Positions 1-64,000 of a DNA stretch of 64,000 nt are shown here, piece by piece (the first letter of the stretch is position 1; each line of letters starts with the position of its first letter). The notes below the pieces were generated by a model. It was not told the DNA's origin and did no database searches. It saw only the letters and a list, made by a program, of their open reading frames with translations. Made by a program: the position numbers and the translations under genes. The DNA comes from an uncultured SAR116 cluster alpha proteobacterium (GTDB taxonomy: Bacteria > Pseudomonadota > Alphaproteobacteria > Puniceispirillales > Marisalimonadaceae): the NCBI GenBank assembly GCA_902619615.1, contig CACNFD010000008.1, forward strand, positions 1 through 64,000, given 5' to 3'.

Positions 1-444
1 TTATCTCTATTAGATAAATCAAATAAAACATTTCAATTGTTCAAAAGTGTAAGAAATAATAAAGAATTGTATTCAAATGCAAAAAAAATTCTCAAGGAAA
101 TTGAACTATTAGAAAAAAGTGAGATTTCAGCATCTGACTTAAGCCATGGTGATAGAAGAAAACTCGAAGTTGGTCTAGCTTTAGCAATGGATCCAAAAGT
201 TTTTTTGTTTGATGAGCCAATGGCTGGTTTGGATGAAAGTGGTACAAACATGATGATTAACTTATTCAAAAAAATAAAGTCTAACTCGCCAATTTTATTA
301 ATTGAACATGATATGGACGCTGTTTTTGCATTGGCTGATAGGGTTTCAGTAATAAATTATGGGAAGATAGTAGCTACAGGTACTGTTGATGAGATAAGAA
401 AAAATGAATTAGTGAGAGATGTTTATTTAGGCTATGAGATATGA
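1..444 (+). CDS. livG: Branched-chain amino acid ABC transporter ATPase LivG (C-terminal part)
   Basis: The frame is open from the first base, so this is the 3' end of a gene starting outside the window. The fragment keeps an ABC signature (LSHGDRR), a Walker B (VFLFDEP), the D-loop (AGLDESG) and the switch histidine in IEHDMD, followed by a LivG-like tail ending in YLGYEI. LivG is one of two cytoplasmic ATPases powering uptake of leucine, isoleucine and valine through the LivHM permease. Its stop overlaps the livF start in ATGA, so the two are translationally coupled. A close relative in a urea or amide Liv-type transporter cannot be excluded. Confidence 0.9.
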   Translation, partial: LSLLDKSNKTFQLFKSVRNNKELYSNAKKILKEIELLEKSEISASDLSHGDRRKLEVGLALAMDPKVFLFDEPMAGLDESGTNMMINLFKKIKSNSPILLIEHDMDAVFALADRVSVINYGKIVATGTVDEIRKNELVRDVYLGYEI

Positions 445-1133
445 TGGAAAAACTTCTTGAAATAAATGGATTAAAGTCGTGGTACGGCTTAAGTCAAGCT
501 CTCTTTGATGTGAATCTAGAAATAAATCAGGGTGAAGTTGTTGCCCTTCTTGGTAGAAATGGCATGGGCAAATCAACAACTATTAGGTCGATTTGTGGTT
601 TAATAAGTAATTATGAAGGTGATATAAAATTTAAAAAAATTTCTATTATAAATCAGCCAAGCTACAAAATCGCTCAACTAGGAATTGGCCTTGTACCAGA
701 AGGTAGGAGGGCATTTACAAATTTGACTGTATTGGAAAATCTTACAGCAACTGCAGTTGCAGGTGAATGGAACCTTGACAAGGTTTTTCACTTATTTCCT
801 AAATTGGCAGAAAGAAAACACCAAAATGCTTCTACTTTATCAGGTGGTGAACAACAAATGCTAGTAATTGGAAGAGCATTAATGACAAACCCAAATTTAC
901 TCATTTTAGATGAAGCTACAGAAGGTTTATCACCAACTATAAGGTTAGAAATTTGGAAGGTTATAACGATTTTAAAAAATAAGGGTGTTTCAATTTTAAT
1001 AATTGATAAATCACTAAAACAACTTCAAGATTTAGCTGATAAATTTTACATTTTAGAAAAAGGAAAAACAGTATGGGATGGTTTTTCGAAAAGTTTAACA
1101 AGCAAAATTGCTCAGAGATATTTAGGTGTTTAG
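441..1133 (+). CDS. livF: Branched-chain amino acid ABC transporter ATPase LivF
   Basis: A 230-residue ABC ATPase, the usual LivF length. Walker A is GRNGMGKST (38-46), the signature LSGGEQQ starts at 133, and Walker B is LLILDEAT (153-160). The region after Walker B, where many ABC ATPases have the switch histidine and LivF usually has VEQN, reads IDKS here; LivF proteins commonly lack the histidine. It pairs with LivG in the Liv importer. The 4-base ATGA overlap with livG fixes the operon order; a second ATG one codon on could equally be used. Leucine uptake fits the leucine-catabolism operon 5 kb away. It ends tail-to-tail with the next gene with no spacer. Confidence 0.93.
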   Translation: MMEKLLEINGLKSWYGLSQALFDVNLEINQGEVVALLGRNGMGKSTTIRSICGLISNYEGDIKFKKISIINQPSYKIAQLGIGLVPEGRRAFTNLTVLENLTATAVAGEWNLDKVFHLFPKLAERKHQNASTLSGGEQQMLVIGRALMTNPNLLILDEATEGLSPTIRLEIWKVITILKNKGVSILIIDKSLKQLQDLADKFYILEKGKTVWDGFSKSLTSKIAQRYLGV

Positions 1134-1436
1134 TTAGATATGATTATTGAAATCATCTAACATATTAATATCAGCTTCACCTCCAACAGCAGAAACAATT
1201 GCCCCCATTTCATTAAATTCTTGGCTAATTTTTATCCAATTTTTTCTACCTTTTTCAAAGTGAGACTTTGAAATCCAATATTTTACAGCAAGAAAATTTG
1301 TATCAGAAATATCAACAGTTGTTTGTTTTATAAGACCAACTTTCATTTGCTCATGTGCTACTTGATTATTATGTAGCTTTATAGCTTTTTTTGCTGTTTG
1401 GTTTGGGCATTTAAAAGTTACTACTCTTGCATACAT
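1134..1436 (-). CDS. Small ABM-like (ferredoxin-fold) hypothetical protein
   Basis: A 100-residue protein with no signal peptide or membrane segment. The opening beta strand (MYARVVTF), a central VDIS-T element, a Trp-containing strand and a GA-V---GG tail suggest a dimeric alpha/beta barrel of the antibiotic-biosynthesis-monooxygenase/EthD type. The same elements in the same order occur in the protein at 47898-48221, so the two look like distant paralogues. No catalytic residues can be assigned and the function is unknown. It lies just downstream of the aminotransferase on the same strand. Confidence 0.75.
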   Translation of the reverse strand: MYARVVTFKCPNQTAKKAIKLHNNQVAHEQMKVGLIKQTTVDISDTNFLAVKYWISKSHFEKGRKNWIKISQEFNEMGAIVSAVGGEADINMLDDFNNHI

Positions 1437-1483
1437 GAAATTATTTTCTATTCAAAGTTAAAGTTATATTTAAATTCATCAAA

Positions 1484-2815
1484 TCAAAAGTTACAAACAG
1501 AATCAATAGAGATTTTGAGTTTTTCAGAAATTTCATCAATCTCATTCTCATGAATAATAAACGGAGGTGCAATTAGAATATGATCACCACTTTCTCCGTC
1601 CATTGTTCCCTGCATTGGATAACAAATTAACCCTTCATCTAAGGCCTTTTTCTTAATTTTCCCAGCTACATTTAATTTTTTAGGAAATGGATTCTTAGTT
1701 AATCTGTCAGCTACAAGTTCTATGGCTCTGAACAAACCTCTGCCCCTAATATCTCCAATATATTGATTTTGGCCTAGTGTTTTGGTTAAGCTTTGCAGAA
1801 GTATATTACCCTTTTTTCTTACTTTAGATGGATAATTATCATTTATTAATTTACTTAAAACTGCATAAGAAGCTGCACATGCTACTGGATGACCAAGATA
1901 TGTGTGTCCATGTTGAAAAAATCCAGATCCACCCTCTATCGCGTCGTATATATGATTTTGACATATCATAGCTCCAATTGGTTGATATCCTGCTCCTAAA
2001 CCTTTGGCAATAGTAATAATATCAGGAATAACTGGTTCATCATCGCAAGCAAATAAAGATCCTGTTCTTCCCATACCACACATAACTTCATCTAAAATTA
2101 ATAAAACATCATATTTATTACATATTTCTCTTATAAGTTTGAAATATCCCGGCACTGCTGTAAGGGCACCTGCAGTTGCTCCAACAACTGTTTCTGCCAT
2201 AAAAGCCATAACATTATCTGGACCCAAATTTAAAATTTCAACTTCCAATTCTTTTGCAACTCTTTGTCCATAATCCCATTCAGTTTCATCTGATCTTTTA
2301 TTTCTATATAGGTAACAAGGTGAAATTAAGCTGGTTTCAATTAGTAAATCTTCAAAAAAATTTCTTCTCCAAATATTACCCCCAGATGCTAAAGCTCCAA
2401 GAGTGTTTCCATGATAACTTTGTCTTCTAGATATAACCTTGTGTTTTTTTGGTTTTCCTATTTCAATAAAATATTGTTTTGCAAGTTTTATTGAGGCCTC
2501 TACCGCTTCTGAACCACTTGAAACAAGGTATACTTTATCCAGTCCAGATGGAGAAATTTTAGCTAATAAATTTGCTAGTTTTTCAGCAGGTTCGTTAGTA
2601 AAAAAGGAGGTATGGGCATAAGCTAATTTTTCTGTTTGATTAATAATTGCGTCTTTTACAGTATTGTCAGAATGACCTAAGCATGAGACTGCAGCACCAC
2701 CTGACCCGTCAATATATTTTTTTCCATTATTATCTACAATATAACATCCTTCACCCTTAATAGCTGTGGGTAGGTCATAATTTGAATGTCTTGGAAAAAT
2801 ATTACTACGTTTCAT
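1484..2815 (-). CDS. Class III PLP-dependent aminotransferase
   Basis: A 443-residue fold-type I aminotransferase of the omega/acetylornithine class. Visible elements are the SSGSEA phosphate-binding loop near 99-104, SYHG at 133-136, LDEV at 241-244 with the PLP-pyridine Asp242, and the Schiff-base lysine K271 in IAKGLGAGY. The family moves an amino group from an omega-amine or amino acid (beta-alanine, GABA, taurine and similar) to pyruvate or 2-oxoglutarate; the substrate cannot be read from sequence. It is 8 bases downstream of another small ABM-like gene on the same strand, so co-transcription is likely. Confidence 0.9.
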   Translation of the reverse strand: MKRSNIFPRHSNYDLPTAIKGEGCYIVDNNGKKYIDGSGGAAVSCLGHSDNTVKDAIINQTEKLAYAHTSFFTNEPAEKLANLLAKISPSGLDKVYLVSSGSEAVEASIKLAKQYFIEIGKPKKHKVISRRQSYHGNTLGALASGGNIWRRNFFEDLLIETSLISPCYLYRNKRSDETEWDYGQRVAKELEVEILNLGPDNVMAFMAETVVGATAGALTAVPGYFKLIREICNKYDVLLILDEVMCGMGRTGSLFACDDEPVIPDIITIAKGLGAGYQPIGAMICQNHIYDAIEGGSGFFQHGHTYLGHPVACAASYAVLSKLINDNYPSKVRKKGNILLQSLTKTLGQNQYIGDIRGRGLFRAIELVADRLTKNPFPKKLNVAGKIKKKALDEGLICYPMQGTMDGESGDHILIAPPFIIHENEIDEISEKLKISIDSVCNF

Positions 2816-2823
2816 TTTGTTTT

Positions 2824-3129
2824 CTAAAATGTTGTTTCTCCAAAATCTTGAGTAACTCCACCAACAAAGTGGATTGTTTTTGGTGATAAAGTTTTGACAT
2901 ATTTAGCTATGTTTTCGTCAATTAATTTATCAATTTTTTTCATTGATTCAGAATCAGGAAACTCCCATAAAACAACACTTACGTTGGGTGTTTTCGGATT
3001 TTTCATAGCTCTAAACCTAACTCCTTTTACTTGTTGAAGTAAATTAGGCCATCTAGTTTCAAGTATTGATTCGAATAATTCACAATCTTCAGTAGATGAG
3101 AAGGTTCTTACAAAAATTTTTATTAACAT
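2824..3129 (-). CDS. Small ABM-like hypothetical protein
   Basis: A 101-residue protein. The start chosen is the ATG preceded by GGAG five bases upstream; a longer in-frame extension would overlap the divergent nrtS gene and adds an unconserved-looking AT-rich leader. It opens with a beta strand (LIKIFVRTF), has a core SVVLWEFPDSESM strand-helix and ends in a strand HFVGGV, consistent with a dimeric alpha/beta-barrel (ABM-like) fold. Function unknown. It is immediately upstream of the aminotransferase and probably in its operon. Confidence 0.75.
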   Translation of the reverse strand: MLIKIFVRTFSSTEDCELFESILETRWPNLLQQVKGVRFRAMKNPKTPNVSVVLWEFPDSESMKKIDKLIDENIAKYVKTLSPKTIHFVGGVTQDFGETTF

Positions 3130-3231
3130 TGTTTCTCCAGACATAAAAAACATCTTAAATTTATTACAATTTAAAGTTTTGTATATTATGTTAATTTTTG
3201 CAAATAATATAAATTTTTTGATGGGGAATTG

Positions 3232-3456
3232 ATGTTTCATATAGCATTTAGAAAAGATGTTTTTCTTAGAGCTTTTAAAATGGCTTTGATAGTAGGAATC
3301 ATTTTAGCAATAATTAATCATGGGGATCATATTTTTTTAGGAACGATGACAGTTACTAATTGGACTAAAATCTTAATTACTTTTTGTGTGCCTTTTTGTG
3401 TTTCAACTGTTTCCTCTGTTCTTGCAATAAAAAAAGAGCAGTTAACAGTTAGATGA
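3232..3456 (+). CDS. nrtS: NrtS-family nitrate/nitrite transporter-like small membrane protein
   Basis: A 74-residue protein with two predicted membrane helices (about 18-35 and 46-65). Its pattern of ALIVGIILAIINHGD, then a Gly, a Thr-rich turn, KILITF and VPFCVSTVSSV matches my recollection of the NrtS family, small two-helix proteins linked to nitrate/nitrite transport. The ATG follows GGGGA at a good distance; a TTG one codon upstream is in frame but unnecessary. It is divergent from the upstream small protein and 13 bases ahead of the DUF3108 gene. Transport of nitrate is family knowledge, not shown here. Confidence 0.8.
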   Translation: MFHIAFRKDVFLRAFKMALIVGIILAIINHGDHIFLGTMTVTNWTKILITFCVPFCVSTVSSVLAIKKEQLTVR

Positions 3457-3469
3457 AAATAAGTTCATA

Positions 3470-4252
3470 ATGAATAAATTTTTAAATGTTTTAGTTTTTT
3501 TAACAATCTTTCCCTTATTTAATTTTTCAGCAAGTTCCAAACAAGAAAATTATTATTATGAGGTTCAATTTGGAAATTTAATTGTTGGTAAAGCAGAAGT
3601 TTTGTTTAGATCAACGTCTCAAAATTTAAATATTAATATTAAATCACAAACTGCTGGTATTTTAGACGCATTATATGAGTATAATGGCGTATTAAAGTCG
3701 TCATCAATAAAAAATAAAGGTATTTGGTTGCCAAATAAATTTTCAGCTGGCGGAGTATTTAATAAGAAAAAGCGAACTACGGATATTACATGGGTCAACG
3801 ATTATAAAACTGTAAGTTATGTAAATGTTCCTATTATAGATCTTAAAAAATACCATGAAATTCAAAAGTCAAGTTTGGTTAATGTAATTGATCCAATAAC
3901 AGCCTTTATGAGAGTTATTGAAAAAACTAATGAAGAAAATATTTGTGACCAAAACTTCAAAGTTTTTGACGGCAGAAGGAGATATGATTTGAAAATTAAA
4001 ACAATTGGAAATAGCAAAATTGATAATGACAGACCCAAATCATTTAAAGGCAATGTGCTGATATGTGGATTGAGAGTTTTCCCAATAGGTGGCCATAGAC
4101 TTAAAACAAAATGGAAACCAAGTGAAGATAAGATTTCTGATATCAAAGTTTTTTTTGGTAAAAATCAGAATAAAGATTATGTGCCCGTTAGAGTTCAGAT
4201 AGAGAGATGGTTTGGAACAGTTGTTATACGTCTTATCCGAAAGACTCTATAG
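3470..4252 (+). CDS. DUF3108 domain-containing exported protein
   Basis: A 260-residue protein with an N-terminal signal peptide (charged MNK, hydrophobic core to about 20, then an AS-rich cleavage region) and a beta-rich remainder. The opening YYYEVQFGNLIVGKAE and the later GILDALYEYNG are typical of the DUF3108 family of periplasmic or outer-membrane-associated proteins of unknown function. It precedes aroE by three bases, so they are probably co-transcribed. No enzymatic motif is visible. Confidence 0.85.
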   Translation: MNKFLNVLVFLTIFPLFNFSASSKQENYYYEVQFGNLIVGKAEVLFRSTSQNLNINIKSQTAGILDALYEYNGVLKSSSIKNKGIWLPNKFSAGGVFNKKKRTTDITWVNDYKTVSYVNVPIIDLKKYHEIQKSSLVNVIDPITAFMRVIEKTNEENICDQNFKVFDGRRRYDLKIKTIGNSKIDNDRPKSFKGNVLICGLRVFPIGGHRLKTKWKPSEDKISDIKVFFGKNQNKDYVPVRVQIERWFGTVVIRLIRKTL

Positions 4253-4255
4253 ATT

Positions 4256-5102
4256 ATGAAAATTGGATTAATAGGTAACAATATTTCATCCTCAAATGCT
4301 CCCGATATTCATATCTGTCTTGCAAAAATATTTCAAATTCCCTTAGAATATTTGTTGTTTGATTTGAAAAATAAAGAAGAAAATTATTTTGTAGTTTTGT
4401 TAAAAGAATTAAGAGTTGCAGGGTTCAAAGGAGTGAATATTACATTTCCTTTTAAAGAAAAAGTAATCAAGCATGTAGATAATATATCTATCAACTTAAG
4501 AAATGTAGGATCAGCAAATACACTTATATTCAAAAAAAAATTATAGCTCAGAATACTGATTATACAGGTTTTTTGAAAACTTATAATTTTCATTTTGGTA
4601 AAAATATTCCTGGAACAATTCTAGTTTTAGGTGCTGGTGGAGTAAGTAGGGCAGTCACTTTTGCTTTAGCTTCTCTAGGTGTAGAAAAGATTTTTTTAAT
4701 TGATAAAGATAAACTTAAAGTGGACAGCCTATCCAGAGATTTAAGTCTTTTAAATATAAATTGTGTTGTAATAAAACCTGATCAAATAGAAAAAATTTTA
4801 TCCAGTTTTGATGGTATAATTAATTGCACACCAGTTGGTCATTATGATTTTCCAGGGTGTTCTTTAGGCAATCTAATGCCAAATAAGACACAATGGATTT
4901 TTGATGTTGTGTACACTCCAGCTAAGACCGATTTCATTAAAAAAGGTGAACAAGTTGGAGCAAAAATTATTTCAGGCATTGATCTTTTTATTTTTCAAGC
5001 AATAGATGCTTTTTTATATTTTACTGAAAAAAAAATGATCATAATCTTACAAATTATATACATAAGTTAAGAAAACATTATTTTGATAAGCTATATATTT
5101 GA
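4256..5102 (+). pseudogene. aroE: Shikimate dehydrogenase, interrupted by two A9 frameshifts
   Basis: Joined across two -1 shifts this is a complete AroE of about 282 residues (NADPH-dependent 3-dehydroshikimate reduction). The first segment carries the substrate motif GVNITFPFKEK with the catalytic Lys and the SANTLIF strand. It hits a stop right after nine A's (4532-4540). One base back the frame continues IIAQNTDYTGFL (the conserved NTD-G motif), then LVLGAGGVSRAV (NADP site). Near the end a second run of nine A's (5027-5035) breaks the frame again; read -1, the protein continues TEKKNDHNL--YIHKLRKHYF to a stop 1 base before the convergent neighbour. Both breaks sit in A9 and both need one extra A. 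Possible explanations are homopolymer sequencing error, real decay, or transcriptional/ribosomal slippage restoring function. Confidence 0.85.
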
Positions 5103-5103
5103 A

Positions 5104-6312
5104 TTAAGACTTGTTTTCAAAAATAATTTCATTTTCAAAAAGTCTATTAATTCCATCTTCTGTATAACCATTTTCTCTTAAGACTTCTCTTGTATGTTCA
5201 CCAATAACAGGCGGTTTATGTTTAACGCCTACTGCTTTAGATCTACTAAACTTAATTGGTGAAGAAACACCTTTGTAATCCTCCTTTGAAATAGTCATTT
5301 CTCTTTCTTTTGTTTGAGGATGATTTAAAGCTTCTTCTATATTCCTTACGGGTCCTGCAGGAACGCCTGCTGACAATAGTTTTTCTGAAAATTCAACTCC
5401 ATCTACTTTACTAAGAGCATCTTCTAAATATTTGGTTAGTTCTATTCTGTTTTTTACTCTGTCACCATTAGTTAAAAATCTTTCATCTTTTGCAAGATGA
5501 TCTAAATCTAAAGCTTTACAGAGTCTTATAAAACCAGCATCGTTTCCAATTCCCATAAAAATTTCATTGGTTGCTGTTTTGAATTTATCATATGGGGAAA
5601 TATTTGGGTGTGCATTTCCAGTAGCTTTACCTGGTTTGTTTGATAAAAAATAATTGCCAGTATGCGGGTGCATTAATGCAAGTGCAGAATCATAAAGAGA
5701 CATATCCAAAAACTGACCTAAGCCAGATTTTTCTCTTTCTTGCAGTGCCATTAAAATACCTATTGTTGAATAAAGTCCAGTTCCCATATCTACTACGGGA
5801 GCACCAATTCTTACATCTCCTCCGTCAGCATGACCATTTACTGACATCATACCAGTCATAGCTTGAACTATTGCATCATAGCCTGGCGCGCCACCTAGTG
5901 GACCTTTAGCTCCAAATCCTGAAATTCTACAGTGAATTAATTTAGGAAATTTTTCTCTTAAAACCTCCTGATAACCCAAACCCCATTTTTCCATTGTACC
6001 AGTTTTGAAGTTTTCAATAACTATATCTGAGTTTTTTAGAAGTTCTAAAATTATTTTCTTACCCTCTTGTTTGGTAAGATCGATTGCTATAGATTTCTTA
6101 TTCCTATTAACGTTTATAAAATATGAAGCCATATCCTTTATAAAAGGTGGTCCCCAAGCTCTTACTTCATCACCAATCTTTGACTCTATTTTAATCACCT
6201 CAGCACCGTGATCTGCAAGTATTTGCGTTGCGTACGGTCCCCCAAGAACTCTTGTAAGGTCTAAAATCTTAATCCCATCCAATGCATGGTTATTTTTATT
6301 TTTTTCTATCAT
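5104..6312 (-). CDS. CaiB/BaiF family (family III) CoA-transferase
   Basis: A 402-residue class III CoA-transferase, normal length. It starts with DGIKILDLTRVLGGPYATQ and contains DHGAEVIKIE, NVNRNKKSIAIDL and the catalytic aspartate D175 in APVVDMGTG. These enzymes swap CoA between acyl-CoA and a free acid through an aspartyl-CoA thioester. It is the last gene of the minus-strand liu-type operon, 18 bases after an acyl-CoA dehydrogenase, suggesting it activates or recycles a branched acid in the same degradation route. The substrate cannot be inferred. Confidence 0.92.
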   Translation of the reverse strand: MIEKNKNNHALDGIKILDLTRVLGGPYATQILADHGAEVIKIESKIGDEVRAWGPPFIKDMASYFINVNRNKKSIAIDLTKQEGKKIILELLKNSDIVIENFKTGTMEKWGLGYQEVLREKFPKLIHCRISGFGAKGPLGGAPGYDAIVQAMTGMMSVNGHADGGDVRIGAPVVDMGTGLYSTIGILMALQEREKSGLGQFLDMSLYDSALALMHPHTGNYFLSNKPGKATGNAHPNISPYDKFKTATNEIFMGIGNDAGFIRLCKALDLDHLAKDERFLTNGDRVKNRIELTKYLEDALSKVDGVEFSEKLLSAGVPAGPVRNIEEALNHPQTKEREMTISKEDYKGVSSPIKFSRSKAVGVKHKPPVIGEHTREVLRENGYTEDGINRLFENEIIFENKS

Positions 6313-6330
6313 TATATTACTTTCTAAAAA

Positions 6331-7497
6331 TTAATAAGATTTTGGTAGCCCAAGAACACGTTCAGAAATATAATTTAAGATCATTTGAGCACTCACAGGT
6401 GCCAATTTTGGGATTAAAGATTCTCTCAATAATCTCTCAACATGATATTCTTTAGCATATCCCATACCACCCAAAGTTACGACTGCTTGCGTGGCTGCTC
6501 TAAAGCCAGCTTCAGCTGCAAAATATTTAGCTGCGTTAGCCATTCCTCCTGCGTTTTCACCTTTATCGTATTGATAAGCTGCTTTTGCAATTAGTAGTTC
6601 TGCAGCTTCTAATTCAATCCAATTTTCCGCTAGTGGATGTTGAATACTTTGATTTTTTCCAATAGGCCTATTAAAAACTACCCTGTCATTTGCGTATTTT
6701 ACTGCCCTTGACAATGCATTTTTACCTATTCCTAAAGCTTCTGCAGCAATAAGAATTCTCTCAGGGTTGAGGCTATCAAGAATATATTTAAATCCCTTAC
6801 CTTCTTCACCAATTCTGTCAAATTCAGGTACTTCAAGATTATCTATGAATATTTGGTTGCTATCAACTGCTGCTCTGCCCATTTTGGAGATTTCTTTTAC
6901 TTCTATTTTTTCCCTATCTAAATTAGTATAAAACAAAGTTAAACCGTCTGTATTTTTTTTACATTCTTCAATGGGACTTGTTCGGGCTAATAAAAGTATT
7001 TTGTCAGCTATTTTAGCAGTAGATGTCCAAATTTTCTGACCATTAACTAAATATCCATTGTTTATTTTTTTGGCAAATGTTTTTAATCTGCCAGTATCTA
7101 AGCCTGCATCTGGTTCAGTAACCCCAAAGCAAGTTTTTTCTTTTCCTAAAATCAATGGTGGTAACCATTTATCTTTTTGCTCTTTAGTTCCATATACTAC
7201 AATTGGGTGTGGTCCAAAAATATTAATATGTATTGAAGATGCGGCAGCCATTCCACCACCTGTTTCTGAAATTTTTTGCATAAAAATTGATGCCTCACTC
7301 ACACCTAAATCACTTCCTCCAAACTCTTTAGGCATACAAATGCCTAACCAACCTCCATTTGCTACCTCTTCGTAAAACTTTTGGGGGAATTGACTTTCTT
7401 TATCGCATTGAAGCCAATATTCATCATTATAGTTTTTCATAATATTACTAACGGTATCAATAATAGATAACTGAGTTTGATTTAGATTGAATTCCAT
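6331..7497 (-). CDS. Acyl-CoA dehydrogenase family protein (second in operon)
   Basis: A 388-residue flavoprotein with the FAD/substrate motifs FGVTEPDAG (124-132) and WTSTAKIAD, and the C-terminal GGMGYAKEYHVERLLRE region. Where most family members have the catalytic Glu in an EGTS motif near the C terminus, this protein reads KLAPVSAQM, so that residue is missing. A Glu at 246 (LNPER) occupies the helix-G position used by isovaleryl-CoA dehydrogenase. It probably oxidises a branched or unusual acyl-CoA to the enoyl-CoA with electrons going to ETF. It lies between the AhpD-like and CoA-transferase genes in the operon. Confidence 0.88.
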   Translation of the reverse strand: MEFNLNQTQLSIIDTVSNIMKNYNDEYWLQCDKESQFPQKFYEEVANGGWLGICMPKEFGGSDLGVSEASIFMQKISETGGGMAAASSIHINIFGPHPIVVYGTKEQKDKWLPPLILGKEKTCFGVTEPDAGLDTGRLKTFAKKINNGYLVNGQKIWTSTAKIADKILLLARTSPIEECKKNTDGLTLFYTNLDREKIEVKEISKMGRAAVDSNQIFIDNLEVPEFDRIGEEGKGFKYILDSLNPERILIAAEALGIGKNALSRAVKYANDRVVFNRPIGKNQSIQHPLAENWIELEAAELLIAKAAYQYDKGENAGGMANAAKYFAAEAGFRAATQAVVTLGGMGYAKEYHVERLLRESLIPKLAPVSAQMILNYISERVLGLPKSY

Positions 7498-7501
7498 AAA
7501 C

Positions 7502-8098
7502 TTATCTTGCTAAATTATGATAATTATTATTTGGTTCCATTTCGGTTGCTGAAGCTAGTCTGTTGGTCATGTTAAACAAACCAACAATTGCACTAATGTC
7601 CCAAATATCTCTATCTGTATATCCAACATCCCTTAATTTTTTTCTGTCATTTTCACTAATTTCAGATGGGTCTTTTGTTAATTTTTTTGTAAAATTAAGT
7701 AATTCCTCTTGTTTTTTTGGCAATTCTGCAGACCTGAAGTTTGCAGCTATTCGCTCTCCTAATTGAGGGTCATTTGACAATTCTCTAACTGCAGATCCAT
7801 GAGCTACTAAACAATAAAAGCAATGATTTTCTGAAGAAACCGTAACGGCAATCATTTCTCTTTCCAATTTTGTTAAACCAGACTCACCTAACATCAAAGC
7901 ATTATATAATTTAGTAAAACCTTCAAATTGTTTTGGAAATTTTGCAAAAGCAGCAAGAACATTTGGAATAAAGCCAAGTTTTTGTTGAACAATTTCTAAG
8001 TAGTTCTTTACTTGATCTTCTCCATCTTTAGTGCCTTCATAATCTAGATTTAATTTAGTTAAATTACCCTTTTGGCCTTGTTTTGTAATCGTTGCCAT
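7502..8098 (-). CDS. Peroxidase-related (AhpD/carboxymuconolactone decarboxylase-like) protein
   Basis: A 198-residue helical protein with the AhpD-like redox motif C93-F-Y-C96 followed by H100 and the GSAVREL helix, as in the peroxidase-related enzyme family. Such proteins reduce peroxides through the CXXC pair. Placement one base after an enoyl-CoA hydratase gene and four bases before an acyl-CoA dehydrogenase gene suggests it protects against or uses peroxide linked to acyl-CoA oxidation, but this is inference from context. Confidence 0.88.
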   Translation of the reverse strand: MATITKQGQKGNLTKLNLDYEGTKDGEDQVKNYLEIVQQKLGFIPNVLAAFAKFPKQFEGFTKLYNALMLGESGLTKLEREMIAVTVSSENHCFYCLVAHGSAVRELSNDPQLGERIAANFRSAELPKKQEELLNFTKKLTKDPSEISENDRKKLRDVGYTDRDIWDISAIVGLFNMTNRLASATEMEPNNNYHNLAR

Positions 8099-8896
8099 TT
8101 AATTCTCCATTAACCAATTTGGTTTTCTCTTCTCAAAAAAAGCATTAATTCCTTCTATTGCCTCAGGATTTTCCCATACATCTGCAAGAGCTTCAACAGT
8201 AAATCGAATTGTATTTTCATCTATTTTTACAGACAAATTTCTTACTAGTTTTTTTGAAGCAGATAACGCAGCAGGCGCATTTTTTAAAAAGGGTAAAATT
8301 TCGTTTGTTATAGTGTCATCTATTTTATCACTTGTAGTAAAAGACTTTATCAAACCAATTTTTTGTCCTTCATGAGGAGAAAATGTGCGTGCACTGGTAA
8401 ACATGTCAATAGCATTGCTCGATCCAACTTTCAAAACCACATATGGGCTGATTGTTGCTGGTATTAAGCCAAGCTTTGCTTCTGTGAGTGCTAATTTTAT
8501 ATTATCTAAAGATACTGCTATATCACATACAGATATAATTCCAACGCCGCCCCCAAAAGTATTTCCTTCAACTTTTGCAATTAAAGGTTTTGGAAAATTA
8601 TACATTTTAAAAAGAAGCCTTGCTAATTTTTCAGCTTCTTTAATTCTAGTTGATCTATCAGAAAAAATTTGTTTTTTCATCCAATCTAAATCTCCTCCAG
8701 CACAAAAAGATTTTCCATTGGCTGACAAAATTAACACTCGAGTATTTTCATCTTTTGATAAATTTTCAAAAGCATCACTTAATTCTTCAATCATTGTTGG
8801 TGATAAAGCATTATGTTTATCAGGTTGATTTAAAATAATGTGAGATACCCCGCTCTTATTCTGTAATATTATCGAATTTTTTTTAATTTCAGTCAT
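8099..8896 (-). CDS. liuC: Enoyl-CoA hydratase/isomerase, probable methylglutaconyl-CoA hydratase
   Basis: A 265-residue crotonase-fold protein with the oxyanion-hole segments SANGKSFCAGGDLDWM and EGNTFGGGVGIISVCD, and a downstream SEAK-like LTEAKLGLIPATISPYV stretch. Its position between HMG-CoA lyase and the other leucine genes makes methylglutaconyl-CoA hydratase (3-methylglutaconyl-CoA to HMG-CoA) the likely activity; the fold alone would also fit other enoyl-CoA hydratases. It is spaced 4 bases from the lyase gene and is in the same transcript. Confidence 0.88.
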   Translation of the reverse strand: MTEIKKNSIILQNKSGVSHIILNQPDKHNALSPTMIEELSDAFENLSKDENTRVLILSANGKSFCAGGDLDWMKKQIFSDRSTRIKEAEKLARLLFKMYNFPKPLIAKVEGNTFGGGVGIISVCDIAVSLDNIKLALTEAKLGLIPATISPYVVLKVGSSNAIDMFTSARTFSPHEGQKIGLIKSFTTSDKIDDTITNEILPFLKNAPAALSASKKLVRNLSVKIDENTIRFTVEALADVWENPEAIEGINAFFEKRKPNWLMEN

Positions 8897-8900
8897 GGTT

Positions 8901-9755
8901 TCAGTTTAAGATTAATTTCTGAGCAATTACACTACATTCTTTTAATTTAACTCTATCAAGGTTCGTTTCGTAACCTTTAGATAATAGTAATTTGTTAACT
9001 TTTTCGGTTGCTACATTTCCTTTTGCTCCCGGTGAATATGGACAGCCACCTAATCCCCCTACGGATGCATCAAACGTCTTTATACCATTTTCTAAGCAAA
9101 CATTGATGTTATCAAGCGCATTTTGATAAGTATCATGAAAATGGCCAGCTAATTTATCTGGTGATAAATATTTTAAGCATTCTTTAACTACCTCAAGTGT
9201 TTGCTTTGGTGTTCCTTTGCCGGTCGTATCACCAAGTGATATTTCGTAGCACCCGATTTTAAACAAATCTTTTGCAATTTGACCTACTATTTTGGGATCG
9301 ACAAAATTCTCATAAGGGCAGTGAGTTGCGCAACTAATATAACCTCTTACAGGTACATTTAATTTTGAAGCTTTTTCAGTTATTGGAATAAATCGTTTGA
9401 GACTAGTTTCAATGTCACAGTTAGTATTTTTTTTGCAAAATATTTCAGATGCTGCAGTAAAAATTGCTACTTCATCGACATTAGCATTTAAGGCATCATT
9501 AAACCCTCTTTCATTAGGTGTTAATGCAGTGTATTTAGTGTTTTTATTTCTATTAATTCTGCTAAAAACTTCTGCTGCATCAGCCAGTTGAGGAACCCAT
9601 TTGTGACTCACAAAACTAGATGACTCTATCTTTTTAAAACCACATTGAGATAGTTGGTCAATTAAAAAAACTTTTTCATCAGTTGAAATAAATTTTTTCT
9701 CATTTTGAAGCCCGTCTCTTGGGCTCATTTCAAAAATATTAATTAAATTTCTCAA
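8901..9755 (-). CDS. liuE: Hydroxymethylglutaryl-CoA lyase
   Basis: A 284-residue TIM-barrel DRE-family lyase. The N terminus has EMSPRDGLQNE (metal-binding R13-D14), the middle SLGDTTGKG and HFHDTYQNAL, and the C-terminal signature GLGGCPYSPGAKGN includes the catalytic cysteine near 238. It cleaves HMG-CoA to acetyl-CoA and acetoacetate, the last step of leucine degradation. The start is TTG, with GGTG just upstream; no ATG precedes the conserved N terminus. It is 12 bases after the biotin-carboxylase subunit gene. Confidence 0.93.
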   Translation of the reverse strand: MRNLINIFEMSPRDGLQNEKKFISTDEKVFLIDQLSQCGFKKIESSSFVSHKWVPQLADAAEVFSRINRNKNTKYTALTPNERGFNDALNANVDEVAIFTAASEIFCKKNTNCDIETSLKRFIPITEKASKLNVPVRGYISCATHCPYENFVDPKIVGQIAKDLFKIGCYEISLGDTTGKGTPKQTLEVVKECLKYLSPDKLAGHFHDTYQNALDNINVCLENGIKTFDASVGGLGGCPYSPGAKGNVATEKVNKLLLSKGYETNLDRVKLKECSVIAQKLILN

Positions 9756-9766
9756 ACAAGCACCTA

Positions 9767-11770
9767 TTATTTTATTTTTTCTAAATTTAAGAGTTTGGAA
9801 TTTTCGGTGACCTGTTCACCATTTTTACAAAAAATCTCTTCAATGATTCCGTCGCGTGGGGCAATTAATGAATATTCCATTTTCATAGCTTCTAATTTCA
9901 ATAATACATCGCCCTTTTTAACCCTGTTTTTTATTTTTAAATTATTAATTTTTATTATTCCATGCATAGGAGCAAAAATACTATCTTCGAATTTACTCTG
10001 TTCAACTGAATCTTGGGTTAAAGAATTTTTTAAGACAGCATCAAATGTATTTTCATCACTAAAAATGGTAAAATTTTTATTACCTGTTGATTTATCTTTA
10101 AAAACATAAAATTTTACTTCAAAGTTTTTGTTTTTTGTCTTCGCTTTTATAGATGAATCTTGAAACGAAACAGAAGAGAAATAAAAATCTTGATTATTAA
10201 ATGCAACTTCAAAATTCTCATTACTAGTTTTAGTAATGAAAAAAGATGTTACTTTTTGACCTATAGTTATATTTAGTGGATAAGTAGTTGGTTTCCAATT
10301 ATACCAATAATTTTGTTGTGAAGGTGTCAGATTATTTAAAATTATTAATGATACTAAAGCTTTAAGTTTAGGTTCAATATCTTTATCTATAAATTGTTCA
10401 ATGTTGTTTTCTACAAACTTTGTGTAAATATCTCCTTCCCTAAAGTGATTATTTTTTAATAATTTTTTTAATAAGTTTAAATTACTAGTTATACCTGCAA
10501 CCTCTATATCAAATAAACAATTTCTGAGATGATTTATTGCCTCTTTTCTGTTTTTGCCATGTGAAATTATTTTTGCAATCATTGGATCATAATAAGCGCT
10601 TATAAAATCGCCTTTTTTATTACCCGTATCTATAATGCAATTGGGATGATCAGAATTTTTTGGAAATTTTAAATGATGCAGACAACCACTTTGTGGAAGA
10701 AAGTTTTTATTTATATCTTCAGCATAAAGTCTAGCTTCTAAAGACCAACCATTTAAATATATTTCATTTTGTGATTTAGGAAGTGTTAGGCCATTAGCAA
10801 TATGTAACTGCCATTCAACAAGATTGGTTGATGTAATTTTCTCTGTAACTGGGTGTTCGACTTGAATTCTCGTATTCATTTCCATAAAATAAATCTTATT
10901 TTTATTTAGACCATTTCTAATATCTGCAATAAATTCTATTGTTCCAGCGCCTTGATAGTCTAAAGACTTCAAAGCATTTACAGCTAAGTTACCTAAAAAT
11001 TTGCGAACATCCTCACTAAGTTTTGGTGAAGGCGCTTCTTCAATAATTTTTTGTTGCCTCCTTTGTAATGTGCAATCTCTATCAAAAAAATGTACTACAT
11101 TTCCGTGCTGATCAGAAAAAATTTGCACTTCAATATGACGAGCTTTAGTTATATATTTTTCAATTAAAATATTTTTATCATTAAAATTTGTTGAAGCTTC
11201 ACTTGAGGCCTCTTCTAAAGCGGAAAAAAAATTCTCTTTATTTTGTACAACTCTCATGCCTCTTCCGCCCCCGCCAGATCTTGCTTTTATAAGAACTGGG
11301 TAACCAATTTCATCGGCTTTTATTCTGAGGAAATCCTTATCTTGATTGTCACCATGATACCCTGGAATAACTGGGACACCCGCTTTCTCCATTATAAGCT
11401 TTGCTTTATCTTTTTCCCCCATATTTTTAATAATTGTGCTTTTAGGACCTATAAAAATTAGCTTATTTTTTTCAACATTTTTAACAAACTTTGCATTTTC
11501 AGATAACAATCCATATCCTGGGTGAATTGCGTTAGCTTTATATTTTTTACATATACTAATTATCGCAGGCCCATTCATGTATGTTTCTGAGACTAAAGAA
11601 CCAGGAATATTTACAGCTTCATCGGCTAGTTGGACATGTAAGCTGTTAACATCTTCATCCGAGTATATAGCTACTGTTGGTATATTAAGATTTTTTGCAC
11701 ATTTAATTATTTTACATGCAATTTCACCACGGTTTGCAATTAATAATTTTTTTATTTTTTTTTTAATCAT
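9767..11770 (-). CDS. liuD: Methylcrotonoyl-CoA carboxylase, biotin carboxylase/carrier subunit
   Basis: A 667-residue MCC alpha subunit: biotin carboxylase domain (IKKLLIANRGEIA start, ATP-grasp glycine loop SGGGGRGMRV, and ME-NTRIQVEHPVTE), a poorly conserved linker, then a C-terminal biotinyl carrier domain whose lysine K630 is in EAMKMEY. It carboxylates its biotin with ATP and bicarbonate for transfer by the beta subunit to 3-methylcrotonyl-CoA. Propionyl- and acetyl-CoA carboxylases share the architecture; the neighbouring beta subunit, isovaleryl-CoA dehydrogenase and HMG-CoA lyase decide for MCC. Confidence 0.94.
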   Translation of the reverse strand: MIKKKIKKLLIANRGEIACKIIKCAKNLNIPTVAIYSDEDVNSLHVQLADEAVNIPGSLVSETYMNGPAIISICKKYKANAIHPGYGLLSENAKFVKNVEKNKLIFIGPKSTIIKNMGEKDKAKLIMEKAGVPVIPGYHGDNQDKDFLRIKADEIGYPVLIKARSGGGGRGMRVVQNKENFFSALEEASSEASTNFNDKNILIEKYITKARHIEVQIFSDQHGNVVHFFDRDCTLQRRQQKIIEEAPSPKLSEDVRKFLGNLAVNALKSLDYQGAGTIEFIADIRNGLNKNKIYFMEMNTRIQVEHPVTEKITSTNLVEWQLHIANGLTLPKSQNEIYLNGWSLEARLYAEDINKNFLPQSGCLHHLKFPKNSDHPNCIIDTGNKKGDFISAYYDPMIAKIISHGKNRKEAINHLRNCLFDIEVAGITSNLNLLKKLLKNNHFREGDIYTKFVENNIEQFIDKDIEPKLKALVSLIILNNLTPSQQNYWYNWKPTTYPLNITIGQKVTSFFITKTSNENFEVAFNNQDFYFSSVSFQDSSIKAKTKNKNFEVKFYVFKDKSTGNKNFTIFSDENTFDAVLKNSLTQDSVEQSKFEDSIFAPMHGIIKINNLKIKNRVKKGDVLLKLEAMKMEYSLIAPRDGIIEEIFCKNGEQVTENSKLLNLEKIK

Positions 11771-11781
11771 AATTGTATTAG

Positions 11782-13389
11782 TTACATCCTAAAAATACCA
11801 AAATTAGTATCTTCAATTTCTTTGTTTAACGAAATTTTAAGACTAGCAGATAATATATCTCTTGATTTTTTTGGATCTATTATTCCATCATCCCATAATC
11901 TAGCAGAGGCATATAGAGGATGAGATTGAATTTTAAATTGTTCTAGAATAGGTTTTTTAAATGCATTTTCGATGCTTTTGTTCCATTTATCTTTTTTGTT
12001 AAGAGTGTTTCTTTTTTTTAGAGAGGCTAAAACACTTGCTGCTTGTTCTCCTCCCATTACCGAAATTCTCGAGCAAGGCCAAGTCCATAGAAATCTTGGA
12101 GCAAAGGCCTTTCCACACATTCCATAGTTACCAGCGCCAAAACTACCACCAATTAACAGTGTTATTTTTGGTACTTTTGTCGTTGCTACCGCGTTTACAA
12201 GTTTGGCACCATTCTTTGCTATTCCACCATGTTCGGCATTTTCGCCTACCATAAAGCCAGTAATATTTTGTAAAAAAATTAAAGGTATTTTTCTTTGACT
12301 ACATAGTTCTATGAAATGAGTGCCTTTCAAAGAACTCTCTGAAAATAAAACTCCATTATTTGCAATAATTCCGCATAAATCACCCTTTAATTTTGCAAAT
12401 CCAGTAACCAAAGTTGTACCAAAATTCTTCTTAAATTCATCAAATTCAGATCCATCAACTATTCTCATAATTATTTCTCTGACATCGAATGTTTCTTTTG
12501 GGTCTGCTGGAAAAATTCCAGTTAATTCGTTTTGGTCATATAATGGTTCTTCATAAGATGAAATATCATTAAAGTTTTTATTATTAGAATGTAAATTTTT
12601 AATACACCCTCTAGCTAAATCTAAGGCATGTTCGTCATTTTCAGCAAGATAATCAGCCACACCAGATATTTTTGTGTGAACTTCTCCTCCACCAAGACTT
12701 TCAGAGTCAGTTACTTCTCCAGTTGCAGCTTTTACTAAAGGTGGCCCAGCTAAAAATATTGTACCTTGATTTTTAACAATTATAGTTTCATCAGACATCG
12801 CAGGAACATATGCACCTCCTGCGGTGCAACTTCCAAGAACAACAGCTATTTGAGGTATCTTTTTAGATGACATGTTAGCTTGATTGAAAAAAATTCTTCC
12901 AAAATGTTCTTTGTCAGCAAAAACTTCATCTTGATTTGGTAAATTTGCTCCACCAGAATCTACCAAATAAATACAAGGTAAATTGTTTTCAAGAGCGATT
13001 TCTTGAGCTCGTAAATGTTTTTTTACTGTTATTGGATAATATGTACCTCCTTTTACAGTTGAATCATTACAAATAACCATAACATCATAGTTATGAACTT
13101 TCCCCACTCCAGTTATAATTCCGCCTGAAGGACAGGCATTACTATACATGTTATGACCTGCAGTTAGTCCTACTTCTAAAAAAGTACTTCCAGGATCCAA
13201 AAGCTTGGAAACTCTATGTCTTGGCAACATTTTACCACGTTTTTGATGACGGTCATTTAATTCTTTTCCACCCCCATTCATGGCCAATTCAACTGCTTCT
13301 TGGGTAAGTTTATAATCAACAGAAAGTTGTTTTTGGTTTTTAATAAATTTTATATCCTTAACGTTAATTTTTGATTTTAATACCGTCAT
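11782..13389 (-). CDS. liuB: Methylcrotonoyl-CoA carboxylase, carboxyltransferase subunit
   Basis: A 535-residue carboxyltransferase with two crotonase-like halves. Recognisable are [33 protein letters not shown], the [11 protein letters not shown] stretch and [11 protein letters not shown] followed by [16 protein letters not shown], all typical of MCC beta. It transfers the carboxyl group from biotin to 3-methylcrotonyl-CoA, giving 3-methylglutaconyl-CoA. It overlaps the isovaleryl-CoA dehydrogenase gene by four bases and precedes the alpha subunit by 11. Confidence 0.95.
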
Positions 13390-14555
13390 TGCGATGTTTC
13401 CAAGAATAACTCTCGACCAATTAACATTCTTCTTATTTCGGAAGTTCCAGCCCCAATTTCATACAACTTTGCGTCTCTAAGAAGTCTGCCTACAGGAAAA
13501 TCGTTAGTATATCCATTACCTCCTAGGGCTTGTATTGCCTCTAAAGACAATTGAGTAGCTTTTTCTGCAGCATACAAAATACAACCAGCAGCGTCTTTTC
13601 TTGTAGTCTCTCCTCTGTCGCAAGCTTTTGCTACCTCATATACATAGGACCTACATGCATTCATAGTGGTATACATGTCAGCTACTTTACCTTGCATTAT
13701 TTGAAATTCACCTATCGATTTTCCAAATTGTTTTCTTTCATGGATGTAAGGAACAACTGTATCCATTGCAGCTGCCATTATGCCCAAAGGACCTGCAGCA
13801 AGAACAACTCTTTCATAGTCCAATCCACTCATTAAAATAGCAGCTCCTTTTCCCTCTTCACCTAGAATATTTTCTTCTGGCACAGGGCAATTATCAAAAA
13901 TAAGTTCAGCTGTATTTGATCCCCTCATCCCTAGTTTATCTAATTTTTTGCCAGTTGAAAATCCCATCATTGTTTTTTCAATTATAAATGCTGTGATACC
14001 CTTGGAGCCACCCTTTGGGTCTGTTTTAGCATATACTACTAAGGTATCTGCATCAGGCCCATTAGTAATCCACATTTTTGAACCATTTAATAAATAAGTA
14101 TTATTTCCTTGTTTTTCAGCATGGAGTGTCATAGATACAACATCTGACCCAGATCCTGTTTCACTCATTGCTAAAGCACCAACTTTTTCGCCTTTACATA
14201 GGCTAGGCAAATATTTTTCTTTTTGCTCCTCGTTACCATTTCTATTTATTTGGTTAATACATAAATTAGAAAAGGCTCCATAAGACAAACCAACTGAAGC
14301 GCTTGCTCTACTTATTTCTTCCATAGCTATGCAATGAGCTAGGTAACTCATTTCACTACCACCATATTTTATATCAGCGGTAATACCAAGAAGTCCTAAT
14401 TCACCGAGTTTCTTCCATAGTTGATTTGGAAAGGAATTTTCTTTATCAATTTTGTCAGCAAGAGGAGCTATCTCTTTTTGCGCAAATTTAAAAACTGTTT
14501 CTCTTAAAACTTCGTTATCTTTGCCAATTGAAAAATTCATTGAATGAAAAAACAT
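13386..14555 (-). CDS. liuA: Isovaleryl-CoA dehydrogenase
   Basis: A 389-residue acyl-CoA dehydrogenase with [16 protein letters not shown] (128-143), [11 protein letters not shown], and the C-terminal [30 protein letters not shown]. The catalytic Glu expected for isovaleryl-CoA dehydrogenases on helix G is present (E248 in SGLDYER), while the medium-chain-type Glu position is Gly-Ala, the normal IVD arrangement. It oxidises isovaleryl-CoA to 3-methylcrotonyl-CoA. It is the first gene of the operon; AGGGG lies ahead of the chosen ATG. No LiuR-type regulator is adjacent. Confidence 0.95.
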
Positions 14556-14589
14556 ATAGTTGTAGCCCCTTAAAATTTATTAAATTAAT

Positions 14590-15045
14590 CTATTTAGTTT
14601 GACTTAAAGCTCTTTGTTTAGCTGAGGCACTTTCCGCCCCTGATACATAAAGTAATCCATTCATGCGTCTCATTAAATTAGATTCAAAGTCGTCAACAAT
14701 TCCATCCGAAAGAATTACTCCCCACATCATTTCAATAACATCAATTCTTTCTTCGTGATCCATTTCATTTAATATAATTTTTATTTGTGAGAAAATTTCG
14801 ATTCTCTCATCACTCTTTTCAAGAGCCTCAAGTAAATTTTTTTCAGCTTGATCTAGCGTAAAACTAAATTTATTGACTAATAATTTCTTTATATACTCAA
14901 GCTCAGCTTTATCAGTGTCACCGTCAATTTGACATGCTTCTAATAGCAATATTATAACTGCCTGTACGTCTTCACCTTCATACCTGTCTTCTTTTTTATC
15001 TTTTGAAGTAATATTTTGAAAAGCAGTTTTAAGATTTGAGAACAT
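14590..15045 (-). CDS. TerB-family (tellurite resistance-like) protein
   Basis: A 151-residue all-helical protein. The middle resembles the TerB/DUF533 fold: ALLLEAC-IDGDTDKAELEYI early and a repeat-like MWGVILSDGIVDDFESNLMRR later, each with an acidic metal-site-like turn (DGDTD, DGIVDDFE). The family is widespread and its role outside tellurite operons is unknown; nothing here points to tellurite. It sits 34 bases upstream of the liu operon on the same strand, so it could be the first gene of that transcript. Confidence 0.8.
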   Translation of the reverse strand: MFSNLKTAFQNITSKDKKEDRYEGEDVQAVIILLLEACQIDGDTDKAELEYIKKLLVNKFSFTLDQAEKNLLEALEKSDERIEIFSQIKIILNEMDHEERIDVIEMMWGVILSDGIVDDFESNLMRRMNGLLYVSGAESASAKQRALSQTK

Positions 15046-15169
15046 TTTTGACCTATTAAATTGAAATAACGATTTATTTGTTTCTTAATTTCTAAGATGA
15101 ATAAAATATAAATTTTTTCAAGTTTTAAATGGACATTATATACTCCTTTCCACTTTTTGTTTTTTGTGC

Positions 15170-15200
15170 AACTGTTATTTATTGAAAATTGTTAACAGTT
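15170..15200 (+). promoter_or_regulatory. Inverted repeat upstream of glutamate dehydrogenase
   Basis: A perfect 8-base inverted repeat, AACTGTTA (15170-15177) and TAACAGTT (15193-15200), separated by 15 AT-rich bases. It lies 44-74 bases ahead of the gdh start in the divergent gdh/terB intergenic region, a position suited to a repressor/activator operator or a 5'UTR hairpin. No regulator can be named. Confidence 0.45.
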
Positions 15201-15218
15201 TGAAATTCTAGAAGGGGG

Positions 15219-15235
15219 CAATCCTACAAGGATTG
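15219..15235 (+). promoter_or_regulatory. Small hairpin overlapping the gdh Shine-Dalgarno region
   Basis: CAATCC and GGATTG form a perfect 6-base stem around the loop TACAA, eight bases before the gdh ATG. The AAGGA element that would pair with 16S rRNA (15228-15232) lies in the loop and 3' arm, so folding would mask it. A second purine run, GGGGG at 15214-15218, precedes it. Translational control is an inference. Confidence 0.4.
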
Positions 15236-15243
15236 AAAGAATA

Positions 15244-16665
15244 ATGGCTAGTGACGCATTTCTAAATTCTATTGAAATTAATTTTAAAAAAGCAACTCAA
15301 TATATTCAAAAAATTTATGGAAGTGAAATACTCTCAGAAGATTTATCAAGTCAAATTATGATGGCGAATGCCACATATGTTGTTCGATTTGGAGTAAGGC
15401 TTAGGGGTACGGTGTTCACATTTGTTGGTTATCGTTCAGTTCATTCTGATCATTTTGAGCCCGTTAAAGGTGGCATAAGATATGATTTGGCAGTAAATCA
15501 AGAAGAGGTTGAAGCTTTAGCCGCATTGATGACATATAAATGTGCTTTAGTAGAGGTTCCATTCGGTGGCTCAAAAGGTGGACTTTTAATTGACATAAAA
15601 AAATGGAAACCAGAAGAATTAGAAAGAATAACAAGACGTTTTACTCAAGAATTAGCTAAAAGAGATTTAATACACCCATCTCAAAATGTTCCAGCACCAG
15701 ATGTTGGAACGGGTGAACGTGAAATGGCATGGATGGCTGATGAATATCGACGGCTAAATCCAACAGACTTAAATGCTTGGGCTTGTGTTACTGGAAAGCC
15801 TGTAAATAAAGGAGGAATTTCTGGCAGAACTGAAGCAACTGGAAGAGGTGTCAAACTCGCTCTAAAAGCGTTTTTCCAAAATGAAAAAGATGTAAAAAAA
15901 ACAGGTTTAACCCCAGGATTAAAAGGAAAAAGAATAATAGTTCAAGGGCTTGGAAACGTAGGTTATTATGCAGCTTATTTTTTATCTATCGAAGATGGGG
16001 CAATAATTACTCATGTTATAGAACGCGATGGCTCAATTATAGATAAAAATGGTATAGATATTTCATCATTAAAAAATCACATTATTGAAAAAGGTACTGT
16101 AAAAGGTTTCAAAGGTTTTGTTGAAATTGGTCCAGAAGTTTTAGAACAAGAAACAGATATTTTAATTCCTGCAGCAATGGAACTAGTGATAGATGAAACA
16201 AATGCTGAACGAATAAAAGCTAAACTTATTGTAGAAGCCGCTAATGGTCCTGTTTCAGCTGGTGCTGATGAAATACTTAACAGAAATGGTATAGTCATTA
16301 TACCAGATCTATATGCAAATGCAGGTGGTGTTACAGTTAGTTATTTTGAATGGATTAAAAATTTAAGCAGAATTAGACTAGGAAGATTACAGAGAAGAGC
16401 ACAAGAAAATCAGGTTTCTAATTTAATTGAAGGAATTGAAAATATGACAGGAAAGACTTTCCCCGCGGATTTTAAGTCGAAATCTATTGAAGGATCATCA
16501 GAAATAGATTTAGTTCGTTCTGGTTTAGAAGACACCATGCTCGAAACATATAAAGTAATTAGTGATGTTTGGAATAAACACAGTGAGATACCAGATTTAA
16601 GAACAGCTGCAATGATTGTGGCAGTTAAAAGGGTAGCACAAAGTTATAATTCACTTGGAATATAA
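15244..16665 (+). CDS. gdhA: Glutamate dehydrogenase (Glu/Leu/Phe/Val dehydrogenase family)
   Basis: A 473-residue ELFV dehydrogenase with the substrate-binding PVKGGIRYD, the catalytic-lysine segment EVPFGGSKGG, the APDVGTGEREM motif and a Rossmann domain (GLGNVGYYAAYF). It interconverts glutamate and 2-oxoglutarate plus ammonium. Convergent AmtB next door and the nearby GlnE-like gene support a glutamate/ammonium role rather than branched-chain amino acid dehydrogenase, although the latter cannot be ruled out given the leucine operon beside it. A shared terminator separates it from amtB. Confidence 0.92.
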   Translation: MASDAFLNSIEINFKKATQYIQKIYGSEILSEDLSSQIMMANATYVVRFGVRLRGTVFTFVGYRSVHSDHFEPVKGGIRYDLAVNQEEVEALAALMTYKCALVEVPFGGSKGGLLIDIKKWKPEELERITRRFTQELAKRDLIHPSQNVPAPDVGTGEREMAWMADEYRRLNPTDLNAWACVTGKPVNKGGISGRTEATGRGVKLALKAFFQNEKDVKKTGLTPGLKGKRIIVQGLGNVGYYAAYFLSIEDGAIITHVIERDGSIIDKNGIDISSLKNHIIEKGTVKGFKGFVEIGPEVLEQETDILIPAAMELVIDETNAERIKAKLIVEAANGPVSAGADEILNRNGIVIIPDLYANAGGVTVSYFEWIKNLSRIRLGRLQRRAQENQVSNLIEGIENMTGKTFPADFKSKSIEGSSEIDLVRSGLEDTMLETYKVISDVWNKHSEIPDLRTAAMIVAVKRVAQSYNSLGI

Positions 16666-16692
16666 AAAAAGGGTGCAAAGCACCCCTTTTTA
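16664..16692. terminator. Bidirectional intrinsic terminator between gdhA and amtB
   Basis: GGGTGC-AAA-GCACCC forms a GC-rich hairpin flanked by A-runs on the left and T-runs on the right (AAAAAAA before, CTTTTTATTTTTTTT after), so it can end transcription from both convergent genes. It begins at the gdhA stop codon. Confidence 0.9.
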
Positions 16693-16708
16693 TTTTTTTT
16701 GAATTATT

Positions 16709-18004
16709 TTATTTCTTGAAGTCTGGATAAGCTTCCATGCCGATTTCAGCTAAGTCAACACCTTCAAGTTCTTCTTCAGCAGTAACTCTAATTCCGATAG
16801 TAAACTTTATTATATACCAGGCAATTGCGGATGCTATAATTGTGAAAGCACCGATTGCAAATATTCCGTAGAGCTGTGCTCCGATACTAGCATCTGAGTT
16901 AGAGAAAATTACAGCTATAGTACCCCAAATACCTGCAAATAGATGTACAGGGATGGCTCCAACAACATCATCAATTTTAAATTTATCAAGCATTGGAATA
17001 GTAAGTACAACAATTAAACCACCAACTGCTCCTATAAAAATTGCAAGCATTGGAGATGGAGCAAGAGGTTCAGCTGTAATAGCAACTAATCCACCAAGCG
17101 CACCATTTAATGCCATTGTTAAGTCTGTTTTTTTGTAAAATAACATTGTTAGGATAAGTGCGACAACTACACCACCAGCAGCTGCAAGGTTAGTATTAAT
17201 ATAGATATTCGATATAGCTGTTACGTCAGCTCCTGATCCCATGGCTAGTTGAGAACCACCATTAAAACCAAACCAACCAAACCAAAGAATAAACGTACCT
17301 AAAGTAGCTAATGGTAAATTAGAGCCTGGCATTGGGTTTACACTACCATCATCAGAATATTTACCCTTTCTCGCACCTAAAATTATAGCTCCAGTTAGAG
17401 CTGCCCAACCACCTACGCCATGAACTATGGATGATCCAGCAAAATCTAGGAAACCAGCCTCGCTTAAGTAACCACCGCCCCATGACCAAGATCCTTGTAT
17501 TGGATAGATAAAGCCACATAATATAACTACAAATATAAAGAATGCCTTTAATTTCACTCTTTCTGCAACGGCACCACTTACTATGGAAGCAGCTGTTGCA
17601 CAAAAAACCATCTGAAACCACCAATCAGAGCCAGATGAATATGTTGCATCTTTCTCCCCACCAAATGTTTCACCATCAGAAGGGCTCCAAATTGAAAATG
17701 AACCAATATAACCTGACACGTCCATGTACATAAGATTATATCCAACTACTGCGAACATAATACCAGCAATAGAGTATAAACCAATATTTTTTGCACACTG
17801 GACTACGGCATTTTTAGCTCTCACTAAACCTGTTTCCAGCATACAAAAACCTGCTGCCATCAACATAACTAGAAATCCATGAACTAGAAATGAGAATGAA
17901 TTAAATATATATGCTGTTTCAGCATCTGGAGCAGCAGAGGCCACACCTGTTATACTAAGAATTAGGGCAGGTACTAATACGAATGACCTGATTAAATTAA
18001 ACAT
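16709..18004 (-). CDS. amtB: Ammonium transporter AmtB
   Basis: A 431-residue Amt/Rh channel with a cleavable-looking signal segment (FVLVPALILSITGVASA) then 11 hydrophobic helices. Typical motifs are MLMAAGFCMLETGLVRAKN, DFAGSSIVHGVGGWAALTGA (first pore histidine) and HLFAGIWGTIAV (second pore histidine). The start chosen is the ATG preceded by GGAG; an in-frame ATG 26 codons upstream has no evident ribosome site. No glnK is adjacent, unusual for amtB. It faces gdhA across a shared terminator. Confidence 0.93.
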   Translation of the reverse strand: MFNLIRSFVLVPALILSITGVASAAPDAETAYIFNSFSFLVHGFLVMLMAAGFCMLETGLVRAKNAVVQCAKNIGLYSIAGIMFAVVGYNLMYMDVSGYIGSFSIWSPSDGETFGGEKDATYSSGSDWWFQMVFCATAASIVSGAVAERVKLKAFFIFVVILCGFIYPIQGSWSWGGGYLSEAGFLDFAGSSIVHGVGGWAALTGAIILGARKGKYSDDGSVNPMPGSNLPLATLGTFILWFGWFGFNGGSQLAMGSGADVTAISNIYINTNLAAAGGVVVALILTMLFYKKTDLTMALNGALGGLVAITAEPLAPSPMLAIFIGAVGGLIVVLTIPMLDKFKIDDVVGAIPVHLFAGIWGTIAVIFSNSDASIGAQLYGIFAIGAFTIIASAIAWYIIKFTIGIRVTAEEELEGVDLAEIGMEAYPDFKK

Positions 18005-18184
18005 GATAAATCTCCATTTAAATTTACATAATTTGAAGATCTTACGAAATTGAATTAATACAAAGTCAGTTATAAAAGCCATTTATAAGTATATTAAAAT
18101 TGATTAAAAATTAAACAAAAAAACGTTATAAAATAGTACTTGATGAATATTTATGCATTTAATTTACTAATCAAATTTTAATAT

Positions 18185-19690
18185 TTATTTTTCTAATAAA
18201 CTTTTTTCAGATTCTAAAATTGAATTTAAAATATTAAAAATATCAATTTTACCTTGATTAATTTTTGCCTTAAATGTTCCAAAATCTTTTTCTTTAGTTT
18301 CATTAATTAATAATGAAATTGCTGCGTTTGGTAAGTTATTATGTTTTTGTTCTGTAAAACAGATATTAACTATTTGGTCTAATTTAAAAAATAAGTTCTC
18401 TATTCGTTTAAATAACAAAAGTTTTTTATCTTTTTCGTGTTGATCAATAAGATTTGAATTATTTTCGTAAAAAAATTTTAAAAATTCAATATCTCTTTGT
18501 CCACCTGCTACATATTTAGTTTCAAACCATTTTGGCAGAAATTTTTTTTCTAAATTTTTAATGTCTTTTTTATTTTCGTTAAGATTTACTCTCATCTTTT
18601 TGACTTCTTTTGCCACCTCTTTATCTGATATTGGATATGCATTTAATTTATCTAAAAGATTAGAAATTTTAGTACTAAATTTACCATCCGTAATAACACG
18701 AGTTTTTTTCAGAGCTAGTTTTTCCCAAGAAAAAGATTTATGAGTATGATAATTTTTAAAATTTTTATAAGTGCATGCAACTGGCCCTCTATTTCTTGAA
18801 GGTTTCAGCTTTGTATCAACTTCATATAAAATCCCTTCAGATGTTTTTGTAGACAAAATATTTATAAGTTGTCGAAACATGTCTAAATATGTTTTTTTGT
18901 TATGTTCTTCTTCATAAACAAAAACTAAGTCTAAATCAGAATTAGCTGTCATATTAAAAGTTCCAAACCTCCCATAAGCAATTACACAAAAATTCTTACA
19001 ATCTACTTCATAATTATTATTAATGAGACGATTAACAATTTGTAAAACGCAATCAACTGTTGCTTGGGCTAAATACGAAAATTCAGTTGAAGCTCTATCA
19101 ATATTAATTTCTTGATTTATTAAAGCATATAATATTTGAAATTTAAGTAATCTGTGTTGTTTTCTAAGTGTATCTAACATTATTTCAGTATCTAAATTAA
19201 TAAAATCAATTTTTTCAAAAAAATTTTTATAAAAAGAAATATTTCCATTTAACCTTACTGCATACTCTGGTTGGATAACCTCCAGCAATTTTATATCTCT
19301 CGAAAGAATATCAGTAAGTAATCCCGAAAATGTCAGGATTTTTGATAAATTTTCATAAATAAAAGTATTATTTTTAATCATTTCTATATAATCAAGATTT
19401 GAGTTTATAGAATTTACATACCTTAAAAGTTGATAAAGACCTTCCTCTTTATGTTTATTTCGAAAAATAATTGGAATTATTTCTTTAAAAATCTTAGACA
19501 ATTTTTCTCTTGTTGCAGAAGATAGACTGTTTTCAAAAAAACTTTCAAATAGTTTTATGGTTGCATCTATGTTTATATTACTAATATTTCGTAATTTAAT
19601 AATGATATTATTTTCAACTTCATTAACTTCTATTTCTTCATCATTTGCTAATGGCAAATTGATTGGTAAATTTAGTTTTTTATAAAGCAT
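18185..19690 (-). CDS. glnE: Half-length GlnE-like glutamine synthetase adenylyltransferase
   Basis: A 501-residue protein matching one nucleotidyltransferase half of GlnE, whose normal length is about 950. It has an upstream helical domain, the nucleotidyltransferase motif with metal ligands D252 and D254 (TANSDLDLVFVYE), GILYEVDTKLKPS-NRGPVA (286-304), FSWEKLALKKTRV (320-332), and the conserved GGQRDIEF (396-403). The usual YGKLGG is altered to AYGRFG. GlnE adds or removes AMP on glutamine synthetase. With a single catalytic domain it could do only one reaction. It lies near amtB and gdhA, supporting a nitrogen role. Confidence 0.82.
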   Translation of the reverse strand: MLYKKLNLPINLPLANDEEIEVNEVENNIIIKLRNISNINIDATIKLFESFFENSLSSATREKLSKIFKEIIPIIFRNKHKEEGLYQLLRYVNSINSNLDYIEMIKNNTFIYENLSKILTFSGLLTDILSRDIKLLEVIQPEYAVRLNGNISFYKNFFEKIDFINLDTEIMLDTLRKQHRLLKFQILYALINQEINIDRASTEFSYLAQATVDCVLQIVNRLINNNYEVDCKNFCVIAYGRFGTFNMTANSDLDLVFVYEEEHNKKTYLDMFRQLINILSTKTSEGILYEVDTKLKPSRNRGPVACTYKNFKNYHTHKSFSWEKLALKKTRVITDGKFSTKISNLLDKLNAYPISDKEVAKEVKKMRVNLNENKKDIKNLEKKFLPKWFETKYVAGGQRDIEFLKFFYENNSNLIDQHEKDKKLLLFKRIENLFFKLDQIVNICFTEQKHNNLPNAAISLLINETKEKDFGTFKAKINQGKIDIFNILNSILESEKSLLEK

Positions 19691-19774
19691 TCACAAATCA
19701 AAAAAAATTTATTATCTTATATAAACTTACATACGTTTTAATTTCGTTTCAATATTGTATTAGAAGAATTAAAA

Positions 19775-20725
19775 ATGGATCTAGATAATTATTTATTAAA
19801 AAATTCTAAAGAAGATCAAATTTCATCAATTGTTAAATCATTAGCTAATGCTGCAATTAAAATATCTAACATTATAAGAAGTCTTAAACCATATGAAAGT
19901 ATTTCAAAGAGTGATACAAAATTAAATGCTGATGGTGATATACAAAAGCCATTAGATATAATTTCAGATGAAATAATACTAAATTTTCTAAAAAAATCAC
20001 CTGCTGCTGGGTATGCCTCCGAAGAGCAAGAAGGATATATTGACTTAAAAAATAATAATAATTTTATTGTTTTCGCTGATCCACTTGATGGTTCAAGTAA
20101 CATTGATGTAAATGTTTCAATAGGCACTATTTTTTCAATAATGTCTAAAAATAAGTTACCTTTAGAAAAAGCATTTATTCAAAATGGAAATCATCAAAAA
20201 TCATCAGGTTTTTTCGTTTACGGACCACAAACAACCTTATTTATTACAGTTGGTGTAGGAACGTCATTATTTGCATTAAATGAAATTCAAGGTAAATTTA
20301 TCTTAATCAAGGATAATATCACCATACCAGAAACAACTACTGAATTTGCAATAAATGCTGCATATAGAAGATTTTGGGACAGTACAACATTAAAATATAT
20401 TACAGAATGCCAGAATGGAAAAAGTGGATCGAGAAAGAAAAATTTTGGAATGAGGTGGGTCGGATCACTAGTTGCAGATGCTAGTAGAATTTTTAATAGA
20501 GGAGGTATTTTTTTATACCCTTCTGATATGAGAGAAAAATATAAAAATGGAAGATTACGTTTAACTTATGAAGCAAATCCAATTGCTTTTCTAGTAGAAC
20601 AAGCTAATGGTGCAGCTACTAATGGACATAAAAATATATTAGATCTAGAAGTCAATGAATTGCACCAAAGATCACCATTAATTTTTGGTTCTAAAGAGGA
20701 GGTTTTAGAATATAAAAAATCTTAA
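19775..20725 (+). CDS. fbp: Class I fructose-1,6-bisphosphatase
   Basis: A 316-residue FBPase I. The metal-binding elements are visible: SEEQEG at 82-87 and DPLDGSSNIDVN starting at 102, with the conserved RWVGSLVADASRI and C-terminal ANPIAFLVEQANGAATNG. It dephosphorylates fructose 1,6-bisphosphate in gluconeogenesis or the Calvin cycle. It is the first gene of a same-strand run fbp-tkt-pgk-gap-rpe-gph. Confidence 0.94.
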   Translation: MDLDNYLLKNSKEDQISSIVKSLANAAIKISNIIRSLKPYESISKSDTKLNADGDIQKPLDIISDEIILNFLKKSPAAGYASEEQEGYIDLKNNNNFIVFADPLDGSSNIDVNVSIGTIFSIMSKNKLPLEKAFIQNGNHQKSSGFFVYGPQTTLFITVGVGTSLFALNEIQGKFILIKDNITIPETTTEFAINAAYRRFWDSTTLKYITECQNGKSGSRKKNFGMRWVGSLVADASRIFNRGGIFLYPSDMREKYKNGRLRLTYEANPIAFLVEQANGAATNGHKNILDLEVNELHQRSPLIFGSKEEVLEYKKS

Positions 20726-20824
20726 TCAAGTTTGTAATTTTTTTTAAAACTTCTATGTAATTTTTTTCTCATAAATGTTATTGATAAACCTAATTTCTTT
20801 ATACTAATTTTTAGGAGTACTTTT

Positions 20825-22813
20825 ATGCAAGGACACATAAGATCAAATGATAATATGTCCTCCAAAATGGCTGATGCAATAAGATTTTTATCTATGGATG
20901 CAGTGCAGGCTGCTAATTCCGGTCATCCAGGAATGCCCATGGGTATGGCAGATGTTGCAACTGTTCTTTTCAAAGATTTTATTAATATTTTCCCAGATAA
21001 ACCAGATTGGCCAGATAGAGATAGATTTGTTTTATCTGCAGGTCATGGATCGATGTTATTATATTCACTCCATTATCTTTTAGGTTATAAAGATATGCCA
21101 ATTGAAAACATAAAAAATTTTAGACAGCTAAATTATAATACCGCCGGGCACCCAGAATTTGGTCATGCAGTCGGCATAGAAACTACAACTGGACCATTAG
21201 GACAAGGTCTTGCAACTGCAGTTGGAATGGCTTTAAGTGAAAAATTAATGGCATCTAGGTTTGGTAATAATTTAGTTAATCATTTTACTTACGTTATTGC
21301 TGGTGATGGTTGTCTACAAGAAGGCATTAGTCATGAAGCCATTGAGTTCTCTGGACATCTTAAATTGTCAAAGCTAATTGTTTTTTGGGACGATAATAAA
21401 ATTTCAATTGATGGATCTACTGATTTATCTTCCTCATCAAACCAAATCAATAGATTTAAGGCAGCAGGTTGGCATTCTCAAATTATTGATGGCCATAATC
21501 ATGCTGATATTAGAACAGCTATAATGAATGCAAAAAAATCAAGAAAACCATCACTCATTGCATGTAAAACTAAGATTGGATACGGTGCACCTAATTTAGC
21601 AGGAACAGCTAAAACTCATGGTGCTCCTCTTGGATCTGATGAAATAGCCTCAACAAGAAAAGCGTTGGGATGGACAAATAATCCATTTGATATACCCTCA
21701 GAAATACTAACAGAATGGAAAAAAACTACACGAAGATCAGAAGAACTTTTTAAAGCGTGGGAAAAAAAATTAGAAGAAAGCGCTAAAAGAAAAAGATTCC
21801 AGATGTTTATTGAAGGAAATATTCCTAATTCTTATCAAAAACAGATGAATTCATTTATTAAACAAATGAAAAAAGAATTGCCTAAACTTGCAACCAGGCA
21901 AGCAAGTCAAAAAGTTTTGGAAGTAATAAATAAAACGATTGTAAATACATTAGGTGGATCTGCAGATTTGACGGGATCAAATTTAACTAAAACTAGTGAA
22001 ATGAAAACAGTTACCTCAAGAAAGTTTTCAGGAAATTATATTCATTATGGAATAAGAGAGCATGCTATGGGCTCTATAATGAATGGTGTTGCGTTGCATA
22101 AAGGTTTTATACCTTATGGAGGAACATTTTTAGTTTTTAGTGATTACATGAGAGCATCTATAAGACTATCTGCATTAATGTCTTTAAGAGTGATTTATGT
22201 ATTAACTCATGATTCGATTGGTCTTGGTGAAGATGGCCCAACTCATCAACCAATTGAACATTTAGCGATTTTAAGAGCAACACCTAATTTAAATTTGATA
22301 AGGCCAGCAGATGTTGTTGAAACTGCAGAGGCTTGGGATGTTGCACTCAAAACTAATGGACCAACGGTTTTAGCATTGTCAAGACAAGGTTTGAGAGCTT
22401 ATAGATCTGAAAAAACTAACAAAAACATGGTTTCTAATGGTGGATATATTCTAAATAATATTTCAAAAGACAGAGATATTACTTTAATAGCTACTGGATC
22501 TGAAATAGAAATCGCTATGGAGGCTTTTGAAATAATGTTCAAAGAAGGTATTAAAGCTACTGTTGTTTCGCTTCCAAGCTGGGAATTATTTGATAAACAA
22601 GATGAAGAATATAAAAATCAAGTTTTAGGAAATTGCCCACGTATAGCTATTGAAGCCGCTTCTGAAATGGGTTGGAGTAAGTATATAGGTGAAAAGGGGA
22701 TATTCATTGGCATGAAAAGTTTTGGAGCATCTGGGCCAGCTTCGGACTTATACAATCATTTTAATATTACTAGTAAAGCTGTAATTGATTCAGCAAAATT
22801 ATTGTTAAAATAA
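20825..22813 (+). CDS. tkt: Transketolase
   Basis: A 662-residue transketolase: N-terminal thiamine-diphosphate domain ([23 protein letters not shown], and GDGCLQEG with its metal ligands), central pyrimidine-binding domain ([29 protein letters not shown]) and a C-terminal domain. It moves two-carbon ketol units between sugar phosphates in the pentose phosphate pathway. AGGAG precedes the ATG by eight bases. It is the second gene of the carbon block. Confidence 0.96.
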
Positions 22814-22841
22814 TCAAAAAAACAAAGAGTAAATTTTTTAA

Positions 22842-24041
22842 ATGTGCAGTAACATTAAAAGTATAATTAATGAAGATGTTAGAAATAAAGTTGTTATTTT
22901 AAGAGCTGACTTGAATATCCCAATTGTTAATGGTGTTGTTCAAGATCATACCAGGCTTAAAAGGTTAATGCCTACAATAAATTATTTGTTAGAAAATCAA
23001 TCTAAACTAGTTATTTGTAGTCATTTAGGTAGACCAAAAGGAAAATTTGATGAAAATTTTTCTCTAAAGCCTTTGGTAAATGTTTTGTCTGAAATCACTA
23101 AAACACAGGTTCATTTTAATTCATCTTGTATTGGTGATCATGTTTTGAAGCAAAAGAACAAACTCAAACAAGGAGAAATTTTATTATTAGAAAATTTACG
23201 ATTTCATGAAAGTGAAATTAAAAATGATTTTGACTTTGCAAATGAATTGTCTAAGGGGTGTGATATTTTTGTAAATGACGCTTTTTCTTGTTCACATAGA
23301 GCTCATGCAAGTTTACATGCAATAACAAAATTTCTTCCATCTTTTTCTGGATTATTGCTTGATGAGGAAGTAAAAGTCCTTACTTCTGTGTTGAACGCTC
23401 CAATCAAACCAGTTGCAGCACTAGTTGGTGGTGCTAAAATATCGTCAAAAATAAATATAATAGAATATTTGTTAACTAAAATGGATTATTTGATTATTGG
23501 TGGAGCAATGGCAAATACTTTTCTTGTTGCGCAAGGTTTAAATATGGGAAAAAGCCTTTATGAAAAAGATTGTATTGATATTGCAAAATCAATTTTAAAA
23601 AAAAGTGAGTTAAATAACTGTGAAATAATACTTCCGTCAGACCTGGTTGTTTCTGAGAAATTTGAAAATAATGCAAATTTTGAAATAGTCTCTTCAAATG
23701 CTGTACCATCAGAAATGATGGCTTTAGATGTTGGCCCTAAAACTTTAAGCAAAATAAGTTCTGTTTTTCAAAATGTTAATACTTTAATTTGGAATGGTCC
23801 AGTTGGAGCCTTTGAAACACCTCCATTTGGTGAAGGAACTATTAAACTCGCAAGGGAGGCAGCTAAATTAACAGTAAATAAAAATTTAATCACTGTAGCT
23901 GGTGGAGGTGACACAACTTCTGCTTTAAACAACGCTAATGTTGCTAATGATTTTACATATGTTTCTGCAGCAGGGGGAGCTTTTTTAGAATGGCTTGAGG
24001 GTATAGAATTACCAGCGATATCAGTATTAAGTAAAAGTTAA
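22842..24041 (+). CDS. pgk: Phosphoglycerate kinase
   Basis: A 399-residue PGK, normal length. It shows VVILRADLNIP, the substrate loop CSHLGRPKG, LLLENLRFH, FVNDAFSCSHRAHAS, and the C-terminal nucleotide-binding IWNGPVGAFE and GGGDTTSAL. It interconverts 1,3-bisphosphoglycerate plus ADP and 3-phosphoglycerate plus ATP. It lies between tkt and gap; the order tkt-pgk-gap is a permutation of the common tkt-gap-pgk. Confidence 0.96.
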   Translation: MCSNIKSIINEDVRNKVVILRADLNIPIVNGVVQDHTRLKRLMPTINYLLENQSKLVICSHLGRPKGKFDENFSLKPLVNVLSEITKTQVHFNSSCIGDHVLKQKNKLKQGEILLLENLRFHESEIKNDFDFANELSKGCDIFVNDAFSCSHRAHASLHAITKFLPSFSGLLLDEEVKVLTSVLNAPIKPVAALVGGAKISSKINIIEYLLTKMDYLIIGGAMANTFLVAQGLNMGKSLYEKDCIDIAKSILKKSELNNCEIILPSDLVVSEKFENNANFEIVSSNAVPSEMMALDVGPKTLSKISSVFQNVNTLIWNGPVGAFETPPFGEGTIKLAREAAKLTVNKNLITVAGGGDTTSALNNANVANDFTYVSAAGGAFLEWLEGIELPAISVLSKS

Positions 24042-24070
24042 ATGTATCATAAATGTAGAAAGGAAAAATT

Positions 24071-25078
24071 ATGTCAGTAAGGGTTGCCATTAATGGATTT
24101 GGAAGAATAGGAAGAAATATTTTAAGGGCTATTGTAGAATCAGCTCGTGATGACATCATTGTAGTTGGTATAAATGACTTGGGTCCCGTAGAAACAAATG
24201 CTCATTTATTAAGATACGATAGTGTTCATGGAAAGTTCCCAGCGGACGTTAATGTTAATGGAAATAATCTAGATGTTGGACAAGGTCCTATAAAAGTAAC
24301 TTCTATTAAAGATCCAAAAGACTTGGCTTGGAAAGAGCTTGATGTTGATATTGCAATGGAGTGTACTGGTATTTTCGCTAGCCGAGAAAAAGCTTCTATG
24401 CATCTAGAAGCAGGTGCAAAGCGGGTTCTTATTTCTGCTCCTGCTAGTGGTGTTGATCTTACTATTGTTTATGGAGTAAATCACCACAAAATATCTAAAG
24501 ATCATCTTATTATATCAAATGCTTCATGTACTACAAATTGTCTAGCACCTATTGCGATGGCATTAAATAATGGAGTAGGTATTAGTCAAGGTTTTATGAC
24601 TACAATTCATTCGTATACAGGTGACCAACCTACATTAGATACAATGCATTCTGACCTTTATAGATCTAGAGCTGCTGCTGGCAATATGATACCAACCTCT
24701 ACTGGCGCAGCAAAAGCAGTTGGACTTGTTTTACCTGAATTAAATGGAAAATTAGATGGTGTTTCAGTAAGGGTTCCTACTCAAAATGTATCAGTTGTTG
24801 ATTTTAAATTTAATGCAACTAGAGCAACTTCAGTTGACGAAATTAATGACATTATAAAAAAATCTGCCAATGGAGAATTAAAAAACATTCTTGGATTCAC
24901 AGATGAACCTCTTGTATCAAGTGATTTTAATCATGACTCACGATCTTCTATATTTCACATGGATCAAACAAAAGTAATGGACAATACATTTGTAAGAGTA
25001 TTAAGTTGGTATGATAATGAGTGGGGTTTTTCTAATAGAATGTCAGATACTGCTGTAGCGATAAGTAAGACAATTTAA
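24071..25078 (+). CDS. gap: Type I glyceraldehyde-3-phosphate dehydrogenase
   Basis: A 335-residue GAPDH with the Rossmann start VAINGFGRIGRN, the catalytic cysteine C153 in SNASCTTNCLAP, the later TGAAKAVGLVLPEL and the C-terminal SWYDNEWGFSNRM. It oxidises glyceraldehyde 3-phosphate to 1,3-bisphosphoglycerate, or the reverse in gluconeogenesis. AAGGA sits at a good distance from the ATG. It is the only gap gene in the window. Confidence 0.96.
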   Translation: MSVRVAINGFGRIGRNILRAIVESARDDIIVVGINDLGPVETNAHLLRYDSVHGKFPADVNVNGNNLDVGQGPIKVTSIKDPKDLAWKELDVDIAMECTGIFASREKASMHLEAGAKRVLISAPASGVDLTIVYGVNHHKISKDHLIISNASCTTNCLAPIAMALNNGVGISQGFMTTIHSYTGDQPTLDTMHSDLYRSRAAAGNMIPTSTGAAKAVGLVLPELNGKLDGVSVRVPTQNVSVVDFKFNATRATSVDEINDIIKKSANGELKNILGFTDEPLVSSDFNHDSRSSIFHMDQTKVMDNTFVRVLSWYDNEWGFSNRMSDTAVAISKTI

Positions 25079-25119
25079 AAAACACTTTAAACTTTTTAAA
25101 GTAATAAGGAAATATTTGT

Positions 25120-25779
25120 ATGACCGAAGTGTTAATAGCTCCATCAATATTATCAGCAAATTTTTCATGTTTAGCTGAAGAAATTAGAGCTATTGATAAT
25201 GCTGGCGCAGACTGGATACACTTGGATGTTATGGACGGTCATTTCGTGCCAAATCTTACATTTGGTCCTCCAGTTATAAGGTCTATAAGGGATCATTCAA
25301 AAAAACCTTTCGATGCACACCTAATGGTTACTAATCCAGATAATCTTCTAGAAGAATATGTTAATGCTGGAGTTGATATGATAACTGTTCATAAAGAAGT
25401 TACACCTCATTTAGATAGAACTTTGATTCGTATTCGTGAGTTAGGATGTAAGGCTGGAGTTTCTATCAATCCTGCTACTTCTATTTCAGGATTAGAGTTT
25501 TTGTTAGATAAATTAGATCTTATTCTTGTAATGACAGTTAATCCAGGTTTTGGTGGTCAAGTGTTTATAGAATCATCTTTGAATAAAATTAGATTAGTTA
25601 AAGAGCTAGTAAAAGAAAAACCTATCAAGATACAGGTTGATGGTGGGATTAATGGGATAGTTGCGCCTAGAGTGATTGATGCAGGCGCAAATGTAATTGT
25701 TGCAGGTTCAGCTGTATTTAATGGTGATGGTGTAGAGAGTTATTCTAAGAATATTAAAGCTCTTCGTTATAAAATTTAA
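25120..25779 (+). CDS. rpe: Ribulose-phosphate 3-epimerase
   Basis: A 219-residue TIM barrel of the usual length. The conserved SILSANF, DWIHLDVMDGHFVPNLTFGP (metal His/Asp), DAHLMV, MTVNPGFGGQ-F and VDGGI motifs are all present. It interconverts ribulose 5-phosphate and xylulose 5-phosphate. It is followed after three bases by gph, an arrangement like cbbE-cbbZ. Confidence 0.95.
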   Translation: MTEVLIAPSILSANFSCLAEEIRAIDNAGADWIHLDVMDGHFVPNLTFGPPVIRSIRDHSKKPFDAHLMVTNPDNLLEEYVNAGVDMITVHKEVTPHLDRTLIRIRELGCKAGVSINPATSISGLEFLLDKLDLILVMTVNPGFGGQVFIESSLNKIRLVKELVKEKPIKIQVDGGINGIVAPRVIDAGANVIVAGSAVFNGDGVESYSKNIKALRYKI

Positions 25780-25782
25780 AAT

Positions 25783-26445
25783 ATGAAAAAAATAAATTTT
25801 AATATTATTTTTGATTTAGATGGCACTTTAGTTCATTCAGTTCCTGATATGCACTATGCTATAAATAAAACTTTAACTGAATATAATTTAAAAAATATCT
25901 CTGAGGAAAAACTACAGACTTTTGTTGGTGAAGGAATGTTGTCATTAACAAAAAAAGTAGTTGATTTTTGTGGTGGAGATAAAAGTTTATATGAAATAAT
26001 TTTTAATAGTTACAGACAAAACTATTCAGAACAACCCTATAAATATAGTACTTTAATGCCAGGAGTAATGGAAACTCTTAATTTTTTCTATGAGCGAAAA
26101 ATACTAATGGGTATTTGTACTAATAAAAGACAATTTGTTACTGAAAAACTTATTCAAGAAATGAATCTAAATAAGTTTTTTACAATAATTGTTGGAGCAA
26201 GAGATAATATTCCGTTAAAACCAATGCCAAATATGTTGATATCAACAATGGAAGGTTTTAAAACAACAAACAAAATGTTTTACATGGTTGGGGATACATC
26301 AAATGATATTGACGCAGCTAAAGCAGCAAATATAAAATCAATTGCGGTTGCAGGTGGTTACACTGATAAGGATGTAAAAAAACTTGGAGCAACTCATACT
26401 CTAAAAAATATGAAAGATATAATTGTACTTTTAGGCTTATCTTAA
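25783..26445 (+). CDS. gph: HAD hydrolase, probable phosphoglycolate phosphatase
   Basis: A 220-residue HAD subfamily I phosphatase with the nucleophile motif FDLDGTL (D11, D13), motif II CTNKR and motif IV GDTSNDIDAAKAA. Phosphoglycolate phosphatase removes the 2-phosphoglycolate made by DNA repair or by RuBisCO oxygenation. It starts three bases after rpe with no clear ribosome site, suggesting translational coupling. Its stop shares the tetramer TTAA with the convergent SDR gene. Related HAD phosphatases of other specificity are possible. Confidence 0.85.
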   Translation: MKKINFNIIFDLDGTLVHSVPDMHYAINKTLTEYNLKNISEEKLQTFVGEGMLSLTKKVVDFCGGDKSLYEIIFNSYRQNYSEQPYKYSTLMPGVMETLNFFYERKILMGICTNKRQFVTEKLIQEMNLNKFFTIIVGARDNIPLKPMPNMLISTMEGFKTTNKMFYMVGDTSNDIDAAKAANIKSIAVAGGYTDKDVKKLGATHTLKNMKDIIVLLGLS

Positions 26446-27362
26446 ATTGGATCCCAGCTAAAAACATCGCCACTTCTTTCATTAGGCGTCATTGAATTTT
26501 GAAATGATGGGAGTGCTCTAATGGCAATTTGTTGTGGGGTCCATCCTGCTTCTGAATGCACACTTTTTATAGGTCTATTTTGATTATAAATAAATAATTC
26601 ATTCAATCTTGCACTGAAGATTTGTCCACTTACTGTGTTAGCGGCCTCTGAGGCTAAAAAAACAGCTAAAGGGGCATTGGTCTCAGGGGTCATTTTCTTT
26701 AGTCTTTCAACTCTTTCTTTTTCAGCTTCACTATTTGAAGGTATAGAATTGGTCATTCTACTCCAGGCAAAAGGTGCAATACAATTTGATCTAACATTAA
26801 ATCTACTCATATCTAAGGAAATTGATTTTGATAATCCAGCGATTCCTAATTTTGCAGCTGAGTAATTTGCCTGACCAAAATTTCCTATTAATCCAGATGT
26901 ACTTGTCATGTGTACATAGGTTCCTGAACTTTGTTCTCTAAAATATGGAGCAGCAGCTCTACTTACATAAAAGCTACCATTTAGATGAACATTTATTACG
27001 TCATTCCAATCTGAGGGTTCCATCTTATGGAAAATTGTATCTCTTAAAATACCTGCGTTATTTATAACAATATCTAATCTACCGTACGTATCTAATGCTT
27101 TTTTAATTATTAGTTGTGCGCTATCCCATGAAGAGACACTATCATTACTTATTACAGCTTTCCCACCTTTTTGAGTTATTAATCCAACAGTTTCCTGTGC
27201 TGGTGTTTCCGATCCGCCCTCACCAGTTAATGAAACACCTATATCATTTACAACAATTGAAACTCCCTCTTTTGCAAGAGCAAGGGCTATCTCGCGTCCT
27301 ATTCCCCCACCAGCTCCAGTTACAACAGCTACTTTATCTTTTAACCCTAAATCGATATTCAT
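26442..27362 (-). CDS. SDR-family NAD(P)-dependent oxidoreductase
   Basis: A 306-residue short-chain dehydrogenase with the cofactor loop TGAGGGIGRE (15-24), NNAG (101-104), catalytic Ser154, Tyr167 and Lys171 (NYSAAKLG). The extended C-terminal region (FSWDPI end) and the KVAVVTGAGGGIGREIAL start resemble the dehydrogenase part of multifunctional (3R)-hydroxyacyl-CoA dehydrogenases, so an acyl-CoA oxidation role is plausible but not proven. It is transcribed toward the carbon block and overlaps gph by four bases. Confidence 0.88.
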   Translation of the reverse strand: MNIDLGLKDKVAVVTGAGGGIGREIALALAKEGVSIVVNDIGVSLTGEGGSETPAQETVGLITQKGGKAVISNDSVSSWDSAQLIIKKALDTYGRLDIVINNAGILRDTIFHKMEPSDWNDVINVHLNGSFYVSRAAAPYFREQSSGTYVHMTSTSGLIGNFGQANYSAAKLGIAGLSKSISLDMSRFNVRSNCIAPFAWSRMTNSIPSNSEAEKERVERLKKMTPETNAPLAVFLASEAANTVSGQIFSARLNELFIYNQNRPIKSVHSEAGWTPQQIAIRALPSFQNSMTPNERSGDVFSWDPI

Positions 27363-27456
27363 TAATAAAACCCCTATATCATATTGTTTATTAATATTAA
27401 GAATTTTTTGTTAATTTTCCAGAATATATTTCGAATTGATTAAAACCATCTAATAA

Positions 27457-27484
27457 TTGAAAATTAATCTTTATATGATATTAA
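27457..27484 (+). promoter_or_regulatory. Candidate sigma-70 promoter for tRNA-Arg
   Basis: TTGAAA and TATTAA separated by 16 bases, with the -10 box ending 11 bases before the mature tRNA start. The fit to consensus is moderate and the region is AT-rich, so chance matches are possible. Confidence 0.4.
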
Positions 27485-27495
27485 ATTAATCGTGT

Positions 27496-27572
27496 GGCCT
27501 CGTAGCTCATCTGGATAGAGCGCAAGATTCCTAATCTTGAGGTAACAGGTTCGAGTCCTGTCGAGGTCACCA
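27496..27572 (+). tRNA. tRNA-Arg, anticodon CCT
   Basis: A full cloverleaf of 77 bases. The acceptor stem GGCCTCG pairs with CGAGGTC (one G-T pair), the D-arm is GCTC/GAGC, the anticodon arm CAAGA/TCTTG encloses TTCCTAA giving anticodon CCT (reads AGG), the T-arm is ACAGG-TTCGAGT-CCTGT, and CCA is encoded. The 3' half is repeated, decayed, about 790 bases downstream, making this gene a likely integration site. Confidence 0.97.
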
Positions 27573-27593
27573 TATTTCAAATAATTGAAATAT
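27572..27593 (+). terminator. Hairpin directly after tRNA-Arg
   Basis: A perfect 9-base stem, ATATTTCAA and TTGAAATAT, around the loop ATAA, starting at the last base of the tRNA. There is no T-run after it, so it may be a weak terminator or a processing/3'-end structure. Confidence 0.45.
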
Positions 27594-27633
27594 AAAGTCT
27601 TCTAGTTTAAAATTTATAATTATAATTTGTATT

Positions 27634-28173
27634 AAAATTAAATTCCTTTTTCCAGATATTCATTATACTGGAATTGATATAACTAATCATTTTATTAATA
27701 AAAAAAATATGTCAGATATTTATTTATTAACTAACAAGAAAAATTTTAACAAATTACTTGAGAAAAATGTTAACAAGTTTACTTGTTCAATTTCTTCTCA
27801 TAATTTAGAACATGTAGACCAAAGAGAATTAGTTTTGAAAAAAAGCATTTCTACAGTAGAAAAAGGTGGTTTTTTTTATCTTTCTTTTCCCTCTAATCAT
27901 ACAACTAATTTGGATAGAGGTAGATCAGGCACCTTAAATTATTTTGATGATCCAACACATAAGTCATTACCACCAAATGTTGATGAAATAATAACTATTT
28001 TAAAATCAAATAATTTTAAAATTATTAAATTAAAAATAAGTTACAAACCTGTAATTCTATGGTTACTTGGTTTTATTCTTGAGCCAATATCTAAAATTAG
28101 TAAAAAAGTTTTACCAGGTACATTACAATTCCATGGATTTGAAACAATTATAATTGCAAAACGTGAGATTTAA
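27634..28173 (+). pseudogene. Headless SAM-dependent methyltransferase fragment
   Basis: The reading frame upstream of the first ATG (27709) already encodes methyltransferase-like sequence (FPDIHYTGIDIT) with no start codon and no glycine-rich SAM-binding motif before it. What remains is the acidic strand after motif I, the SSHNLEHVDQRE region, GGFFYLSFPS, and a hydrophobic C terminus ending in FHGFETIIIAKRE. This looks like the C-terminal two thirds of a class I methyltransferase of the type found in surface-polysaccharide clusters. The break lies close to the tRNA-Arg 3' end, consistent with deletion or integration there. A shortened 154-residue product from 27709 could still be made. Confidence 0.7.
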
Positions 28174-28547
28174 ATTTTAATTTAAATTAACCAATTAACT
28201 ACCATTTATATGTTAATAACATCTGAATAAGTTTTAGGGGCTAATAGTAAATAGAGGGTCTTTAAGATATTGAATTTATTGTTTTTACCAGTTGGATAAG
28301 ATGAATCGGTTTTTTCCTAATCTTGAGGCAACAGGTTCCAGTTCTGTCTAGGTCAGTATAATTTAAATATTTTGGTTTTAAACTTATATGATTATAAGTA
28401 TTAATTTAACTTTTATCTCTTATCTTATTTCTAATAATTTTGATTACTAAAATTTTACAAACACATAACAAAATTAATCAATATAAAAACATAATAAATT
28501 CAATTTAAAATTTAAATTAGTATTAAAAATGTCACTATTTTAAAATG
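28174..28547. other. Gene-free AT-rich stretch with tRNA remnant
   Basis: No open reading frame with coding character was seen. The only structured element is the degenerate tRNA-Arg 3' half at 28314-28358. The rest is very AT-rich and looks like decayed island DNA. Confidence 0.6.
28314..28358 (+). repeat. Degenerate duplicate of the tRNA-Arg(CCT) 3' half (att-like)
   Basis: Aligned without gaps to bases 27528-27572 of the tRNA-Arg gene, from anticodon loop to CCA end, 39 of 45 positions are identical. It includes TTCCTAATCTTGAGG with a single change and the T-arm core. Differences in the T-stem and the lost CCA make it non-functional. Upstream, a looser GGATA match suggests a faint 5' half with a 5-base insertion. 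A direct repeat of a tRNA 3' end is the classic mark of tyrosine-recombinase integration (attL/attR). Confidence 0.85.
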
Positions 28548-28871
28548 TTAATCTAAATTTTTAAAATATTCTTCGCTCCAAATAGCTTTGTCATCAATCC
28601 AAATGTCATAATGAGGTTTGTCACCAACCCTTAATGAAGTATATTTGCAACCCCACTTTTTTAATTGATTTGACGTTAATTCTCTATGGTCTAATCCACT
28701 TTGAGAACCTCTAGCTGTCCAATAGTGAATTTCATTACCTTCTTCAAATAACTTATTTATTTTTTGTATTCGATTTTTTAAGGGTTTTGCCTGACTATAA
28801 TCTCTTTTTCCATCTTTGAAATGATTTTGAGTACAAATTGTACCATCTATATCTACTATATAAGTCTTCAT
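28548..28871 (-). CDS. Small HAD-superfamily protein, capsule/LPS-type
   Basis: A 107-residue HAD protein: IVDIDGTIC at the N terminus (nucleophile motif DIDGT), YWTARGS in the middle (motif II Thr) and a C-terminal YDIWIDDKAI (motif IV). The compact size without cap matches short HAD proteins encoded in capsule and LPS loci. The start is the ATG behind AGGGGA; two TTG codons just upstream are in frame. It stands alone next to the tRNA-Arg scar and may be a surviving island gene. The substrate is unknown. Confidence 0.78.
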   Translation of the reverse strand: MKTYIVDIDGTICTQNHFKDGKRDYSQAKPLKNRIQKINKLFEEGNEIHYWTARGSQSGLDHRELTSNQLKKWGCKYTSLRVGDKPHYDIWIDDKAIWSEEYFKNLD

Positions 28872-28970
28872 CAACAATTCCCCTAAAAAGTAATCTATTA
28901 TAAGGTATTAACATTCTACAATTTATATACTAAATGAGTAATTGAGAATAGTTTTAAAGGTTTTATTAAG

Positions 28971-29855
28971 ATGGATTTTTTTAAAGATCTTAAAATTTGT
29001 TATATTAAAACAAGTAAAGGTGAAATTAGATATAGAAAAGGTGGTGCAGGTCCTGCTATTCTAATGTTACATGGTAATCCACAAACTCATGTTATGTGGC
29101 ATAAAGTAGTACCAGCACTAACAAGTAAATTTACTATTGTTTGCCCTGATATACCCGGGTACGGGAAGTCTTACAAACCTAAAATATCTATGGATCATAG
29201 CAATTACTCAAAAGTCAGTATGGCCAATGATATGAATGAGTTTATGAAATTGTTAGGACATAATACATTCTATCTCGTTGGTCATGACAGAGGTGCAAGA
29301 ATTGGGCATCGTTTGGCACTAGATCATCCTGACAAAGTTTTAAAAATAATCCTGTTAGACATAATACCAACTATTGAACACTTTGAGAGAACTAACAAAG
29401 AATTTGCAATGGGTTATTATCATTGGTTTTGGTTGGCTCAGAGATATCCAATACCAGAGTCAGTAATTAACAAAGCACCTGAGGAGTGGTTCTTCGCACA
29501 TACTTCAAGAGAAAAAAAAGATAAAGATTTTTTTGATCCTCAAGCATTAACAGATTACCTAGAGTGTGTTAAAAATCCTGAAACTATAAGATCTATATGT
29601 GAGGATTATAGAGCTGCGGCTTCTATTGACTTGAAAGAAGATGAAATAAGTAGAAAAAAAAATTTAAAAATTAAAATGCCAACACTAGTTTTGTGGGGAA
29701 AAAAAGGTAAGATAGAACAATGGTATGATCCTCTACTAATCTGGCAAAAATATTGTGTGCAAGAAGTGACAGGTTATGGAGTTGATACTGGTCACTATCT
29801 GGCTGAAGAAAATCCTGATGAAATTATAAAAAGCATTAATAGCTTTTTGAAATAA
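28971..29855 (+). CDS. Alpha/beta hydrolase, haloacetate dehalogenase-like
   Basis: A 294-residue hydrolase with oxyanion HGNPQ (34-38), nucleophile elbow GHDRGAR with D106, carboxylate-binding-type R107 and R110, a cap HW pair (H151-W152) and a C-terminal histidine near 275 in GHYLAEE. This arrangement (Asp nucleophile, two Arg, His-Trp halide site) is that of fluoroacetate/haloacetate dehalogenases, which release halide and glycolate. Epoxide hydrolases share the fold but lack this residue set. It stands upstream of pepF on the same strand, 25 bases apart. Confidence 0.82.
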   Translation: MDFFKDLKICYIKTSKGEIRYRKGGAGPAILMLHGNPQTHVMWHKVVPALTSKFTIVCPDIPGYGKSYKPKISMDHSNYSKVSMANDMNEFMKLLGHNTFYLVGHDRGARIGHRLALDHPDKVLKIILLDIIPTIEHFERTNKEFAMGYYHWFWLAQRYPIPESVINKAPEEWFFAHTSREKKDKDFFDPQALTDYLECVKNPETIRSICEDYRAAASIDLKEDEISRKKNLKIKMPTLVLWGKKGKIEQWYDPLLIWQKYCVQEVTGYGVDTGHYLAEENPDEIIKSINSFLK

Positions 29856-29880
29856 AATAAATTGAGGTTGCAAATTTAAC

Positions 29881-31671
29881 ATGAATGAAATGCTTTTAAA
29901 TATAACTAACAACGAATTACCAACTTGGGATCTCTCTGAAATCTATAAAAATATTAAAGATCCAAAAATCAACAAAGATATCAAAAATATTAAAGAGTCA
30001 GCAAATAATTTTCTAAAAACTTGGAAAGGAAAAATAAATGACTTAAGTCCATCAGATTTTTTGTTTTGTATAAATGAATATCAAGAAATTAATGAAGCTA
30101 TTTATAAAATTGCTACACATAGCAGCTTAACTTTTGCTACAAACATGGAAGACCCTGAAATATCTAAATACAATTCCTATATATCTGATGAAATTACAGA
30201 AATTCTATCTACTCTAATTTTTGTTACATTAGAACTTTCAAAAGTCGATGATAATACAATTAAGAAATGGTTAAACGATAAAAATGCCAAGAAATGGAAA
30301 CCTTATCTCAATATATTAAGAAAAAGAAATCCTTACCTTCTAGATCCACTTGTAGAAGAGATTTTAATAGAGAAATCTGCTACTGGTAGGTCAGCATGGA
30401 TAAGATTATTTGACGAAACATCAGCAGCATTGCGCTTTCCCTTCAAAAAAAAATCCCTTACTGAAGCTGAAATTTTGAACTTGTTATCTGATGCAGATCC
30501 AGAAACAAGAAAAATTGCAGGTAAATCACTTTCTGAAGTTTTAGAAAATAATAAGCGTGTTTTTGGTATGATACTTAATGTTATTTCTAGAGATAGGTAC
30601 ATCGAAGATAATAAAAGAGGTTTTAAAAGAATTATGTCCTCTAGAAATCTAGATAATGACGTTGAGGATGAGGTTGTAGACAAATTAGTAAATACAGTTG
30701 ATAAGGCTATGCCTAAACTTACCCATAGATATTATAAATGGAAAGCAAATCAATTTGGCCAGACAAAGCTAAATTGGTGGGATAGAAATGCACCATTGCC
30801 GAACTCTTCCGAAAAACTTATAGAATGGTCTGAGGCTAGAGATATTATTTTAGAGTCATTTTCTTCATTTCATCTGGAGATTTCTAATATTGCAAAAATG
30901 TTTTTTAAAAATAACTGGATAGATGCAAGCTTAAGAAAAGGAAAAGCATCTGGTGCATTCGCCCATCCTTCAGTTCCATCGTTGCACCCCTATATATTAG
31001 TAAATTATCAAGGAAAAATTAGGGACGTTATGACATTAGCTCATGAACTTGGTCACGGTGTTCATCAAATTCTTGCAGGGAAAAATGGATTATTAATGGC
31101 AGAAACACCATTAACGCTTGCTGAAACAGCATCAGTTTTTGGAGAAATGTTAGTGTTTAGAAAGTTGTTAGATGAAAGTCCAATCGAACAAAAAAAACAA
31201 TTATTATCTGGCAAAATAGAAGATATGTTAAATACTGTTGCTAGACAAATAGGATTTCATCAGTTCGAGGTTAAGTTTCATGAGGCAAGAATAAAATCTG
31301 AATTAACACCTGATGAAATAAGCGATATTTGGATGGAGACACAGTCTCATGCAGTGGGTCCTCATATTAATCTTGGTGAAGATTATAGATTTTTATGGGG
31401 ATACATCCCTCACTTCGTACATACTCCATTTTATGTTTATGCTTATGCATTTGGGGATAGTTTGGTTAACGCACTATGGTATGCGTATCAACAAAGTGAT
31501 AAAGAAATTTTTTCAAAAAATTATATTGGAATGTTATCATCAGGAGGAACTAAAAGTCATAACGATTTACTAAAACCTTTTAATTTAAGTGCGTATGATA
31601 GTAGTTTTTGGGAAAAAGGTATTACGATGATAACTGGATTAATGGACGAACTAGAAGAGTTAGAAAATTAA
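29881..31671 (+). CDS. pepF: M3-family oligoendopeptidase F
   Basis: A 596-residue zinc peptidase with HELGH at 388-392 and the third-ligand segment LAETASVFGE downstream. The N-terminal helical domain opens with LPTWDLSEIY, typical of PepF/M3. It cleaves short cytosolic peptides. A run of nine A's near codons 189-191 is in frame here, a useful contrast to the two A9 breaks in aroE. It is followed by the ABC1 kinase gene after 26 bases. Confidence 0.94.
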   Translation: MNEMLLNITNNELPTWDLSEIYKNIKDPKINKDIKNIKESANNFLKTWKGKINDLSPSDFLFCINEYQEINEAIYKIATHSSLTFATNMEDPEISKYNSYISDEITEILSTLIFVTLELSKVDDNTIKKWLNDKNAKKWKPYLNILRKRNPYLLDPLVEEILIEKSATGRSAWIRLFDETSAALRFPFKKKSLTEAEILNLLSDADPETRKIAGKSLSEVLENNKRVFGMILNVISRDRYIEDNKRGFKRIMSSRNLDNDVEDEVVDKLVNTVDKAMPKLTHRYYKWKANQFGQTKLNWWDRNAPLPNSSEKLIEWSEARDIILESFSSFHLEISNIAKMFFKNNWIDASLRKGKASGAFAHPSVPSLHPYILVNYQGKIRDVMTLAHELGHGVHQILAGKNGLLMAETPLTLAETASVFGEMLVFRKLLDESPIEQKKQLLSGKIEDMLNTVARQIGFHQFEVKFHEARIKSELTPDEISDIWMETQSHAVGPHINLGEDYRFLWGYIPHFVHTPFYVYAYAFGDSLVNALWYAYQQSDKEIFSKNYIGMLSSGGTKSHNDLLKPFNLSAYDSSFWEKGITMITGLMDELEELEN

Positions 31672-31697
31672 CTTAATATTTAAAGGTTTTAACATTT

Positions 31698-33068
31698 ATG
31701 AGTAAAGATATTAACATTCAAGATGAGCTAAGTTCTTCAATGACTGGTGGAAGACTCAGGCGCTATGCAAAGGTTACCAAAGCAATGGGGGGGCTTGCTG
31801 CCAGACTAGCTGGTGAAAGATATTTAGGAATAAAAATAAATAGAGAACAACATGCTTCTGATTTAAGGTCCGCCTTAGGAGGGCTAAAAGGTCCACTTAT
31901 GAAAGTTGCTCAAATTCTTGCTACAATTCCTGACGCTCTACCTAAAGAGTATGTAAATGAATTATCTCACCTTCAAGCAGATGCTCCCTCAATGGGTTGG
32001 CTTTTTGTCAAGAGAAGAATGAAGGCAGAGTTAGGAGAAAATTGGTTAACAAACTTTAAAGTTTTCGACAAACAAGCCTCCGCTGCAGCATCTTTAGGTC
32101 AAGTTCATTTTGCCGAAGACATCAACGGAAAAAAACTAGCTTGTAAGTTACAATATCCTGACATGGGCTCAGCAGTTCAGGCTGATCTTAAACAACTTAA
32201 ATTAATATTTTCATTATATGAAAAATACGATTCTGCAATTTCTACTGAAGCAATACACGAAGAGTTGTCAGATAGGCTAAAAGAGGAACTCAATTATTCC
32301 CATGAAATTAAAAATTTAAAACTATATAGGTATATGTTATCTGATTTAAATCAAATTACACTTCCTAATCCAATTGATGAGTTGTCTACAAATAGACTTC
32401 TAACAATGACAAGGATAGATGGCTCAAAAATCATGGATTTTATTGCTAAAAACAGTGATATAAAAATTAGAAACCAAGTCGCTTTAAATATGTTTAAAGC
32501 TTGGTATATACCATTTTATAGATATGGTGTCATTCATGGAGATCCTCATCTTGGAAATTATACAATACGTCCTGATGGAGGTATTAACCTAATGGATTTC
32601 GGATGTATTAGAATCTTTAGACCAGATTTTGTGACAGGAGTAATTGAACTTTATAAAGCTTTAAGAGATGGAGATGAAGAACAAGCAGTAAATGCCTACA
32701 AAAGTTGGGGTTTTGAAAATCCTTCAAAAGAATTAATTGGTGTTTTAAATATATGGGCAAACTTTATCTATCAACCTTTATTAGAAGATAAAGTTAGGCT
32801 GATTAATCCAAGTGAGTCTGGACAATATGGTAGAGAAACGGCAGAAAAAGTTCATGAAGAATTAAAAAAAATTGGAGGCGTTAAACCACCAAGAGAATTT
32901 GTATTAATGGACAGAGCAGCCGTCGGTTTAGGATCAGTTTTTATGCATTTAAAAGCAGAAATAAACTGGTATAGAGTTTTTCACGATTTAGTTGGTGACT
33001 TTGACGAAAAGATTTTGTCTAAGAGGCAAAGTAATGCAATGAATCAATCAGGTTTAATTTTAGACTAA
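31698..33068 (+). CDS. ABC1/AarF (UbiB-like) atypical kinase
   Basis: A 456-residue protein of the UbiB/ADCK family. The N-terminal KxGQ-type helix (LKGPLMKVAQILATIPDALP), an Ala-rich nucleotide loop (QASAAASLGQVH), the ELNYSHE segment, catalytic HGDPHLGNY and metal-binding MDFGCIR are all seen. The family supports ubiquinone biosynthesis or lipid transfer. No C-terminal membrane helix is evident, unlike E. coli UbiB. The COQ9 gene 3.4 kb away fits a quinone link. Confidence 0.9.
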   Translation: MSKDINIQDELSSSMTGGRLRRYAKVTKAMGGLAARLAGERYLGIKINREQHASDLRSALGGLKGPLMKVAQILATIPDALPKEYVNELSHLQADAPSMGWLFVKRRMKAELGENWLTNFKVFDKQASAAASLGQVHFAEDINGKKLACKLQYPDMGSAVQADLKQLKLIFSLYEKYDSAISTEAIHEELSDRLKEELNYSHEIKNLKLYRYMLSDLNQITLPNPIDELSTNRLLTMTRIDGSKIMDFIAKNSDIKIRNQVALNMFKAWYIPFYRYGVIHGDPHLGNYTIRPDGGINLMDFGCIRIFRPDFVTGVIELYKALRDGDEEQAVNAYKSWGFENPSKELIGVLNIWANFIYQPLLEDKVRLINPSESGQYGRETAEKVHEELKKIGGVKPPREFVLMDRAAVGLGSVFMHLKAEINWYRVFHDLVGDFDEKILSKRQSNAMNQSGLILD

Positions 33069-33073
33069 TTTAA

Positions 33074-34456
33074 TTAGTTTATACTCTGTAAAATTGTATC
33101 CAAAGATTTTTTTGCATCTCCATAAACCATTCTAGAATTTTCTCTAAAAAATAATGGATTTTCAATTCCAGAGTAACCTTTTCCTTGTCCTCTTTTTGAA
33201 ATAAAAACCTGTTTAGCTTTCCAAACTTCCAAAACAGGCATTCCTGCAATTGGGCTATTAGGATCTTCTTGAGCAGCTGGATTAACAATATCGTTTGCTC
33301 CTAGTATCATGACTACATCTGTATCAGGAAAATCGTCATTTATTTCATCCATTTCAAGAACAATATCATATGGAACTTTAGCTTCTGCTAGCAGAACATT
33401 CATATGGCCTGGAAGTCTTCCTGCAACAGGATGGATTCCAAATCTTACCTCTTTGTTTTTTGCTCTCAGTCTAGAGGTTAACTCAGAAACTGTGCTTTGG
33501 GCTTGTGCTACTGCCATACCATAACCAGGAACAATTATAATCTTGTTTGCATCATTCAATGCAGCCGCTACGGAATCCATGTCTATTGGTTTCATTTCAC
33601 CTTCAATATCCATTGTAGGACCTGTTACATCACCCCATCCGCCTAAAATAACTGAAAGAAATTTTCGGTTCATTGCCTTACACATTATATATGATAGAAT
33701 AGCACCAGAAGATCCAACCAAAGCACCTGTCACAATTAGCAGGTCATTCCCAAGCATAAAACCTGTTGCAGCTGCAGCCCATCCAGAATATGAGTTAAGC
33801 ATTGAAACAACTACTGGCATGTCTGCACCACCAATTGCTAAGACAAGATGAGCTCCTATAACAAATGCTATAATAGTCATTACAATTAATGTCCAATTAC
33901 CCTCATCAATCAAAAACATGTATCCCAATGCTAAGCAGGAAAATAACATGATCAAATTCAACAAATGTCTTCCAGGTAAAATTAATGCCTTACCAGTTAT
34001 CAATTCAGATAATTTTCCAAATGCCACTATAGAGCCAGTAAATGTGATTGCTCCAATAAATACACCAATAAAAACTTCAACGTTATGGATCATATACTGA
34101 GTAGAATTCATATCAGAGTGTGGCAACATGGCAGAGTTTATACCGATAAAAACAGCAGCTAAACCCACAAATGAGTGAAGAGCAGCAACCAATTGAGGCA
34201 TGCCTGTCATTTGTACTTTTTTTGCAACAATTGCTCCAATTATAGAGCCAACTAAAATTGCAGCTATAAGCCAATTCAGCCATTCGGTAAAAAAAACTTG
34301 ATTTCCATAAATAGTTGCAAATACAGCGATCACCATTCCAATAATGCCATACCAGACAGCTCTTTTTGCCTTTTCTTGATTCCTTAAGCCACCTAATGCA
34401 AGAATGAAAAGCACACTAGATGTTATGTATGAGGCAGTTAGTAATCCAATAGTCAT
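33074..34456 (-). CDS. pntB: NAD(P) transhydrogenase subunit beta
   Basis: A 460-residue subunit with about eight to nine membrane helices in the first 260 residues and a soluble NADP(H)-binding domain after residue 290 ([46 protein letters not shown]). Together with PntA it uses the proton gradient to reduce NADP+ with NADH. It follows pntA after 14 bases. Confidence 0.96.
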
Positions 34457-34470
34457 TTAATAATCCTTTT

Positions 34471-36033
34471 TTAGCTTCTCTGAAACATTGATAACATTCT
34501 TTTTGTAACCATAAATCCTCCAACAATATTTATAGTAGCAATAAAGATAGAAATTAATGATAAGATACTTACTATATCGTTCTCAGTTCTCATCTGTAAC
34601 AAAGCACCAATTATGACTATGCTTGAGATAGCATTTGTCACAGCCATTAAAGGTGTATGAAGTGAATGTGACACATTCCATATAACTTGATAACCTACAA
34701 AGCATGATAAAATAAAAACAATGAAATGTTGCATAAAGTCTGATGGTGCGTAGTAACCTATCAACCAAGTCAGAAGAGCACCAATTGTTAAAAGTAAGAA
34801 TTGTAATTTTCCAGCTTTTCTCTCTGCATATATTTCATCCTGAACTTTTTCTTCCTGTGATTTTTCTTTAATTTTTTTATTGTCATGTTTAGCAATAGCT
34901 ACGATTTTTGGTTTTGGTGGAGGAAAAGTTATTTTACCATCATAAAGAACTGTAGCACCTCTTATTACGTCGTCTTCCATATTAGTAAATGGTATACCGT
35001 CTTTTTTAGGAGTTAAGTCATCAACCATGTGACGTATATTTGTAGAATACAAACTAGAAGATTGAGTTGCCATTCTGCTTGGCAAATCTGTAAACCCAAT
35101 AACCTTCACTTTATTTTTTGTTTCTATAATTTTGTTAGGAACAGTAACTTCGCAGTTTCCGCCTTGTTCAGCAGCTAAATCTACTATCACGGAACCAGGT
35201 TTCATTAGCTCAACCATTTCTTTTGGCCATAATTTAGGTGCAGGCATTCCAGGAATGAGTGCAGTTGTAATCACAATATCAATCTCTGGTGCTTGTTTTC
35301 TAAATAATTCCATTTCTTTTTTTATGAATTCTTTAGAAGCAGGTTTTGCATAACCTCCTTCCCCAGTGCCATCTGATTCAAAATCAAGCATTAAAAATTC
35401 TGCACCCATTGATTCAATTTGTTCAGCAACTTCCGGCCTTACGTCAAAAGCTCTAACAATTGCACCCATAGATTGGGCAGTACCAATGGCAGCAAGCCCA
35501 GCAACTCCCGCTCCTATTACAAGAACTTTAGCAGGGGGGACTTTACCAGCCGCGGTTATTTGGCCTGTAAAAAATCTTCCAAATTGGTTTCCTGCCTCAA
35601 TTATTGCTCTATAACCAGCTATGTTAGCCATAGAAGATAAAGCATCCATTTTCTGAGCTCTACTAATTCTAGGTATCATATCCATTGCTTGAGCTGTAAC
35701 TTTTTTCTTTTTCAAAGCTTCAAGGAGAGGTTTATTTTGATTAGGCCATATAAAACTTATAATATGATGATTAAGTTTTATTTTTGATAATTCTGATTTT
35801 TCTGGGCCTCTTACTTTCAATATTATATCTGATTGCTTCCAAAGTTCACTTGAATTCTTTACAACTTTAACCCCAGCATTTTTATAATCCTTATCTGAAA
35901 AGTTAGCTTTAATACCAGCACCAGTCTCTAAAAGACATGTATAACCTAATTTTTGCAGTTGCTTTGCGCTTTCAGGTGTGAGTGCTACTCTGTTTTCACC
36001 AATAAAAATTTCTTTAGGGCTTCCAATAATCAT
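34471..36033 (-). CDS. pntA: NAD(P) transhydrogenase subunit alpha (single chain)
   Basis: A 520-residue fused subunit, in contrast to the split PntAA/PntAB found in many alphaproteobacteria. Residues 1-380 form the NAD(H) domain (RVALTPE, GAGVAGLAAIGTAQSMGA, ALIPG-PAPKLW). A charged linker follows, and three to four membrane helices lie between about 410 and 510. It starts the pntAB operon and lies downstream of rpsU on the same strand. Confidence 0.95.
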   Translation of the reverse strand: MIIGSPKEIFIGENRVALTPESAKQLQKLGYTCLLETGAGIKANFSDKDYKNAGVKVVKNSSELWKQSDIILKVRGPEKSELSKIKLNHHIISFIWPNQNKPLLEALKKKKVTAQAMDMIPRISRAQKMDALSSMANIAGYRAIIEAGNQFGRFFTGQITAAGKVPPAKVLVIGAGVAGLAAIGTAQSMGAIVRAFDVRPEVAEQIESMGAEFLMLDFESDGTGEGGYAKPASKEFIKKEMELFRKQAPEIDIVITTALIPGMPAPKLWPKEMVELMKPGSVIVDLAAEQGGNCEVTVPNKIIETKNKVKVIGFTDLPSRMATQSSSLYSTNIRHMVDDLTPKKDGIPFTNMEDDVIRGATVLYDGKITFPPPKPKIVAIAKHDNKKIKEKSQEEKVQDEIYAERKAGKLQFLLLTIGALLTWLIGYYAPSDFMQHFIVFILSCFVGYQVIWNVSHSLHTPLMAVTNAISSIVIIGALLQMRTENDIVSILSLISIFIATINIVGGFMVTKRMLSMFQRS

Positions 36034-36099
36034 CTAACTTACTCCTAATAATATTAAATAAATTTGATATTATTTAACAAAACTTTCTTTACTAGGTTC

Positions 36100-36130
36100 A
36101 AAAAAAAACCGCAATTAGAAAAATGCGGTT
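36100..36130 (-). terminator. Intrinsic terminator after rpsU
   Basis: On the minus strand AACCGCA and TGCGGTT pair in a 7-base stem around a 10-base loop, followed by a run of T's. It is 27 bases past the rpsU stop and before the pntA start, so it should insulate pntAB from rpsU. Confidence 0.85.
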
Positions 36131-36156
36131 CGTACTAAAAGTATAAAAAGTTAAGA

Positions 36157-36360
36157 CTAGTAGCCTTCTCTTTCTAACCTTTTTCTCATAAGTTTTCTAA
36201 CTCGTCTAGTGCTTTCAGCCATCTCTCTAGCTTTTTTCTCTGAAGGTTTTTCATAAGCTCTTCTGTTTTTCATTTCTCTAAACATACCTTCTCTTTGCAT
36301 TTTCTTTTTTAAAACCCTAAGAGCTTGATCGACATTATTGTCACGAACGGACACATACAT
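36157..36360 (-). CDS. rpsU: 30S ribosomal protein S21
   Basis: A 67-residue basic protein with the S21 pattern [24 protein letters not shown] and an Arg/Lys-rich C-terminal helix. S21 sits near the anti-Shine-Dalgarno region of the 30S subunit and helps mRNA binding. It is a single-gene unit with its own terminator. Confidence 0.96.
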
Positions 36361-36500
36361 ATTTAGAACCTATATTTATTAATAATTAAGGAATGTCAGA
36401 TAACACAATACATAAGGTGAATGCAAGTTATTTAATGTTTTTATTTATATTATATTGAATTTATACATATAATAAATTAGTTATTAAACAAAAGTATTTA

Positions 36501-37241
36501 ATGGCAATTACAATGAAAACTAAAACATTTGATAACAGAAAAATCAAAATTGATCTAATTAGAGCAATGTTAACACACGTACCTTTTGATGGTTGGACTT
36601 GGGAAGCAATGGAACAAGGAGCTATTGATATTAGTTTTGAAAAAAAGAAAACATCTTCTTCAAGAATCGAAATTTTTAAAGATTTATTTAAAAATGGTTC
36701 AATTGATTTTATTAATGTTTTTTCTGAAATGATCGACTTAGAAGTCAAAAAAAATTATGATCTAATTGATCCTAAACCCGAAAGAGTTCCAGAAAAAATC
36801 AAAAAAATGATTATGATTAGGTTAAATTTGTGTCAAAAATATAAAGAGGCGGTTAGATCTTCAATTGCTTTAACTGCAATACCGACAAATGCAAAAACAT
36901 CTATAAATATATTATATAGAACTTGTAATAGCATGTGGAGGATAGCTGGTGACAAGTCTACAGATTTTTCTTTTTATACAAGAAGAATATCCTTGGCCAC
37001 TGTATATACATCTACATTATTATTTTGGTTAAATGATAAATCTAATGATAATATAGAAACTGAATTTTTCTTGGATAGAAGGTTGAGAGATATTGGTAAA
37101 ATTTCTAGTTTTAAAAAGCCATTTTCCGAAGTGAAAAAATTTACAAATAATTTTGATAGTTTAAAGAATGTAATTAATATCAAATCAGTTTTTAACTTTA
37201 TAAAAAAAATAAATAATACTAAAAATTCTAGCATTAGTTAA
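36501..37241 (+). CDS. COQ9 family protein
   Basis: A 246-residue protein related to COQ9. The N-terminal region AMLTHVPFDGWTWEAMEQGA, the DFINVFSEMIDLEV segment and the C-terminal SLATVYTSTLLFWLNDKS match the family, which has a TetR-like fold and binds isoprenoid lipids to aid ubiquinone synthesis. It is largely confined to alphaproteobacteria and mitochondria, supporting the lineage call. It lies 20 bases upstream of metA. Confidence 0.9.
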   Translation: MAITMKTKTFDNRKIKIDLIRAMLTHVPFDGWTWEAMEQGAIDISFEKKKTSSSRIEIFKDLFKNGSIDFINVFSEMIDLEVKKNYDLIDPKPERVPEKIKKMIMIRLNLCQKYKEAVRSSIALTAIPTNAKTSINILYRTCNSMWRIAGDKSTDFSFYTRRISLATVYTSTLLFWLNDKSNDNIETEFFLDRRLRDIGKISSFKKPFSEVKKFTNNFDSLKNVINIKSVFNFIKKINNTKNSSIS

Positions 37242-37261
37242 TTAACTAAAAAATTAAAAAA

Positions 37262-38179
37262 ATGCCAATTAAAATACATGACAATTTGCCTGCAAGAAAA
37301 CTTCTTCAAAATGAAATTGTAGACGTCATTGATAGTAGTACAGCAGAAAAGCAAGACATAAGACCTTTAAAGTTTTTATTATTAAATTTAATGCCTAAAA
37401 AACTTGAAACTGAGGTTCAATTTGCGAGGTTGCTTGGCGCATCTCCCTTACAAATAGAACTAACTTTAATGACTACAAAAACATATTTACCAAAAAATAC
37501 TCAAAAAGAACATCTTTTCGAATTTTATAAAACTTTAGATGATATAAAAAATAATTTCTACGATGTTCTTATAATCACTGGGGCACCTGTTGAAACTGTA
37601 CCTTTTAAAGAAGTAAAATACTGGAATGAATTGAAAAAGATTATTTTTTGGTCTTCAAAAAATGTTTTTAGAAAAATCGGTATTTGCTGGGGAGCTCAAG
37701 CTCTTTTAAAAATCCTTCATAGTGTTGAAAAACACTCAATGGATAAAAAGTTATTTGGTGTTTATGATCATAACTTAAATCAAGAAAAAAAATATAGATT
37801 AATGCAAGGTTTTATTGACAGATTTCCAATGCCAGTTTCACGTTACACAGAAAATAAAAAAGACGAAATTAAACAAGCAGGTCTTGAAATTCTAGCTTTT
37901 TCTCCAAGTTCAGGAGTAGGTATGGTAAGATGTCCAAAAACAAAAGATTTATTTATATTAAATCATTTAGAGTATGATGCTATTACTCTCAAGGATGAAT
38001 TTTTAAGAGATAAATCGAAGCAAACTCAGATAGATATTCCGGCTAATTATTTTCCAAATGATGATATTAATCTTGAACCAATAAACAGATGGAGACCATA
38101 CGCATTCTTACTGTTTACCAATTTTATAAACGAAGTTTACCAGGATGTTCCATTCAATTTCATAAAGGAAAGTAATTAG
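37262..38179 (+). CDS. metA: Homoserine O-acyltransferase MetA (probable O-acetyltransferase)
   Basis: A 305-residue MetA with catalytic C142 (GICWGAQ), H235 and E237 (NHLEYD), aligning in number with E. coli MetA. Residue 111 is Glu (ITGAPVET). Work on this family found that Glu at 111 goes with acetyl-CoA and Gly with succinyl-CoA, so this enzyme is predicted to make O-acetylhomoserine despite the common succinyltransferase label. It is the first committed step to methionine. It shares the 4-base stop overlap TTAG with the convergent purK. No riboswitch fits in the short gap upstream. Confidence 0.92.
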   Translation: MPIKIHDNLPARKLLQNEIVDVIDSSTAEKQDIRPLKFLLLNLMPKKLETEVQFARLLGASPLQIELTLMTTKTYLPKNTQKEHLFEFYKTLDDIKNNFYDVLIITGAPVETVPFKEVKYWNELKKIIFWSSKNVFRKIGICWGAQALLKILHSVEKHSMDKKLFGVYDHNLNQEKKYRLMQGFIDRFPMPVSRYTENKKDEIKQAGLEILAFSPSSGVGMVRCPKTKDLFILNHLEYDAITLKDEFLRDKSKQTQIDIPANYFPNDDINLEPINRWRPYAFLLFTNFINEVYQDVPFNFIKESN

Positions 38180-39261
38180 GAAATATTTCTATTATAATGT
38201 CCCATTTTTCTACCGGCTTTTACATTTTTTTTACCATAAATATGTAATATATAATTTTGATCTTTATAGAGATTAATATTATTTACATCGTTGCCAATTA
38301 AATTAGTCATTTCCCATTTACCACTACATTCAACGTCTTTAACAGGCAATCCACAAATTGTTCTAACTAAAATATCGAATTGACTACTATTGCAACCATT
38401 TAGTGTCCAATGAAAAGAATTGTGTGGTCTTGGTGCAATTTCATTAAATATTATACTTCCATCTAATAATTCGAACAATTCAATAGCTAAAACACCATAA
38501 AAATTTAAATTTTGTGCTAATCTTTTTGCTTTTGTTTTTAAGTCCAGTTCAATTTTTGAATCTAAATAGGCTGGTGCAGATGTTTTTTTTAATATACCAT
38601 TTTCATGAAAATTTTCTGATAGAGGAAAAAATCCTTCAGTATCATCAAGACTTTTGAAATACATCAAAGATATTTCTCTTTTAAATTCTAATTTTTCTTC
38701 TAAAACACATTCTACAGAACCTAAATTTTCCCAAGCTTCAAAAAAATTTGAATTTTTATCAATATTTAATTGTCCTTTTCCGTCATAGCCTAAAGAGTTA
38801 GTCTTTAGTATTCCTGCTTTAGTAAGTTCCTTGATTGAAGATATTAAGTCATCAGTATTTTTTATTAAAAACCATTTTGGAGTGTTAAAGCCAGACTTAA
38901 TTGCCATTTCTTTTTCTTTAGAACGTATTTGTGCACATCTAAAAACTAAACTACTAGGCACCACTTTTGTTTTATTAGATAATAATTCGAGTGATTTAGA
39001 TGGAATATTTTCAAATTCAGAGGTTGCACAAATTACTTCATTAGAAAATTCAACTAATCTATTATAATCATTCCATTGACCATGTGTGATTTTGTCAACC
39101 ACAGCCTCTGCTGGATTATCACCTTTGGGACAATATAGATGTGTTTTATAACCTGCTTTAGATGCTGACAAAGCTATCATTTTCCCAAGCTGGCCTCCTC
39201 CAATAATACCTATGACATTTTCATCATTAGGTAATATTGGAAAATTATTTAGTTTAGTCAT
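38176..39261 (-). CDS. purK: 5-(carboxyamino)imidazole ribonucleotide synthase PurK
   Basis: A 361-residue ATP-grasp enzyme. It starts with a [16 protein letters not shown] loop, has SLGYDGKGQ (glycine loop) and the metal/ATP segment [13 protein letters not shown]. It makes N5-CAIR from AIR, ATP and bicarbonate in purine synthesis. It overlaps purE by eight bases, the usual purEK order. Confidence 0.95.
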
Positions 39262-39760
39262 TTTTTATATCTGGTGTAAGTGGAACCTCATTTTTTTGTG
39301 ACGAAAGCCAATTTGTTAGATTTGTGTTTATTTCATTGTTAGACAAACTTAAAATTTTAGCCGCGTAAACGGCTGCATTAATAGCACCAGCTTTCCCAAT
39401 TGACATTGTTGCTACAGGAACCCCACCAGGCATTTGGACTATTGATAAAAGACTGTCAAGGCCATTCAATGCTGTACTTTGGATTGGAACACCTATTACT
39501 GGTAAAGCAGTATGAGAAGCAACCATGCCAGGTAGATGAGCAGCACCTCCAGCACCAGCTATAATAACCTGGATTGAATTTTCCTGCGCCTTTTTTGCGA
39601 AGTCATTCATCCTATCAGGGGTTCTGTGCGCAGATATAATTTTAGTAATAAAAGAAATATTAAGTTTAATTAAAATTTCCTCTGAGAATTTCATGGTTTC
39701 CCAATCACTTTTACTCCCCATGATAATGGCAACTGATGGTTTTACTTCTTGATTATCCAT
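39254..39760 (-). CDS. purE: 5-(carboxyamino)imidazole ribonucleotide mutase PurE
   Basis: A 168-residue class I PurE with the signature [19 protein letters not shown] (catalytic His) and [25 protein letters not shown]. It converts N5-CAIR to CAIR. It is the upstream partner of purK in a two-gene operon. Confidence 0.96.
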
Positions 39761-39807
39761 GTTTTATCTCTAAATATAATGAAGAATTTTATAATATTTA
39801 CACAAAC

Positions 39808-40368
39808 TTAATCATTAGTGGATAAATTTTCATTGTCCTGAGCATCTATCGAACCCCCAGCTTTTATTATCGCTTCATCTAAATCCTCTTGGGTACATAA
39901 ACTTAATAAAACAGGATGTTTAGCGGTAATGTTTGAAATATTCCAGTGACTTCTTGTTCTAATTTTTTCAATAGTATCTTTGGTAGTTCCAATTAATTTT
40001 GAAATCTGGTTATTTTTAACTTCAGGATGATTTTTTACAATCCAAGCAATTGCGTCAGGTTTGTCACCTCTCCTTGCTAATGGTATATATTTGGGACCTT
40101 TATTCTTGTTTTTATGTTCAGGCAATGGGGAGTTAGATTTTGTAAGAAACAAAGAATTGTCGTTACAACATTTGTCTATTTCTTCTTGAGTAAGTTGCCC
40201 ATTTAGTATTGGATCATATCCTAAAATACCATGACCAACATCACCATCTGCAATTGCTTGAACTTCTAAAACATGAAGATTGCAAAACTCAGCAATTTGC
40301 TCAAAGGTTAATGTAGTATTATCAATCAACCAAACAGCTGTTGCTTTTGGCATGAGTAATGATGTCAT
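39808..40368 (-). CDS. DUF1013 cell-cycle regulator TrcR-like protein
   Basis: A 186-residue protein of the DUF1013 family, which includes the alphaproteobacterial cell-cycle regulator TrcR. It has LMPKATAVWLIDNTTLTFEQIAEFCNL with a helix-turn-helix-like feel, IADGDVGHGI-GYDPI, and a second HTH-like region (NQISKLIGTTKDTIEKIRTRSHW). DNA binding is inferred from family and helices. The gene is monocistronic-looking, with 150 bases of intergenic DNA upstream. Confidence 0.88.
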   Translation of the reverse strand: MTSLLMPKATAVWLIDNTTLTFEQIAEFCNLHVLEVQAIADGDVGHGILGYDPILNGQLTQEEIDKCCNDNSLFLTKSNSPLPEHKNKNKGPKYIPLARRGDKPDAIAWIVKNHPEVKNNQISKLIGTTKDTIEKIRTRSHWNISNITAKHPVLLSLCTQEDLDEAIIKAGGSIDAQDNENLSTND

Positions 40369-40521
40369 TTTCTAAACTCCAATTAATCTTAGTCGAATTA
40401 AAAAATTCAGATAAGAATATAATTTTAAACAACACAAACTGAAATTTGTGTCAGGTCAAAATAATTATGCGGACAAGTTTAATAATTAAATTTAAACATA
40501 ACATTTGTCAATCTTAGAAGT

Positions 40522-41427
40522 TTAGATTTTTCTTGGAAGAGGAAGCATATACTTTAGAAAATTAATTTTCATCTTAGAACCAAAAAAATCACACTCTAAT
40601 TTATTATTTTCTTCAAATAAATATAGTTGAGATAATTTGATTTTAGCTATTCCATACCAAACATCATCTTCCTCATTTAATGACAAAGCAATTACTTCAC
40701 CAATAGCCTCTTTTTTTAGAAAAATTTTATTATCAATTTTATCTAAATTAGAGAACGAAAAATCTTTATTTTTAAAATGTACAGGAACATATTTTTTTTT
40801 TACTAACCCCTTATATTTAATTCTCGCATTAACCTCTTGGCCAATAAAACATCCTTTCTCAAAACTAATTCCACCTAACAAATCAAGATTAATTTCCATA
40901 GGGAGTGTTGTGTTAATTTCTATTTCTTTTGTTCCTTCAGGAATACAATTTTTATATCTGATCAAATCATACCAATTAGATGTGTAGCTCTTATCTATCG
41001 AATTTATAGGTTTTTTCTCATAATAAATTCTATTAATATTAACATTTGTATTTAAGAATCTTTTATCTTTTAATGAATTTTTAGAACATTTTGTGTTTAT
41101 TGACACATGAACATAATAATTAGTTTTTCCAATTTTTACTTCTTTCCTTAAGTTATATATATTTAATTTCTTTATAAGCTCATTTTCACAAAACAAATCG
41201 TATTCAATAAGGATTGATTTATCTTCTGAATAATTTTGAAATTCTAGACTTACTAGTATGTCATACAAAACTTTTCCTTGGGGAGAAAGTAATGCTGCAG
41301 GTATAGTTTCTAATGGTTTTAGTTTAGAAATATCAGATGTTAGAATATTATTTAAAAAATCTACACAATTTAATCCTGAAACTTTTAGTACTTTTCTATT
41401 TTCCAGATAAAGATTTTCTTGATACAT
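40522..41427 (-). CDS. ygfZ: YgfZ/GcvT-like folate-binding protein
   Basis: A 301-residue protein related to the tRNA-modifying/iron-sulfur cluster protein YgfZ. The diagnostic motif KGCFIGQE is present, with FLNNILTSDISKL near the start. YgfZ helps maintain certain Fe-S enzymes (such as MiaB) using folate. An in-frame ATG ten codons upstream would overlap leuA; the chosen start gives a 4-base gap instead, and neither has a strong ribosome site. A ten-A run on the coding strand is in frame. Confidence 0.85.
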   Translation of the reverse strand: MYQENLYLENRKVLKVSGLNCVDFLNNILTSDISKLKPLETIPAALLSPQGKVLYDILVSLEFQNYSEDKSILIEYDLFCENELIKKLNIYNLRKEVKIGKTNYYVHVSINTKCSKNSLKDKRFLNTNVNINRIYYEKKPINSIDKSYTSNWYDLIRYKNCIPEGTKEIEINTTLPMEINLDLLGGISFEKGCFIGQEVNARIKYKGLVKKKYVPVHFKNKDFSFSNLDKIDNKIFLKKEAIGEVIALSLNEEDDVWYGIAKIKLSQLYLFEENNKLECDFFGSKMKINFLKYMLPLPRKI

Positions 41428-41431
41428 TTTT

Positions 41432-43099
41432 TTAAATATTGATCTTATTAATTGCACTTAAGACTGCAAGTATAGGCGCAACAGTTATACTTGTATTAAT
41501 CCCACATCCATAAATTGAGTCCTTACCATCATTAATTTTAAGTTCAACGTAAGCTGAAGATTCCGCTTTGGAAGAAGCACTTCTGGTGTTTTGACTGAAG
41601 TCTTCTAATGTAAATTTCAAATCAAAATTTTCTCTCATCCCATTTACAAAAGCTGAAATTGGCCCGTTGCCTTGAGAAGAAAATTGATAAAGTTTATCGT
41701 TGAAATTAACCTTTGCGATAATTATTTCGAGATTGTCTTCTCTATTAGCGCCCTCAACTTTAAAATCAATTAATTGAAATGGTTTTTGCAGAATAAAATT
41801 CTCATTAAAAGTTCTCCATATAATGTCACTTGTAATTTCGTTACCTGTTTCATCAGCTATCTTTTGTACTTTTGAAGATAATTCAACTTCCGCTCCTTTT
41901 GGTAATCTTATTTGATAGTCTGATTCTAATAACCAAGCTGTACCTCCTTTACCTGATTGGCTATTAACGCGAATTATAGCTTCATAAGTTCTTCCAATGT
42001 CAGCTGGGTCAATTGGTAAATATGGAACAGCCCATTTTTTTGAGGGTGATTTTTCCAAATTATCCATACCTTTTCTTATTGCATCCTGATGACTTCCAGA
42101 AAAGGCTGTATGTACTAAAGAACCTGCATATGGATGCCTTTGATGAACAGGTAGTCTATTACAAAACTCAGCAGTATCAATTAGATCATTAATCTTGCTA
42201 AAGTTTATATTAGGATTAATACCTTGAGTAAATAAATTCAGTCCAAGTGTTACAAGGTCTACATTTCCAGTTCTTTCTCCATTACCAAACAAAGTTCCTT
42301 CAACTCTGTCTGCACCTGCCATTAATCCTAATTCAGTTGCAGCAATTGCAGTACCTCGATCATTATGAGGATGAAGAGATAAAATTACCCTCTTTCTATT
42401 ACTAAAATTATTTCCCATCCATTCTATTTGGTCAGCGTGAATGTTTGGAGTAGACATTTCAACAGTCGCAGGAAGGTTTATTATAACAGGTTTTTGCTCG
42501 CTTGCTTCCCAAACATCTAAAACAGACTCACAAACTTCTAATGCATATGGTAACTCTGTACCAGTAAAGCTTTCTGGAGAATATTGTAATCTAATGTTTG
42601 ACTTTTCCAATTTATATAATTGATCTGAAATTATTTTAGCCCCATCAGTTGCTATTTTTTTTACTCCGTCCATGGATTCCTTAAAAACAATTTCTCTTTG
42701 AAGGGTGCTAGTTGAATTGTAGAGGTGAATAATTGCATTTTTGCAATCTTTCAAACTTTCAATAGTTTTTTCTATTAATGGTTTTCTGGATTGAGTTAAA
42801 ACCTGAACGGTAACGTCCTTTGGAATATGATTATCAGTAATTAATTCTCTTACAAAATTAAAATCTGTTTCAGATGCAGAAGGAAAGCCAATTTCTATTT
42901 CTTTAAATCCTATTTTAACTAAATGTTTAAACATGCGCATTTTTCTGACTGAATCCATTGGTTCAATCAGAGCTTGATTGCCATCTCTTAAATCCACTGA
43001 ACACCAAATAGGTGCACTATTTATGGTTTTATTAGGCCATTTTCTATCTAGAATTTTAACAGGTGGATAAGCACTATATTTTTCATATTTATTTTTCAT
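41432..43099 (-). CDS. leuA: 2-isopropylmalate synthase (LeuA type 2)
   Basis: A 555-residue LeuA2. The catalytic TIM barrel has WCSVDLRDGNQAL (metal Asp), the HPHNDRGTA histidine motif and GTLFGNGERTGNVDLVTL. The C-terminal third carries the regulatory leucine-binding domain (YELKINDGKDSIYGCG-like region). It condenses acetyl-CoA with 2-oxoisovalerate, the first leucine-specific step. AAGG lies nine bases upstream of the ATG. A branched-chain-rich leader peptide 38 bases upstream suggests attenuation control. Confidence 0.95.
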   Translation of the reverse strand: MKNKYEKYSAYPPVKILDRKWPNKTINSAPIWCSVDLRDGNQALIEPMDSVRKMRMFKHLVKIGFKEIEIGFPSASETDFNFVRELITDNHIPKDVTVQVLTQSRKPLIEKTIESLKDCKNAIIHLYNSTSTLQREIVFKESMDGVKKIATDGAKIISDQLYKLEKSNIRLQYSPESFTGTELPYALEVCESVLDVWEASEQKPVIINLPATVEMSTPNIHADQIEWMGNNFSNRKRVILSLHPHNDRGTAIAATELGLMAGADRVEGTLFGNGERTGNVDLVTLGLNLFTQGINPNINFSKINDLIDTAEFCNRLPVHQRHPYAGSLVHTAFSGSHQDAIRKGMDNLEKSPSKKWAVPYLPIDPADIGRTYEAIIRVNSQSGKGGTAWLLESDYQIRLPKGAEVELSSKVQKIADETGNEITSDIIWRTFNENFILQKPFQLIDFKVEGANREDNLEIIIAKVNFNDKLYQFSSQGNGPISAFVNGMRENFDLKFTLEDFSQNTRSASSKAESSAYVELKINDGKDSIYGCGINTSITVAPILAVLSAINKINI

Positions 43100-43137
43100 A
43101 ATTCTTTACCTTATATTAAGTTCAAAATTTAATTTGT

Positions 43138-43230
43138 TTATTTATTAGTAATCATCCCGGACCCCTTAGAGCACGGGTTTCTTAATAAATTTAGAACCTT
43201 AATAAGAATTGAATTATAGTTTTTACACAT
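43138..43230 (-). CDS. Candidate leuA leader peptide (30 aa)
   Basis: A 30-codon ATG-TAA frame on the leuA strand, ending 38 bases before the leuA ATG. Between residues 8 and 16 it reads ILIKVLNLL, so seven of nine residues are Ile, Leu or Val, codons including CTT, CTA and two TTA. After this comes RNPCSKGSG. Such a run just ahead of leuA is the classic layout for ribosome-stalling attenuation sensing charged branched-chain tRNAs. The GC-rich segment after the run can fold two ways. Not annotated by size cut-offs; expression is unproven. Confidence 0.75.
   Translation of the reverse strand: MCKNYNSILIKVLNLLRNPCSKGSGMITNK
43156..43178 (-). promoter_or_regulatory. Alternative-fold GC segment in leuA leader
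   Basis: On the minus strand the GC-rich island ACCCG...GGGGTCCGGG offers two mutually exclusive short stems: CCCG with CGGG (plus-strand 43174-43177 with 43156-43159) or ACCC with GGGT (43175-43178 with 43161-43164). Both use the same 5' strand, as in attenuator switches. No T-run follows, so a Rho-dependent or translational mechanism is more likely than intrinsic termination. Stems are only four pairs. Confidence 0.4.
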
Positions 43231-43362
43231 AATAATATAACAATATCAACTGTATGAATATTTAGTCAAGTTATTAGAGTTTTCAATACATTTTTAATAT
43301 TGCAAAATATTTTTTTTAAAACTAATTTGCTGTATATACTTAAAAATTTTTGTGGGAAATTA

Positions 43363-45165
43363 ATGACAGATATTAATCTAATAAGAAATTTTTCTATTAT
43401 AGCTCATATTGATCACGGTAAATCAACTCTTGCTGATAGATTAATACAAGAATGCAAGGGATTAGCTGAAAGAGAGATGAAAGAGCAAGTTCTTGACAAT
43501 ATGGAAATTGAGAGGGAAAGAGGTATAACAATCAAAGCTCAGACTGTCAGGTTATTATACAAGCATACTGATAATAAAACTTACACTCTAAATTTAATGG
43601 ATACTCCAGGTCATGTAGACTTTGCATATGAAGTTTCTAGATCACTTTCTGCATGTGAGGGATCACTTCTTGTAGTAGATTCTTCACAAGGAGTTGAAGC
43701 ACAAACTTTAGCAAATGTTTATCAAGCAATAGATGTAAATCATGAAATTGTGACTGTACTTAACAAAATCGATTTACCTGCTTCTGAGCCAGATAGGATT
43801 AGAAATCAGATTGAAGATGTTATTGGCTTACCTGGAGAAGATGGGATTGAAGTGTCAGCTAAAACAGGGCAAGGTATTAAAGAAGTGTTATCTTCTTTAG
43901 TTGAAAAATTAGCTCCTCCAAAGGGTAATCCCAATGCCCCTTTGCAAGCTCTGTTAATAGATAGCTGGTATGACCCTTATTTAGGTGTGTTAACATTAGT
44001 AAGAGTTGTAAATGGAAGCTTAAAAAAAGGTCAAAAGATAAGATTTATGTCAACCAAGGTTTCTCACACTATTGAAAAACTTGGAATTTTTACCCCTAAA
44101 ATTATAAATGTTGATGAGCTAGGACCTGGAGAAATAGGTTTTATTACGGCTTCAGTTAAAACAGTAGCAGATTGTAAAGTTGGAGACACAATTACTGACG
44201 AAAGAAATCCAGTTCAAACAATGTTACCTGGTTTCAAACCTTCTGTACCAGTGGTGTTTTGTGGTTTATTCCCAATGGATAATGCTCAATTTTCTGATTT
44301 AAGAGAGGCGTTAAGTAAATTGTCTTTAAATGATGCTTCATTTAGTTTTGAAGCTGAAACTTCAGCCGCTTTGGGATTTGGCTTTAGATGTGGCTTTTTA
44401 GGCCTCTTACATATGGAAATTATAAGAGAGAGGTTATCTAGGGAGTTTAATTTAGAATTAATCTCAACAGCACCTTCAGTAGTTTATAAAGTTCATAAAA
44501 ATGATAATAGAAGTGATCTTCTGCATAATCCTGCGGATTTGCCAGATGTAAATCATATTAACTTTATAGAAGAGCCATGGATTAGAGCAACTATTCTGGT
44601 TCCAGATGAATATGTTGGATCAGTTCTGACTTTATGTACAGAAAGAAGAGGAGAGCAGATAGATCTTACCTATGCAGGAGCTAGGGCTATGGTAGTTTAT
44701 AAATTACCATTAAATGAAGTTGTATTTGATTTTTATGATAAATTAAAAAGTATGACATCAGGTTATGCTAGCTTCGACTATCAAATTGATAATTATAAAA
44801 AAGGGGATCTTGTTCGCGTATCAATTTTAGTTAATGGAGATCATGTAGATGCTCTTGCAATGATTTCACACAGAGACCAAGCTGAAACGAGGGGAAGAGC
44901 AATATGCACAAGATTAAAAGATCTTATACCAAGACAACTATTTAAGGTTGCTTTGCAAGCAGCAATTGGCGGAAAAGTTATAGCAAGAGAAACTATTTCA
45001 GCGATGAGAAAAGATGTTACTGCAAAGTGTTACGGTGGGGATATAACTCGAAAGAAGAAGCTTTTAGAAAAACAAAAAGTAGGGAAAAAAAGAATGAGAG
45101 AATTTGGAAGCGTTGAGATACCTCAAAATGCTTTTTTTGAAGCCTTAAAAATGGGTGATAAATAG
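43363..45165 (+). CDS. lepA: Elongation factor 4 (LepA)
   Basis: A 600-residue translational GTPase. G1 is [10 protein letters not shown], then MDTPGHVDF (G3) and LNKIDLP (G4), with the LepA-specific C terminus ([21 protein letters not shown]). The start is the ATG behind GGGA, giving the normal length; an in-frame TTG 21 codons earlier adds a non-conserved stretch. EF4 acts on stalled or initiating ribosomes. Confidence 0.97.
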
Positions 45166-45182
45166 TTTGTCAAAGAAATGCT

Positions 45183-45539
45183 TTAAAGTTTAGTTTTTAT
45201 TCTTTTTCTTGACGATTTTTTAAGTCCTAAAGCAATAAAAACAAAACTTAATATGGCTAATATAACTGCAGCAGGCATTAACAATATTGAAGATATAAAT
45301 GGATGCCATATAAACCCTGAACAATCGAGAATATCTAATGCCGAACATGGATCAACATATCGACTTACTATTGATTCTGCAATTTGAAGGCTATTTGGTG
45401 CAAAATGAAACCAAAATTGGCCTAGTTGAGTAATTTCATTCTTACCCTCTATTTGTAAAATAATATCAAAATAATTACTAATAAGAGTAAGAATAAATGA
45501 ACATATTCCAAATAAAATTAAAACTCTTCCCACTATCAC
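45183..45539 (-). CDS. Small membrane protein of unknown function
   Basis: A 118-residue protein with two membrane helices (about 4-27 and 80-106) separated by a loop that contains two cysteines (DPCSALDILDCSG), and a basic tail (KKSSRKRIKTK). The cysteine pair lies in the loop between helices, probably on the periplasmic side. I do not recognise a family. It is convergent with lepA. Confidence 0.65.
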   Translation of the reverse strand: MIVGRVLILFGICSFILTLISNYFDIILQIEGKNEITQLGQFWFHFAPNSLQIAESIVSRYVDPCSALDILDCSGFIWHPFISSILLMPAAVILAILSFVFIALGLKKSSRKRIKTKL

Positions 45540-45619
45540 TTTATATAGTCCATTTATAATTTTGTGTTTAATCTAAAACGTATAAAAAATATTTCAATAT
45601 AATAATAACTTATATTACC

Positions 45620-45648
45620 TTGCTCCAAAAAAAATGTTGATGTAAAAT
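45620..45648 (+). promoter_or_regulatory. Candidate promoter for tRNA-Ser
   Basis: TTGCTC and TAAAAT spaced by 17 bases, the -10 box preceded by TG and ending 10 bases before the tRNA. The CTTG-type -35 is common in alphaproteobacteria. Confidence 0.5.
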
Positions 45649-45658
45649 TTTAATTTTT

Positions 45659-45748
45659 GGAGGGGTGGCCGAGCGGTTTAAGGCGCACGCCTGGAAAGCG
45701 TGTTGGGGTTAACGCCTCTCAAGGGTTCGAATCCCTTCCTCTCCGCCA
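45659..45748 (+). tRNA. tRNA-Ser, anticodon GGA
   Basis: A 90-base class II tRNA. The acceptor stem GGAGGGG pairs with CCTCTCC (one G-T pair), the anticodon arm CACGC/GCGTG holds CTGGAAA (anticodon GGA, reads TCC/TCT), a long variable arm follows, the T-arm is AAGGG-TTCGAAT-CCCTT, and G-CCA ends it. Confidence 0.97.
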
Positions 45749-45878
45749 TTAAGATAACTTCCTTATGTTACCCAACTATAATCAGAAATCTTTAAAACTT
45801 TATTATCTTTGTAATAAAACTGTAATAAATCTGAAATTAAGTAAATCGTACATAAATAATATCAAGGAGAAAAAGATA

Positions 45879-45977
45879 GTGGATTGGCTATCAAAAATTA
45901 TAGAAAATTTTGTAAACAAATATTTTGAACAAAAAGCAGTTCCAAAATATCTGTCAGGCATAAAAAAACCTAATTAG
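45879..45977 (+). CDS. Possible 32-aa small protein after tRNA-Ser
   Basis: A GTG-started frame of 33 codons, preceded by AAGGAG nine bases upstream, the best ribosome site in this intergenic region. The product begins VDWLSKIIENFVNKYFEQ, which would make an amphipathic helix, and ends in a basic tail. A longer in-frame ATG version exists but begins in the bases just after the tRNA and lacks a ribosome site. No family recognised; may be spurious. Confidence 0.35.
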   Translation: MDWLSKIIENFVNKYFEQKAVPKYLSGIKKPN

Positions 45978-46026
45978 GCAAATCATAAAGAGGGTGTGAA
46001 GAGGTTGTTGCCAAGACATGGATATT

Positions 46027-46332
46027 TTATGAAATTATTTCATTAGTATTATTATCAACTATAACTGGATTTTTATAAAATTTTATATCAGGTGCTGAGA
46101 ACCTTTCTGTAATCCATTTAACTCTATCTTCATTAAACCAACTTTTTGCATTTTCTAGATTATCAAAGCAATAAACGCCACCTGCTAAATTCTTTGAAGT
46201 ATTACATATATAATTTTTTCTAATTAAACCAGGGGTATCCTTATATATAGGAGATGTTTCTAAAAATTTTTCTTTCAAAACCGTATCGTTTAATTCTTTA
46301 TCTATTTCAAAGGTAACAATTGCAATTATCAT
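46027..46332 (-). CDS. YdhR-like/ABM-family putative monooxygenase
   Basis: A 101-residue protein. The pattern VTFEI, FLETSPIYKDTPGLIRKNYI, GGVYCFDNLENAKSWF and PVIVDN matches the YdhR/ABM-type family, small dimeric ferredoxin-fold proteins thought to act as cofactor-free monooxygenases on aromatic compounds. It is the last gene of a minus-strand set with a tautomerase, suggesting a shared small-molecule pathway. Substrate unknown. Confidence 0.78.
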   Translation of the reverse strand: MIIAIVTFEIDKELNDTVLKEKFLETSPIYKDTPGLIRKNYICNTSKNLAGGVYCFDNLENAKSWFNEDRVKWITERFSAPDIKFYKNPVIVDNNTNEIIS

Positions 46333-46450
46333 TATTAATATCCTTAACTATAAATTTATTATTTAAATTCTTCAGAACTAAATTCGTGTACCACAATACC
46401 AAATATTGTTCATATGTTTTAAGTAATTCCTTTTCATTTCTCTCACTCAT
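46307..46450 (-). CDS. Possible 47-aa overlapping small ORF
   Basis: A 47-codon frame whose ATG overlaps the tautomerase stop by eight bases and whose end overlaps the next gene's start by 26 bases. The product (MSERNEKELLKTYEQYLVLW to start) is hydrophilic then helical and ends in a Cys-containing tail NDNCNCYL. It bridges two genes in an otherwise 110-base gap, which favours translational coupling, but no family is recognised and it could be noise. Confidence 0.35.
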   Translation of the reverse strand: MSERNEKELLKTYEQYLVLWYTNLVLKNLNNKFIVKDINNDNCNCYL

Positions 46451-46805
46451 CAGACGGCACCCATTCTGGCAAGGGTTCTCCCCCAGTATAATGATTATGT
46501 GCTGGTGTCTCTCTAAACAAACAATACACATCTTCCCTAGAAACATTTAGCGTTTCTTTAAGAACTTCAGATATACCATCAACAAGTGCTTTTTTTCTTC
46601 TCGCATCTCGCCCTGGTCTTAAATCAACATCTATAACTGGAAGACCATCACCTATAAAACCAAATGCTTCTCTAATTGAAACATAGTCATACTTAACTTC
46701 TTTAGGCGCTAATGTTTTTAAAACAACTTCCCTTACTCTAGTATGTATTTCCTTTTTAATATTTGAGGAAATTCCTTCAGGAACATCTATTCTGATTAAT
46801 GGCAT
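46443..46805 (-). CDS. Tautomerase (4-oxalocrotonate tautomerase-like) family protein
   Basis: A 120-residue tautomerase-superfamily protein with the catalytic Pro directly after Met (MPLIRIDVPEG), so it becomes the N-terminal residue. The body (LVDGISEVLKETLNVSREDVYCLFRETPAHNHYTGG) fits the longer 4-OT-like/MIF-like members. These enzymes use Pro1 as a base on enol/keto acids, often in aromatic breakdown. It lies next to a YdhR-like protein. The reaction is not assignable. Confidence 0.85.
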   Translation of the reverse strand: MPLIRIDVPEGISSNIKKEIHTRVREVVLKTLAPKEVKYDYVSIREAFGFIGDGLPVIDVDLRPGRDARRKKALVDGISEVLKETLNVSREDVYCLFRETPAHNHYTGGEPLPEWVPSDE

Positions 46806-46909
46806 TACAACTCCTTTAATACATTTGTTTTGAATATCGTAACCTATTAGTTTAAACCTAAAAAACTAAAATTTTGTTATAAATAATCATTTATATTAAG
46901 TATTATTTA

Positions 46910-46936
46910 GTTAGAGACTTATCTAAAGCCTCTAAC
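46910..46936 (-). terminator. Hairpin downstream of the two-repeat protein
   Basis: GTTAGAG and CTCTAAC pair in a 7-base stem with a 13-base loop, 15 bases after the stop of the minus-strand gene. The following minus-strand bases are AT-rich but not a clean T-run, so termination would be weak. Confidence 0.4.
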
Positions 46937-46951
46937 TTGTTTAAAGTGTAT

Positions 46952-47572
46952 TTAAAGGATTTTAATAATGTTCCTCATGTTAACTTTTGCAAAGGTCATT
47001 AGTTCTTTGTATGAACTGTGAACTAATAACTCATCATATGTTTTTTCTATTGATTCCATGGATGGATATCCTACTCCAAGCAAGTAATTGCCAACATTAG
47101 AGCCAGTAAGTAGATTACCAAATCTTAATGTTAATGCGCCGTTATCTTTAAAACAAGAAGCAGTATCGTTTATACAATTTAGAAATTTATCTTTATCTGA
47201 CATTGCGGCCTCTGCTCTTGTAATAACAATATACTTTGGATGTTCAGAGGTTTGCTCAAATTTTGTTGGTAAAGAGGTTGCAATATTTCTTAAATAGATA
47301 TTTGCCTTTCCACTATCCATAATTTCTTTAAATACAGAAGACTTTGATTGAATTTCCAGTGCTTTTTGATAGCCAGTCAAGTCGTCATAGAATTGAATAA
47401 AAATTAGACTTCCTGCATGGTCACCTGTACCAATTGAACCAAAACGTGTTCCTTTTGCACCAGCGTTGTCAATTAAGTCTTTTGAATAAGAAGACATTAA
47501 TTTAGTCATAGTTTCTCTGTAACTAAAATCCACCGAAGCAACTGTTAATATAACATAATTTGTATTACTCAT
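46952..47572 (-). CDS. Two-repeat ferredoxin-fold-like hypothetical protein
   Basis: A 206-residue protein with an internal duplication. Residues about 37-96 ([17 protein letters not shown] then [15 protein letters not shown] ending in YLRNI) and about 145-203 ([17 protein letters not shown] then [17 protein letters not shown] ending in MRNI) share the G-A-x3-R-F-G-x3-T-G-x3-G core and a similar end. This suggests two fused ABM-like domains making a pseudo-dimer. Function unknown. It is upstream of the tautomerase gene on the same strand. Confidence 0.75.
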
Positions 47573-47897
47573 TTTATTTCCCCTTATTATTTAAATCATA
47601 TAAATACTTTTTAATTAGTTCTTTCTTTTAACAAGTAAATTTTATAGTTTACTCATTTTTTGAATAAATAATAAGCATATATAATTTTAAATTTTACATA
47701 AATGCTTAACTATCAACATTAAAAAAAATGAAAATCGAGACATTGCCGAATAGAGTTATTCTTTGTGCATTAGACTTCAGTCTACATCTAAATATGATTA
47801 CTAATAATGAATAATTAATAGGGCGATTATCAAAATATGAAATATTGTAATATAAACTTTAATAGACTTTAGAGAAAATTTGGAGTTACATTAATTA
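47573..47897. other. 325-base divergent intergenic region
   Basis: Separates divergent small-protein genes and must hold both promoters. It is very AT-rich; the only dyad noticed is TAGACT-TC-AGTCTA at 47771-47784. No coding frame or RNA gene was recognised. Confidence 0.5.
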
Positions 47898-48221
47898 ATG
47901 TATGTAAGAATTGTAAAATTAACATTTATGAACGATTTTTCAAAAGAAGCCGCATCAAGTCTTTTGGTTCAATTAGGTAAAACAAAAGGATTTGCTGCTG
48001 GTATGCTTTTTAGGATGTCTGTTGACATATCCAGTACCCAAAGATATTCAGCAACTATTTGGCCCGACAAAGCTTCTGAAGAAAAATCTTGGAAGTTATT
48101 TGGCGAAGGAGTTTTGAAGAAATTAAAAGAGACTGGAGCAAGAGTAGAAATTTCTAGAGGTATAATAAATGAAATGCAGATCTCGAAAGATTTAGATTTT
48201 AGGAAATTTATTGTTAATTAG
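47898..48221 (+). CDS. Small ABM-like hypothetical protein (paralogue of the 1134-1436 gene)
   Basis: A 107-residue protein. Its start MYVRIVKL, the VDISST element, a later Trp, EKSWK and GARVE---G parallel the protein encoded at 1134-1436 in order and spacing, so both probably share one fold and ancestry. A dimeric alpha/beta-barrel is likely. GGAG precedes the start by 13 bases. Function unknown. Confidence 0.72.
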   Translation: MYVRIVKLTFMNDFSKEAASSLLVQLGKTKGFAAGMLFRMSVDISSTQRYSATIWPDKASEEKSWKLFGEGVLKKLKETGARVEISRGIINEMQISKDLDFRKFIVN

Positions 48222-48338
48222 GTTAAGAAAAGCAATAGAAAGAAGCGAATATTGTTTAATTTTTTGAAAAGCAAGAGTTGAGCTTTATACATTAAAAAAA
48301 ATCTAAGAGAAATTAAAAATGAGTTCCTTTTATTTTCA

Positions 48339-49235
48339 TCAACTTTTCTGTTTATTAAATGGTTTTGTAGCAACTATATAAATACCTGATACAATAAATA
48401 TTAGAGCTAAAAGATCAAAACCAGAGAATTTAACATCAACTAAAACATAGTCGACTAAAATTGCTAAAATAGGAACTGCCATAACAGATATAGAAGTAAC
48501 ATTAACTGAAAATTTTTGTAAAATAGTAAAATAAGCCCAATATGTGTATGCGCTAGATAAAAATATGCCATATATAATTATAAGAATATGTCTATAATCT
48601 ATTAATCCAAAATTATCTAAATCAAAGTATAACGCAAAAGGTATTATAGGTACGATACCTATTATTTGTTGCCACCCTGCTACAATCAATCCGTCTGATT
48701 TAATTCCACCATATTTTACAAACATAGTCCCTATTGCCCAACTTAAACCTGCAGACAAGGTAATTAGAAAACCTAACATATTTTCAAAAACATTAATTTC
48801 TAAAGACAGAAAAATAATGCCAGTCATTCCAAAAATTAAAGAAATTATTATTGATATATTAATTTTTTCATAACCAAAAATAGAAGCGAAAATAGTTGCC
48901 CACACTGGCATTGTGTACGTTAAAACTGCTGCTCTACCTCCACCAAGCATGTTTATTCCGTAGAGCATTAAAACCTGCCATAATGTAACATTAAAAAAAC
49001 TAATTAAAAGAAGAGGTTTAAAGTCACTTTTGGGAACGTAAACTGTTTTAACTTTTTTAAATCCAAGGAATAACAATAAAGCAAATGCTGGTATGCCAAT
49101 TATTACTCTAAAACTTAATGGAGGAATTGCTTCAATAGCAATCTTAAATAAAGACCATACTGATGTCCAAACTAATATTAGAACAACTAAAAGGAAAATT
49201 GGTAAAAATTGTTTTGAAAAATGTAATCCCATCAA
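48339..49235 (-). CDS. EamA-family (DMT superfamily) transporter
   Basis: A 298-residue protein with about ten membrane helices and two EamA-like halves (VWTSVWSLFKIAIEAIPPLSFRVI in the first, AGLSWAIGTMFVKYG opening the second). Family members export amino acids or other metabolites; the substrate is unknown. It is divergent from yaaA. Confidence 0.9.
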   Translation of the reverse strand: MMGLHFSKQFLPIFLLVVLILVWTSVWSLFKIAIEAIPPLSFRVIIGIPAFALLLFLGFKKVKTVYVPKSDFKPLLLISFFNVTLWQVLMLYGINMLGGGRAAVLTYTMPVWATIFASIFGYEKINISIIISLIFGMTGIIFLSLEINVFENMLGFLITLSAGLSWAIGTMFVKYGGIKSDGLIVAGWQQIIGIVPIIPFALYFDLDNFGLIDYRHILIIIYGIFLSSAYTYWAYFTILQKFSVNVTSISVMAVPILAILVDYVLVDVKFSGFDLLALIFIVSGIYIVATKPFNKQKS

Positions 49236-49354
49236 AATCTCAATTTTTTTTGACTTATTTATTAATTATCAAAAATATAATTTTAAGTATCTTTGGCTCA
49301 TCTAGACATTTTAATAGATATGCATTATTTTTGAAAAATATAAAGGAGATATTT

Positions 49355-50104
49355 ATGCTTGTAGTCGTTTCACCCGCAAAAAAACTTAACATGAGTCTAG
49401 TTCAAGATCTTAAAGTATCCGAGCCGTACTTTAAAAAAAATGTGGATGAGTTGGTAAATGTTGTTCGAAATTTAAGTGCGAAAGATTTAGAAAACCTGAT
49501 GGATATTAGTCCAAAATTAGCAGAATTAAATAGAGATAGGTTCAAGGAATTTGGTAATCAACAAAAAAAAGCTGCAGCCTTTGCATTTGCTGGTGACACT
49601 TATAAAGGTTTAAGCATAGAAAAATTAGAAAAGGAAGATTTAGATTTTGCCCAAAAACATCTGAGAATTCTGTCAGGTTTGTATGGTTTATTAAGACCTT
49701 TAGACGAGATTGAGCCTTATCGATTAGAAATGGGAAGCAAACTTAAAGGTGCTCATGGTTCTTCCTTATATGATTATTGGAGTAATAAAATTTCTGAAAA
49801 TTTAAATCAATATGCAAAAACAATAGGAAGTCAAATTTTAGTAAATTGTGCTTCTAACGAATATTTTAGTGTCATAAATCCCAAAAATTTATTATTAAAA
49901 GTTATTACACCCATTTTTATGGAACGTAAAAATGGTAGAGAAAAAATAATAAGTTTCTATGCAAAAAATGCTCGAGGAGCTATGGCTCGTTTCATTATCC
50001 AAAATCGTTTGCAAAGTGAAGAAGATCTTAAGAAATTTAATTTAGACGGTTATAATTATAGTTCTGAGAAATCTAGTGAAGGTAAACTTGTCTTTATTAG
50101 GTAA
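49355..50104 (+). CDS. yaaA: Peroxide stress protein YaaA
   Basis: A 249-residue YaaA/DUF328 protein: VVSPAKKLNM at the start, the LSGLYGLLRPLDEIEPYRLEMG block and the NCASNEYFSV block are diagnostic. YaaA lowers free iron during peroxide stress and can bind DNA. The ATG behind AAGGAGAT is clearly the start; the frame extends 64 codons upstream into the divergent transporter without conservation. Confidence 0.93.
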   Translation: MLVVVSPAKKLNMSLVQDLKVSEPYFKKNVDELVNVVRNLSAKDLENLMDISPKLAELNRDRFKEFGNQQKKAAAFAFAGDTYKGLSIEKLEKEDLDFAQKHLRILSGLYGLLRPLDEIEPYRLEMGSKLKGAHGSSLYDYWSNKISENLNQYAKTIGSQILVNCASNEYFSVINPKNLLLKVITPIFMERKNGREKIISFYAKNARGAMARFIIQNRLQSEEDLKKFNLDGYNYSSEKSSEGKLVFIR

Positions 50105-50199
50105 TAATTATATTGTTTCTTTTTCTTAGCAAAACTTTTTAATTTTTTTTATATTAAATTCATTTTACTTTTTTACAAAAAGATTGAGGTTTGTTCTTA

Positions 50200-51477
50200 A
50201 TGTTAAATGATAAATTTCCTTTACATGAGGAAAAATGGATTGAAAAATTAGCCATAAAAATTTTTTCTGATATAGAAGCATTAACTAAAGATAAGATTGG
50301 TGTTTCGAGAGAATCTTATGGTAGAGGAGAAACTCTGGCTATAAATTATTTGATAGATTTAGCAAAAGAATTTGGACTTTGTGTTGAAAAAGATGATGCT
50401 GCAAATGTTGTTTTTTCCTTAGACAAATCTATTAAAACGAATTATATACTCGTTGGATCACATGTGGACTCAGTTCCTCAGGGAGGCAACTTTGATGGAC
50501 TTGCTGGAGTGGTTGCAGGCTTTTTGGTTCTAGCGAATTTAAAAGAAAAAAAAATCAGAACATCTTTACCTGTTAAGGTGTTAATATTAAGAGGTGAAGA
50601 AAGTGCTTGGTACGGAAAAAATTGCATTGGATCAAAGGCACTATTTGGTTTGTTAACCTCAGAAGATATAAATTCTACCCACAGAAGTACAGGTGATAAG
50701 TTGTCAAAAGCCATGGGTGCCTCAGGCGCAAAACTAGATCTCATACAAAAATCTAAGTCTCTAATTAATGGAAAAAAAATAGAAGTGTTCATAGAGATAC
50801 ATATAGAACAAGGTCCTGTTCTTGTAGATAAAGATTGGCCAATTGCAATAGTTACTGGAATTAGAGGTAATTATCGTCATCACAAAATAAGATGCAGAGG
50901 TGATGCAGGTCACTCAGGAACTATCCCTAGGTATTTAAGAAAAGATGCTGTTTTTGCAGGAGCTGATTTGATAACTCGTATGGATGATCATTGGAATACA
51001 ATAGAACAACATGGTGGAGATCTTGTCCTAACTTCAGGTATTTTTCACACTGATATGGATAATCAAGCGATGTCTAGAATTCCTGGAGAAATTTTATTTA
51101 GTTTTGAATCAAGAAGCCAAGATATTTCAACTCTTGATGCATTGGAGGGTCTTTTAAGGTCTGAATGTAAAACAATAGAAAGAGAAAGGGGAGTTCATTT
51201 TGAATTTGACAATGTGATCAAATCAGACCCAGCTGAGTGTAATCAAGAAGTTGTAGAAAAACTATTAGATGCAAGCGAATCCCTTGGTTTTTCAAGGGTT
51301 TCAGTAGCAAGTGGTGCCACACACGATGCAGCGATTTTTTCTAATCAAGGTATTAAAACAGGAATGATTTTTGTCAGAAATGATAAGGGTTCTCATAATC
51401 CTGATGAGAGAATGGAGATTGTAGATTTTATGAAAAGTGTTTCAACATTAAATAAATTTATAAATGATTATGAATAA
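50200..51477 (+). CDS. M20-family Zn-dependent amidohydrolase (carbamoylase/allantoate type)
   Basis: A 425-residue protein of the hydantoinase/carbamoylase family. It shows GSHVDSVPQGGNFDG (metal His-Asp), the GEESAW glutamates, FIEIHIEQGPVL, and a C-terminal SGATHDA with a metal histidine. Related enzymes hydrolyse N-carbamoyl-amino acids, allantoate or ureidoglycolate, releasing ammonium. The specific substrate is not decided. The ATG was chosen over an in-frame TTG three codons earlier because GAGG lies at workable distance. Confidence 0.88.
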   Translation: MLNDKFPLHEEKWIEKLAIKIFSDIEALTKDKIGVSRESYGRGETLAINYLIDLAKEFGLCVEKDDAANVVFSLDKSIKTNYILVGSHVDSVPQGGNFDGLAGVVAGFLVLANLKEKKIRTSLPVKVLILRGEESAWYGKNCIGSKALFGLLTSEDINSTHRSTGDKLSKAMGASGAKLDLIQKSKSLINGKKIEVFIEIHIEQGPVLVDKDWPIAIVTGIRGNYRHHKIRCRGDAGHSGTIPRYLRKDAVFAGADLITRMDDHWNTIEQHGGDLVLTSGIFHTDMDNQAMSRIPGEILFSFESRSQDISTLDALEGLLRSECKTIERERGVHFEFDNVIKSDPAECNQEVVEKLLDASESLGFSRVSVASGATHDAAIFSNQGIKTGMIFVRNDKGSHNPDERMEIVDFMKSVSTLNKFINDYE

Positions 51478-51491
51478 TGTAATTTAGAAAT

Positions 51492-51536
51492 GTATTCTTG
51501 TTTTTTGTGTCTTTAAAGTAGTCTTTACAAGAATAC
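51492..51536 (+). promoter_or_regulatory. 9-base inverted repeat before pyrE
   Basis: GTATTCTTG (51492-51500) and CAAGAATAC (51528-51536) are perfect complements across a 27-base spacer that itself holds TTTAAA. It is 15 bases after the upstream gene and 90 before pyrE. It could be a weak terminator for the upstream gene or an operator/attenuator for pyrE. Confidence 0.4.
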
Positions 51537-51625
51537 TTTGTATATAATTAACTTAAAGTCAGAGTGCGTGTTAATTAAGTAATTGGAAATTCGTAATCCA
51601 AATATGGAAAAAAGGAAAGTCAAAA

Positions 51626-52321
51626 ATGTTTTCAACTAGTTTCCCCGAAAAAAGTGTCATATCTAGAATAACAGCTAAAATGTTAATAGAAGTAGAGGCT
51701 GTAAGGTTTAGTGCAAAAGAGCCCTTTAAATTTACTTCTGGTTGGGCAAGTCCTGTTTATATTGATTGTAGAAAACTAATTTCCTACCCAAGAGTTAGAC
51801 ACACATTAATGGATTTTGCAGCTTCTGAGATTACTAGAAATATTGGTTTTGAAAGCATTGATTCTATTGCAGGCGGTGAAACAGCTGGTATCCCTTTTGC
51901 TGCTTGGATAGCTGATAGAATGATGCTGCCTATGCAGTACGTTCGAAAAAAAGCAAAAGGTTTTGGAAGAAATGCACAAATTGAGGGTGATTTTGAAAAT
52001 AATTCTCACATATTACTAGTTGAAGATTTAACAACAGATGGGAATAGTAAAATAAAATTTTGTGAAGCACTTCGTGAAGCAGGAGCAAAAGTTGATCATA
52101 CTTTTGTGGTATTTTATTATGATATATTTCCACAAACAAGAAAAACTTTAGATAATATTGGGCTTCAAATGCACTCTTTAGCAACTTGGTGGGATGTATT
52201 AAAAGTAGCAAAAGAGTTTAACTATTTTGAAAATGATGAGATTGGAGAAGTAGAGAGCTTTCTTAATGATCCTATGACTTGGTCCGCAGACCATGGTGGG
52301 GCCTCATCTTTGTCTGGGTAA
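51626..52321 (+). CDS. pyrE: Orotate phosphoribosyltransferase
   Basis: A 231-residue type I PRTase. [18 protein letters not shown] is the orotate-binding start, RKKAKGFG a catalytic loop, and [12 protein letters not shown] the PRPP motif. It makes OMP from orotate and PRPP in pyrimidine synthesis. AAGGAAAG lies ahead of the ATG. It is followed six bases later by a Sel1-repeat gene. Confidence 0.95.
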
Positions 52322-52327
52322 ATTATA

Positions 52328-52930
52328 ATGATTAAATTAATTTTTCTAATTTTAATACTCTCATGTTCCATAACATTTGCAAACGATAGACTTAGAGGAT
52401 ATCAAGCATTAGAACAAAAAGATTATAAAACGGCTCTTTATTATCTAAGTTATGACGCAAATTTAGGTGACGACAGAGCTCAGTACAATTTAGGTATTAT
52501 GTATAATAAGGGTTTGGGAGTTCCTGTAGATAAAAATGAAGCTTTTAGCTGGTTTTTTCTTTCTGCAAATCAAGGAAATATTTTAGCGAATTATGCACTA
52601 GGCCACGCTTATTTAAAAGGCTCAGGAATAAATAAAAATTATAAGTTAGCTTTGAAATCTTTTAAATTTTCTGCATTGAGAGATCATCCTACTTCAAGGT
52701 TAATTTTGGGGAATATGTATTTTCAAGGACAAGGTGTTAAAGTAAGTTATCCTAGAGCTTACTTATGGTGGCGCTTAGCAGAAGATCTGGATATAGAGGG
52801 TGCACTTCAAAATATTAATATGATAAAAGAAAAAATGAGCAAAGATGAGTATGATGATGGTTACGCATTATACTCAAATTGTATGAAAAATACTTTGTAT
52901 AATTGTACCAAAAAAATAGATGATTTTTGA
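52328..52930 (+). CDS. Exported Sel1-repeat protein
   Basis: A 200-residue protein with a signal peptide (MIKLIFLILILSCSITFA) and three to four Sel1-like helical repeats (DDRAQYNLGIMYNKGLGV, NILANYALGHAYLKGSGI, HPTSRLILGNMYFQGQGV), each about 36 residues. Such repeats form protein-binding solenoids, here in the periplasm or outer membrane. The partner is unknown. Its end overlaps nothing; the next gene starts 12 bases on. Confidence 0.88.
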   Translation: MIKLIFLILILSCSITFANDRLRGYQALEQKDYKTALYYLSYDANLGDDRAQYNLGIMYNKGLGVPVDKNEAFSWFFLSANQGNILANYALGHAYLKGSGINKNYKLALKSFKFSALRDHPTSRLILGNMYFQGQGVKVSYPRAYLWWRLAEDLDIEGALQNINMIKEKMSKDEYDDGYALYSNCMKNTLYNCTKKIDDF

Positions 52931-52941
52931 TAAGGACTATC

Positions 52942-53559
52942 TTGAAAAAAAAAGAACAAATTGAGTCTGAATTACGAACAATAATCAAAAATTCAAAGAA
53001 AGGGATTTTTGTAAATTTGACATTAACCAATTTAATTGAAATTTCACGAAGAATGTTTGTGATTTATGATAATTTTAAATCAGGTGAAAAATTTAAAATT
53101 AATAATAATGACGAAAATATTTTAATTTTAAATAATGTTTTAAAAGATTTTAAAAAATTAAATAAGGATATTGATAATATCCCGAATTATTTAAAGGAGT
53201 TAATTGATAGAAGATGGGAGCAAATACCAAATACGAAAGAAAGCTTGGATGGTTCAACAAAGTTATTGCAAACTAAGCTTCAAGGGTTAGAAAAAGAATT
53301 TAAGAACTTATTTAGTATTTTTTCTAAAGACTTAAAAGATGGAACCATAAGAAGTATTGACCCTGCTCCAATTGCAATTATACATAGCGCAATGATAATT
53401 TGGGAAGAGGAATTAAAAAATAAATACAATAAAAAAAATAAAAAAATTATAAATAAAAACTTATTAAATTATCTAGAGCAAGTTTTTGATGCGTTTTCAT
53501 GTGATGCTGATATTAAATCTAATTATTATAACTGGCACAATTTTAAAAACATGTTCTAA
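52942..53559 (+). CDS. Hypothetical coiled-coil-rich protein
   Basis: A 205-residue, Lys/Asn-rich helical protein without signal or membrane segment. The TTG start was chosen for the AAGGA six bases upstream; the frame extends five codons further to another TTG without a ribosome site. Helices around 90-130 (STKLLQTKLQGLEKEFKNLF) look coiled-coil. No family recognised. It lies between the Sel1 protein and a PhyH dioxygenase on the same strand. Confidence 0.65.
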   Translation: MKKKEQIESELRTIIKNSKKGIFVNLTLTNLIEISRRMFVIYDNFKSGEKFKINNNDENILILNNVLKDFKKLNKDIDNIPNYLKELIDRRWEQIPNTKESLDGSTKLLQTKLQGLEKEFKNLFSIFSKDLKDGTIRSIDPAPIAIIHSAMIIWEEELKNKYNKKNKKIINKNLLNYLEQVFDAFSCDADIKSNYYNWHNFKNMF

Positions 53560-53584
53560 TAATTATATTTTTGGAGAATAACTA

Positions 53585-54439
53585 ATGGCTACATATCTAA
53601 ACAATTATCAAACAAAAGATTTTCATGAAAATGGATATGTGATCGTAAAAAATTTTTTTAATGAAGATGAAACATATCTTTTGCAAAATGCTTCTAAGAA
53701 GGACCCTGCTATAAGAGATCATTTATATGAAAGAAAAGATTCCGAAGGATTAATAACCAAAATGATGGCATGGAACCATCCAGATGATAGTATTTATGGT
53801 GTCACCGCTAGATCAGAAAAAATTGTTGATACAATGGAAGACCTTCTTGGTGGAGAAGTTTATCATTATCATTCTAAAATTACAGCTAAAGAACCATATG
53901 AGGGTGGAGCTTGGGAATGGCACCAAGATTATGGATATTGGTATAACAATGGTTGTTTATTCCCATTTATGGCTACCGTAATGATAGCTTTAGATAAATG
54001 CACAAAAGAAAATGGATGTTTGCAAGTTCTATCTGGTTCGAATAAATTAGGAAGAGTAGATCATGCTTTATTAGAAAGTGGTCAAATAGGAGTTGATTTA
54101 AAGAGAGTTGAAGAAGCAAAAAAACATTTAAAACTAGTTTATTGTGAAATGGATCCTGGAGATGTGCTTTTTTTCCACTGTAATACTCTCCACAGGTCAG
54201 ATAAAAATAACTCTCCTAATAGACGTTGGACACTTTTATGTTGTTATAACGCTGCAAGAAATAATCCTTTTATAGATCACCATCATCCAAAATATACTCC
54301 ATTAAAAAAATTACCTAATAATCAAATAATTAAGGCTGGTAATAAATTTTTAGATGTTAAAGATGTGGATACCTTCCTTAAAAGACCAACTGCTCCACCA
54401 GAGCTCTCTAAAAAGAGTGGTAAACTTTATAATGCTTAG
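53585..54439 (+). CDS. Phytanoyl-CoA dioxygenase (PhyH) family protein
   Basis: A 284-residue Fe(II)/2-oxoglutarate oxygenase. The metal triad is H113 and D115 (WEWHQDYGYW) and H203 (TLHRSDKN), with R214 in NRRW likely holding 2-oxoglutarate. The family hydroxylates a wide range of small molecules (phytanoyl-CoA, ectoine and others). GGAG precedes the ATG by nine bases. It shares a TTAG stop overlap with the convergent acyltransferase. Confidence 0.9.
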   Translation: MATYLNNYQTKDFHENGYVIVKNFFNEDETYLLQNASKKDPAIRDHLYERKDSEGLITKMMAWNHPDDSIYGVTARSEKIVDTMEDLLGGEVYHYHSKITAKEPYEGGAWEWHQDYGYWYNNGCLFPFMATVMIALDKCTKENGCLQVLSGSNKLGRVDHALLESGQIGVDLKRVEEAKKHLKLVYCEMDPGDVLFFHCNTLHRSDKNNSPNRRWTLLCCYNAARNNPFIDHHHPKYTPLKKLPNNQIIKAGNKFLDVKDVDTFLKRPTAPPELSKKSGKLYNA

Positions 54440-55254
54440 TATGAAGCTTTAACTTTGCTTTGAAGAAAAAGTGACAGACTTTTATCATCGAGTTTTGGTA
54501 GGGTTTCATTTTTAAAATAATTTAACACTTTAAATTCTATTGGTTTATCTAAACTTTTTCTAATTTCATACAAATATAGACTTTGTTTAAAAGTTTGATG
54601 TATCCGGGAAGCAAACTGAAAAGCTCTAGAATTTTGGCCACCAAATTTGGTAATAAGAACATCACATTTAGAGTCATTAATTAATCTGCCTAACATTGGT
54701 TTCCAGTCATCTTCTTCAACAGGCAATCCTTTTTTTCTTGCCCACGCAACACCACCCGCTGGGAAAATTGCAATTACCCCCCCATTTTTCAAAATTTGAA
54801 TAGCTGTTTGTCTAGTAATTACGTTATCTCTCATAGCATTTTTTTTATTACTAAAATCAATAGGAAGTATATTGTCTGCTAGGGTTGGTTCTTTTTGAAG
54901 AACGCCATGAGCAATCACTTTAAAATTATCATCAAATGTTGAAGCAAACCATGATAAAAACACTCCATCAGTAACACCAAATGGATGGTTCGCTGCAATA
55001 ATTAATCCTTTGCCTTTTTCTCTCTTTGGGACTGGAGCCAAATCAGGTGTCTTTATACCCATAGAGGTTAATGCATGTTTCCATAACTCGGTACCAGTTT
55101 TATTTTTAGAATTAGAAATAAAGTTTTTGTAACGTTTTTCCAAAGCAATTCTTGCTGATAATAATTCGACAGTATGAATAAAAAATTTGTGATGAATAGG
55201 TAACCATGATTCGGCATATGTTATTTTTACATTTGTTTTGAACATTTTAATCAA
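54436..55254 (-). CDS. Lysophospholipid/PlsC-like acyltransferase
   Basis: A 272-residue acyltransferase. Its core motif is AANHPFGVTDG (H90, D96), the H-x5-D variant seen in the NHPxGxxDG subgroup, followed by a later IFPAGGVAW block matching the phosphate-binding FPEG region. It probably acylates a lysolipid at the inner membrane; the acceptor could be a lysophospholipid or an aminolipid such as ornithine lipid. No transmembrane helix is evident. Confidence 0.85.
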   Translation of the reverse strand: MIKMFKTNVKITYAESWLPIHHKFFIHTVELLSARIALEKRYKNFISNSKNKTGTELWKHALTSMGIKTPDLAPVPKREKGKGLIIAANHPFGVTDGVFLSWFASTFDDNFKVIAHGVLQKEPTLADNILPIDFSNKKNAMRDNVITRQTAIQILKNGGVIAIFPAGGVAWARKKGLPVEEDDWKPMLGRLINDSKCDVLITKFGGQNSRAFQFASRIHQTFKQSLYLYEIRKSLDKPIEFKVLNYFKNETLPKLDDKSLSLFLQSKVKASY

Positions 55255-55329
55255 TTAAGTAATTTTTTTTGATATTAATATACAAATTTTAATATTTTCA
55301 ACCGTTTTTTATGTGGTTTTGAGATAGTT

Positions 55330-56745
55330 CTAGAAGTTTGGTAATACTGGTTCAATTTTGGGGTAATATTTCTCTAAATCATATCCAACATTTAATAACA
55401 AATCTTCGCGAAACTTTCTGGAAATAAATTGTACTCCTAGTGGGGTTTTTTGTTTTGTTTGGCTAGTTGCAAAAGATAGCCCAGGTAGTCCCATATATGG
55501 AGGTGCTATTTGAGGTAGCATAGAATCAAAAACTAAATCAAAGGATTCTTCTGATTCTAAATCCTTTAAATCTGGAAATGGAATGTCTCCTGTAATTGGA
55601 CATAATATTATAGGGTATTGATCAAAAAATTTATTCCATTCTCTGCTGATTCTTGCTCTTTGTTGCAATGAGTCCATAAATTTTTCTAAACTAGTATCAG
55701 GGCATCTTCTAGACATTTGGCTATAAATAAAATTTGAATCAGGGTCATTTTCTTTTGTAATAGCTTCTCCGCCAGTTCTTCTAAATTCACCTAGCCATAA
55801 GGTTGCTTGGAATTTTGCTGCTTCTTGAAAGTTTGGCGCTTTAGGTTCTTCTATAACCCATCCTGAATCCTCAAGTCTTTTAGCAACAAGGCCTAATTCT
55901 GCTGATATTAAAGGATCAATTTTTAGGCCTTCAATTTTTCTTAATAATGCTATTTTTTTTTCAGGCATAGGTAAAGAAAATGGTAATGGTGTCCACCAAG
56001 GGTCATCATAATTTTCCCTGCTCATTACTTTTAGGGCTAATTCTAGATCTTTTATGGAACGTGCTAATGGTCCAGACACTGCCATTATTTGCCCCCCAAT
56101 ATGTCTGTCTGGGGTAGTATAATTTATCATTGGAACTCGGCCAATACTTGGTCTTAATCCGTGAATTCCACAGGCATATGCAGGGTAACGAATTGATCCA
56201 GCTATATCAGTGCCGTGACCAATTGCTCCCATACCTGCTGCAGTTGCAGCAGCGGCACCGCCAGATGATCCGCCGGGTGTAATATTTTTATTATGAGGAT
56301 TGAAAGTATGGCCGTGCAAACTGTTTCTGGTAAACCAGTGAATACTGAAAGCTGGTGTATTAGTTTTCCCTAACATTAAAGCATCAGAATTTCGAAGATT
56401 TTTTACTACAGGACTATCTTTTTTTGCAACTAGATCTTTTTGTATTCGTAGACCATTGGTGCTAGGATAACCAATTTGATCAGTATTAACTTTTATTGTA
56501 GTAGGAACTCCAGCAAGTGTCCCAATATTTTCACCATCCTTAATTTTTTTATCTATAATTTTTGCCTGCTTTTTTGCGTCTTCGAAGGTTTCAACTACTA
56601 TTGCGTTTATTTTAGGATTTATTTTTTCTATATGCTCAATAAGGTTGTTGCATATTTCAGTAGCTGATACTTCTTTTTTATTTAATAAAGCAGAAATTTC
56701 ATAACCATTAATTTTCCAGAAATCTTTCAATTTACAATCTCCCAA
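55330..56745 (-). CDS. Amidase signature family protein
   Basis: A 471-residue amidase with the Ser-cisSer-Lys triad: K85 in GVPTTIKVNTD, S160 in TPGGSSGG and S184 in TDIAGSIRYP. The spacing between the two serines (24) is that of the family. These enzymes hydrolyse amides, including indoleacetamide, aryl amides and the Gln-tRNA reaction of GatA. Absence of gatB/gatC neighbours argues against GatA. Substrate unknown. Confidence 0.92.
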   Translation of the reverse strand: MGDCKLKDFWKINGYEISALLNKKEVSATEICNNLIEHIEKINPKINAIVVETFEDAKKQAKIIDKKIKDGENIGTLAGVPTTIKVNTDQIGYPSTNGLRIQKDLVAKKDSPVVKNLRNSDALMLGKTNTPAFSIHWFTRNSLHGHTFNPHNKNITPGGSSGGAAAATAAGMGAIGHGTDIAGSIRYPAYACGIHGLRPSIGRVPMINYTTPDRHIGGQIMAVSGPLARSIKDLELALKVMSRENYDDPWWTPLPFSLPMPEKKIALLRKIEGLKIDPLISAELGLVAKRLEDSGWVIEEPKAPNFQEAAKFQATLWLGEFRRTGGEAITKENDPDSNFIYSQMSRRCPDTSLEKFMDSLQQRARISREWNKFFDQYPIILCPITGDIPFPDLKDLESEESFDLVFDSMLPQIAPPYMGLPGLSFATSQTKQKTPLGVQFISRKFREDLLLNVGYDLEKYYPKIEPVLPNF

Positions 56746-56867
56746 ATAATTTGAACTTTATTTCATTATAAAAAAATAAGAAACAGTTTTTAAAAAAAGA
56801 AAAAAATTGTGTAGGCTAATTAAAATATTAATGTATTTTGTTCTTTATTAGGGAGATAAAGTTTAAA

Positions 56868-57170
56868 ATGGAATTACGAAAATGGCATGAGAGACCTGAG
56901 AGCTCCACAGAAAAGATTAAGGATCAAAAAGTACTTGATGGGAAAAATTTTTTAAAATTAGCAGATCATTTTATTTCTTTTGCAAACACCAAAAATAAAA
57001 CTATAAAATCAACTGATCTTAACTACATAATGCTTTATGCTGCTGCTCGATATTCTGCTCATGTTGGGAAGAACGTTTTAGAAACAGATAATCATGAAGA
57101 TTATGTAAAGCACATGTCAGAACAATTTATAGATATGATACGCGAGCATTTAGCTGATCCAAACTTATAG
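56868..57170 (+). CDS. DUF5076-like small protein
   Basis: A 100-residue protein (ELRKWHERPESSTE start, YIMLYAAARYSAHVG, C-terminal MSEQFIDMIREHLADPN) resembling DUF5076, a conserved alphaproteobacterial family of unknown function. The ATG follows GGGAGAT; the frame extends ten codons upstream without support. It heads the plus-strand run leading into the DUF6494-Mrp cluster, 39 bases before it. Confidence 0.78.
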   Translation: MELRKWHERPESSTEKIKDQKVLDGKNFLKLADHFISFANTKNKTIKSTDLNYIMLYAAARYSAHVGKNVLETDNHEDYVKHMSEQFIDMIREHLADPNL

Positions 57171-57209
57171 AATAGTTTTGCTTTAACAAAATTTTTAAGG
57201 AGAAAGTTT

Positions 57210-57449
57210 ATGAGTGATAAAAAAGATATGTCAGATATGACGGTTTCAGAAATTAGTTATAGGAAATTTTTAAAAAATCTAGGTGTTACAACACATAAAG
57301 AAATTGAAAAATTAATTAACAAAAAAATAGCTGATGGTGAATTGAGTCCTAACGCTAATCTTGATATTACAGCTAACATCACAATTGACGAGTTAGGTCT
57401 TAATCATTCAGTTTCTTCAACATTATCATTACCAGGAAAAAATGACTGA
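57210..57449 (+). CDS. DUF6494-like small protein
   Basis: A 79-residue protein (VSEISYRKFLKNLGVTTHKEIEKLI core, then an alternating hydrophobic strand and a GLNHSVSSTL end). It fits the family I know as DUF6494, which is regularly found beside Mrp in alphaproteobacteria; the number is from memory. AAGGAGAAAG precedes the ATG. It overlaps mrp by eight bases, so the pair is translationally coupled. Function unknown. Confidence 0.75.
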   Translation: MSDKKDMSDMTVSEISYRKFLKNLGVTTHKEIEKLINKKIADGELSPNANLDITANITIDELGLNHSVSSTLSLPGKND

Positions 57450-58527
57450 ATTAAATAATGATTTAATATTAGATACCTTAAAAAAGGTTCAAGATCCCTC
57501 CCAGTCAAAGGATATTGTTACTTTAGGTTTAGTAGGTAATATTACCATTAAGGATAGTAACGTAGCAGTTACCTTAGAGGTTCCGGTTCATAGAGGAGCG
57601 TCAATGGAACCTATTAGAAAATTAGCACAACAAACTATTTTAAGGATTGATGGTGTTACTAGTGCTACGGTTGTAGTTACTGCTCATGATAATAAACACA
57701 ACAAAACTACAGATAATGTAAAAACTGATAAAACTGTTGAAAAAATAATAGAATCGAAAGTAAGGCGATTTATCGCAGTTGGTTCTGGTAAAGGTGGTGT
57801 AGGAAAATCAACTACTTCTGTAAATTTAGCTATTGCTCTAAAGCTTGAAGGATATAAGGTAGGTCTTCTAGATGCTGATGTTTACGGTCCCTCTCAGCCA
57901 AGGATGTTAGGAGTAAGTGGAAGACCTGCATCAGTTGGAGGAGATATGGTTGCCCCTCTTCAAAATTATGGAATAAGTCTAATGTCTATGGGGCTTTTAG
58001 TGCCTGATGATACCGCAATGATTTGGCGTGGTCCTATGGTGCAATCAGCATTAACGCAGATGTTAAATTCAGTTGCGTGGGGAAATCTTGACATAATTGT
58101 AATTGATTTACCACCTGGAACAGGAGATATTCAAATTTCTCTTGCTCAGCAAGTAAATCTAGCAGGCGCTGTCATAGTGTCCACTCCTCAAGATATAGCA
58201 TTGCTAGATGTTGTTAAAGCTTTAACAATGTTTCAAAAAGCGAATGTTCCAGTATTAGGAATGATTGAGAATATGTCATATTGGTCTTGTCCAGATTGTG
58301 GTAGAATAGATCATATTTTTGGAGAAGGCGGCGTAAAAGCTGAGGCAAAAAAAAGAGGAATTGAAATGTTAGGTGAAATACCAATAAGTTCTCAGGTAAG
58401 AAAGAGTTCCGATTCAGGTATTCCTATAATAATTTCTGAGCCAAAATCAGTTCAATCTAAAAATTATAGAAATATTGCAAAGGCTATTATCAAGTCTGTT
58501 AAAATAGATGAAGAGGAGTTAGTATGA
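57442..58527 (+). CDS. mrp: Mrp/ApbC-family iron-sulfur carrier ATPase
   Basis: A 361-residue Mrp. Residues 1-90 form the MIP18-like domain, 91-107 a charged linker, then a deviant Walker A GKGGVGKST (116-124), LDADVYGPSQPRM (switch I), IDLPPGTGD and the Fe-S-binding pair C283-x-x-C286 in SYWSCPDCG. It binds and delivers 4Fe-4S clusters. Being embedded among a ferredoxin-rich protein and DUF3305/3306 genes suggests it loads the formate-dehydrogenase-type machinery. It overlaps the next gene by four bases. Confidence 0.93.
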   Translation: MTELNNDLILDTLKKVQDPSQSKDIVTLGLVGNITIKDSNVAVTLEVPVHRGASMEPIRKLAQQTILRIDGVTSATVVVTAHDNKHNKTTDNVKTDKTVEKIIESKVRRFIAVGSGKGGVGKSTTSVNLAIALKLEGYKVGLLDADVYGPSQPRMLGVSGRPASVGGDMVAPLQNYGISLMSMGLLVPDDTAMIWRGPMVQSALTQMLNSVAWGNLDIIVIDLPPGTGDIQISLAQQVNLAGAVIVSTPQDIALLDVVKALTMFQKANVPVLGMIENMSYWSCPDCGRIDHIFGEGGVKAEAKKRGIEMLGEIPISSQVRKSSDSGIPIIISEPKSVQSKNYRNIAKAIIKSVKIDEEELV

Positions 58528-59288
58528 GTTTATATTATGAACTTGATCCAGCAGATGATAATGACCCACCGCTTCTACCGCCAATATTAACTCCGGTTGC
58601 GGTACCAGATAAAATCGAAGTTTTTAACAAAGCAATTTCTGCAGCTTCAAACAGTGAAGCAGGGACAGTATTTTATTCCGAGAGTACAGAATTTGTAGAA
58701 ATAGCTGTAGTTTTAAATCCAGAAGTAAAAAAGATTAAATGTAATCAAATGTTGTATGTAATGATGGTTGCAGCTGGAGACTCAATTGGTTCACTTGCTC
58801 CTCCTGAAGTAGTGGTTTCTTATTCTTATCCTGGGTTGATTTTTTTGAATCAGGGTGAGGCTGGTTTAGTAAAAATTGAAGTTTCTTCCTCAGCCAATGA
58901 AGATACTGTTCCTGACTGGATGGTGGTTGGATTAAAATTGAGACTTAATAACCAGCTTCAGATAGATGAAAATAATATTCAGCCAGATATAACATCTCTT
59001 GCGGATGAAGGCGCAGGTTTTGTCTCAAGAACAAGAGCTGTTGAATCTTTGTCTAGGCATTTTTTAGCTTGGATTAGTCAATGGGAAGACGAGGGCTTTA
59101 AACCTGTCGTAGATATGTGGAATTCTAGAAGAGAAAAAAATAAAGAGCTTATTTTGAAAAATCAAGAAAATGTCACGTGGGTTGGATTAGACGAAAATGG
59201 ATTAGCAATTGTCAAATCTAAAAATAAAGAAATATTCTTATCGCCAATTGAAATTACAAAAGAAATTGGAGAGATTAATTTAAGATGA
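58524..59288 (+). CDS. Biotin/lipoate ligase-like protein (probably non-catalytic)
   Basis: A 254-residue protein with an N-terminal biotin/lipoate-ligase-like fold (AGTVFYSES-EFVEIAVVLNPE, GDSIGSLAPPEVVVSYSYPGLIFLNQGEAG, VPDWMVVGLKL) and a C-terminal DUF4444-like part (FLAWISQWEDEGFKP, VTWVGLDENGLAIV). The canonical ligase motif GRGRxxRxW is not visible, so true ligase activity is doubtful. Coupled by ATGA to mrp and to the next gene. Its fixed neighbours argue for a role in maturation of the linked system. Confidence 0.82.
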   Translation: MSLYYELDPADDNDPPLLPPILTPVAVPDKIEVFNKAISAASNSEAGTVFYSESTEFVEIAVVLNPEVKKIKCNQMLYVMMVAAGDSIGSLAPPEVVVSYSYPGLIFLNQGEAGLVKIEVSSSANEDTVPDWMVVGLKLRLNNQLQIDENNIQPDITSLADEGAGFVSRTRAVESLSRHFLAWISQWEDEGFKPVVDMWNSRREKNKELILKNQENVTWVGLDENGLAIVKSKNKEIFLSPIEITKEIGEINLR

Positions 59289-59764
59289 AGTTTGCAAAAA
59301 CAATTCGTTTCGACAAATCGGATTTAAATATTTTCCCATTGGCTTCTGAAGAAGGTGAGTTAGCTGTGGTTGGCACTTTTAACTTTTATAATTTAAAGCA
59401 GCAAGATTTAAATGGTAAAATAAAGCAGGCATTCTCTAATGGTTTCATGGGCTGTAATACATTTGGTTATAGTACGTTTGTTAGTTTAGTGAATATTAGT
59501 AAAAAAGAATTACAACAACTAAAAATAGACTTAGGAAAGTATTTGGTTGATAATTTTGGTGCTCCAACAAAAGAGATGGCTGAAAAGGCGGCAACAGAAG
59601 AAATAAATTTTATGCTTGATTTGTGCAAAAATCATGAAATTGGAAGTCTTTTAAGTTTGACAAGAACTTGGGAAGATGAAGGAATTAAGGAAAAATTTAG
59701 AAATCTCCCTAAAGCTGACTCATGTGCAGAACAAAAAATATGGACTTTTGTTGATGAGAGTTAA
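59285..59764 (+). CDS. DUF6505-like protein
   Basis: A 159-residue protein (MKFAKTIRFDKSDLNIFPLASEEGELAV start, GFMGCNTFGYSTFVSLVNI, DNFGAPTKEMAEKAA). I recognise it as the alphaproteobacterial family listed as DUF6505 (from memory), always near the biotin/lipoate-like and DUF6352 genes. It contains Cys in GCNT and LCKN but no metal motif. Function unknown. Overlaps the previous gene by four bases. Confidence 0.78.
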   Translation: MKFAKTIRFDKSDLNIFPLASEEGELAVVGTFNFYNLKQQDLNGKIKQAFSNGFMGCNTFGYSTFVSLVNISKKELQQLKIDLGKYLVDNFGAPTKEMAEKAATEEINFMLDLCKNHEIGSLLSLTRTWEDEGIKEKFRNLPKADSCAEQKIWTFVDES

Positions 59765-59780
59765 TTCGGGGAATTAATTA

Positions 59781-60773
59781 ATGGTTAAAAACGATTTTTG
59801 GTTAACTTCTGGCTGGCATTTGTTAGATCAAAATGATGAGGGTCATTTAGTTCCTACTGAAGACTTTATGCGAGCATATTTCTATAGACCTGAGGTTGTA
59901 CCAATTGAAGAATCATGTGAAGCTGAAACTAAGCTGCATAAAAAATTGGTTGATAAACCTTTTGCTCTAGTTGAAAAAAAAGAACTTAACTCAATTAGAG
60001 ATAAAGACGTAATTTTCAACTATGAAGTTATATTAAAGTTTAGAGATTTTTTATCAAAGTATCCAACATTAGATAGTGCTTATCTTTCAATAGCAAGAGG
60101 ACAAGCTATAGACTTTCCTCCTCTTTTTGTAGATCAAATGGTTCAAATTATTTTAAGGAACATTCTCAATCAATCACCCTATGCTCTTCAAGTGAGGGCG
60201 TCAGAAATATTCTTTAGGACACAGGTTGTTACTATAGCAGAGGATGAAATAATGGTCGCAGATGAAGCTACAGTTCAACTTCAAGCTGAGAAAAAAATCA
60301 CTAAAGCAAATGATCCAAAACAATTTGAGGTTGACATAGATATTTTAAGAGAAAGCTCTGCTGACAATTATTGGAGTAGATCAGATAAATTCGACACCTC
60401 CATTGATCTTGCTTACACTAAACCAGGCTTAGATGCACTGGCACGAGTGATTGAAAAATGGGTTTATCATTTTCTTTCTATAGAAGTTTCAATAAAACCC
60501 ATGAAAAAAATTGAGGATGCAAATTGGTCATGGCACCTTGGTTTAGACAGTGATTCTAACAATATTTTAAACGATCTTTATAATGGAATTGACGTTGCTG
60601 ACGAAAGACTTAAACAGATACTATGTTTATTTCAACTTGATGCTGAAGACGGATTTGTTCAAAAAATGAATGGTAAGCCAGTATATGTTGGATTAGCAAT
60701 GAATGATAGTTCTAAGATAAAATTTAAACCTCAAAATATATTAACTAATTTACCTTTATTAAATACTTCTTAA
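59781..60773 (+). CDS. DUF6352-like protein
   Basis: A 330-residue protein with a typical start DFWLTSGWHLLD-NDEGHLVPTEDFMRAYFYRPEV, a mid-region IARGQAIDFPPLFVDQMVQIILRNIL, and WHLGLDSDSNNILNDLYNG near the end. It matches the family I know as DUF6352. No catalytic motif is visible. It ends in a 4-base TTAA overlap with the convergent ferredoxin-type gene. Confidence 0.8.
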   Translation: MVKNDFWLTSGWHLLDQNDEGHLVPTEDFMRAYFYRPEVVPIEESCEAETKLHKKLVDKPFALVEKKELNSIRDKDVIFNYEVILKFRDFLSKYPTLDSAYLSIARGQAIDFPPLFVDQMVQIILRNILNQSPYALQVRASEIFFRTQVVTIAEDEIMVADEATVQLQAEKKITKANDPKQFEVDIDILRESSADNYWSRSDKFDTSIDLAYTKPGLDALARVIEKWVYHFLSIEVSIKPMKKIEDANWSWHLGLDSDSNNILNDLYNGIDVADERLKQILCLFQLDAEDGFVQKMNGKPVYVGLAMNDSSKIKFKPQNILTNLPLLNTS

Positions 60774-62806
60774 TTCAAGTAATCATCAGTTGTTCTTGGT
60801 TTAGGTCGGTCTTGAGCATCAAGCATTTTATCATTTTCCTTAAACATTTCTCCAACACGGCAGTCTTCACACATTTTAAGCATTTCAGTCCTACCATCTT
60901 TTTCAAACATCGTATGAGTAGAGAGTTTTTCAATTATTCTTTCTATAGATTTAGTAGATCCAAAAGTTTTACCACAAACAATACAATCAAAAGGTTGATC
61001 CTCAATAATAACTTTTGCTGACATTGCGTTATCGTTTAAGTTGAATTGAGAGTTAAGAGATATTGCTTTTTCGGGACATGTTGCTACACATATACCACAT
61101 TGTAAGCAAGCATCTTCTCTGAATAAAAGTTGAGGAGAGTCTGGATTGTCCTGCAATGCGCCAGCAGGGCACGCACTTACGCATGATAAACAAATAGTAC
61201 AACTATCGATATTAACATCAACTGTCCCATAAGGTGAATTATTAGGTAATGGTATAATGTCTTTTTTATTGTTATTACTTTTTGATAAACCTTGTATTCC
61301 GGCTCTCAATATTCCTCTAGGTGCTCCAACTGCAACAAAAGAAGATGGTTTGATTTTGGTGTAACCATCTTTTTCATAAAATTTATCCCCAATTTTTTCA
61401 GGATCACTCTCTTCAATAAATGTAATTGATTTATTATCATTTTTTGCAACGCCAGAAAGTAAGGCATTGGCCAATTCAATTTCTTTTGGTAAGAAATCAA
61501 ATTCTTCAATTTTTTTTGGGTTTAGGAGTATAAAAATTTTTTTATATCCAATAGCTATCGAAGACACTAGAATATCATGACCAACTCTACCAACAGAATG
61601 CATTGAATAGGGTATCAAGTTAGCCGGCAAACCACTGCCATGTCTTGAAAGAATATTTATAACTTCATTTCCATAATCATTATCAAACAAAACTAAAGCA
61701 GGGTTTTTACCACCAGCTTTGATATAATTATCATGCAGGGTTGATAAATCACCTAATATAACTTCAAGGCTTGGATAATCAGTTTGAATAGCGCCAGATG
61801 GACAGACGGATCCGCAAAAACTACAACCACCGCATATACCTGGATCTACAGAAATAACGTCACCAGATGTTTGAATAGCACCTGCAGGGCAAACATCCAG
61901 ACATTTTGAACATCCAGTTTTTTCATTACGTGAATGTGCGCATAAACTCTCATTATAGTTTACATAAATTGGTTTTTCAAACTCCCCAATCATATCAATT
62001 GCTTTTGCAAAAATCTCTAGTAAGTCATTTGGACTATTTGTGCTTGCTCTAAAATAACCATCACGTTTGTGATCACCTGTAAACATAGGTGTGTTTTCAC
62101 TTAGATCTATTATTATGTCGCATTCACTATCTACTGATTCAAAAAAATCTCCAAACATCATATTTGATTTACTACTTGGAAGTGCTTCGGAAAAATTATT
62201 TATCTCAAGTTGGAATTGAGAAAAGTAACCTTGAGCTCTGTTTATATTTCCTTTTGTTATTTTGAAATTTTGAGGCTCTAAAACTATTTCGTCCTCACAA
62301 TTAGAAATCATTAGTGTTACACCAAGGTGTTTATTTAATTTTTTACAGAAATCAAAAGCAATACCAAGGGAGTCGTCACCATTTTTATAATTAGTGTAAA
62401 CAAAGCATCTTCCTAAAGAATTTAAAGTTAAACTTGGTGTTTTTTTTGTTTCATTGACAGATGAATTTATCAAAGCGCTTATTTTAGGAACGGATTTTTT
62501 ACCCTCTTTAGACCATCCTGCATATTCTCTTATATTAAAAGTTCCAGGTGGCTGAAAATTATTTTCTTCAGCTAAATTTTCAAAAATATCTTCTTGCTGA
62601 GTGCACGCAATTAGCAATTTTTTATTTTCTTTATTTCCTACTTTTAGTTCATCCAAAACAACATCTAATTCTGAACCGCATAAGTTGTTATGTATTTTAC
62701 ATTTACTATCTAATTGGCAAGCTTTTGATAATGCTTCATCATCAATATCCATTGTTGCTTCGCAATTGCAAATAAGTATTTTTTTATTATCAATTTCCAA
62801 AAACAA
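60770..62806 (-). CDS. Multi-cluster 4Fe-4S binding protein
   Basis: A 678-residue protein. An N-terminal domain has scattered cysteines (C13, C15, C30, C36, C43). A first ferredoxin module has C289, C299, C302, C306 and then C325, C328, C331, C335 (CGGCSFCGSVCPSGAI). A second near 550-600 has CTICLSCVSACPAGA and CLQCGICVATCPEKA. Two further CXXC pairs (CIVCGKTFGS and CEDCRVGEMF) close it. That allows at least four 4Fe-4S clusters. It is probably an electron-transfer subunit or scaffold linked to a formate dehydrogenase. It is the only minus-strand gene in this block. Confidence 0.9.
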   Translation of the reverse strand: MFLEIDNKKILICNCEATMDIDDEALSKACQLDSKCKIHNNLCGSELDVVLDELKVGNKENKKLLIACTQQEDIFENLAEENNFQPPGTFNIREYAGWSKEGKKSVPKISALINSSVNETKKTPSLTLNSLGRCFVYTNYKNGDDSLGIAFDFCKKLNKHLGVTLMISNCEDEIVLEPQNFKITKGNINRAQGYFSQFQLEINNFSEALPSSKSNMMFGDFFESVDSECDIIIDLSENTPMFTGDHKRDGYFRASTNSPNDLLEIFAKAIDMIGEFEKPIYVNYNESLCAHSRNEKTGCSKCLDVCPAGAIQTSGDVISVDPGICGGCSFCGSVCPSGAIQTDYPSLEVILGDLSTLHDNYIKAGGKNPALVLFDNDYGNEVINILSRHGSGLPANLIPYSMHSVGRVGHDILVSSIAIGYKKIFILLNPKKIEEFDFLPKEIELANALLSGVAKNDNKSITFIEESDPEKIGDKFYEKDGYTKIKPSSFVAVGAPRGILRAGIQGLSKSNNNKKDIIPLPNNSPYGTVDVNIDSCTICLSCVSACPAGALQDNPDSPQLLFREDACLQCGICVATCPEKAISLNSQFNLNDNAMSAKVIIEDQPFDCIVCGKTFGSTKSIERIIEKLSTHTMFEKDGRTEMLKMCEDCRVGEMFKENDKMLDAQDRPKPRTTDDYLN

Positions 62807-62945
62807 TCTCCCAAGATTGAGACAAGAACTTATTTAATTGTGGTATAATGTCAATTAATTTCTCATTACAAAAAAAATTTAGTTTGTTTTTTATTCTTAA
62901 TGTTGTTATTTAGCTCTCCTATCTAAGGTTAATAAATGAGGCATT

Positions 62946-63557
62946 ATGATAAGCTTAGAAAATAATAAGCATCTTTTATATGGTGTAAGAATCATTTTTG
63001 AAAAAAAAGAAATTGATAATCAATGGGAAAGTCATAAATGGATAGTTAATGATTTGATACCTCTTGATGTGACAAGTGGAGGAGGATATCCTCCAATTAA
63101 TGACGTTAAAATTCGTCCACTTTTAAATGATGTTTCTCCACAAAATAGTGATAATAAAAATTTATTTGTTGCAGATGCCTCAATTGACTTGCATCGCGCA
63201 GAGGCTGAAGGTTATGCTGAAAATCTTCAATCTTCAGACCCTTCAATATATATAGTTCTGAGAGATGGAGATTTAATTGAAGAAAATGAAAAAAAAAGTG
63301 ATGAGAAAAGAAATATTGACGTTCATTTAGCAGAAGTCTCACTATCTCCCTATCATATTCAAGATTATGAAGATTGTGGAGAAGATAAGGTTGAAAAAGT
63401 TCCATTATATGGTCCCATTTTACAGCTCTTAAATAAGTTTGTTAGTATTCACTTTCATCCTGAGGAGTTTAAAAAAAGAAAAAGAGATAAAAAAAATATT
63501 GATGAAAATATTCATCGAGGTGGGGATCAAAGACTAAAGAAAAATTATTATAACTAA
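62946..63557 (+). CDS. DUF3305 domain-containing protein
   Basis: A 203-residue protein whose first half (YGVRIIFEKKEIDNQWESHKWIVNDLIPL, later IYIVLRDGD and AEVSLSPYHIQDYEDCGEDKVEKVPL) follows the DUF3305 pattern; the tail (KKRKRDKKN) is highly basic. DUF3305 genes sit beside formate-dehydrogenase loci in alphaproteobacteria and their role is unknown. It is divergent from the ferredoxin-type gene and 26 bases before the DUF3306 gene. Confidence 0.85.
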   Translation: MISLENNKHLLYGVRIIFEKKEIDNQWESHKWIVNDLIPLDVTSGGGYPPINDVKIRPLLNDVSPQNSDNKNLFVADASIDLHRAEAEGYAENLQSSDPSIYIVLRDGDLIEENEKKSDEKRNIDVHLAEVSLSPYHIQDYEDCGEDKVEKVPLYGPILQLLNKFVSIHFHPEEFKKRKRDKKNIDENIHRGGDQRLKKNYYN

Positions 63558-63583
63558 TAATAGATTTTAAAGGTTAATTTATA

Positions 63584-64000
63584 ATGGAAGAAGATAAAAA
63601 AGATTTAAATGAGAACTTTCTTTCTAGATGGTCTAAAAAAAAATCTAAACAAAAGTCTGAACAAGAAATTTCTAAAATAGAATCGCCTGATTTTAATAGT
63701 TCCCAAGGTGATGAAGTTTCAAAATCTTCAACATCAGAAGCGAGTGAAAACGATAAACTTAATGATGATGAATTGTTAAAGAAATATAATTTACCAAATC
63801 CTGAGAAAATTAAAAAAGAAAAATCTTTAGATGTGTTTTTTAGAGATGGAGTTCCTGACAGATTGCGTCAAATAGCATTGCGAAGAGTATGGAGATTAAA
63901 TCCAATAATAAGATTCGCTGATGCAGAAATTAACGATTATCATGAAGATTTTACTGATGCTGCAACAGTTATTGAAGGGATGGAAACAGCTTATAAAGTT
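63584..64000 (+). CDS. DUF3306 domain-containing protein (N-terminal part)
   Basis: The first 139 codons of a gene cut by the window end. FLSRWSKKK opens the protein, a Ser/Glu-rich linker follows, then DELLKKYNLPNPEKI and DVFFRDGVPDRLRQIALRRVWRLNP, the recognisable DUF3306 core. DUF3306 and DUF3305 are normally neighbours beside formate dehydrogenase genes, so TorD-like chaperone and FdhA-type genes are expected downstream. Confidence 0.88.
   Translation, partial: MEEDKKDLNENFLSRWSKKKSKQKSEQEISKIESPDFNSSQGDEVSKSSTSEASENDKLNDDELLKKYNLPNPEKIKKEKSLDVFFRDGVPDRLRQIALRRVWRLNPIIRFADAEINDYHEDFTDAATVIEGMETAYKV

Follow-up and report, generated by a model that had tools for sequence, protein, structure and literature searches.

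A candidate leucine-responsive leader peptide upstream of leuA in SAR116 alphaproteobacteria that may act on translation initiation

Introduction

How can a leucine biosynthesis gene sense its own end product if the DNA in front of it carries a leader peptide with leucine codons and a GC-rich hairpin, but no terminator? Leader-peptide attenuation of amino-acid genes is usually depicted as a transcription-termination switch, and the classical leu/ilv attenuators consist of a leader peptide with regulatory Leu codons and of hairpins before a leucine gene. In erm-type translational attenuation, a stalled leader ribosome frees a sequestered downstream Shine-Dalgarno (SD) sequence, and the signal is an antibiotic. 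The question is raised here by a window of 64,000 nucleotides (the whole stretch of DNA that was analysed) from an AT-rich SAR116 alphaproteobacterium with a genome of 2.16 Mb, in which an earlier note had pointed to a branched-chain-rich leader directly upstream of leuA.

The locus and the sample

The product of leuA is 2-isopropylmalate synthase (NF002991 and TIGR00970, both above cut-off), and lepA lies divergent from it. Features of the locus are collected in Table 1.

Table 1. Features of the leuA upstream region, in window coordinates
Feature	Position	Strand	Basis
-35-like hexamer TTGACT	43264..43269	-	promoter-like scan, 16-nt spacer to GATATT
-10-like hexamer GATATT	43242..43247	-	promoter-like scan; column consensus TTGATA in g1/g10
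Leader ORF, 30 codons	43138..43230	-	ORF list; leader and hairpin in 41/42 family genomes
5' arm of predicted long-range helix (leader codons)	43186..43217	-	folding, duplex, RNAalifold, alignment
Sensor Leu codon 1 (CTA), putative	43192..43194	-	Leu in 29/29 via 4 codons
Sensor Leu codons 2 and 3 (TTA TTA), putative	43183..43188	-	Leu in 27/29 and 29/29
GC hairpin CCCG-U-GCUC-UAAG-GGGU-C-CGGG, coding PCSKGSG when translated	43156..43177	-	folding, alignment
3' arm of predicted helix (leuA upstream region, SD, AU of AUG)	43098..43131	-	folding, duplex, RNAalifold, alignment
leuA Shine-Dalgarno-like AAGG	43109..43112	-	sequence; invariant in alignment A1
leuA, 2-isopropylmalate synthase	41432..43099	-	NF002991, TIGR00970 profile matches

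The family sample (f1) comprised 58 genomes, with a leuA match in 43 and none in 15; since one of them (G044) holds only the 3' part of leuA, 42 family genomes have its 5' end. From 65 candidate loci, 24 duplicates and one locus lacking the element (L128) were subtracted to give 40 distinct sequences, which fall into the genera g1 (n=27), g10 (n=2), g11 (n=9) and g9 (n=2). One more locus (L171, genome G057) stands outside this set and joined only at the stage of the arm-swap test.

Rfam searches at gathering thresholds returned two tRNAs and nothing else from the whole window, and zero matches from 12 related loci, while a permissive search of 43060-43400 gave two matches, both at chance level. 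By eye, the regions upstream of ilvB (best match) and trpE in the same genome contain no comparable leader or hairpin. The ilvB region (L173) has a possible in-frame ATG right behind a promoter-like site, perhaps leaderless, and the small gene preceding trpE (L176) presumably corresponds to something like trpR.

The leader frame and its predicted start

The 30-codon ATG frame claimed on the leuA strand is indeed there (MCKNYNSILIKVLNLLRNPCSKGSGMITNK), and its stop codon lies 38 nt before the leuA ATG. A leader ORF followed by the GC hairpin is found upstream of leuA in 41 of the 42 family genomes having the leuA 5' end, that is, in the 40 distinct sequences and in G057. The sole exception is G033 (L128/L172), which has lost the hairpin. 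The AT-rich sequence of its leader region gives the impression of decay or reconstruction, and a single in-frame TAA appears within its leuA match as output by the search.

If the frame were accidental, how should its start be placed relative to the hairpin? ATG and hairpin are separated by 53, 50 or 47 nt, which is phase 2 modulo 3 in each case, in 40/40 distinct sequences, and G057 shares phase 2. This constancy exceeds chance; the frame, whose conservation in relatives the earlier note had proposed as a check, is kept across changes in length.

Where might the RNA start? The motif CTTGACT is present in 40/40 distinct relatives, a count that is not independent because C[CT]TGACT belonged to the search key, and the -10-like block TTGATA is conserved in g1 and g10. 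The scan yields five promoter-like sites here vs 3.2 +/- 2.0 in shuffles, so the promoter call is weak by itself. The leader ATG lies 34-40 nt past the start of CTTGACT, and the 5' end of the RNA would therefore probably fall 0-6 nt ahead of the ATG: some 3-6 nt before it in the window and about 0-1 nt in g11. With a start so near the ATG, the leader ORF would be near-leaderless.

Leucine codons under selection

Which part of the leader is kept by selection? Substitutions were counted by the Fitch method on a FastTree tree of leuA for the 29 sequences of g1 and g10. The synonymous bias that the earlier note had expected across the leader is absent: up to the end of the hairpin there are 25 synonymous and 96 nonsynonymous changes for a potential of 46:170, which is what an unconstrained sequence would give, and frame 0 is not better than the shifted frames (27:94 and 37:84). 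A different ratio is seen at the three Leu codons ahead of the hairpin, with 6 synonymous and 2 nonsynonymous changes vs 19:94 at the remaining codons (Fisher p = 0.00095, for a contrast picked once the codon table was known). Alignment columns 43-45 encode Leu in 29/29 sequences through CTA, CTT, TTA and CTC, columns 49-51 in 27/29, and columns 52-54 again in 29/29.

The run ILIKVLNLL, noted before as a possible sensor, thus survives in part. VLNLL is shared among relatives; ILI is nearly private to the window, as its Leu codon (CTT) is read as Leu in 3/29 close sequences, as Pro in 25 and as His in one. The g11 leaders are 14-codon peptides, for example MNLYNLSICNLLNL; they contain 3-5 Leu codons and end at a UGA immediately ahead of the hairpin. 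As read from these comparisons, selection preserves the leucine meaning in the leader, via synonymous changes. Ribosome sensing through leucine codons before leuA, as proposed earlier, is supported by the kept frame, by the Leu codons kept synonymously and by the upstream promoter-like hexamers. The locus also offers a case in which selection on codon meaning (Leu only) can be set apart from selection on RNA structure.

Could the GC inverted repeat instead be a DNA operator, or some other unrelated palindrome, next to an ORF that is there by accident? The repeat is one of the region's most strongly conserved blocks, as an operator might be. Against this stand the reading phase fixed over indels, the Leu-specific codon conservation and the position of the repeat downstream of the predicted RNA start, and we regard the idea as very improbable.

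The GC hairpin and its translated tail

The hairpin segment CCCGTGCTCTAAGGGGTCCGGG (43177-43156) is the sole exact CCCG-N14-CGGG in the 2.16 Mb genome. In relatives, the conserved stem reads CCCG-U-GCUC-UAAG-GAGU-C-CGGG; its positions are paired in 99.1% of alignment cells in g1 and g10 together (29 sequences) and in 100% in g11, and a G-C fourth pair in g1/g10 corresponds to U-A in g9 and g11. Two mutually exclusive stems had been suggested for this segment. The GC hairpin is conserved; the second stem (ACCC:GGGT) requires a base unique to the window, which by inspection carries GGGT where the remaining 28 sequences of the 29 have GAGT or GAGC. The predicted pairing that recurs in relatives joins the leader to the region of the leuA start and does not involve the second stem.

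What, then, is the RNPCSKGSG tail, whose fixed look had been left unexplained? It is the in-frame reading of AGA AAC CCG UGC UCU AAG GGG UCC GGG. The leader reads through the hairpin in 28/29 g1/g10 sequences and stops ahead of the tail in 11 others (L033, nine distinct g11 sequences and G057). Of the changes in the tail codons (columns 55-81), 3 are synonymous and 26 nonsynonymous. Conservation of RNPCS as a peptide, which had been put forward for testing, is not borne out by this ratio or by the 11 relatives that stop earlier, and a peptide function for the tail was rejected on the same grounds. Judged from the alignment, the tail is a coding read-out of a conserved RNA hairpin, and it looks fixed because the underlying hairpin is conserved. 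A "conserved tail" explained as a translated hairpin is a caution for small-protein annotation.

An in-frame AUG occurs directly 3' of the hairpin in 10/29 g1/g10 sequences (window 43153-43167 (-)), and in nine of those ten it is preceded by AAGGAG or GAGGAG and 6 nt; the window has AAGGGG. This AUG could be a second, hidden start site.

Predicted pairing between leader and leuA start

In the minimum-energy fold of the window leader, a helix flanking the hairpin joins leader codons to the sequence ahead of leuA, its SD and its AUG. This fold has an energy of -31.4 kcal/mol and a z-score of -2.36, and 2/200 shuffles were equally good. RNAalifold predicts a helix between leader and leuA start in g1 and g10 together (29 sequences) and separately in g11 (9 sequences), the sequences of the two groups differing; with all 40 aligned together it finds the GC hairpin only. 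In the helix predicted for the window, codons 8-10 face the SD and the conserved Leu codons face bases upstream of it; in g11 it is the Leu codons themselves that face the leuA SD. Helix cells are paired in 95% of cases vs 18-57% with the partner slid.

Is this complementarity more than a by-product of AT-rich sequence? Duplex energies of cognate arms were compared with dinucleotide shuffles of the leader or of the leuA side. Mean z-scores (leader/leuA side) are -2.5/-2.1 in g1 (27 sequences), -3.1/-2.7 in g10 (2), -1.5/-1.5 in g11 (9) and -0.9/-1.1 in g9 (2). When arms were swapped among 14 hand-picked representatives, cognate pairs averaged -14.28 vs -11.84 for the others, and 52/20,000 permutations were as good. 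Swapping inside g1 and g10 (10,623/20,000) or inside g11 (4,054/20,000) did not weaken the pairing. The leuA start of g9 forms a duplex of -16.8 with g1 leaders and of -12.2 with its own g9 leaders, so the swap signal is essentially one of g1-like vs g11-like arms. Covariation counts in alignments A1 and A2 gave no excess over shuffles, and the 14-representative swap test is the sole covariation-like signal obtained. Against synonymous-codon shuffles, z is negative in 40/40 sequences, with p < 0.05 in only 9.

An explanation that dispenses with the helix would be that the leader acts through ribosome occupancy or reinitiation and through transcript stability only. Such a reading fits the lack of covariation within genera, the weak result of the synonymous shuffles in g1 and the leuA start being only moderately hidden (8th in inaccessibility among 54 genes of the window); against it stand the dinucleotide-shuffle z-scores, the swap test between lineages and the helices that RNAalifold finds separately in two groups. 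We give it a small share of the probability, well above that of a DNA operator.

Does a stalled ribosome open leuA?

The preferred reading, in which pairing with the leader hides the leuA start, was put into a folding model by masking a ribosome on the last Leu codons and computing the openness of the leuA SD and start. In this model, SD openness increases from 0.12 to 0.49 in g11 and from 0.05 to 0.32-0.36 in the window; g1 opens little (SD from 0.27 to 0.34, AUG from 0.21 to 0.36), and g9 shifts the opposite way (SD from 0.50 to 0.15). Control positions of the ribosome are mixed. Modelled start-region openness in g1 is 0.46 with a ribosome on codon 2, 0.42 on the Leu codons and 0.36 for free RNA, an opening independent of whether the ribosome sits on Leu codons that suits the by-product reading above; in g11 it is 0.44 at the stop, 0.47 on the Leu codons, and 0.27 both for free RNA and on codon 2. 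With such mixed controls, the model favours "a leader ribosome opens leuA" over "a Leu stall alone opens leuA", and a Leu stall is poorly separated from other ribosome positions by folding of this kind.

How would such a system work? Transcription may begin a few bases ahead of the leader ATG, and the leader would be translated with almost no 5' untranslated region. When leucyl-tRNA is ample, ribosomes would clear the leader and the RNA would form one long imperfect hairpin, with the GC hairpin as its tip and the leader codons paired to the leuA start codon, the SD and the sequence upstream of it, as folding and comparison suggest. With its start paired in this way, leuA would be poorly initiated. 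When leucyl-tRNA is scarce, a ribosome would stall on the conserved Leu codons, which lie within the 17 nt ahead of the GC hairpin, and cover much of the 5' arm, so that the leuA start would be exposed and leuA translated. We lean, by a slight balance of probability, towards such a leucine-responsive leader-peptide attenuator of leuA, acting mainly on translation initiation.

Termination as an alternative, and leaders in other lineages

Lack of a T-run had led the earlier note to consider translational or Rho-dependent control, and this lack holds: there are zero sites for an intrinsic terminator (hairpin and U-run) in 43060-43400, and the window tail reads ATGATTACTAATAAATAA. Could transcription attenuation still be the mechanism, with the GC hairpin, or Rho after leader translation, halting RNA polymerase and a Leu-stalled ribosome preventing the stop? 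Leader, hairpin and Leu codons are the classical layout. At least five T in the 8 nt after the hairpin are found in 22/40 family sequences by T count only, without a stem condition (among them L049, L126 (g10), L040, L042-L044 and L046, and not the window), so weak termination may occur in relatives. In g1, T content in the 8 nt past the hairpin is 0.54 vs 0.39 in the rest of the UTR. On the other side, besides the missing terminator-like site, the leader is translated through the hairpin in nearly all g1/g10 sequences; an unstalled ribosome would then melt the hairpin too, which would give the wrong sign and make a pure terminator role awkward.

The sister family f2, of which 10/11 genomes were examined (G100 being without a leuA match of such type), adds to both sides. 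A hairpin CCCGG...GUCGGGA stands behind a leader bearing CGACT in 9/10 upstream regions (L014, L015, L023, L142, L144, L146, L147, L164, L168), and this CGACT is a complement of GTCG in the 3' arm of the hairpin. Like f1, f2 has a Leu-containing leader running up to or into a GC hairpin (in f2 CCCG...CGGGA) before leuA; unlike f1, its hairpin is longer and has a 3' arm matching codons of the leader (CGACU : GUCG), as is typical of a two-state design. Its leader phase is not an independent test, because leaders were sought only in phase 2. Leader and hairpin of f2 are thus likely, on their complementarity, to be a two-state switch. Energies of leader with hairpin 3' arm overlap between the families (f1 -10.7 to -2.4, f2 -10.9 to -6.6), so a competing pairing may exist in f1; against this, none of the 40 f1 leaders contains CGACT in its final 30 nt. 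Taken together, transcription attenuation of f1 leuA is a serious candidate that we nevertheless hold to be unlikely, and control of translation is most likely in preference to control by a T-run.

Neither the f2-type nor the f1-type motif was found in f3 (0/3) or f4 (0/28; 28/32 genomes were examined, leaving out G075, G076, G079 and G084, and L163 has 94 N among its 320 positions). By eye, many leuA genes in L068-L110 except L077, mostly Rhizobiales contigs, are preceded by Leu-rich leaders with a hairpin-coded tail, e.g. LLLLGLIGDRRVR, and the Rhizobiales leaders end at a GC hairpin in peptides such as GDRRVR. Again by eye, they differ from the window in the greater length of the GC hairpin and in a GGAGC/GCUCC pairing downstream. 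No family was reached in an Rfam gathering search of L069, L072, L075 and L090. Leaders of leuA were also seen by eye in L061-L063 and L077 (Granulosicoccaceae) and in L064-L066 (two Calditrichaeota and one unclassified bacterium); the last three, whose LeuA shares 53-54% identity with that of SAR116, have a CCATGG stem and then a T-run, resembling a classical terminator.

Comparison with known systems

What kind of system is this? We regard the window element as a variant of leader-peptide attenuation. With the classical leu/ilv attenuators, including the leucine leaders of Rfam, it shares a conserved Leu-codon leader ORF before a leucine biosynthesis gene; unlike them, it has neither a U-run terminator nor an Rfam match above chance in 43060-43400, and because no terminator is present there we do not class it as a classical transcription attenuator. 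The proposed model shares with erm-type attenuation a stalled leader ribosome that would expose a downstream SD, but the erm signal is an antibiotic and not amino-acid starvation. Among the matches listed in the literature, as far as titles and the first lines of abstracts tell, none describes a SAR116 leuA leader.

In Sinorhizobium meliloti, according to the parts of the reports cited, the trpL leader RNA starts at the AUG and is leaderless (PMC7298713, PMC10117765). A leaderless leader ORF in an alphaproteobacterium is common to both cases, mapped there and predicted here, while trpL differs in responding to tryptophan and in acting by transcription attenuation. For epsilonproteobacterial LeuL leaders, termination of the RNA just past the stop codon is reported in the excerpt cited (PMC3847290).

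A broader scenario, which we offer tentatively and hold less firmly than the attenuator itself, is that an amino-acid attenuator has shifted from transcription to translation within one bacterial order: the Leu-sensing codons of f1 and their neighbours would double as the strand hiding the leuA start in a near-leaderless RNA, and the two arms would have been rewired jointly between genera, with nothing but the Leu codons and the GC hairpin retained. A leucine leader found throughout a family, complementary to the leuA start and with no clear terminator, would illustrate the re-use of one and the same sensor for translational control in AT-rich marine bacteria.

In its logic, the nearest known system may be the actinobacterial LEU element, in which, as the cited portion of the original description has it, a run of Leu codons pairs with the leuA Shine-Dalgarno sequence as a base stem; a leader and stems are named there, and no terminator (PMC1262725). 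Both elements, likened here by description, have a Leu-codon leader ORF directly ahead of leuA. For the SAR116 element, pairing of leader codons with the leuA SD region is a prediction in g1/g10 and g11, with a positive swap test between lineages, no covariation within genera and a poor result in g9. They differ in that the LEU element has a pseudoknot or alternative hairpin, whereas the SAR116 element has a single GC hairpin as its tip. Published mutations in the LEU element were reported to misfit classical attenuation, and the authors, in the same portion of text, favoured a protein-binding site (Seliverstov et al. 2005, PMC1262725), whereas in the SAR116 element the Leu codons appear to be under selection. 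If the shift to translation is real, the SAR116 element would be a convergent counterpart of the actinobacterial one.
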